Of a stretch of 28,263 nt of DNA, positions 1-28,263 are shown piece after piece. The first letter of the stretch is position 1. Each line of letters begins with the position of its first letter. Source of the DNA: a virus; IMG/VR virus record IMGVR_UViG_3300018420_000078, positions 1 through 28,263 of that record; one strand, 5' to 3'. The position numbers and the translations under genes are program-made. The notes beneath the pieces were generated by a model. The model was not told the origin of the DNA. It searched no databases and saw only the letters and a program-made list of their open reading frames with translations.

Positions 1-83
1 ACGTAAAAATGAATTAACAATTTGCGGTTATTTAAGCAAAAAAGAATTATTGGAAAAATCAGTTTTAAGAAAAAAAGGCGAAC
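1..83. repeat. Terminal direct repeat, left copy (assembly join)
   Basis: These 83 bases are identical to the last 83 bases of the window (28181-28263). Both copies lie in the same reading frame of one gene that continues across the join. This is what a linearised circular assembly looks like, so it is more likely an overlap of the two contig ends than a true physical terminal repeat. A real short terminal repeat cannot be excluded from sequence alone. Confidence 0.95.
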
Positions 84-202
84 GCTTAAGTCGATCCAAC
101 GGAACGTCGTTTGTTGCAAAAACCAACAATTTAGAGGTTCAATATAAACAAATGAATAACATTGAAAAATTATTTTATTATTTGCCGGAATATTTAAAAT
201 AA
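1..202 (+). CDS. PD-(D/E)XK nuclease-like protein, C-terminal part
   Basis: This is the end of the gene that begins at 27843. The frame enters at base 2 (CGT AAA AAT GAA) and stops at TAA 200-202. The segment codes for a lysine-rich tail that ends in YLPEYLK; the catalytic-looking residues lie in the other part. No other start in this frame is needed once the circle is closed. Confidence 0.8.
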   Translation, partial: RKNELTICGYLSKKELLEKSVLRKKGERLSRSNGTSFVAKTNNLEVQYKQMNNIEKLFYYLPEYLK

Positions 203-280
203 ATTTTTAATTTAGCGTTTAGAATAGAGTTCGAGAATAGGCCCATTAAATAGCTTAATGGGACATAAAACAAAAACAGA
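203..280 (+). promoter_or_regulatory. Leader of primase-helicase gene with perfect hairpin
   Basis: This 78-base gap contains a perfect 8-bp inverted repeat, CCCATTAA (242-249) and TTAATGGG (255-262), with a 5-base loop ATAGC. No T-run follows, so it does not look like an intrinsic terminator. Just upstream, AGAATAG occurs twice (219-238 region). It may be an operator or a leader structure that controls the primase-helicase. No convincing TAnnTTTG promoter was found here. Confidence 0.35.
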
Positions 281-1954
281 ATGAAAACATTTAACGATTT
301 TAATATTGACGTCGGCAATAAAACAACCGGTAAAATCAAAACACAATGTCCGCAATGCAGTCAAACGCGCAAAAACAAACGCGACAAATGTTTGTCAGTT
401 GATATTGACAAAGGTTTATTTAATTGTCACAATTGCGGTTGGGCCGGAACAACAAAATTCGAAAAGAAAAAAGAATACATTCGTCCGCAATCCATAAAAA
501 TAAATTTAACCGAACGCGTTGTAAAATGGTTTGCCGAACGTGGCATTTCCGAACCTACATTGCAACATTGGAAAATTGGCGAATCATTGGAATATTTTCC
601 GCAAGTTGGAAAAAAGCGCCGCGCAATAAATTTCAATTATTACCGCGAAAACAATTTAGTTAATGTCAAATATCGTGACGGCCAAAAGAATTTCAAAATG
701 GTTTCCGGCGCTGAATTAATATTTTATGGTTTGGATAATATTAAAACAATGGAAAAAATTTACATTGTTGAAGGCGAAATTGACGCGTTGAGTTTACACG
801 AAGCCGGTATTTATTCAGTTTGTAGCGTTCCAAATGGCGCATCAAAAGGCAATCAACGATTAGAATATTTGGACAATTGTTTTGAATACTTCAAAGATAA
901 AACCGAAATAATACTTTGCACCGACAACGATTCGCCAGGAATTGAACTTCGAAACGAATTGTCACGACGTTTTGGTGCGTATCGTTGCAAATACGTCGAT
1001 TTTGGCGACTTTAAAGACGCAAACGAAATATTAATAACAAAAGGCGCCGAAGCGTTGCGAAACGTTATTAAAACGGCTAAAAACTTTCCATTAGAGGGCG
1101 TTTTGAATATAAACGATATTTGGGACAATGTTTTAAATTTTAACGAAAACGGCGTCAAAAATTATTCAATCGGTTTGCCAAACGCCGATACATTTTTTAA
1201 AATGGAATTGGGCCAATGGTCCGTTGTGACCGGAATACCAAATTCCGGAAAATCCGACGTAATGGATCAAATATGTTGTAATTTGGCGACGCGTTACGAT
1301 ATGCGTTGCGCTATGTTTGCGCCGGAATCATTTCCATACGAGGGCCACATTAAAAGAATTTCAAATAAATTAAACGAAACTAATTGCACCAACGAACAAT
1401 TAAATCAAACAAAAGATTTCATTCAAGACCATTTCTTTTGGGTTAAAATAGATTTGGAAAATTTAACGTTAAAAGGCATTTTAAATGCGTTTAAAGAATT
1501 AGTATTTCAAAAGGGAATAAATGTTTGTGTGATTGACCCATGGAATATGTTGGACCATTCAGCGCAAAAGGACCATTCCTATATTGGGCGCGCATTGTCA
1601 GAAATAACGCAATTTTGCCAACAAACAAACACACATTTGTTTTTGGTGGCGCACCCACGAAAAATTGAATCCGAAAACGGAAAATATAAAAAACCAACGC
1701 TTTATGACATCAGCGGTTCGGCCGACTTTTTTAATAAAGCATATAATGGTTTAATTGTTTACCGCTGCATTGGCGAACGCACAAAGTTTAAATCGGACGT
1801 TGTTAAAGTATACGTTGAAAAGGTTAAACGAAAAGAAAACGGCCAATTAGGCGAATTTGACATCGCGCCGGATTTTAAAAACGGCGGTATATACAAAGAC
1901 ATTGACCTGGAAACAAAAAAATTTGAAGTTATAACCGACGATTTACCTTTTTAA
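281..1954 (+). CDS. Bifunctional DNA primase-helicase (T7 gp4/Twinkle type)
   Basis: This 557-residue protein should prime and unwind DNA at the phage replication fork. Visible parts in order: a zinc-binding domain with C23-x2-C26 and C49-x2-C52; a TOPRIM domain with E165 in IVEGEIDAL and D215/D217 in CTDNDSPG; and a DnaB/RecA-like helicase core with Walker A TGIPNSGKS (317-325), a Walker B-like strand ending at D419 (VCVIDP) and a conserved VAHPRK strand near 456-461. The layout matches the T7 gp4 family, and the length is close to it. The protein ends in DDLPF, the kind of acidic tip known from single-stranded DNA-binding proteins and also present on the SSB-like protein at 24535-24771. ATG at 281 is the first good start. 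Confidence 0.93.
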   Translation: MKTFNDFNIDVGNKTTGKIKTQCPQCSQTRKNKRDKCLSVDIDKGLFNCHNCGWAGTTKFEKKKEYIRPQSIKINLTERVVKWFAERGISEPTLQHWKIGESLEYFPQVGKKRRAINFNYYRENNLVNVKYRDGQKNFKMVSGAELIFYGLDNIKTMEKIYIVEGEIDALSLHEAGIYSVCSVPNGASKGNQRLEYLDNCFEYFKDKTEIILCTDNDSPGIELRNELSRRFGAYRCKYVDFGDFKDANEILITKGAEALRNVIKTAKNFPLEGVLNINDIWDNVLNFNENGVKNYSIGLPNADTFFKMELGQWSVVTGIPNSGKSDVMDQICCNLATRYDMRCAMFAPESFPYEGHIKRISNKLNETNCTNEQLNQTKDFIQDHFFWVKIDLENLTLKGILNAFKELVFQKGINVCVIDPWNMLDHSAQKDHSYIGRALSEITQFCQQTNTHLFLVAHPRKIESENGKYKKPTLYDISGSADFFNKAYNGLIVYRCIGERTKFKSDVVKVYVEKVKRKENGQLGEFDIAPDFKNGGIYKDIDLETKKFEVITDDLPF

Positions 1955-1998
1955 TATGAAACGATAATTCAAAAACACGTTGAAATAAAAGAAAAAAA

Positions 1999-2853
1999 AT
2001 GATAAAAGTAAATAGTTTAAGCGGTGGCAAAACGTCATCATATATTGCGGCAAATTATAAAGCCGATTATAATGTTTTTGCATTAGTGACAACAAGCGAT
2101 AAAAATTGTTTGTTTCCGGATAAAAAATTGCGTCAAATTGTTAGCGATAAAATAGGGCGCGAATTTATTGGAACATTAGAAGAAGACGCAATAATTTACA
2201 CAATTTTAGATTTGGAACAATTTATTGGTTCAAAAATTGATTGGGTTGTTGGTAAAACTTTTGACGAAATTACAAACAGAAACGGAAAAAAATATTTGCC
2301 AAACGTAACGCAAAGATTTTGCACAACCGAAATGAAGTTGCAACCAATTTTTGATTGGTGGCGAAATGAAATAAATGAAGTTATTGAAATGCGAATTGGA
2401 TTTCGAGCAAATGAACAAACACGCGCAAAAACAATATTAGAAAAAACCAATAAAAACGGATTTTCAGAATTTAAAACAATAGTTGGCAAAACTAAAAATG
2501 GAAATCAAAATCGTTGGGCATCAATAGAATGGCAAAAACCGGTTTTTCCTTTAATAAAAGATAATATCAGAAAAGATACAATCGAAAAATTCTGGAAAAA
2601 CAAAAACGTTCGTTTTGCTTATATGAACAATTGTGTTGGTTGTTTTCATCGAACGCCGGTTTTATTAAAATATATGAGTGAAAAACACGAAAACAAATTT
2701 GATTGGTTTATGAATACAGAAAAAAAAGGAGGTTATGGGAAACGAACATTTAAAATTGGAATGAAATACATTGATATAAAAAATAGTTTTAGACAAACAA
2801 AATTGTTTGACGATGATTTTAACGAATGCGATTCCGGCTATTGTGGTTTATAA
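1999..2853 (+). CDS. PP-loop ATPase, PAPS reductase-like
   Basis: The protein has 284 residues. The N-terminus has the PP-loop SGGKTS (residues 8-13) typical of the adenine nucleotide alpha-hydrolase superfamily, which includes PAPS reductase, DndC and tRNA thiolases. A RFCTTEMKL segment (C108) resembles the conserved cysteine region of PAPS-reductase-like proteins. Further cysteines at C212/C215 (NNCVGC) and C277/C282 near the end could bind metal or an Fe-S cluster. Known relatives reduce activated sulfate or move sulfur to DNA or RNA, but no partner gene (for example other dnd genes) is present, so the substrate is unknown. It sits alone between the primase-helicase and small unknown genes. 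Confidence 0.7.
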   Translation: MIKVNSLSGGKTSSYIAANYKADYNVFALVTTSDKNCLFPDKKLRQIVSDKIGREFIGTLEEDAIIYTILDLEQFIGSKIDWVVGKTFDEITNRNGKKYLPNVTQRFCTTEMKLQPIFDWWRNEINEVIEMRIGFRANEQTRAKTILEKTNKNGFSEFKTIVGKTKNGNQNRWASIEWQKPVFPLIKDNIRKDTIEKFWKNKNVRFAYMNNCVGCFHRTPVLLKYMSEKHENKFDWFMNTEKKGGYGKRTFKIGMKYIDIKNSFRQTKLFDDDFNECDSGYCGL

Positions 2854-2872
2854 AAAATAAAACAAAAAAATT

Positions 2873-3103
2873 ATGGCGAAAATATTAAATCCAACAGACG
2901 AACACCGCAAAGCAATTCAATGGTGCATTAAAAACGACATTAAAGTTGCAATACACCCAACAACAAAAGGATTGCGCGTACAAATTGACGAACGCGGCAA
3001 AAAAACATTGTCGCCGCAAACTTATAATAAGGTTGAGGCCAACAATAAAGTTTGGGAAATATATTTGTATATTTACAAAAAATATTTCAACAAATGCGAC
3101 TAA
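2873..3103 (+). CDS. Hypothetical protein, 76 residues
   Basis: Small basic soluble protein that I do not recognise. It starts at ATG 2873, 19 bases after the PP-loop gene, and its end overlaps the next ATG (3094) by 10 bases, which supports translation as part of one operon. It has no signal peptide and no cysteine pair; the C-terminus is rich in Tyr and Lys (EIYLYIYKKYF). Confidence 0.65.
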   Translation: MAKILNPTDEHRKAIQWCIKNDIKVAIHPTTKGLRVQIDERGKKTLSPQTYNKVEANNKVWEIYLYIYKKYFNKCD

Positions 3104-3276
3104 ATTTTAACACAATTATTTATCCAATTTATGGTTGTTTAGTAGGTTTAAATTATTGGGATTCGAAAATGGAACACGTTGTGATTGAATCCGCTATTGA
3201 AGACCAAAACGAACATTGTTTGGAAATTCATTTATTTATTTTTGGTATTTCTTTTATTTGGTATTCTGAAAAGTAA
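3094..3276 (+). CDS. Hypothetical small protein, 60 residues
   Basis: I chose the ATG at 3094, which overlaps the previous stop (ATGCGACTAA), over an upstream in-frame start at 3052 that would overlap the previous gene by 52 bases. The protein starts MRLNFNTIIYP and ends with a hydrophobic stretch, LFIFGISFIWY. It may be membrane associated. The stop is directly followed by the ATG of the ParB-like gene at 3277. No family was recognised. Confidence 0.5.
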   Translation: MRLNFNTIIYPIYGCLVGLNYWDSKMEHVVIESAIEDQNEHCLEIHLFIFGISFIWYSEK

Positions 3277-3714
3277 ATGCGAAAAATTGTTAGCGTTAAA
3301 GAAATAAAACAAACGCCGAACAATCCGCGTTTAATCAAAGACGCAAAATTCAAAAAATTAATTAAATCAATTAAAGAGTTTCCACAAATGTTGGAAATTC
3401 GGCCTATTGTTGTTGACGAAACAATGACGATATTAGGCGGAAATATGCGTTTGCGTGCGTGTATGGCCGCCGGATTGTTTGAGGTTCCAATATATATTCA
3501 AAAAGGTTTAACCGAAGCGCAAAAGCGCGAATTTATAATTAAGGACAATTCCGGTTTTGGTGATTGGGATTGGGACATTTTGGCGAATGAATGGGACGCA
3601 AAACAATTAATTGATTGGGGGGTTGATTTACCGGTTTTTGATTTGCCTATTGACGACGAACAACCAAAAGAAAACGACGACGACAAAGACGTTTGCGAGT
3701 TGTGCGGAAAATAA
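3277..3714 (+). CDS. ParB/Srx-fold protein
   Basis: The protein has 145 residues and a ParB-like nuclease domain: an N-terminal NNPRLIKD segment (compare the N-P-R motif), RPIVVDE, then GGNMRLRA (the conserved G-G-x-x-R-x-x-A element) and a following A-x-G-L-x-x-V-P-I strand. In phages, such domains are often fused to DNA methylases or encoded near terminase genes, as here. The likely role is DNA binding, with CTP or nucleotide use possible by family, but this is inference. The protein ends in CELCGK, one half of a zinc-finger-like motif with no second pair, which suggests loss of a C-terminal partner domain or dimeric metal binding. Confidence 0.75.
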   Translation: MRKIVSVKEIKQTPNNPRLIKDAKFKKLIKSIKEFPQMLEIRPIVVDETMTILGGNMRLRACMAAGLFEVPIYIQKGLTEAQKREFIIKDNSGFGDWDWDILANEWDAKQLIDWGVDLPVFDLPIDDEQPKENDDDKDVCELCGK

Positions 3715-3762
3715 TTTTCGTAAAATTTTCGTAATTTTTTAAAAAAAATTTTCATTTTTGTA

Positions 3763-3791
3763 TTGTAATTGAAAAAAAACTTTTATATTTG
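3763..3791 (+). promoter_or_regulatory. Putative Bacteroidota-type promoter
   Basis: TATATTTG (3784-3791) matches the TAnnTTTG -7 box; TTG triplets at 3763 and 3769 are possible -33 parts. The TTGAAAA at 3769, 12 bases upstream of the box, recurs at the same distance at 23781 and 24847. It lies 36 bases upstream of the gene at 3828. Confidence 0.55.
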
Positions 3792-3827
3792 TAGAGTAAA
3801 CAAACAATAACAATAAAAAAAACAATT

Positions 3828-4073
3828 ATGAAAACTACAAAAACAAGAACGGAAAGAGTAAAAGAACAAGCAATTTCAAACATTGAATTTTTACAAACTG
3901 AAAAGGGTTGGAATGAATTTAAAAAAATTATGTCAATGGCAGCGTTTGAAATGAATAAAAAAGAAAGAAAACAATTTTTTGAATTAATGAAAGACGAAAA
4001 AGAAAAAACTAATTTTTTAACTTATTTGTTTGCAACAACGTCAATTGAAGCGGCTTTAATTCAACAACAATAA
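3828..4073 (+). CDS. Hypothetical protein, 81 residues
   Basis: Charged, helical-looking protein without a recognised family. It has its own promoter-like box upstream and a strong terminator after its stop (4095-4122), so it seems to be a single-gene transcription unit between the early-type cluster and the packaging genes. The sequence is rich in Lys and Glu, with NKKERKQFFELMKDEKEK near the middle. Its codon use is slightly less GC-rich than its neighbours. Such a unit could be an early regulator or a host-takeover protein, but nothing in the sequence proves this. Confidence 0.7.
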   Translation: MKTTKTRTERVKEQAISNIEFLQTEKGWNEFKKIMSMAAFEMNKKERKQFFELMKDEKEKTNFLTYLFATTSIEAALIQQQ

Positions 4074-4094
4074 AAACATTAAAACAAAATTTAA

Positions 4095-4122
4095 AACCTT
4101 TCAGAAATGAAGGGTTTTTTTT
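4095..4122 (+). terminator. Intrinsic terminator
   Basis: A 9-bp stem, AACCTTTCA (4095-4103) with TGAAGGGTT (4108-4116), one wobble pair, closed by a GAAA tetraloop and followed by a run of T to 4122. It ends the 3828 gene. The promoter of the terminase gene starts only 18 bases downstream. Confidence 0.8.
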
Positions 4123-4139
4123 ATGTCTTTTAATTTATT

Positions 4140-4147
4140 TAACTTTG
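4140..4147 (+). promoter_or_regulatory. Putative promoter -7 box, near-leaderless
   Basis: TAACTTTG matches TAnnTTTG and stands only 4 bases before the terminase small subunit ATG, so the transcript would begin at or next to the start codon. The 15 bases TAACTTTGCGTTATG differ by one base from those before the gene at 11758. Confidence 0.5.
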
Positions 4148-4151
4148 CGTT

Positions 4152-4502
4152 ATGTCAACAAAAACCAACATATTAAAAAACAATTTATTAGAAGCGTTGG
4201 AGCAATCATTGGGAATTGTCACAACGGCGTGTAAAATTGTGGGTTGCAATCGTTCAACGTTTTATAAATATTACAACAACGACAAAGAGTTTCGCGCGTC
4301 GGTTGATGAGTTACAAAATATGACTTTGGATTTCGTGGAATCACAATTGCACAAACAAATCAAAGACGGCAACACAACCGCAACAATATTTTATTTGAAA
4401 ACAAAAGGAAAAAAACGTGGATTCGTTGAGCGCCAGGAAATACAAATGGACGGCGGCATCGAATCAAAAATCATTGAATGGACACCGGCAAAGGACAAAT
4501 AA
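4152..4502 (+). CDS. Terminase small subunit (probable)
   Basis: The protein has 116 residues. The N-terminal half reads as a helix-turn-helix: GIVTTACKIVGCNRSTFYKY, where a short helix, turn and recognition helix can be seen, as in TerS proteins that bind the packaging site. The rest is helical with a conserved-looking TTATIFYLKTKGKKRGF segment common in small terminase subunits. It lies directly before TerL and overlaps it by 25 bases in another frame, the usual order in phage packaging modules. The assignment is by position and HTH; the direct DNA target is unknown. Confidence 0.8.
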   Translation: MSTKTNILKNNLLEALEQSLGIVTTACKIVGCNRSTFYKYYNNDKEFRASVDELQNMTLDFVESQLHKQIKDGNTTATIFYLKTKGKKRGFVERQEIQMDGGIESKIIEWTPAKDK

Positions 4503-5656
4503 AAGAATTTTGTAACGTTCAATTTTACCAAACATTAAATTCAACGGCGCGAATTAAAGTACATCAAGGCGGTACACGTTCCGGCAAAACGTATGCGATT
4601 TGCCAATACTTAATATATAAGCTAACAACCACAAAAAAACCGTTGACAATCTCAATTGTCCGGAAAACGTTACCGGCGTTAAAACGTTCGGTATTGCGTG
4701 ATTTTGTTTCTATTGCCACAAAGTTAGGCGTGTATTATAAAGGCGAACACAACAAAGCGGAAAACGTATTTAGATACAATGGTTCAATGGTTCAATTCAT
4801 TTCAACAGACGATCCACAAAAAATTCGTGGCGCCAAACACGATATTTGTTTTTTGAATGAATCCAACGAATTAAACTTTGAAGATTTCCGCCAATTAAAT
4901 ATGCGGACCATTAGCGAATTGATTATTGATTTTAATCCGTCGGACCCAATTCATTGGCTTTACAATGAAGTTATCGAACGCGACGATTGCGACTTATTTA
5001 TCACAACGTACAAAGACAATAAGTTTTTGCCGTCTGAATTAGTCCAGGAAATCGAACGCATTAAAGAACGTGACCCCGACTATTGGCGCGTATATGGCGA
5101 GGGCCAACGTGCGCAATTTTCACAACGTCAAATATTTACGAATTGGAAATATATTCCATTGGCAGAATTTCCGGAGTTCGACGAAACAATTTTAGGCATT
5201 GACTTTGGATTTACTAATGACGAATTAGCGATTATTGAGGTTGGAAAAATTAAAGATAAATTGTACATCAACGAATTAATGTATAAAAAAGGAATGACAA
5301 ATCGCGACATTGCAAACTTTTTAAAATCCATAAATAAAAACGATGTTTTAGCCTATTGTGATAGCGCCGAACCAAAATCAATTGTTGAGCTGCGACAAAT
5401 GGGCGTATTGGCAAAAGGTGCGGTCAAAGGCGCCGGCTCAATTAACGCCGGAATTAGTTTAATAAAAGAACATGAAGTTTTTGTCAGTAACGAATCAACC
5501 AATTTAAAACGCGAACAACATTCGTATTATTGGCAGCAATTAAAAGACGAAACAATCATCAACAAACCAATTGACGCAAACAATCATTTAATGGACGCGT
5601 TGCGCTATGCCGTTTATTCTAAATACAAAAACCGGACGGAATTTTTTGTGATATAA
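4478..5656 (+). CDS. terL: Terminase large subunit
   Basis: The protein has 392 residues and is the ATP-driven DNA packaging motor with a headful or site-specific nuclease. The ATPase domain has Walker A GGTRSGKT (31-38) and a Walker B-like strand followed by acidic E127 (DICFLNES). The C-terminal RNase H-like nuclease has D242 (GIDFGF), D295 (AYCDS) and D373 (HLMDALRY), matching the three acidic metal ligands of TerL. It is of the PBSX/SPP1-like short type. The start overlaps TerS, which suggests coupled translation. A promoter-like box and the portal gene follow. Confidence 0.93.
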   Translation: MDTGKGQIKEFCNVQFYQTLNSTARIKVHQGGTRSGKTYAICQYLIYKLTTTKKPLTISIVRKTLPALKRSVLRDFVSIATKLGVYYKGEHNKAENVFRYNGSMVQFISTDDPQKIRGAKHDICFLNESNELNFEDFRQLNMRTISELIIDFNPSDPIHWLYNEVIERDDCDLFITTYKDNKFLPSELVQEIERIKERDPDYWRVYGEGQRAQFSQRQIFTNWKYIPLAEFPEFDETILGIDFGFTNDELAIIEVGKIKDKLYINELMYKKGMTNRDIANFLKSINKNDVLAYCDSAEPKSIVELRQMGVLAKGAVKGAGSINAGISLIKEHEVFVSNESTNLKREQHSYYWQQLKDETIINKPIDANNHLMDALRYAVYSKYKNRTEFFVI

Positions 5657-5674
5657 AAACAATTTTAAATTTTG

Positions 5675-5683
5675 TATTTTTAC
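5675..5683 (+). promoter_or_regulatory. Putative promoter box TATTTTTAC
   Basis: TATTTTTAC fits the variant TAnnTTTAC that also stands upstream of the protease (8750), the tail tube (17857), and the genes at 11758, 12208 and 24894. It lies about 25 bases before the portal start. There is no terminator here, so it would be an internal booster promoter. Confidence 0.4.
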
Positions 5684-5707
5684 GAAAATTTTATACATCA
5701 ATAAAAT

Positions 5708-7747
5708 ATGGCATCATTACTCGACCGCTTTAAAAATCTAATTTCAAAAAACGCACAACAAACCGCAACCGAATACAACCGCGCAATTTACAATTGGTTG
5801 GGCGAATCAATCGTTTGGAATCCGGAAAATGACGATTCCTATATAACAGAGGGTTACAGAAAAAATTCAACCATTTATTCATTGGTTAATTTAATAACAA
5901 AAGCCGCGACAACAATTCCGTTTCAAGTTTACGAAAAGACAAACGAAAACGATTATAAAAGATACAAGGCGATGACGTCCGGAACGTTCGACGCGTCAAC
6001 AATTCATAAGGCGGCAATGTTGCAAAAACGTTCTTTGGTTGAGTTACAAGACACCGAATTGCATAAATTATTAGAACGTCCAAATCCGGCGCAATCTTAT
6101 AATAGTTGGATCACTGAATTGATAGCGTTCGGAAAATTAACCGGAAATCGTTACATCTATGGAATTGGACCGGACACCGGCGCCAATATTGGAAAATATA
6201 CCGAACTATATGTTATGCCGTCGCAAATTATGGAAATTGTTTCCGGTGGAATTATGAAGCCGGTTTCAAAATACAAAATAGAATATAACGGAACATATGA
6301 AATTGACGCCAACGAAATATGCCATATAAAAGATTTTAACCCTTATTATGACGGCACCGGTTCACATTTATACGGACAATCGCCATTGCGTGCCGGTTTA
6401 CGTTCATTAACAACAAACAATGAAGCGGTACAAACCGGAGTTAAATATTTACAGAACCAAACGGCGCGCGGTTTATTAATGTCAGACGAGGGCGATATTA
6501 ACGAGGTCCAGGCGCAACAATTAAAAGACAAATTCCGAAAACAATTTCAAGGTTCGGACAATGCCGGCGATGTTATTATAACACCGAAAAAATTGTCGTG
6601 GGTTAACTTTGGTTTAAATGCTGCGGACGTTTCATTGATTGAACAATATAACGCGTCAATAAAAGATTTATGTAATATTTACAACGTGCCGGTTCAACTA
6701 CTAAACAATACCGATTCCGCGTCATATAACAATATGAAAGAAGCGAAAAAAGCGTTATATCAAAACGCGGTCATTCCGGAATTGTTAAAGATTAAAGACG
6801 AATTAAATCGTTGGTTGGCGCCTAAATTTGGCGAAAAACTTTGCATTGAATTTGATTTTTCAGTAATACCGGAATTACAAGAAGAAACGGACAAAGTCGT
6901 GGACCAATTATCGAAAGCGTGGTGGATCACACCAAACGAAAAGCGCGCCGCAATGAATTACGGAAAAGACGAACAAACAACACAATTGGACGATTACTAT
7001 ATTCCGGCGAATCTTATTCCGGTGCAATCAAATGAAATTGAAATTCCGGTTGAAAATATTGACGTTGACGTAAACAAGTTTTTGAATACGGACAACGTAA
7101 AAAAAAAAGAAATTTCGGAACGTCTTAAATTAGCGTTGCAAAATAAAATCGACGAACACAACGACAAAGTTGGGGACGACAAAGACAAACGAACAACGGT
7201 TTCAATATTATTTCAAGTTTATGAACGTGGCATTGGCGCATATCGAACAAATCCGTCAAGTGTACGGCCGTCGGTATCGTCGCCGGAACAATGGGCAATG
7301 GCTCGCGTTAATTCATTTTTATACGCATTAAGAAACGGCAAATTTAGAAGTGGAAAACACGACACCGATTTATTACCGGACGGACACCCAATGAGCAGCA
7401 AAGACAAACCAACAGAAAAAAACGAAACGTTTTCAGATTACCCACAAACCGCAACGAATAACGCCAAACGAATGATTGAATGGCGCGAAAAATACGGCGA
7501 CGAAGTACAAGCGGGAACGCCAACGGGTTGGCGTCGTGCGTCAATGTTAGCAAACCGCGAACCATTGACAATTGAAATGTTAAACCGCATTAAATCATTT
7601 TTTGCACGTCATGAGGGCAACCAAACAATTGCGGAACGTTTTAAAGATACGCCATGGCGCGACAATGGTTTTGTTTCCTGGAATCTTTGGGGTGGAACTG
7701 CAATGCGTGATTGGGTTAATAAAAAATTAAACGAAATAAACGAATAA
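5708..7747 (+). CDS. Portal protein with extra C-terminal module
   Basis: The protein has 679 residues. Residues 1 to about 430 read as an HK97-type portal: NSTIYSLVNLITKAATTIPF near the start, a central GRLL-like segment (TARGLLMSDEGDI), and VPVQLLNNTDSASYNNMKEA near 340-360, where portals have conserved binding elements. The usual length is about 400-450, so some 200 residues are extra. That tail (from about 480) holds YERGIGAYRTNPSSVRP and SPEQWAMARVNSFLYALRNG, then ASMLANREPLTIEMLNRI and FVSWNLWGGTAMRDWV. I recall similar modules in structural polyproteins of other environmental phages, with unknown role. It forms the dodecameric DNA entry ring; the stop is followed directly by the MuF-like gene. 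Confidence 0.88.
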   Translation: MASLLDRFKNLISKNAQQTATEYNRAIYNWLGESIVWNPENDDSYITEGYRKNSTIYSLVNLITKAATTIPFQVYEKTNENDYKRYKAMTSGTFDASTIHKAAMLQKRSLVELQDTELHKLLERPNPAQSYNSWITELIAFGKLTGNRYIYGIGPDTGANIGKYTELYVMPSQIMEIVSGGIMKPVSKYKIEYNGTYEIDANEICHIKDFNPYYDGTGSHLYGQSPLRAGLRSLTTNNEAVQTGVKYLQNQTARGLLMSDEGDINEVQAQQLKDKFRKQFQGSDNAGDVIITPKKLSWVNFGLNAADVSLIEQYNASIKDLCNIYNVPVQLLNNTDSASYNNMKEAKKALYQNAVIPELLKIKDELNRWLAPKFGEKLCIEFDFSVIPELQEETDKVVDQLSKAWWITPNEKRAAMNYGKDEQTTQLDDYYIPANLIPVQSNEIEIPVENIDVDVNKFLNTDNVKKKEISERLKLALQNKIDEHNDKVGDDKDKRTTVSILFQVYERGIGAYRTNPSSVRPSVSSPEQWAMARVNSFLYALRNGKFRSGKHDTDLLPDGHPMSSKDKPTEKNETFSDYPQTATNNAKRMIEWREKYGDEVQAGTPTGWRRASMLANREPLTIEMLNRIKSFFARHEGNQTIAERFKDTPWRDNGFVSWNLWGGTAMRDWVNKKLNEINE

Positions 7748-8743
7748 ATGCCAACACCAAAACCCAACGAATCCGAATCAAACTTTGTGGCGCGTTGTGT
7801 TGTTGATGCGGAAGCCGTTCGCGATTTTCCGGACACACAACAACGAATTGCGTTTTGTTATTCACAATTCGAACGTTCGAAAAAAAACGAGGTTTTAAAT
7901 AAACAAAACAAAGTTGACCGCGACAAATGGCAATCGTCTTTTGAACGCCAATTGGATATTGCAGAAAAAAAGCAAATCGCAATTGTTAAGCGTTTTTATA
8001 AACGTGAATATAACAAAGGCATTGAATCGTTTATAGCAGACGGCCAAACAAATTTCCAATTATTATTTGACGACAAAGATTTATTAAAAATTTATCGTGA
8101 TTTGTACACCGATATTGGAATGCGTTTCGCTAAATGGTACGTCAACAATTTTCAAAAGTTTATTAAAAAAAATGTTGACACATCAGCGGTTGACGATATA
8201 TGGCGCGATTCTTTTGGCGCTTATGGTTCAGCGGTTGGCGCGCAACGTGTTACATTAGTAAGCGGAACGGCTCGAAAAACTTTAATAGATATAACACAAC
8301 GATTAATGCGCGATCCGGAGTTTATGACATTGGGCGCGGTTGAACGTGGCCGAATATTACGAAACCAATTCAATAGATATTCACAATATCAATCGGAACG
8401 TTTGGTTCGTACCGAAGCGACGGCGGCGGCTAACTTTGCAACAACGCAAGCCGCACAAACAATTTTTCCGCCGGAACAAATGCAAAAAGAATGGATTGCA
8501 AGTTTTGACGACAGAACGCGTGACACACATTCGGAAGCGGACGGCCAAATTGTAATGGCTAACAATACATTTTTAGTTGGTGGACAACAAATGATGTTTC
8601 CAGGCGATCCGGCCGGCGGTGCTGCGGAATGTATAAATTGCCGTTGTTCTGTTGCATATATACCAATTGAGGGCGCACAAACTATTGACGACATTTCAAC
8701 AATTGGATTAGGCGTTGCCGGTGGTGGTTTAACTAATTTCTAA
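7748..8743 (+). CDS. MuF-like head morphogenesis protein
   Basis: The protein has 331 residues and begins directly after the portal stop. The C-terminal part has the Mu F signature: RTEATAAANFATTQAA, then a WIASFDDRTRDTHSEADG segment and GDPAGGAAECINCRC. Proteins of this kind are minor capsid proteins that sit at the portal and may be injected. The N-terminus carries a small separate module (SNFVARCVVDAEAVRDFPD, then IAFCYSQFE) that I recall from other phage head proteins. Portal, MuF, protease and capsid in this order is the HK97/SPP1-like head plan. Confidence 0.88.
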   Translation: MPTPKPNESESNFVARCVVDAEAVRDFPDTQQRIAFCYSQFERSKKNEVLNKQNKVDRDKWQSSFERQLDIAEKKQIAIVKRFYKREYNKGIESFIADGQTNFQLLFDDKDLLKIYRDLYTDIGMRFAKWYVNNFQKFIKKNVDTSAVDDIWRDSFGAYGSAVGAQRVTLVSGTARKTLIDITQRLMRDPEFMTLGAVERGRILRNQFNRYSQYQSERLVRTEATAAANFATTQAAQTIFPPEQMQKEWIASFDDRTRDTHSEADGQIVMANNTFLVGGQQMMFPGDPAGGAAECINCRCSVAYIPIEGAQTIDDISTIGLGVAGGGLTNF

Positions 8744-8763
8744 AATTCGTATATTTACAAAAA
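8744..8763 (+). promoter_or_regulatory. Putative late promoter, 20-base repeat copy 1
   Basis: The 20 bases AATTCGTATATTTACAAAAA are identical to 17851-17870 upstream of the tail tube gene. The core TATATTTAC (8750-8758) fits TAnnTTTAC. The position, 15 bases before the prohead protease start, fits a promoter for the two most abundant head proteins. Confidence 0.5.
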
Positions 8764-8772
8764 TTTTTCAAT

Positions 8773-9462
8773 ATGAATACAATTCTTTACAAAGCAGCGC
8801 CGGTTGGCGAATTAATAGACGCCGACGAAAAGGCCGGAATTATAAAAGGTTACGGCAGTTATTTCGGAAATAAAGATTCCGACAATGACGTAATAATGAA
8901 AGGCGCATATAAAAAGACAATTGCCGAAAATGGCGAACGCGTCAAATATTTATATCAACACGATATGAATCAACCAATTGGCAAAATGACCGAATTATAT
9001 GAGGACGACAAAGGGTTGGTATTCGTGGCGGAAATTGCAAAAACACAATTAGGAAAAGACGTTGTCGAGTTAATGAAATCCGGCGTTATAACCGAAAATT
9101 CTGTTGGTATTATGCCAATACAAAAAAATAATAAAGGCGATTACCGCGAAATAACAGAGGTTAAATTGTACGAAATTAGCGCCGTTACATTAGCGGCCAA
9201 CGATCAAGCCAAAATTTTAGACGTTAAAGGAAACGTTGACGTTGAAAAACTTTCAAAGCGTTATGACAACCTTTCGAAACTAATTCGAAAAGGAGACATT
9301 TCTGACGAAATGGGTTTCGCTATTGAAGCCGAAATACTAAAATTAAAATCATTATTTATTGAGTTCACGAAGCCGGTTGATGAAATCACTTCGCCGAATG
9401 TTGAGGTAAAAAACAATGATTCCGAAGTGATAAATTATTTAATAAATTCCTTAAAAAATTAA
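8773..9462 (+). CDS. HK97-family prohead protease (peptidase S78)
   Basis: The protein has 229 residues and matures the prohead by cutting the capsid delta domain and itself. Seen: IIKGYGSYFGNKDSDNDV near the N-terminus, the YQHD strand with H63, S110 in ENSVGI, and LYEISAVTLAAN near 133-143. H63 and S110 are the likely catalytic pair; E134 could be the third member. The C-terminal 80 residues look like a charged linker tail. It is followed after 2 bases by the capsid gene, the standard arrangement. A promoter-like block stands just upstream. Confidence 0.92.
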   Translation: MNTILYKAAPVGELIDADEKAGIIKGYGSYFGNKDSDNDVIMKGAYKKTIAENGERVKYLYQHDMNQPIGKMTELYEDDKGLVFVAEIAKTQLGKDVVELMKSGVITENSVGIMPIQKNNKGDYREITEVKLYEISAVTLAANDQAKILDVKGNVDVEKLSKRYDNLSKLIRKGDISDEMGFAIEAEILKLKSLFIEFTKPVDEITSPNVEVKNNDSEVINYLINSLKN

Positions 9463-9464
9463 AA

Positions 9465-10649
9465 ATGGAAGAAAATCTAAAAAATCAATTGGACCAATTT
9501 AATAGTGCCATTGATTCAAAAATTGAAAAGTCTAACAACGAAGTTGTTGAAAACGTTGTTGTTAAGGCAAACGAAATCGTTAAATCAGAAGTTTCTGAAA
9601 TGGCGACTAAATTAAACGAGAGATTAGACGCAATCGAAGTTGCCAACAAAAAGCAATTCGAAAGCAAAAAAAGAATGTCATTTAAAAGTGCTTTAAAAGA
9701 AGCGTTTGAAGGTGGCGCAATTGAAAACCTTGCAAAAGGAAATTCAAGAAGCGCGTCATTTGAAATCAAGGCCGATATGACAACCGGCGCCGATTTTACA
9801 GGCGAAGTTATTCCGGCGGATAGAGTGCCAGGATATAAATTTGATCCAACACGTCCAACACATATTCGTCAATTATTGGCGCAAGGTTCAACACAATCAG
9901 ATGTTGTTCGTTTCGTAAAAGAAAGCGGATATTCTAATGGTGCAGCAGCTACGGCAGAGGGTGCAACATTAACGCAATCAGATTTCGACATGACGGCGGC
10001 AGATGCTAACGTTAGAAAAATCGGAACTTATTTCCGTATTTCTGAAGAAATGTTGGCAGATACACCGCAATTGACTTCTTATTTATCAGCGCGTGCGCCG
10101 GAAAAACTTTTAGAAGTTGAGGACACACAAATTTTGAGTGGTAACGGAACGGCGCCAAACTTAAGCGGAATTATAACAGACGCAACGGCATTCGCTGCCG
10201 GTGATTTGGCAGATTCTGTTGACAACGCAAATGATTTTGACGTTATTGTTGCAGCGCTTAACCAATTGGCAAACGCTAATTACAATGCGGACACAATCTT
10301 ATTGAACCCGTCAGATTTCCACAAAATCCTATTATTAAAAGATACGCAAAATAACTACCTTAAAGATCAAGTTTACAATGGTCTTCAACCGGTATTTATG
10401 GGCGTGAAAGTTGTTCTTAATACTGCAATTTCAGCCGGCGACTTCTTAATTGGAAACTTTGGCGTTGGTACTCAATTATGGGTGCGTGACGGAATAAACG
10501 TTGAGTTCTTCAGAGAAGACGGAACAAACGTTCGTGACGGATTCGTTACAGTGAGAGTAAGCGAGAGAATCGCATTAACAAACTATTTACCAAATGCGTT
10601 TGTTACCGGTGATTTCACAACTGCAAAAGCAGCGCTTGAAACACCATAA
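9465..10649 (+). CDS. HK97-fold major capsid protein
   Basis: The protein has 394 residues. Residues 1 to about 95 form a charged coiled coil that fits the HK97 delta (scaffold) domain removed by the protease. The shell domain then shows ADFTGEVIPADRVPG, RKIGTYFRISEEMLADTP, ILSGNGTAPNLSGI and DTILLNPSDFHKILLLKDT, all landmarks of the family, ending near VRVSERIALTNYLPNAFV. The gene uses more C-ending and T-ending codons (TTC, CTT, AAC, GGT) than its neighbours, as expected for very high expression. A clear terminator follows. Confidence 0.93.
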   Translation: MEENLKNQLDQFNSAIDSKIEKSNNEVVENVVVKANEIVKSEVSEMATKLNERLDAIEVANKKQFESKKRMSFKSALKEAFEGGAIENLAKGNSRSASFEIKADMTTGADFTGEVIPADRVPGYKFDPTRPTHIRQLLAQGSTQSDVVRFVKESGYSNGAAATAEGATLTQSDFDMTAADANVRKIGTYFRISEEMLADTPQLTSYLSARAPEKLLEVEDTQILSGNGTAPNLSGIITDATAFAAGDLADSVDNANDFDVIVAALNQLANANYNADTILLNPSDFHKILLLKDTQNNYLKDQVYNGLQPVFMGVKVVLNTAISAGDFLIGNFGVGTQLWVRDGINVEFFREDGTNVRDGFVTVRVSERIALTNYLPNAFVTGDFTTAKAALETP

Positions 10650-10673
10650 TAAAGGTTTAATCAACCAATTTAA

Positions 10674-10705
10674 GGGCCTGGAATTAGTTTCCGGGCCTTT
10701 TTTTT
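10674..10705 (+). terminator. Intrinsic terminator after major capsid gene
   Basis: A 9-bp stem, GGCCTGGAA (10675-10683) with TTCCGGGCC (10689-10697), one wobble, followed by eight T. It ends the head operon and marks the left border of the accessory island. Confidence 0.85.
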
Positions 10706-10804
10706 ATGCTTTATTTTTAGGCGCCCAACAGATAAGAACGTAAAAAAAACAAAAAAAACTTTAAAAAAAAACTAAAAAAATTTTTTTAATTCTAAAATGT
10801 GTTA

Positions 10805-10812
10805 TATATTTG
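10805..10812 (+). promoter_or_regulatory. Putative promoter box TATATTTG
   Basis: TATATTTG matches TAnnTTTG and lies in an A/T-rich gap, 30 bases before the small gene at 10843. The same box and the following TA occur before the gene at 3828. It would start the accessory-island transcript. Confidence 0.5.
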
Positions 10813-10842
10813 TATCAACAAAAACAATAAAAAACAAAAATT

Positions 10843-10998
10843 ATGGAAGTATTAAAAAACAAAGTTGAACAAAGATTAATAAAAAACGGAAACAATATCA
10901 ATGACGTAAAAAAAATGATTGAATTACATTTTGAATATGCGTCAAAAACTTATAAAGGAGTTAAAAGAATTTCCGAATGTATTTCAACAATATATTAA
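10843..10998 (+). CDS. Hypothetical small protein, 51 residues
   Basis: ATG 10843 to TAA 10996-10998. The product begins MEVLKNKVEQRL and is basic and helical-looking, with no recognised family. Support comes from the promoter-like box at 10805, the long untranslated A/T-rich gap that ends at its start, and a GC-rich hairpin after its stop. Confidence 0.55.
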   Translation: MEVLKNKVEQRLIKNGNNINDVKKMIELHFEYASKTYKGVKRISECISTIY

Positions 10999-11009
10999 AA
11001 ACATTAACC

Positions 11010-11036
11010 GGCGCGTTTCGGCGCGCCATAATTTTA
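11010..11036 (+). terminator. Weak hairpin between two small genes
   Basis: GGCGCG (11010-11015) pairs with CGCGCC (11022-11027) around TTTCGG, followed by a poor T-run (ATAATTTTA). It may attenuate transcription between the genes at 10843 and 11042, or be an operator. The T-run is too weak for certainty. Confidence 0.35.
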
Positions 11037-11041
11037 GAACA

Positions 11042-11188
11042 ATGAAAACAAAAACCGGACTAACAATCATACACGACGGCAACCGCGTCAACGTGTACAC
11101 TCAAGACGAAATGCGAAAGCATAACGACGAAAACAAAATCGAAACGTGGATTTCAAGCGTTTTAAGCTACTTAAATATAAAAAGATGA
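11042..11188 (+). CDS. Hypothetical small protein, 48 residues
   Basis: I chose ATG 11042 (MKTKTGLTIIHDG), because the frame upstream runs through the 10843 gene and the hairpin. An ATG at 10937 is possible but would overlap the upstream gene. The protein is soluble and of unknown family. Its stop TGA overlaps the next ATG (ATGA at 11185), which supports a coupled pair with the DUF3310-like gene. Confidence 0.5.
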   Translation: MKTKTGLTIIHDGNRVNVYTQDEMRKHNDENKIETWISSVLSYLNIKR

Positions 11189-11403
11189 GTAGTATTCCAA
11201 ATCATTACGATAACGGCCTAAAACACGATTTAATCGACGTTATAGCGTCTTATGAATTAAACTTTAATCGTGGCAACGTTTTAAAATACGTTGTTCGCGC
11301 CGGAAAAAAAGAAAACGAAATTGAGGATTTAGAAAAGGCGCTTGACTATTTAGAACGCGAAATAAATCATTTAACAAATAAAATAGACATCAAAAATTTT
11401 TAA
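11185..11403 (+). CDS. DUF3310 / T7 gp1.7-like protein
   Basis: The protein has 72 residues from the ATG that overlaps the previous stop; an earlier non-ATG start at 11146 is less likely. The core GNVLKYVVRAGKK followed by EDLEKALDYLEREI is the signature I know from DUF3310, the family of T7 gp1.7, reported to act as a nucleotide (dGMP/dTMP) kinase. The length is only that of the short family core, so kinase activity is not certain. It may adjust nucleotide pools or interact with host metabolism. It sits in an island of small genes between head genes. Confidence 0.75.
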   Translation: MSSIPNHYDNGLKHDLIDVIASYELNFNRGNVLKYVVRAGKKENEIEDLEKALDYLEREINHLTNKIDIKNF

Positions 11404-11405
11404 TT

Positions 11406-11528
11406 ATGTGGGGATTAGAATATATACCAGGCGACGAACCGGAATTTGAATGCGCGGTTTGTGGCGTTCCAATGTTTGAGGACACCGGAATTTGTTCAAA
11501 CGCTTGTTTTGAAGCCGATCAAATGTAA
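11406..11528 (+). CDS. Small zinc-ribbon protein, 40 residues
   Basis: ATG 11406 to TAA 11528. The product has C-x2-C (ECAVCG) followed by C-x3-C (GICSNACFEAD), the pattern of a small zinc-binding ribbon with about 10 residues between the pairs. The sequence begins MWGLEYIPGDEPEF. It follows the DUF3310-like gene by 2 bases. The function is unknown; small zinc proteins in phages often bind host proteins, but nothing here shows it. Confidence 0.65.
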   Translation: MWGLEYIPGDEPEFECAVCGVPMFEDTGICSNACFEADQM

Positions 11529-11532
11529 CATT

Positions 11533-11676
11533 ATGAAACAAAAATTTATTAAGTTTTTCTTAACACTATTATTTGGGGGTTTTGCATTGCGTCAAATAAT
11601 GGTTTATAACGAATTGCCAACGGCGATATTTTTATTAATTTTATCAATATGCGTCGCATTGGCTAACGACAATTAA
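11533..11676 (+). CDS. Small membrane protein, 47 residues
   Basis: ATG 11533 follows the zinc-ribbon gene by 4 bases. The product has a basic start (MKQKFIKFF) and two hydrophobic segments (about residues 7-22 and 30-43, AIFLLILSICVAL), so it is probably a two-pass or hairpin inner-membrane protein. An earlier start at 11446 would run through the zinc-ribbon gene in another frame and was not accepted. Function unknown; superinfection exclusion is one possibility, given its place among accessory genes. Confidence 0.6.
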   Translation: MKQKFIKFFLTLLFGGFALRQIMVYNELPTAIFLLILSICVALANDN

Positions 11677-11711
11677 ATTTCATAATTTAGTTTTTATTGG
11701 TTTGTGTTAGA

Positions 11712-11744
11712 AAGTCGGTCATTAATTTGGTCGGCTTTTTTTTT
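11712..11744 (+). terminator. Intrinsic terminator
   Basis: AAGTCGGTC (11712-11720) pairs with GGTCGGCTT (11729-11737) with three wobbles, followed by a T-run to 11744. The promoter box TAACTTTAC begins 2 bases later at 11746. Confidence 0.7.
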
Positions 11745-11745
11745 A

Positions 11746-11754
11746 TAACTTTAC
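11746..11754 (+). promoter_or_regulatory. Putative near-leaderless promoter box
   Basis: TAACTTTAC fits TAnnTTTAC. The ATG at 11758 follows after 3 bases, so the transcript would be almost leaderless. The same 15 bases, with one change, precede the terminase small subunit gene (4140-4154). Confidence 0.5.
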
Positions 11755-11757
11755 GTT

Positions 11758-12120
11758 ATGAATGCAAACGTTTTTGGTTGTTATGCTGAATATCTATTCG
11801 CAACAAAAGCAATGGAAAACGGCTTTGTTGTTTCTTTTCCTTTGTTGCATTCGTCGCATTACGATTGTATTGTTGATTCGCCAAATGGTTTGTTTAAAGT
11901 ACAAATAAAAGCAATCAACGAAAACAACCGAACGCGCAATCGAATTTTTTTGTCCGACAGATCCGGAAAAAAATATAAAAAAAATGACGTGGATTTTTTC
12001 GCGGTTTATTCAGCAGAACGCCAGGGTTTTTTTATTTTCAAAAACGACGGCAAAATTCAATCATTTACAATTGGTTTGGAAAAATATTCAAAATATTTTA
12101 ATAACTTTGCGGCAATGTAA
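11758..12120 (+). CDS. PD-(D/E)XK endonuclease-like protein
   Basis: The protein has 120 residues and looks like the family of group I intron-associated PD-(D/E)XK endonucleases (PDDEXK_11 type): GCYAEYLFATKAMENGF with E11, PLLHSSHYDCIVD with D36, and KVQIKA with Q49 and K51. Later, VDFFAVYSAERQGFFIF is a strand pattern of the same fold. No intron was seen in this phage, so it may be a free-standing homing-like nuclease or a defence or counter-defence enzyme. It has its own promoter and is bounded by two terminators (11712-11744, 12152-12184), as expected of a mobile single-gene insert. Confidence 0.75.
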   Translation: MNANVFGCYAEYLFATKAMENGFVVSFPLLHSSHYDCIVDSPNGLFKVQIKAINENNRTRNRIFLSDRSGKKYKKNDVDFFAVYSAERQGFFIFKNDGKIQSFTIGLEKYSKYFNNFAAM

Positions 12121-12151
12121 GTTTTCATTATTGTTTTCTATTCTTCTGAAA

Positions 12152-12184
12152 AGGCGTCACAAATTAATGTGGCGCTTTTTTTTT
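12152..12184 (+). terminator. Intrinsic terminator, right border of accessory island
   Basis: AGGCGTCAC (12152-12160) pairs with GTGGCGCTT (12169-12177) with two wobbles, followed by T to 12184. The last T is also the first base of the promoter box TATCTTTAC, so terminator and promoter are fused. Confidence 0.8.
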
Positions 12185-12192
12185 ATCTTTAC
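12184..12192 (+). promoter_or_regulatory. Putative promoter box TATCTTTAC
   Basis: Fits TAnnTTTAC and starts at the last T of the terminator tract. The head-tail gene cluster begins 16 bases later at 12208, so this would restart late transcription after the island. Confidence 0.45.
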
Positions 12193-12207
12193 AAAAAATT
12201 AAAGGTT

Positions 12208-12420
12208 ATGCAATTAAAAATCAAACAATCAATTTTAAGGGGTGGCAAACGTTATAATGAGGGCGACAAAATAGAGTTGCCGGACAACGTCGCACAAAAT
12301 TGGATTGCCAAAGGTTTTGCGTCAAAAGTCAGTAAAAAGCAAAACAAAGAAAAATTTGAAACCAAAGAATTAAAGGTTGAATATATTGAAATAAAAGACG
12401 ATGCGACAAATAAAGATTAA
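12208..12420 (+). CDS. Small protein between capsid and connector genes
   Basis: The protein has 70 residues from ATG 12208; the frame is open further upstream, but that part runs through the terminator. A LRGGKRYNEGDKIELPDNVA segment followed by WIAKGFA resembles small phage proteins found between capsid and head-tail connector genes, sometimes called head fibre or auxiliary proteins. The rest is a charged Lys/Glu tail. Its end overlaps the connector gene by 20 bases. The role is not known. Confidence 0.65.
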   Translation: MQLKIKQSILRGGKRYNEGDKIELPDNVAQNWIAKGFASKVSKKQNKEKFETKELKVEYIEIKDDATNKD

Positions 12421-12910
12421 TTCAACAACCGGCAATGAATTATTGACCGGTCAAAATGTTAAAGATTACGTTCGAATTGACACGTCCGCCGACGACAATA
12501 TTATTTCCGCAATGATAACGCAAGCGCGCATTTGGTGCGAAAACTATATTTCGCGCGACATTGTGCCTAAAAATCGAACGTATTATTTAGACGCAACCAA
12601 CGGAATTTTTGATTTGCCATTTGGTCCAATTGCAAGCGTTGAGGAAATAACCATTGACGGCACCGCAACAACCGATTATGAAATTTTAGGTTTAGACAAT
12701 GAAACCATTGAATTAGATCAAGGACCGGCCGAACGCGTAAAAATAACGTATATAACAACCGGAATTGATGACGCGTTGATTAAACAATCAATGATGCAAT
12801 TAATTTCAACGTATTACGACAATAGAAGCGATTTTGTAAACGGAAATATTTCAGAAATACCAACATCAACAAAAACAATTTTAACGTCTTATAAATCAAT
12901 GTTTATATAA
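12401..12910 (+). CDS. Head-tail connector protein (HK97 gp6-like)
   Basis: The protein has 169 residues with the pattern of gp6-like adaptors: NVKDYVRIDTSADDNIISAM, then ARIWCENYISRDI and LPFGPIASVEEITIDG. Such proteins form a ring under the portal that connects head and tail. It overlaps the gene upstream by 20 bases and the one downstream by 1 (TAATG), so translation is probably coupled. Other phages have this gene directly after the capsid gene; here the accessory island separates them. Confidence 0.85.
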   Translation: MRQIKINSTTGNELLTGQNVKDYVRIDTSADDNIISAMITQARIWCENYISRDIVPKNRTYYLDATNGIFDLPFGPIASVEEITIDGTATTDYEILGLDNETIELDQGPAERVKITYITTGIDDALIKQSMMQLISTYYDNRSDFVNGNISEIPTSTKTILTSYKSMFI

Positions 12911-13236
12911 TGAACGCCGGAAAATTAGATTCTAAAATAACAATCAAACGTTTAACAAAAACCGCCGACGAATTTGGGGGTTTTAATTCGACATTGTCGG
13001 ACGTTGCAACGGTTTGGTGCCATTTAACAGAAATTAAGGGCGAAATAAACGACAAATTCGGCAAACGTGAACAAGACGTCCAGGTTGAAATAACAATGCG
13101 TAAAAATACGGCGGATTTAATTCAATTAGGCGACATTTTCACATTGGAAAACGAATCGCAAAAATTTAGAATAAACAACAAATTCGAATTTGATTTGGAT
13201 TTTTATACAAAACTATTGGCGACAAAATCGGAATAA
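12910..13236 (+). CDS. Head closure / head-tail joining protein (SPP1 gp16-like)
   Basis: The protein has 108 residues. The start NAGKLDSKITIKRLTKTADE is the typical N-terminus of head-tail joining proteins, followed by VATVWCHLTEIKG, and near the end FRINNKFEFD. It closes the portal channel after packaging and makes the interface for the tail. Overlap TAATG with the gene before; the next gene begins directly after the stop. Confidence 0.85.
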   Translation: MNAGKLDSKITIKRLTKTADEFGGFNSTLSDVATVWCHLTEIKGEINDKFGKREQDVQVEITMRKNTADLIQLGDIFTLENESQKFRINNKFEFDLDFYTKLLATKSE

Positions 13237-13680
13237 ATGGACGTAAATATTAAAATAGACCAAAACGATTTGTTGAAACTTAAAAATAAGTTAGACAAAA
13301 TGCGTGCGTTCGAATCCAAAACCATTTCCAATGAATTAGGAAAAACCGGTTTAGAAATTGTGCGTTTGGCAAAACGTGCGGCGCCGGTTGACAAAGGCGC
13401 TTTAAAACAATCCATTAGCACACAACGAAGCGGAAAATCCGTTAATGTTGTGGCGGCTGCAAATTACGCGCCTTATGTTGAATTTGGAACCGGTGGTTCT
13501 GTTGATTTAACCGACATGACGGAATTAGGTATTCCGGAAAGTTACGCGGCACAATTCAAAGGCAAAGGCATTCGAGATGTTAATTTGCCGGCGCGTCCGT
13601 TCTTTTTTAGTTCGGCGCGAATAGGATTTAAAAATTTATTAAATCGTCTAAATGGCGAAATTAAAAAAGCAATTAAATAA
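13237..13680 (+). CDS. HK97 gp10-like tail completion protein
   Basis: The protein has 147 residues. The family mark is the ARAAPVDKGALKQSI-like segment (seen as LAKRAAPVDKGALKQSISTQ) followed by YAPYVEFGTGG and, later, LPARPFFFSSA. Proteins of this kind help finish the tail end before joining to the head. Position between head closure and tail terminator fits. Its stop overlaps the next ATG (TAATG). Confidence 0.9.
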   Translation: MDVNIKIDQNDLLKLKNKLDKMRAFESKTISNELGKTGLEIVRLAKRAAPVDKGALKQSISTQRSGKSVNVVAAANYAPYVEFGTGGSVDLTDMTELGIPESYAAQFKGKGIRDVNLPARPFFFSSARIGFKNLLNRLNGEIKKAIK

Positions 13681-14165
13681 TGTTAGAAGCGATTCACTAT
13701 GTACGCAAGGCAATCATTGCAAAATTAAACGGCAACGTTACAATTGACGGTTCAGCGGTTCCGATTTATGGACGCGTTCCAACAAATGCAAGTTATCCAT
13801 TTGTGCGCGTTTATTCAGTTTCAAACGACGAAACGGACCAAAACCAAAGTTCTTTTAATATTGAAACGATTACGCGCGTTGAATGCGTGACACGTTTTGC
13901 AAGTGACGACGGCGGCGAATTAGATTGTAATTTAATGGTTTCACAATGTTTGGAACAATTGCGCACACGTTCAGCAAATTACATTGATTTAAGCGCCAAC
14001 GGTTTTAATGTTTATACAAGCGTAAACGAGGGCGTTAAATATTTAGAAGATGATTTAAAAGATTTTACATATTATCGCGCCATTATTGAATTGTCAAATA
14101 AAATTGAACAAATCGAAACGGTGGGCGGTTTACAAAGCGAATTGCAAAACGAACTTCAATCTTAA
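13680..14165 (+). CDS. Tail terminator / completion protein (DUF3168-like)
   Basis: The protein has 161 residues. VPIYGRVPTNASYPFVRVYS in the first part, followed by strands and a helix near LDCNLMVSQCLEQL, resembles the tail completion (gp17/DUF3168) group that caps the tail tube. The overlap with the previous gene and its place before the tail genes support this. The C-terminal glutamine-rich end (LQSELQNELQS) is unusual but may be a flexible tail. Confidence 0.75.
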   Translation: MLEAIHYVRKAIIAKLNGNVTIDGSAVPIYGRVPTNASYPFVRVYSVSNDETDQNQSSFNIETITRVECVTRFASDDGGELDCNLMVSQCLEQLRTRSANYIDLSANGFNVYTSVNEGVKYLEDDLKDFTYYRAIIELSNKIEQIETVGGLQSELQNELQS

Positions 14166-14177
14166 AAAAAATAACCA

Positions 14178-14768
14178 ATGGCAAAAATAACCTATTCAAA
14201 TAAAACAGACAATCAAACATCAGCATTGCCGGCGATTAATAAAGTGACCGCCGCCGATTTAAACGAAATAAAAACGTCCGTAAATGACGCATACGACAAA
14301 TTTGGCGGTTTTGCGTTTTATCAAGACGCAACAACAAGCGGAACGCCTATCAATTTGACGGCGGACACCTGGACCGATTTAACAAACGACAAAGCCGGAA
14401 CCGGAACAATTTCAAATTTGCCGTCATATATTAGTGGCGATTTATGGGATTCAGCAGCAAACAAAATTGACACGTCAAAAGTTGGCGCAAATAAAGTTTT
14501 ATTAATTAGAAACGATTTTGACGTAACGGCCGGCGCTGCAAATACACGTTTGGACGCACGTTTATATTTTCCGGACACCGGCAAATCAATTGAGTTTTCA
14601 CATGATAATATTGCTAACAATGGCGATCAAGTTCGTTATTCAAGAACAACGCAAATATTTACACGAACAAGCGAATTAACAAGTGGCTGCAAAATTCAAA
14701 TTAAAGTTGATAAAAGCGGCGCAACGGCTATTGTTGAAGATTTTGTTATAACGGTTTTAAGTTTTTAA
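14178..14768 (+). CDS. Structural protein, probably tail or neck appendage
   Basis: The protein has 196 residues. The N-terminus KITYSNKTDNQTSALPAINK with AADLNEIKTSVND is a module I recall from other Bacteroidota phages at the start of appendage proteins, likely an attachment part. The rest (from about 45) is rich in strands, with GTGTISNLPSY and RLYFPDTGKSIEF, and could be a jelly-roll (C1q/TNF-like) head for host contact. The family is not identified. It stands between the tail terminator and the lysis-like cassette. Confidence 0.55.
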   Translation: MAKITYSNKTDNQTSALPAINKVTAADLNEIKTSVNDAYDKFGGFAFYQDATTSGTPINLTADTWTDLTNDKAGTGTISNLPSYISGDLWDSAANKIDTSKVGANKVLLIRNDFDVTAGAANTRLDARLYFPDTGKSIEFSHDNIANNGDQVRYSRTTQIFTRTSELTSGCKIQIKVDKSGATAIVEDFVITVLSF

Positions 14769-14771
14769 AAA

Positions 14772-14933
14772 ATGAATGATTTTAAATTATATATATTAAA
14801 CACGTTTTCGTTTTTAGTTTCATTTACTGCAATTGACGAAGTTTTAAAAATATTATTATTGGCGGTTTCAATAGGTTACACCGCGCAACGTTGGTATTAT
14901 TTGAATAAGAATAAAGACAATGACAAAAATTGA
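14772..14933 (+). CDS. Small membrane protein, 53 residues (holin-like)
   Basis: ATG 14772, three bases after the preceding stop; TGA 14931-14933. Hydrophobic segments cover about residues 6-20 (YILNTFSFLVSF) and 24-37 (ILLLAVSIGY), then a charged tail KNKDNDKN. It overlaps the next gene by 14 bases. A small membrane protein directly before a peptidase gene fits a lysis role, but it could also be a membrane anchor of other kind. Confidence 0.5.
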   Translation: MNDFKLYILNTFSFLVSFTAIDEVLKILLLAVSIGYTAQRWYYLNKNKDNDKN

Positions 14934-15255
14934 TGAAAACACACAATTTAAAATTAATATAAAAACAATTGTTGCAATTTGTTTTGGTATTTTGTCAATA
15001 GCCGGCGTTTATTTCACTTTAATAGCTAAAATTCAGCAAATGAATATTAATTTAATGCGTATGTCGTCGGAATTAGAAATGAATAGCGAATTTCGTATTA
15101 AATGGCCGCGTGGCGAAATGGGGGCATTGCCGGACGACGCCGAACAAAATTTGCGTTTGATTTATATTGAAAAACACCAGGAAAAAACAATGGTTGATTT
15201 AGACGATTTAAAATTAAAGGTTAAAGAATTAGAGGGTTGTATTAACGAAAATTAA
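14920..15255 (+). CDS. Membrane-anchored protein, possible lysis accessory
   Basis: The protein has 111 residues. One clear membrane segment (about 15-34, IVAICFGILSIAGVYFTLI) follows a short N-terminus, then a long charged, partly coiled-coil part (MVDLDDLKLKVKELEGC). One-pass proteins with a coiled coil in this place can be spanin- or holin-like (XhlA-type), but I see no lipobox and no second spanin partner. Upstream overlap of 14 bases with the small membrane gene; the M15 peptidase follows after 5 bases. Confidence 0.55.
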   Translation: MTKIDENTQFKINIKTIVAICFGILSIAGVYFTLIAKIQQMNINLMRMSSELEMNSEFRIKWPRGEMGALPDDAEQNLRLIYIEKHQEKTMVDLDDLKLKVKELEGCINEN

Positions 15256-15260
15256 AAAAT

Positions 15261-15647
15261 ATGACTAAAAATTTTAAAATAAACGAATTTGAATGTAATT
15301 GTGGCAATTGTAAAATTAGCGCCGACGTAAAAAATAATTTAATTAAGTTGGCGGACCAATTGCAAATTTTGCGTGACAAAGTACAAAAACCAATCAAAAT
15401 AAATTCGGCGTATAGATGCGCCAATTATAATGATAATGTTGTCAAAGGCGCCAAACATTCGCAACATAAATTTGGCAAAGCTGCGGACATTGTAATTGAC
15501 GGCATGACGCCAAACGAGGTTCACGAATTAGTTTGCGAAATGGTCGAATTAGGCCAAATAAATTTTGGCGGAATTGGAAAATACAATACATTCACACATT
15601 TAGACATTCGCGACTATTCAGCGCGTTGGGATTATACCAAAAAATAA
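15261..15647 (+). CDS. M15-type peptidase, probable endolysin
   Basis: The protein has 128 residues and should cut the peptide part of peptidoglycan. The Zn-binding pattern of peptidase M15 (M15_3, VanY/L-Ala-D-Glu type) is visible: S67-x-H69-x2-GKAAD76 and H113-L-D115 near the end, with SAYRC at 49-53. There is no signal peptide, so export would need a holin. The short length is that of the catalytic domain alone; no cell-wall binding domain is present. N-terminal cysteines (ECNCGNC) are common in this family's short form. Confidence 0.85.
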   Translation: MTKNFKINEFECNCGNCKISADVKNNLIKLADQLQILRDKVQKPIKINSAYRCANYNDNVVKGAKHSQHKFGKAADIVIDGMTPNEVHELVCEMVELGQINFGGIGKYNTFTHLDIRDYSARWDYTKK

Positions 15648-15651
15648 TATT

Positions 15652-16095
15652 ATGCCAAAGAAAAAATTTAAGGACACGAAAGTTGGGCAATTTTTATTAA
15701 AAAAAATTCCTGGATTTGTTGGCGACGTATTACCGGACAAAGGCGTTTTGGGCGTTGTTAAAAATCTAATTGACAACGAACCGGAATTGACGCCGGAACA
15801 AAAAAGCGCAATGCACGACGAATTGATTGAGTTCTACAAATTAGAAGTTGCGGACCGCGATTCAGCGCGTAAACGTGAAGTTGAAAAGGCAAAAACCGGC
15901 GGTTTTGATTTAATGTTTAATTTAACCGGAATTATTGGGTTAGCTGCATTTGCTTTTATCATTTATGCCATTGTTTATTTGCAAATACCGGAATCAAACA
16001 AAGAAGTTTGGATTCATTTAATTGGAATTTGTGAGGGTATCGTTTTATCAATATTTGGTTATTTTTATGGTTCGGCGGTTAGAAAAAACAAATAA
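15652..16095 (+). CDS. Holin-like membrane protein
   Basis: The protein has 147 residues. The N-terminal half is soluble and charged (KKIPGFVGDVLPDKGVLGVV, then VADRDSARKREVEKAK), and two membrane segments follow at about 86-106 and 117-137. The ADRDSAR segment before the membrane part is known to me from holins of Bacteroidota phages. It follows the M15 peptidase by 4 bases, which supports a lysis role: a pore for the enzyme. Which of the three membrane proteins here is the true holin is not decided. Confidence 0.65.
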   Translation: MPKKKFKDTKVGQFLLKKIPGFVGDVLPDKGVLGVVKNLIDNEPELTPEQKSAMHDELIEFYKLEVADRDSARKREVEKAKTGGFDLMFNLTGIIGLAAFAFIIYAIVYLQIPESNKEVWIHLIGICEGIVLSIFGYFYGSAVRKNK

Positions 16096-16097
16096 TT

Positions 16098-16235
16098 ATG
16101 GCGCGCAATAAAAACGTTTTAAGCACATATAAAAAACAAAAAAAGCGTCGCAAAGGCGTACATTCAAAAAGCAAAAGTTCGTCAATTAAATCGTCTAAAA
16201 ACTACAAAAAAAAATATCGCGGTCAAGGCCGTTAA
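16098..16235 (+). CDS. Very basic 45-residue protein
   Basis: ATG 16098 to TAA 16235. About half of the residues are Lys, Arg or Ser: KKQKKRRKGVHSKSKSS, then SKNYKKKYRGQGR at the end. I recall similar small KGVHSKSK...YRGQGR proteins in other Bacteroidota phages, with no known role. It probably binds nucleic acid and may be packed in the head or act during lysis. It begins 2 bases after the holin-like gene, so it belongs to the same transcript. Confidence 0.7.
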   Translation: MARNKNVLSTYKKQKKRRKGVHSKSKSSSIKSSKNYKKKYRGQGR

Positions 16236-16254
16236 ATATCTTTTTTAATTTTTG

Positions 16255-16262
16255 TATTTTTG
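16255..16262 (+). promoter_or_regulatory. Putative promoter box TATTTTTG
   Basis: TATTTTTG matches TAnnTTTG, 16 bases before the appendage gene at 16279. No terminator hairpin precedes it. Confidence 0.45.
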
Positions 16263-16278
16263 CTAAAAACAAATTTAT

Positions 16279-17508
16279 ATGTCATTAGCAGACGACGCAA
16301 AACTATTGTTAATTCCTACGGGTTACAAAGCATCAAAAGTTTATTCAGTATTTCCAACAGACGGCGACGGCGATTTTACCTATACACGAAGCGGCGACGC
16401 GTCAAGGGTTAATCCTGGAGGTTTAATTGAAACCATTTCAAATAATATTCCACGAATAGATCATTTCGGCGGCGGTTGTCCAACGCTGAATTTGGAACCA
16501 CAACGCACAAATTTATTTCAAAGAAGTGAAGAGTTCGAAAATTCATATTGGACAAAAGCAAGGGCAAGCGTAACGGCTAACCAAATAATTGCGCCGGACG
16601 GTCAATTGACTGCGGACAAATTTTTTGATTCAACAGACAATAATTCGCATTTGGTTTATAGGTCAATGAGCATAACAAATGGACAAAAATATTCATTTAG
16701 TTGTTTTATCAAAAAAGGTACATTGACAAAAGCGTTTTTGGCTTTTAATTCGTCAACGGCTCAATCAGTAATTTACGATTTAGAAAACGGAATTGTTGAA
16801 AGTCAAGGCGCAAATATAGATTCAAGTAAAATTGAAAATTATGGTAATGATTGGTTTAGATGTTCATTTACACATACCGCGACATCAACAACATTTTTAT
16901 ATAGAATAGGAACATATAATGGCGGGATAACATATACCGGAACCGGAACCGATTTTATATATATTTTTGGCGCACAAATTGAACAAGGAAGCTATCCTAC
17001 AAGCTATATTAAAACAACAAGCGGAACAGTCACACGACAAAAAGATGATTGCCACTTATTAAATCATACTTTATTTACTGATTACCCTTTTACAGTTTAT
17101 GCAAAGGCTAAAATAGAAGATGTTGGAAATACTATTTTTAGTATTTATGGAGGTGCAAGTAATAAATATTTAGCGTTTCTTTTTACAACTAGTGGAGTAA
17201 ATGCAGCGGTTTATAGACGTGATGCTACAAATAATGATAGTGATTTTTATAATTTTACTTATTCTGTTGGGGATACTATTAAGGTTGCATTAGCTTTTAT
17301 AAATGATACTAAATATAAATTATATATTAATGGTACTGAAATAGCTGATGTAACAAGCGGTTTATCTGTTCCGTTTGACAACGATGATATTCTATTAGGT
17401 CAATTTAGAATTTCGGGTGATGATGGTAGAAGAAACAGTATTGACGATTTTAGGGTTTATGATTATACACTAACAGATTCAGAATTAACAGAATTAACAA
17501 CAATATAA
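16279..17508 (+). CDS. Appendage protein with LamG/concanavalin-like domain
   Basis: The protein has 409 residues. Residues 25-75 hold a common phage tail module: FTYTRSGDASRVNPGGLIET, then DHFGGGCPTLNLEPQRTNLF. A strand-rich middle domain (about 75-250) resembles carbohydrate-binding modules found in such proteins (YSFSCFIKKG and AQIEQGSYPTSYIKT). The last part (about 255-409) looks like a LamG-type fold, with YKLYINGTEIADV and IDDFRVYDYTLTDSEL. The likely role is binding to sugars on the host surface. Codon use changes at about base 17040: ACT, GAT, GGT and AAT rise sharply, so the C-terminal domain was probably gained from another source. Confidence 0.75.
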   Translation: MSLADDAKLLLIPTGYKASKVYSVFPTDGDGDFTYTRSGDASRVNPGGLIETISNNIPRIDHFGGGCPTLNLEPQRTNLFQRSEEFENSYWTKARASVTANQIIAPDGQLTADKFFDSTDNNSHLVYRSMSITNGQKYSFSCFIKKGTLTKAFLAFNSSTAQSVIYDLENGIVESQGANIDSSKIENYGNDWFRCSFTHTATSTTFLYRIGTYNGGITYTGTGTDFIYIFGAQIEQGSYPTSYIKTTSGTVTRQKDDCHLLNHTLFTDYPFTVYAKAKIEDVGNTIFSIYGGASNKYLAFLFTTSGVNAAVYRRDATNNDSDFYNFTYSVGDTIKVALAFINDTKYKLYINGTEIADVTSGLSVPFDNDDILLGQFRISGDDGRRNSIDDFRVYDYTLTDSELTELTTI

Positions 17509-17510
17509 AA

Positions 17511-17843
17511 ATGGGAATAGTTAAAAAATACGAGTTTGAAAATGAATCAATCGTTGATTCTTTAATTACTAATTTAGGCGTTGAAACCGACGACGACGGA
17601 AACGAATTTCCAACACATCAAAACGCCATTGTAAAAATTGGTTATTTTGTTGTAACGGACGGCGAATACGACGACGATTTTAACGAAATCACACCGCCGG
17701 TTTTATACGATAAATTTTGCGTTGACGTTTTTTGGCAAGACGAAAACGATTCAGCAATTGCGGAATGGTCCGCATACGAAATAACAATTCAAGACGAGGG
17801 CGTTCATCAGTTCGCCGGAGTTAATTATATCACGAAAGAATAA
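17511..17843 (+). CDS. Hypothetical phage structural-region protein
   Basis: The protein has 110 residues and is acidic, with many Asp/Glu (DGEYDDDFNEITPP). It begins with MGIVKKYEFENESIVDSLIT. It begins 2 bases after the appendage gene, which suggests a joint role, perhaps as chaperone or small attachment protein, as tail-fibre genes are often followed by such. No family was recognised. Its codon use is that of the rest of the phage, unlike the end of the gene before it. Confidence 0.65.
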   Translation: MGIVKKYEFENESIVDSLITNLGVETDDDGNEFPTHQNAIVKIGYFVVTDGEYDDDFNEITPPVLYDKFCVDVFWQDENDSAIAEWSAYEITIQDEGVHQFAGVNYITKE

Positions 17844-17850
17844 AATAAAT

Positions 17851-17870
17851 AATTCGTATATTTACAAAAA
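17851..17870 (+). promoter_or_regulatory. Putative late promoter, 20-base repeat copy 2
   Basis: AATTCGTATATTTACAAAAA is identical to 8744-8763. The core is TATATTTAC at 17857-17865. It lies about 33 bases before the tail tube gene, one of the most abundant virion proteins. Confidence 0.5.
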
Positions 17871-17897
17871 ATTTAATAAACTTTAAAACATAAAAAT

Positions 17898-18305
17898 ATG
17901 GCTACAACGGGAGTTTTTAACGGAACAAATTTAATTTTAACGGTTGAGGGGACAACAGTAGGACACACAACAAGTTGTTCAATGTCTTTGTCAATGGACA
18001 CACCGGAAGCAACAACAAAAGATTCAAACGGATTTTCAGAATATATTGGCGGCGTTAAAGGTGGCGAAATATCATTTGAGGGTTTAGTTGCCTATGACGA
18101 TTCAGCAAACGCTATTGAAATGGCCGATTATTTATTGGCGCGTACACAATTAACATGTGTATTCGGAACGGCTGAAACCGGCGACGCGGTTTATACTGCG
18201 GAGGGGTTTTTGTCAAGTGTTGAAATGTCGGCAGAAATGGAAGCGGCCGTCACTTATAGCGGTTCGATCACAATCACCGGTGCAATCACTAAATCAACAA
18301 ACTAA
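17898..18305 (+). CDS. Major tail tube protein
   Basis: The protein has 135 residues. GVFNGTNLILTVEGTTVGHT followed by MSLSMDTPEATTKDSNGFSE and LVAYDDSANAIEMADYL fit the tail tube family (phage major tail protein 2/TP901-1 like). A late AEMEAAVTYSGSITITGA strand is also typical. It forms stacked rings of the tail around the tape measure. It has its own promoter-like block and terminator, as expected for a highly expressed single gene. No sheath gene was found, so the tail is non-contractile. Confidence 0.88.
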   Translation: MATTGVFNGTNLILTVEGTTVGHTTSCSMSLSMDTPEATTKDSNGFSEYIGGVKGGEISFEGLVAYDDSANAIEMADYLLARTQLTCVFGTAETGDAVYTAEGFLSSVEMSAEMEAAVTYSGSITITGAITKSTN

Positions 18306-18330
18306 AAAGATTTAAAAGTTTATTATTTTG

Positions 18331-18362
18331 GCCGCCGTCATTTTTTGGCGGTGGCTTTTTTT
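18331..18362 (+). terminator. Intrinsic terminator after tail tube gene
   Basis: GCCGCCGTC (18331-18339) pairs with GGCGGTGGC (18347-18355) with two wobbles, followed by seven T. No promoter-like box was seen between it and the next gene at 18386, so the terminator must be leaky to supply the chaperone genes at a lower level. Confidence 0.85.
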
Positions 18363-18385
18363 ATTAACGACAAACAACAAATAAA

Positions 18386-18760
18386 ATGGCAAACAAACAC
18401 AAAGGTTATATCGACATCAATGTCGGTGGCAAAAAACGAACACTACATTTTTCAATGAATTTTTGGTCCGAATTTACGGAACAATTGGGCGTTCCATTGC
18501 ACGAAATTGGGGACGTATTCACAAAAGGAATTTCAATCAAAGGTTTACGCGCGTTGGTTTACGCCGGTATTTTAGCAAACGACCAGGAACAAGGCAACGA
18601 AATTGACTACAATATTTTTAAGGTTGGAACGTGGCTCGATGATTTAGAACCGGACAAAATAAACGCCATTGTTGAAACAATGTTGGAATCAAAAATTTTA
18701 GGCAATAGCTTAAGCGGCGACACAAAAGAAGTGGGAAAGCCGAAGCCGTCAAAGAAATAA
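18386..18760 (+). CDS. Tail assembly chaperone, short form (G-like)
   Basis: The protein has 124 residues: KHKGYIDINVGGKKRTLHFS, then FWSEFTEQLGVPLHEIG and a helical rest. Size and place directly before the tape measure gene fit the gpG-type chaperone. The frame ends at TAA 18758-18760 after KPKPSKK. A slippery heptamer at 18733-18739 lets part of the ribosomes move to the -1 frame (see the fusion feature). Confidence 0.8.
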   Translation: MANKHKGYIDINVGGKKRTLHFSMNFWSEFTEQLGVPLHEIGDVFTKGISIKGLRALVYAGILANDQEQGNEIDYNIFKVGTWLDDLEPDKINAIVETMLESKILGNSLSGDTKEVGKPKPSKK

Positions 18761-19092
18761 CATTCCAAAGTTTAACCGATTATTATATTGGTTTAATAGG
18801 CGTACACCCAAACGATTTTTGGCGGCAAACGTGGCGTGAAAATGCTTTGTTGGCGGAACATTATCACAATAATATCAATTTGAATTGGGAACAAACGCGT
18901 TATTTGGCGACAATGATTCACAACGTAAATTGTCAAAAGAAATCGCAAATGATAAAACCGGAAAAATTATTTGAATTGCCGGTTGATAAAAAACGCAAAA
19001 AAGAACGCGACAAGCCGAAATCAACACGCGAACAAATGGAAGCGTTTAAGTTAAAAGCCGAATCAATGACAAAGAAAACGACGCTAAAATAA
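18386..19092 (+). CDS. Tail assembly chaperone, -1 frameshift fusion (GT-like)
   Basis: The -1 frame is open from 18709 to 19092 without a good ATG of its own. At GGGAAAG (18733-18739) the zero-frame codons are GTG GGA AAG, so the heptamer is in the correct X XXY YYZ phase. The shift would join the first 118 residues to 117 residues that start AEAVKEITFQSLTDYYIGLI. The product of about 235 residues has a T-like domain (VHPNDFWRQTWRENALL) and a lysine-rich tail. Lambda uses the same heptamer for gpG-gpGT. Both forms help the tape measure protein assemble. Confidence 0.85.
18733..18739 (+). promoter_or_regulatory. Programmed -1 frameshift site GGGAAAG
   Basis: This is the classic slippery heptamer, in the right phase, 21 bases before the zero-frame stop codon and inside the region where both frames are open (18709-18760). 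The next -1 frame codon is GCC at 18739-18741. Confidence 0.85.
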
Positions 19093-19108
19093 AAGCGTCT
19101 TTTTTTTT
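19080..19108 (+). terminator. Intrinsic terminator overlapping the chaperone stop
   Basis: GACGCT (19080-19085) pairs with AGCGTC (19094-19099), with the stop codon in the loop, followed by nine T to 19108. The promoter box TATTTTTG starts 2 bases after it. Confidence 0.75.
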
Positions 19109-19109
19109 G

Positions 19110-19117
19110 TATTTTTG
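19110..19117 (+). promoter_or_regulatory. Putative promoter box TATTTTTG
   Basis: TATTTTTG matches TAnnTTTG, right after the terminator tract and 15 bases before the tape measure start. Together they form a fused terminator-promoter junction. Confidence 0.45.
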
Positions 19118-19132
19118 TTTAAAATAATCTTT

Positions 19133-21511
19133 ATGGCCGAATCAAATCTAAAAATTAATATTACCGGCGATTCGTCGAAATTAAAAAACGCTTTAAGTTC
19201 CGCAAATTCACAAATGAATATGTTCGGAAAAAAAATGCAAAGCGTTGGGCGTTCAATGTCTACACAATTAACTTTGCCAATAGTTGCAGCCGGTGCGGCC
19301 GCTACAAAATTGGCATTGGATTTTGACAAATCAATGACGCAAATTGAATCGTTGGTTGGTATTGCTGCGGGCGAAGTTGCAAAAATGGGCGAAGCCGCAA
19401 AGACAATGGCAACCGAAACCGGACGAAGCGCAAACGAAGCCGGAGAAGCGTTGTTTTTTATAACGTCGGCCGGATTAAGAGGTGCCGAAGCGACAAACGT
19501 TTTGAATGCGTCATTAAAAGCGGCGGCCGTTGGTTTAGGCGAAACAAAAACAATTGCGGATTTGGCAACGTCCGCAATGAACGCGTACGGCGTCGAAAAT
19601 CTTAATGCAACCGGCGCAACCGACATTTTGGTTGCTGCGGTTCGTGAGGGAAAATTGGAAGCGTCAGAATTAGCCGGCGCAATGGGTGGCGTGATTCCAA
19701 TTGCGTCCAATATGGGCGTTGGATTTGACGAAGTCGGCGCGGCATTGGCTGCAATGTCAAGAACCGGAACAAACGCGGCGGTTGGTGCAACACAATTAAC
19801 CGCAATTTTAGCGTCATTAAAAAAGCCGACAGATCAAAGCGCGCAAGCAATGGTTGCGTTGGGAACGTCGCAAGAACAAATCGCACAATCTTTAGAACAA
19901 AAGGGTTTAATGCCAACGTTGTTGGATTTGTCAGCACGTTTGAAAGCGGCCGGAATGGACGCAACGGCAATATTTCCAAACATTCGAGCATTAAAAGGGG
20001 TTTTGGATTTAACCGGAAAAGGCGCCGAAGATAATGTTAAAATTTTTGACGCATTAAGCAATACAATGGGCGCGACGGACGAAGCGTTTCAAAAAACATC
20101 TGAATCGGCTTCATTCAAATTTGCACAAGGAATGGCGACAATGAAAACGTCTTTAATGGAAATCGGACAAATTGTTTTGCCGGCGGTCATTAAGGCGGTC
20201 ACAAAATTGTCATCATTTATAAAAGGTTTGTCGGATTCATTCAAAAATTTATCGCCACAAACGCAAAACATCATTTTAACATTAACCGGTATTTTAGCGG
20301 CGGCCGGTCCATTGCTCGTAATATTCGGCAAATTAATGACCGGAATTTCGGCATTAGGTCCAATTTTAAAAATTGCGGCCGTTGGTTTTAGATTACTAAC
20401 AACGGCAATGTTAGCGAATCCAATTTTGGCAGTTGCTGCGGCAATTGCTGCGGTTGTTTTAGCGTTAAGAAATTACAAAAAAGCGCAAAATGAAGCGACG
20501 GCGGCGTCAATTGGAAAATTAGACATTGTTCAAGTTAATGAGGATTTAAAAAATTCAGAAAATGAATTGGCGGAATTAGAAGCGAAAAGAAGCCGTATTT
20601 CGTTGGGCGCATATAAACAAAATAAACAACGTTTAGAGGAAAATATTACTTTATTAAAAGAACGAAAAGCGGTTTTAGAACAACAAGCGGCGGCAGAATC
20701 TCAACAAGTTGCAGCGCCAACACAAGACGAGGGTGCCGGATTTGATTTTGAAGCGCTATTGGAAAAGCATAAACAAGCGAACCAACAAATTGTCGAAAAC
20801 GACAAAGAAACCGCACAACAAAGAAAAGAAATAAAAGCCGTCAGCGCATTAGAAATTCAAGGCATTGACACCGCTGCAAAAGAACAACAAATAACATCAG
20901 ACGCGGAATTCAACGCAATTCAAACCGAAACCGAAGCCGCAAATTATGAAGCGAAAAAAGTTCGTTTTATGGATTTCATGATTCAGCAACAAACGGCGGC
21001 GGAATTAATGCAAAAAATTGGCGGTCAAATTGACGCGTCATTTGGCGCCATTGGAAATTCAATTACAAATATGTTTGGCGGTGCGCAATCGGCAACCGGT
21101 GCGTTTGTTGGAACATTAGCAAAAGACGCATTACAAATTTTGGGACACAATTTAAAAATCGCAATGGCCGGCGGTACGGCAGCCGCAACAGAAACCGCAA
21201 AAAGTTTTGGACCGGCTGCGGCCTTTGTATTACCGGCATTAATAGCCGGTGCAACCGCTTTAATTAGTGGAACATTTGCAAAGTTCGCGGACGGTGGTAT
21301 TGTCAGCGGTCCGACAATGGGATTGGTTGGGGAATATCCAGGCGCGCGGTCAAATCCGGAGGTTATCGCGCCGTTAAATAAATTACAAGGAATGATTGGT
21401 GGCGCCGGTGGCGCTGCAAACGTAAACGTGACCGGTTCCGTTCGCGTTGACGGTCAAGATTTACTTATTGCAATAGAACGCGCCAATGAAACGGCCGGTC
21501 GAATATATTAA
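19133..21511 (+). CDS. Tape measure protein (TP901 core type)
   Basis: I chose ATG 19133 (MAESNLKINITGDSSKLKNA); the frame opens a few codons upstream at a TTG inside the promoter. The protein has 792 residues. Residues about 55-330 are the TP901-like core (MTQIESLVGIAAGEVAKMGE, then FFITSAGLRGAEATNVLNAS). Hydrophobic stretches follow at about 375-445, a Glu/Gln-rich coiled coil at about 465-600, and a second hydrophobic region. The end FADGGIVSGPTMGLVGEYPG is common in tape measures. At 0.15 nm per residue the tail would be about 120 nm long. It follows the frameshifted chaperones, as usual. Confidence 0.93.
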   Translation: MAESNLKINITGDSSKLKNALSSANSQMNMFGKKMQSVGRSMSTQLTLPIVAAGAAATKLALDFDKSMTQIESLVGIAAGEVAKMGEAAKTMATETGRSANEAGEALFFITSAGLRGAEATNVLNASLKAAAVGLGETKTIADLATSAMNAYGVENLNATGATDILVAAVREGKLEASELAGAMGGVIPIASNMGVGFDEVGAALAAMSRTGTNAAVGATQLTAILASLKKPTDQSAQAMVALGTSQEQIAQSLEQKGLMPTLLDLSARLKAAGMDATAIFPNIRALKGVLDLTGKGAEDNVKIFDALSNTMGATDEAFQKTSESASFKFAQGMATMKTSLMEIGQIVLPAVIKAVTKLSSFIKGLSDSFKNLSPQTQNIILTLTGILAAAGPLLVIFGKLMTGISALGPILKIAAVGFRLLTTAMLANPILAVAAAIAAVVLALRNYKKAQNEATAASIGKLDIVQVNEDLKNSENELAELEAKRSRISLGAYKQNKQRLEENITLLKERKAVLEQQAAAESQQVAAPTQDEGAGFDFEALLEKHKQANQQIVENDKETAQQRKEIKAVSALEIQGIDTAAKEQQITSDAEFNAIQTETEAANYEAKKVRFMDFMIQQQTAAELMQKIGGQIDASFGAIGNSITNMFGGAQSATGAFVGTLAKDALQILGHNLKIAMAGGTAAATETAKSFGPAAAFVLPALIAGATALISGTFAKFADGGIVSGPTMGLVGEYPGARSNPEVIAPLNKLQGMIGGAGGAANVNVTGSVRVDGQDLLIAIERANETAGRIY

Positions 21512-21520
21512 AACTAAATT

Positions 21521-23701
21521 ATGGCGTACGGCGTTAAATACCGATTAATTTTTTCGGACGTTTTAGGAAACGGAAAAAAAGTTGAAATTCTAAAAAAAGA
21601 TTATACCGGCGACGTGTTGCCAATGATAGCCGGCGCAAATCCGGTACAAATTTCGTGGCAATCGTCCGACGATTTTTATAAACCAATTATTGGTTCAAAA
21701 TGTACGTTGTCTTTATTGGTTACGGATTCAGTTTCTTATGACGATTTTTATAAGTTTGACGAACGCGAATTTAAGGTTGTCGTTTCGTACGCGAAAAGTC
21801 AAGGCGAAATATACGCGGATCGCGTCGAAGCCGACGGCGGAACGTGCGAATCTTTTGAATGCGTTGACAACGTTTTAAATAATTTCGAAACTATTTCAAC
21901 ATATTATCAAAACCGCGTTATTGAGGACGGCGGCGAGGTTGAATCGTTGTCGTGCGTGGCGGACGCCATAACCGATGACAATTTTTATCGTTGGGGTGCG
22001 TATTGGTCCGGCTTTTTAGTTGTGGACCGCTACAAGGAAAAAATGACAACACCGCCGTTTGGTATTACAATCAACGCATTTGACGGATTAGGAACGTTAA
22101 ATAATTTTGACGCGCCGATTTGTTACAACAATAACAATGCGCCAGGATTTAAAAGTAATTTAACTCGTATTCAAGACATTTTAGAAAATTTGGATTTGGA
22201 TTTGGACATTTATATTGCATCAGATATTAAAGGCGATTTTATTGGAACCGAAAACAATTTTGAATCGAGTTCGTCATTTGCGTTTGGTTATTCAGAATTG
22301 AAAGGCGATTTCGGTTTATACAACGGAAAAGAAATGTTAGAAAAAATATTGATTGATTTTAATTGTCGTATTTTCCAAAGTTATAGTCGTTGGTATATTA
22401 TAGAAGCGTCAAACATTTTTGATTATTACGTCAAAGACGAAATTTATAATGAAGTACAATCAACCGGCGTTGTTCCAACCGGTATTCGTGACCGAATAAC
22501 ATCAAAACTAAATGCAACCAAAAAAGAATTTATTGATTTTAGAACATACGACAAAGACGCCACAAGTTTAGGAACAAAACGTTTGCCGGTTTTATATGAC
22601 AATAATAACCAATTAAAAGCAACAAACAATGATTTGGCGCGTGAATATTTGCAACCGGTTTCCGAAGTCGTAAATGTTGGCGTATATACAAAAACAAAAT
22701 CGTCATTTTACAATTCCGGTTTTGAATATGGTTCTTATAATTTTAATATTATTGACGCAATCGGTCCGCCACCAACATTTCCAATTTTAGGACCATTGGC
22801 GGAAATATCAACAGACGAAATCGCATTTAAAGGCCGGCGGTCAATGAAGTTGTCATCTTTAGCACCAACAACCGGTCAAACGTCATGTTTTGAATATACA
22901 ATGCCGGTTTTTAATCCTCAAAAAGTTACTTATGACGATTTCACAATAAAATTAAAATATTACATAAAATTTTTATCGTCAACCGCAACCGGCGTTGCGT
23001 CAACAATGCAATTTTCAATAACAACAAGCGACGCGGACGGCCTAAAATCGTGGAATGCCGAAGAAAAAACTTTTCAAAGTGGTTTGACTTATGTAAATGA
23101 AATTGACCAATCGGCCGCAAACGTTTTTATAAATTATTCAACAACATTAAGCAACGAGGGATTAAACATTGGAACAAGCACATCGCGATCAATTACATTA
23201 AAAATTTACAACACAATTTGTTCGGCATCAGATTATGAAACAACGTTTTTTGACAATGTAGAAATCGAACAAAAAAAGGCGGAACCACAAACGGCGGACC
23301 AAAATTTTACATCAAAATTAGTAAACGCCGGAACAAAAACATCAATTAAAACAAGAAAATCGGCGCCGGGTGTTTTTCCAGGAATTTACAGAACGCGCGA
23401 AAATTACGGCGTTTGGAATGGTACAAATTTATGGCGTGGTTTAACGGACATTATCAATCAAAATATTGCAAACGATTTCCGCGAATTTTCAACACGTTAT
23501 GAGGGTACGTTTAGAAATTTAAAAGTTCAACCGCTATCAATGCACAACAAAGTTTGGTTTTATTGGACCGGTTTTGAAACCGATCCACAAACAACAATTA
23601 TTGACGGCCTAAAATACGACGTTAAAAACGCGTCTTTTAAATTAAAATCACATTTGCCAAATGACGACGACGACGTGGACGTTGACTTTATTGTAAACTA
23701 A
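21521..23701 (+). CDS. Large distal tail protein (baseplate hub or tip)
   Basis: The protein has 726 residues and follows the tape measure by 9 bases, where siphoviruses encode distal tail and hub proteins. The N-terminal part (GVKYRLIFSDVLGNGKKVEI, then SWQSSDDFYKPIIGSKC) is a type I recall from Bacteroidota phages. Residues 99-120 and 130-151 are two copies of a motif, RVEADGGTCESFECV and RVIEDGGEVESLSCV. The middle (about 450-580) looks like a strand-rich carbohydrate-binding fold. It probably forms the tip and may bind the host surface. No enzyme motif was seen. Confidence 0.7.
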   Translation: MAYGVKYRLIFSDVLGNGKKVEILKKDYTGDVLPMIAGANPVQISWQSSDDFYKPIIGSKCTLSLLVTDSVSYDDFYKFDEREFKVVVSYAKSQGEIYADRVEADGGTCESFECVDNVLNNFETISTYYQNRVIEDGGEVESLSCVADAITDDNFYRWGAYWSGFLVVDRYKEKMTTPPFGITINAFDGLGTLNNFDAPICYNNNNAPGFKSNLTRIQDILENLDLDLDIYIASDIKGDFIGTENNFESSSSFAFGYSELKGDFGLYNGKEMLEKILIDFNCRIFQSYSRWYIIEASNIFDYYVKDEIYNEVQSTGVVPTGIRDRITSKLNATKKEFIDFRTYDKDATSLGTKRLPVLYDNNNQLKATNNDLAREYLQPVSEVVNVGVYTKTKSSFYNSGFEYGSYNFNIIDAIGPPPTFPILGPLAEISTDEIAFKGRRSMKLSSLAPTTGQTSCFEYTMPVFNPQKVTYDDFTIKLKYYIKFLSSTATGVASTMQFSITTSDADGLKSWNAEEKTFQSGLTYVNEIDQSAANVFINYSTTLSNEGLNIGTSTSRSITLKIYNTICSASDYETTFFDNVEIEQKKAEPQTADQNFTSKLVNAGTKTSIKTRKSAPGVFPGIYRTRENYGVWNGTNLWRGLTDIINQNIANDFREFSTRYEGTFRNLKVQPLSMHNKVWFYWTGFETDPQTTIIDGLKYDVKNASFKLKSHLPNDDDDVDVDFIVN

Positions 23702-23727
23702 AAAACGACATTGTTTTTGTTTGTCGG

Positions 23728-23763
23728 CCGTCGTATTTTCTTTTGAATTGCGGCGGTTTTTTT
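23728..23763 (+). terminator. Intrinsic terminator after tail operon
   Basis: CCGTCG (23728-23733) pairs with CGGCGG (23751-23756) with one wobble and a long loop, followed by seven T. A second possible hairpin (CGACA with TGTCG) lies just upstream at about 23705-23726. This separates the late genes from the replication cluster. Confidence 0.65.
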
Positions 23764-23780
23764 GTAAATATTTTTTTTAT

Positions 23781-23803
23781 TTGAAAATAATTTTTTATTT
23801 TTG
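23781..23803 (+). promoter_or_regulatory. Putative promoter of the replication cluster
   Basis: TATTTTTG (23796-23803) matches TAnnTTTG. TTGAAAA begins at 23781, 12 bases before the box, the same layout as at 3769-3791 and 24847-24870. It is 25 bases before the HTH gene. Confidence 0.55.
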
Positions 23804-23828
23804 TGGTTCAATCTAAAAAAAGAAAACA

Positions 23829-24026
23829 ATGTTTGAATCACATTTCAAGGCGGAAATGAAGCGCCTAAATCTTAAACGATACGACGTTTGCGAATTACTA
23901 CAATGCACAATGCCAACGTTAAAATCACGTCTACAAAATCCGGAATCATTTACAATTGGCGAAATAATTATTTTGCAAAATGCGGATTTTAATTTGTCAC
24001 AATTTGAATTAAAAATTAACGATTAA
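23829..24026 (+). CDS. Small helix-turn-helix protein
   Basis: The protein has 65 residues. RYDVCELLQCTMPTLKSRLQ reads as a Cro/Xre-like helix-turn-helix, followed by a short helix and strand. As first gene after the strong junction at 23700-23803 it probably controls the replication cluster, possibly through the TTGAAAA-type promoters. There is no partner repressor or integrase, so a lysogeny switch is not indicated. Confidence 0.65.
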   Translation: MFESHFKAEMKRLNLKRYDVCELLQCTMPTLKSRLQNPESFTIGEIIILQNADFNLSQFELKIND

Positions 24027-24037
24027 ATTTTAGAATA

Positions 24038-24523
24038 ATGAAAACAATTAACATCAAAGGAAAAGAGTACATAACCGTCAATGAACGGTTAAAACATTTC
24101 AGAACCGAACCAACATTCAAAGGTTGGCAAATATGCGAACAATTGGTTCACATTGACGAAAAGGAGGGTATTTTTAAAGTCACGATTTCAGACACAAAAG
24201 GCGTTGAAATGGCGTCGGCGCATTCGCAAGAATACCGCGATTCGTCTTATATAAACAAAACGTCATTCGTTGAAAATGGTTTTACGTCGGCATTGGGCCG
24301 CGCATTGGGTTATTTAGGCATTGGAATTGACACGTCAATAGCATCAGCAAACGAAGTTCAAAACGCCGTTAAAAACCAGGAAAACGACAATAAAAAATGG
24401 CTAACGGACGCGCAATTCAACGCAACGTTAAAAGCTACAAAAGAACAAGCGGAAAAGGTATTGGCCGGCTTTAAAATGAAAAAAGAATACCGCGAACAAA
24501 TAATCGAAAAGTTTAATATTTAA
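24038..24523 (+). CDS. Putative single-strand annealing / ERF-like recombination protein
   Basis: The protein has 161 residues. The middle segment, YINKTSFVENGFTSALGRAL (71-90) then GYLGIG and IASANEV (101-107), matches the T-S-A-(V/L)-G-R-A-L...IASA(D/N)EV pattern that I know from ERF/Rad52-like annealing proteins. The front part (KGWQICEQLVHIDEKEGIFK) has the strand order expected before it. It sits in a cluster with an SSB-like gene and an exonuclease gene, the normal company of an annealing protein. The specific family is not certain; it might be an essential replication factor instead. Confidence 0.55.
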   Translation: MKTINIKGKEYITVNERLKHFRTEPTFKGWQICEQLVHIDEKEGIFKVTISDTKGVEMASAHSQEYRDSSYINKTSFVENGFTSALGRALGYLGIGIDTSIASANEVQNAVKNQENDNKKWLTDAQFNATLKATKEQAEKVLAGFKMKKEYREQIIEKFNI

Positions 24524-24534
24524 AAACAAAAACA

Positions 24535-24771
24535 ATGAGTTACGAACACAAAAACGGAAACGGAAGTTTATTCAAAAACACCAACAAAACAAGCGAAAAT
24601 CAACCGGATTATTCCGGCTCGATTAAACTTCAAGACGGCACGAATCAGCAAATCGCGGCGTGGGTTAAAGAGGGCGCCAAAGGAAAGTTTTTTTCAATTA
24701 AATTATCAGATCCATATGTGAAGCCGGAAGCCGTCGAAACGGCCGACGCAAGCGACGATTTGCCGTTTTAA
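24535..24771 (+). CDS. DUF736-like, SSB-like protein with acidic DDLPF tail
   Basis: The protein has 78 residues. GNGSLFKNTNKTSENQPDYS followed by IAAWVKEGAKGKFFSIKLSD matches DUF736-like small proteins, with an OB-like set of strands. It ends in ASDDLPF, the acidic plus Pro-Phe tip that single-stranded DNA-binding proteins use to hold partner enzymes. The primase-helicase ends in the same five residues. It begins 11 bases after the annealing-protein candidate. Likely job: coating of single-stranded DNA or recruiting of partners; DNA binding was not shown. Confidence 0.7.
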   Translation: MSYEHKNGNGSLFKNTNKTSENQPDYSGSIKLQDGTNQQIAAWVKEGAKGKFFSIKLSDPYVKPEAVETADASDDLPF

Positions 24772-24799
24772 TCGGTAAAATGACAAACAAAACGAAAAG

Positions 24800-24828
24800 C
24801 GGTTTTCAGATTGAAAGCCGTTTTTTTT
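24800..24828 (+). terminator. Intrinsic terminator
   Basis: CGGTTTTCA (24800-24808) pairs with TGAAAGCCG (24812-24820) with one wobble and a 3-base loop GAT, followed by eight T. It ends the HTH-annealing-SSB unit. Confidence 0.85.
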
Positions 24829-24846
24829 ATGTTAATATTTTGTAAA

Positions 24847-24870
24847 TTGAAAATATATTTTTAGTTTTAC
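24847..24870 (+). promoter_or_regulatory. Putative promoter
   Basis: TAGTTTTAC (24862-24870) fits TAnnTTTAC. TTGAAAA starts at 24847, again 12 bases before the box. The small gene at 24894 follows 24 bases later. Confidence 0.5.
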
Positions 24871-24893
24871 AAAACATTTAAAAATTTAAGAAA

Positions 24894-25034
24894 ATGGAAA
24901 ACACAATTGAATTTTTGTATTTGCGAATAAATGCAATGCAAAAGAAAATCGAAAAATTAGAAATGACTATTTCAGAAATCAACGACTATTTTTTAATTGA
25001 CCGCAACGTGGACACAAAACAATTGACAAAATGA
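24894..25034 (+). CDS. Small coiled-coil protein, 46 residues
   Basis: ATG 24894 to TGA 25034, overlapping the exonuclease ATG by 4 bases (ATGA). The product MENTIEFLYLRINAMQKKIE continues with heptad-like KLEMTISEIN, so it probably forms a coiled coil. As the first gene of the exonuclease transcript it could be a regulator or a partner of the nuclease. No family was recognised. Confidence 0.6.
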   Translation: MENTIEFLYLRINAMQKKIEKLEMTISEINDYFLIDRNVDTKQLTK

Positions 25035-25786
25035 AAGCACAATTTGACACAAATGAACAATATCATTCAGCGCCTGGAATTAGCGCGTCCGGTTTAAAAT
25101 CAATACATAAAAAATCGGTTTATCATTTTATTAATCAATTGCCGTTTGAATCGTCGGCAATGGCATTGGGGACTGCGGTTCATTGCGCAATGTTGGAACC
25201 GGAATCGTACTACAACGAGTTTCACGTTATGCCAAAAATTGACCGCCGAACAAAAGCCGGAAAAGAACAATTCGCCATTGAACAAAAAAAGGCAGAGGGC
25301 AAAAAATTAGTGGCGTTTGATGACCACGAAAAAATCACTAAAATTTTAGACAATTTCCGAAATCACGATTTAGCACAAAAATATTGTAAAGGCGAAATTG
25401 AATTGTCGCATTATTTAAAACACGAGGGTTTGGACGTACGCGTTCGGCCGGATTGTTTAAACCGCGTTGAAAACTTTATTTCGGACGTTAAAACGTGCCA
25501 GGACAACGCGCCTATGGCATTTAAACGTGACGTTTATAAATACGGCTATCATTTACAAGCGGCGTTTTATTGTGATATGTTAGGCATTGACAATTTTAAA
25601 TTCATTGCCGTTGAAACGAATTATCCGTTTTCGGTTGAGGTTTACACATTAAGCGACGAAATGATTGAACAAGGGCGCAAAGCGTGGAAACGTGCGTTTG
25701 CCGATTGGAAAATTTATTGTGAAACCGGCATTGTTTCCGGTTATATTTGGAATGAATTTCACGACGACGGGAGTTTAATATTATAA
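25031..25786 (+). CDS. RecE/YqaJ-like PD-(D/E)XK exonuclease
   Basis: The protein has 251 residues. The N-terminal YHSAPGISASGLKSIHKKSV and then ALGTAVHCAMLEPESY (H51) are the start of the RecE C-terminal nuclease family (DUF3799/PDDEXK_12). Further family residues: E124 in GEIELS, D141 in VRVRPD, D152-x-K154 in FISDVKTC, and YHLQAAFYCD. The enzyme should chew the 5' strand of double-stranded DNA ends to load the annealing protein, as in RecET or Red systems. The annealing candidate is three genes upstream. It is coupled to the small coiled-coil gene by an ATGA overlap. Confidence 0.85.
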   Translation: MKAQFDTNEQYHSAPGISASGLKSIHKKSVYHFINQLPFESSAMALGTAVHCAMLEPESYYNEFHVMPKIDRRTKAGKEQFAIEQKKAEGKKLVAFDDHEKITKILDNFRNHDLAQKYCKGEIELSHYLKHEGLDVRVRPDCLNRVENFISDVKTCQDNAPMAFKRDVYKYGYHLQAAFYCDMLGIDNFKFIAVETNYPFSVEVYTLSDEMIEQGRKAWKRAFADWKIYCETGIVSGYIWNEFHDDGSLIL

Positions 25787-25793
25787 TAAAAAA

Positions 25794-26174
25794 ATGGAAT
25801 TAGAATATTTAATTAAAAAAGTAAACAAACATTTTAATTGTGACATAACAATAAACACACGACAACGTGAAATTGTAATGGCGCGCGGCGCATTCTTTTG
25901 GCTTGCGAAACATACGAGTAAAAAATCAGTTAAAAAAATCGGCGCGGCGGTCGGTCGTGATCATGCATCGGTTCTTTATTGTTTAAAGAATTTCAACGAT
26001 TGGTTGAGGTTTGACGAATTTTTTAAAGGCGATTTTGAAAGTTTAAAAATCGCGGTTTTATCTGAATTCAAATCGGAAAAATTAACGCCACAATCAATGC
26101 TTTACAAATACAATTGTTTAGTTATTGAAAACGACATTTTAAAAAATGAAATTAAAAAATTAAAAAGATTATGA
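25794..26174 (+). CDS. Stand-alone DnaA C-terminal (domain IV) protein
   Basis: The protein has 126 residues. Residues 1-70 match the DNA-binding domain IV of DnaA: VNKHFNCDITINTRQREIVM, then SVKKIGAAVGRDHASVLYCL, with the GRDH signature at 54-57 that reads the DnaA box. No ATPase domain is present and the total length is a quarter of DnaA. The rest (about 75-126) is a charged helix. It may mark the phage origin, recruit host factors, or compete with host DnaA. It begins 7 bases after the exonuclease gene. Confidence 0.85.
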   Translation: MELEYLIKKVNKHFNCDITINTRQREIVMARGAFFWLAKHTSKKSVKKIGAAVGRDHASVLYCLKNFNDWLRFDEFFKGDFESLKIAVLSEFKSEKLTPQSMLYKYNCLVIENDILKNEIKKLKRL

Positions 26175-26314
26175 ATATAAAAATTAAAATAAAAGAGGTT
26201 AAAAAAGACCATTATGATTTGAGTTTAAAAACGTATAAACACGAATTGACCGGAACATTTGAAAAGGCGGAAATTCGAAACATTATTGAAAAATTAGACA
26301 ACGCAATTGTGTAA
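26171..26314 (+). CDS. Hypothetical small protein, 47 residues
   Basis: ATG 26171 overlaps the end of the DnaA-like gene (ATGA) and the stop overlaps the VRR-NUC ATG (TAATG), so it is clearly part of the operon. The product MNIKIKIKEVKKDHYDLSLK is basic with strand-helix character and no recognised family. Confidence 0.6.
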   Translation: MNIKIKIKEVKKDHYDLSLKTYKHELTGTFEKAEIRNIIEKLDNAIV

Positions 26315-26703
26315 TGGCGAATCCATACGAAAAATATTTAAAAGGTGAGGACAAATTGCAACGTGCAATTATTAATTATTTAGATATGCAATACCCAAAC
26401 GCCATATTTACGCACCCAATGAATGAGGGCAAAAGAACAAAATTCGAACAATACAAAATGAAGTATTTAGGCGCGAAACCTGGAATTCCGGATTTGCTTA
26501 TTTTTACACCAAACGCCGTTTTCAGCGGTTTAGCGGTCGAATTAAAATATAAATATAACAAACCTACGGACAGCCAAAAAAAGTGGCTTAAATGGCTTGA
26601 AAATTGCAATTGGGCGGTATATTGGACCAATGATTTTGACGATTGCGTTGAAGTCATTGACAAATACTTTAAAAATGAATTAAAAAACCAACCAAAAAAA
26701 TGA
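26314..26703 (+). CDS. VRR-NUC domain nuclease
   Basis: The protein has 129 residues. GAKPGIPDLLIFTPNAVFSG (D60) followed by AVELKYK (E77, K79), then TDSQKKWLKWLENCNWAVYW with Q88, is the VRR-NUC pattern. VRR-NUC enzymes are structure-selective nucleases, and phage forms are thought to cut branched DNA such as Holliday junctions. It would resolve recombination or replication intermediates before packaging. It lies in the replication cluster with overlaps to both neighbours. Confidence 0.88.
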   Translation: MANPYEKYLKGEDKLQRAIINYLDMQYPNAIFTHPMNEGKRTKFEQYKMKYLGAKPGIPDLLIFTPNAVFSGLAVELKYKYNKPTDSQKKWLKWLENCNWAVYWTNDFDDCVEVIDKYFKNELKNQPKK

Positions 26704-26945
26704 AATATCACACAATTTATTTTGACGCGGAAAACCAAAAAATCCGTTTCACACAATCAGCGCCGGAAAATTTGGCGGTCACTTATGAATATATAGGCAA
26801 ATCAACGCGCGTTGAATTTGATTTGTTTATAGAGTTATTATGGTACAAATACGAGGACGGCGAAATTCCGTTGGATCAGTTAAAAAAGATATTCGACGAA
26901 TTGCGTTCCTTTTGTGATGACATAAAATATAATTTGATTTTGTAA
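26700..26945 (+). CDS. Hypothetical protein, 81 residues
   Basis: Acidic protein starting MKYHTIYFDAENQKIRF, overlapping the VRR-NUC stop by 4 bases (ATGA). It ends in DDIKYNLIL. No family was recognised. The next gene has its own promoter-like box at 26956, so this gene closes the transcript. Confidence 0.65.
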   Translation: MKYHTIYFDAENQKIRFTQSAPENLAVTYEYIGKSTRVEFDLFIELLWYKYEDGEIPLDQLKKIFDELRSFCDDIKYNLIL

Positions 26946-26955
26946 AAAAAATTTT

Positions 26956-26963
26956 TACTTTTG
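26956..26963 (+). promoter_or_regulatory. Putative near-leaderless promoter box
   Basis: TACTTTTG matches TAnnTTTG and ends 5 bases before the initiator-like ATG at 26969, so the mRNA would start at or near the start codon. Confidence 0.4.
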
Positions 26964-26968
26964 GCAGA

Positions 26969-27853
26969 ATGGAAAACAAAAATTACTTCGCAATAATACC
27001 GGCGCCGGTGCGCTATTGTAAAGATTTAAAAGCAAACGAAAAATTAATGTACGGCGAATTGACAGCATTGTCAAATGACAAAGGGTTTTGTTTCGCGTCC
27101 AATGAATATTTTTCAAATCTTTACGACGTTTCAAAAACAAGTATTTCAAAATGGATTTCAAATTTAGAAAAGAACGGTTTCATAAAAATAAAAATGATTT
27201 ATGAACGTGGAACAAAGCAAATAAAACAACGCCGAATTTACATTGCACCCCTATTGAAGAAAAGTTCAATACCTATTGAAGAAAAGTTAAATACCCCTAT
27301 TGAAGAAAAGTTAAAGGATATATATATACTAACTAATAATAATAATATAAATAATAATAATAGTACAAAATCCAAAAAGCGCCAATATTCAGAAAAAACA
27401 ACAAAGGCGTTTTCGCATTTTGCAGCATTATTTCCTTTAAAATATAGGCCTAAAACGGACGCACAAAAAAATAAATGGTTGGATTGTTTGGATAAAATCG
27501 AACGTTTGGACGGCTACAATTTACGCGAGGTTTACAACGTTTCAAAAGAATTAAGGAATGACGAATTTTGGCAAAACAATTTTTTATCAATTCTTAAATT
27601 AAGAAATACCGACAAAAACGGAATTAAATACATTGATCGTTTTATGGTTCAGCACAAAGCAAAACAAAAGCCGGTTGGATTTACAAAAATAAAAGGGTTA
27701 AAAGAATTTTTTGTGTACAGAAATCCGGCAAGCGGTCAAAAAGAAATTGGCGCCAAAACTAAAAACGGCGACATTCACGAATTTCAAATTCGCGGTTTAA
27801 TGATGACAAACGAGTTCCAGGAATTAAAACAATTTGTGTTGAATGGTTTATAA
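26969..27853 (+). CDS. Replication initiator-like winged-helix protein
   Basis: The protein has 294 residues. Residues about 20-85 form a winged helix-turn-helix: LKANEKLMYGELTALSNDKG, then SNLYDVSKTSISKWISNLEK and NGFIKIK. This kind of domain is found in phage and plasmid replication proteins (HTH_36/DnaD-like organisers). A linker follows that is coded by DNA repeats and by an AT-rich tract, giving the poly-Asn run at about 120-130. The C-terminal part (about 140-294) is helical with a conserved-looking core FWQNNFLSILKLRNTDKNGI. As in lambda O, the gene seems to hold the origin within itself. It probably binds the iterons and loads the primase-helicase. Confidence 0.75.
   Translation: MENKNYFAIIPAPVRYCKDLKANEKLMYGELTALSNDKGFCFASNEYFSNLYDVSKTSISKWISNLEKNGFIKIKMIYERGTKQIKQRRIYIAPLLKKSSIPIEEKLNTPIEEKLKDIYILTNNNNINNNNSTKSKKRQYSEKTTKAFSHFAALFPLKYRPKTDAQKNKWLDCLDKIERLDGYNLREVYNVSKELRNDEFWQNNFLSILKLRNTDKNGIKYIDRFMVQHKAKQKPVGFTKIKGLKEFFVYRNPASGQKEIGAKTKNGDIHEFQIRGLMMTNEFQELKQFVLNGL
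27247..27312. repeat. Three iterons, candidate replication origin
   Basis: CCTATTGAAGAAAAGTT occurs three times without mismatch at 27250-27266, 27272-27288 and 27296-27312; two copies extend to ACCCCTATTGAAGAAAAGTT. The steps are 22 and 24 bases, about two helical turns. Because 22 is not a multiple of three, copy 1 is read in a different frame (PLLKKS) from copies 2 and 3 (PIEEKL), so the DNA, not the protein, appears to be conserved. Confidence 0.8.
27319..27363. other. Very AT-rich tract beside the iterons (possible unwinding element)
   Basis: Directly after the third iteron, TATATATATACTAACTAATA continues into AATAAT-type repeats with almost no G or C. It codes for the poly-Asn linker of the initiator-like protein. 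Such a tract beside iterons is where origins usually melt. Confidence 0.65.
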
Positions 27854-28263
27854 AAAATACAAAATATCAAAAGAATTAAAAAACGACGTTTGGGCGTTTG
27901 TCAATGAAAATGAAATTGGACAACGTTTTGAATTTAACGGAACCAAAGAACAACAATTCATTGGTTTGGTTGGCGAAATAATGGTTAAAAGTTTGTTTGG
28001 AATAAAACACGAATGGACAAAAGGATTTGACGGCGGTTTTGATTTTCAGTACAAAGGATTTAAAATTGACGTTAAAACAATGGGCCGAAACGTTGACGTT
28101 CAAGACCATTTTGTAAATAATTTTGTTGAGCATCAAATAAAATTTGATTGTGATATTTATATTTTTTGTTCATTGAATAGACGTAAAAATGAATTAACAA
28201 TTTGCGGTTATTTAAGCAAAAAAGAATTATTGGAAAAATCAGTTTTAAGAAAAAAAGGCGAAC
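27843..28263 (+). CDS. PD-(D/E)XK nuclease-like protein, N-terminal part (continues at window start)
   Basis: The ATG overlaps the last 11 bases of the initiator-like gene. The frame stays open to the window end and, after removing the 83-base overlap, continues to a stop at 200-202, giving 179 residues. The sequence has a PD-(D/E)XK look: a GLVGE helix with E45, then a glycine-rich strand with D67 (GFDGGFDF) and a D-x-K strand (D76, K78 in KIDVKT). Many such folds are restriction or repair nucleases, but some are inactive. Which family it belongs to, and whether it acts on host or phage DNA, cannot be told. Its place next to the initiator and VRR-NUC genes suggests DNA metabolism. Confidence 0.6.
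   Translation, partial: MVYKKYKISKELKNDVWAFVNENEIGQRFEFNGTKEQQFIGLVGEIMVKSLFGIKHEWTKGFDGGFDFQYKGFKIDVKTMGRNVDVQDHFVNNFVEHQIKFDCDIYIFCSLNRRKNELTICGYLSKKELLEKSVLRKKGE
28181..28263. repeat. Terminal direct repeat, right copy (assembly join)
   Basis: Exact copy of bases 1-83. Joining the ends by collapsing this overlap gives a circle of 28,180 bp and restores one uninterrupted reading frame (27843 to the end, then on to 202 at the window start). Confidence 0.95.

Follow-up and report, generated by a model that had tools for sequence, protein, structure and literature searches.

Dyad iterons inside an HTH_36 initiator gene: a candidate phage replication origin and a proposed code for its recognition

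The locus

The window (the whole stretch of 28,263 nucleotides that was analysed) carries an 83-base overlap between its ends, in agreement with its earlier description as a 28,180-bp circle. The features considered here are the following:

26969 to 27853, plus strand: gene of an HTH_36-type replication initiator of 294 aa (Pfam, PHROG and AlphaFold2 model)
27134 to 27172, plus strand: recognition helix, codons 56-68, KTSISKWISNLEK (modelled as a helix over 56-68; covariation with the half-site at residues 57, 58, 60 and 61)
27247 to 27271, plus strand: iteron 1 (17-mer at 27250-27266; perfect dyad TATTGAA-GAAAAG-TTCAATA at 27252-27271; frame different from that of iterons 2 and 3)
27269 to 27293, plus strand: iteron 2 (17-mer at 27272-27288; dyad with 6/7 pairs at 27274-27293)
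27293 to 27317, plus strand: iteron 3 (17-mer at 27296-27312; right arm degenerate)
27317 to 27366, no strand assigned: putative DNA unwinding element (lowest stability of all 50-mers in the genome; 90% A+T; codes for the poly-Asn linker)
281 to 1954, plus strand: primase-helicase, Toprim plus DnaB-like (PHROG 239 'DNA primase/helicase', 5e-88; Toprim_2, 3.8e-12)

The first-pass annotation had taken the gene at 26969 for a winged-helix replication gene, and three lines of evidence bear this out. The N-terminus (residues 19-72) matched PF13730 (HTH_36) in a Pfam search with 45.4 bits against a cut-off of 25, the protein matched the PHROG 'replication initiation protein' at 8e-30, and in the AlphaFold2 model a winged helix spans residues 7-95 and a helical C-terminal domain about 140-294, joined by a linker (96-136) predicted to be disordered. 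The structural neighbours at the top of the list for the winged helix included the RepA_N initiator DNA-binding domains 4pql, 4pt7 and 5kbj (Z about 9; for 4pt7 9.2 over 88 residues), with which the unrelated winged helix 3cta ties. Neither the RepA_N domain (PF06970) nor Phage_rep_O was found among the Pfam hits of the initiator at E up to 0.1, and its 'O-like' PHROG matches were weak (1e-9 or weaker). A lambda O structure was not among the best matches of the winged-helix structure search, which excludes nothing, and a search by sequence yielded no solved structure of an HTH_36 initiator of this kind.

The primase-helicase gene lies two genes downstream of the initiator, across the join of the circle, and is directly followed by a gene for a phosphoadenosine-phosphosulfate-reductase-like protein (1999-2853, PHROG 424). 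Other genes near the initiator encode a VRR-NUC nuclease that also matches a Holliday-junction-resolvase PHROG (26314-26703) and a small protein that consists of a DnaA domain IV (25794-26174; Bac_DnaA_C, 44 bits), possibly with a coiled C-terminal tail and without an ATPase domain, which might serve at the host origin either as a decoy or as a helper.

Repeats and A/T tract in the window

A search of the whole window found exactly three copies of the 17-mer CCTATTGAAGAAAAGTT, all on the plus strand, and no further match when up to 3 mismatches were allowed, compared to 0.13 matches expected per shuffle and three reached in 0 of 100 shuffles. The exact copies start at 27250, 27272 and 27296, so that the three perfect 17-base repeats with steps of 22 and 24 nt that had been described are indeed present. 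They form the sole short-spaced repeat family with at least three copies in the genome, and a search for a second repeat cluster elsewhere in it found none. An array of A-runs with a period of 22 nt and 90% matches (10742-10784) is of low complexity and apparently intergenic. With respect to the ATG at 26969 the copies have frame offsets of 2, 0 and 0, which agrees with the earlier remark that the frame of copy 1 differs from that of copies 2 and 3, and the same bases thus encode PLLKKS in copy 1 and PIEEKL in copies 2 and 3. When codons were resampled synonymously with the protein kept fixed, a frame-shifted 17/17 repeat arose in 0.005% of 20,000 trials.

The nearly pure A/T tract that had been reported next to the repeats starts directly 3' of them, and by nearest-neighbour sum its 50-mer at 27317 has the lowest stability of all 28,180. 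It is this weakness that is unique and not the A/T content, in which several other tracts of the window equal or exceed 27317-27366. Repeats and tract together code for the disordered linker (residues 96-136), and the predicted disorder is consistent with the idea that the poly-Asn linker is a by-product of the DNA element.

The first-pass annotation had also proposed that an origin at this place would be accompanied by a switch in GC skew near 27.2-27.4 kb. Such a switch was absent: almost the entire circle has a positive skew, the cumulative skew rises throughout, and the extremes of the detrended skew lie at 14.7 and 22.4 kb with a range not beyond that of block shuffles (p 0.12). Since nearly all genes are on one strand the skew is uninformative, and it neither supports nor refutes an origin. 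DnaA boxes were limited to two isolated matches in the window, none of them near the repeats.

The same design in related initiators

The relatives comprised 70 loci found in viral contigs via the whole protein, 80 loci each found in genomes and in viral contigs with an N-domain alignment as query, and 12 annotated phages. A unit was defined as CCTA or GGTA followed by five arm bases, six spacer bases (at least four of them A) and five further arm bases, so that units were picked by their anchor and A-rich spacer and symmetry played no part in the picking. At least one anchored unit was carried by 150 of the 162 distinct linkers or loci (348 units in total), in relatives from Bacillota, Bacteroidota, Spirochaetota and Fusobacterium phages. 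One of the collected loci comes from a contig in a Rhodobiaceae (alphaproteobacterial) genome bin (L084, NYTN01000016.1, 19158 bases); its length and locus range match those of the IMG/VR phage contig L168, the two N-domains are 85% identical, and the sequence is probably a misbinned phage.

The A-cored units of the relatives are mostly dyads and occupy the same spot, between the winged helix and the A/T-rich linker. Examples are TATTAAAG-AAAA-CTTTAATA in locus L062, TATAGAAG-AAAA-CTTCTATA in locus L065, TTGACG-CAAA-CGTCAA in phage 77 and CATGAACA-AA-TGTTCATG in Butyrivibrio phage Ceridwen. Over the 348 units, 3.44 of 5 arm positions paired in register, compared to 0.7-1.8 at other offsets and 2.44 for arms combined across loci; for the 144 distinct arm pairs the mean was 2.75, against 1.87 after permutation (sd 0.07). 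The step from one unit to the next is mostly 22, 23 or 24 nt, and half of these steps shift the frame, with units in more than one reading frame in 73 of the 150 loci. Copies in different frames agree in 7.22 of 10 arm bases, whereas the agreement between loci is 5.03. The comparison with relatives that had been suggested as a check thus came out in favour of the repeats as DNA elements, in that the repeat bases change in concert across frames and loci that keep the DNA-binding domain keep the repeats.

The weak tract is likewise a general property. Across 149 loci, A+T makes up 82% of the 50 nt that follow the last unit and 69% of the sequence preceding the first, and in 91% of these loci the corresponding tract ranks in the lowest 5% of the neighbourhood 50-mers by stability; a weak A/T tract was found on one side of the units in 93% of loci. 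In L073-L083 and other Bacillota loci the text of the tract 3' of the last unit is nearly fixed across distant loci (AATAATACAAGTATTAATAATACA), which is more than a mere A/T-rich stretch would need, and this may be a sequence-specific single-strand binding site.

Recognition helix and half-sites

We compared the consensus half-site of 132 loci, derived solely from units in which three or more of the 5 arm positions pair, with about 85 aligned residues of the N-domain in an unsupervised mutual-information scan. The highest values were obtained for K61 (arm position 5), T57 (positions 3, 5 and 2) and S58 (position 5), and the value of S60 with arm position 1 was also raised; all four residues lie within the recognition helix of the model. 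The relation at residue 61 is without exception among the loci with K or R and A or C, with K61 and A at arm position 5 in 46 loci and R61 and C in 51 (97/97). At residue 57, V or I goes with A at arm position 3 (25/25) and E with G (30/30), while T is found with G (26 loci) or A (5 loci). The window initiator, with T57, S60, K61 and TTGAA arms, agrees with this code.

Relatedness inflates the mutual information in such a scan. Nevertheless, pairs of initiators less than 55% identical outside the helix but with the same residues 57, 60 and 61 had identical half-sites in 71% of cases, compared to 3% for other such pairs, and pairs at least 65% identical with different residues at these positions in 6%, indicating that relatedness is not the sole cause of the covariation. 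In the best tree constructed without the helix columns, path-independent pairs agreed 8/8 and 7/7 times (one tie); the well-supported branches leave 2 independent pairs in all, so that a sign test restricted to them has no power.

The code was then applied to a hold-out set of new loci, mostly from further viral scans and with few added by genome sampling. The exact half-site was predicted for 15 of 18, whereas a random choice gave 4% and taking that of the nearest relative 67%, and the K/R rule at residue 61 held in 21 of 23. Two hold-out loci, L325 and L326, share 86% identity with phage 77 and have V57 for E57 together with TTAAC for TTGAC. The 75 hold-out loci comprised 34 with a clear anchored dyad and 16 with anchored units without a dyad, the rest being 19 with strong repeats of another register, 5 scored as having none and 1 that was truncated.

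Covariation of a recognition helix with the sequence of the repeats is the signature expected of binding. On this sequence evidence, the proposal that the winged helix of the initiator reads the half-sites of its own gene is strongly supported.

Exchange of the domain together with its repeats

Some relatives combine a C-terminal domain like that of the window (up to 97% identity) with a different HTH_36 N-domain, here called type B, and in their linkers the repeats of the window are absent and other, GC-rich symmetric repeats are found (GCGGT-TTTT-ACCGC and alike). A tree of the C-domain shows 8 changes of N-domain type, and well-supported branches force at least 4 of these. Each N-domain type is paired with its own repeats, and homology to the window resumes near or inside the A/T-Asn tract. 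The winged helix, the repeats and the tract therefore behave as a cassette: with the domain, the sites and the melting tract lying contiguously, a single recombination replaces the origin specificity as a unit. In the type B initiators L027-L049 the repeats (GCGGT/ACCGC) have a period of about 15 nt, compared to 22-24 nt in type A, and the geometry of binding may differ between the two types.

Interpretation

We consider it highly probable that the region 27247-27366 is the replication origin of this phage, located inside the gene of its own initiator. Initiator dimers would occupy the iteron array, the complex of dimers and array would strain and open the A/T tract beside it, and loading of the primase-helicase encoded just downstream, the likely recipient of the opened strand, could be assisted by the C-terminal domain. 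The origin function of the repeats is assigned by analogy with lambda O, TP901-1, SPP1, pSK41 and pPR9; the coevolution of helix and half-site speaks to site recognition and does not tell an origin from an operator.

One rival is an intragenic operator, bound by the initiator solely to repress its own transcription or elongation, with the origin elsewhere. Autoregulation is common among winged-helix proteins, bound sites within the coding region 280 nt from the start might form a roadblock, and the GC skew leaves the site of the repeats unmarked. An operator has no need of the weak A/T tract that flanks the units in nearly all loci, however, the layout equals that of proven origins, and the genome lacks a second repeat cluster; the tract, the lone cluster and the precedents speak against an operator as the sole role, and we regard it as unlikely. 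Selection for a repeated peptide (PIEEKL) in the protein could explain why copies 2 and 3 encode one peptide and why 24-nt steps keep the frame in many loci, but not that copy 1 gives another peptide from the same bases, that copies in different frames are alike and frames are mixed within 73/150 loci, or that synonymous resampling destroys the repeats, and the linker is predicted to be disordered. The frame data refute it as the sole cause, in line with the earlier argument that a protein repeat cannot explain the conservation, and we give it practically no credence.

Two further readings appear very improbable. Each perfect dyad might fold into a short stem whose loop is rich in A, and covariation of the arms alone would fit an RNA as well, so that the dyads might act as hairpins in the mRNA; yet the stretch in the window folds no better than shuffles (z 0.13), an Rfam search of it gave no match, and the arm sequence is common to the copies beyond what pairing demands and covaries with the recognition helix. 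A role as a mere recombination hot spot for exchange of initiator modules would fit the swap breakpoints near or in the A/T tract and is rated equally low: it leaves the dyads, the fixed steps and the covariation with the recognition helix unexplained, and swapping follows naturally from the presence of an origin.

More generally, HTH_36 initiators of several phyla are likely to share a simple predictive code, relating residues 57, 58, 60 and 61 to the five half-site bases of dyads in their own genes, and phages are likely to change origin compatibility by swapping winged helix, sites and melting tract as one cassette. A small number of model phages and plasmids were already known to have intragenic iteron origins, and pPR9 to carry a PF13730 module with an origin. 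What is added here is the extent: the same design, with its dyads and its step of 22-24 nt, was found in at least 150 distinct loci of several phyla, together with a code that passed the hold-out. The code and the multi-phylum extent were undescribed in the literature searched (open-licence papers), and the first-pass annotation had contained neither the symmetry of the dyads nor the joint swap of domain and repeats nor the code. If true, the location and specificity of the origin would be predictable from the initiator sequence in many uncultured phages, the origin design would explain the Asn-rich disordered linkers of HTH_36 initiator genes, and by cassette exchange phages may escape incompatibility, as the plasmid pPR9 did.

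Comparison with known systems

Each iteron of phage lambda is a dyad with an A-rich centre. The layout of initiator gene, iterons and AT-rich region for which lambda O and plasmid rep systems had been cited is present here in all its parts. In lambda (O and ori-lambda) and in the Stx phages the origin lies centrally within the gene of the initiator, with iterons adjoining an AT-rich tract (PMC7466680), and the window likewise has its iterons and AT-rich tract within the initiator gene. The differences are that the window protein is of the HTH_36 type without Phage_rep_O, that there are 3 iterons versus 4 in lambda, and that a primase-helicase gene lies downstream where lambda has P.

In RepA_N of pSK41 the winged-helix N-domain binds Rep boxes central in rep, the linker coded by the origin is dispensable and the C-domain is separate (PMC5703833). 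The window initiator likewise has the repeats inside its gene, and RepA_N domains are among the best structural matches of its winged helix, in a tie with 3cta; it lacks a RepA_N sequence match, belongs to a phage and not a plasmid, and has another repeat sequence. In the natural pPR9/pUSA03 chimera about 500 bp (DNA-binding domain and origin) have been replaced by a phage PF13730 module on the pSK41 C-domain, and a pPR9 mini-replicon with this phage module replicates (PMC5703833). Plasmid pAT5 was considered as proof of the module as sole replicon and was rejected, a second annotated replication initiation gene being present.

Among phages, ORF13 of TP901-1 and Rep2009 of Tuc2009 (both from Lactococcus; PMC8965321) and gp38 of SPP1 at oriL (PMC6316719) are initiators that bind repeats in their own genes which serve as origin. 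With 2.4e-5 against PF13730, just under the cut-off, the Rep protein of TP901-1 is a borderline case of HTH_36; its C-domain is DnaB_2 and that of Tuc2009 is Rep_Org_C. The repeats of these systems differ from those of the window in sequence and spacing, and a search of TP901-1 and Tuc2009 for anchored dyads of the window type found none, their repeats being of another form. The HTH_36 initiators of Staphylococcus phage 77, Cellulophaga phage phi39:1 and similar phages have other half-sites (TTGAC or ACGACA.. versus TTGAA) and another C-terminal domain, but share with the window the same DNA-binding domain, the place of the repeats and the design with an A-rich core; beyond the repeats come an A/T tract rich in Asn codons and a gene for a helicase or helicase loader.
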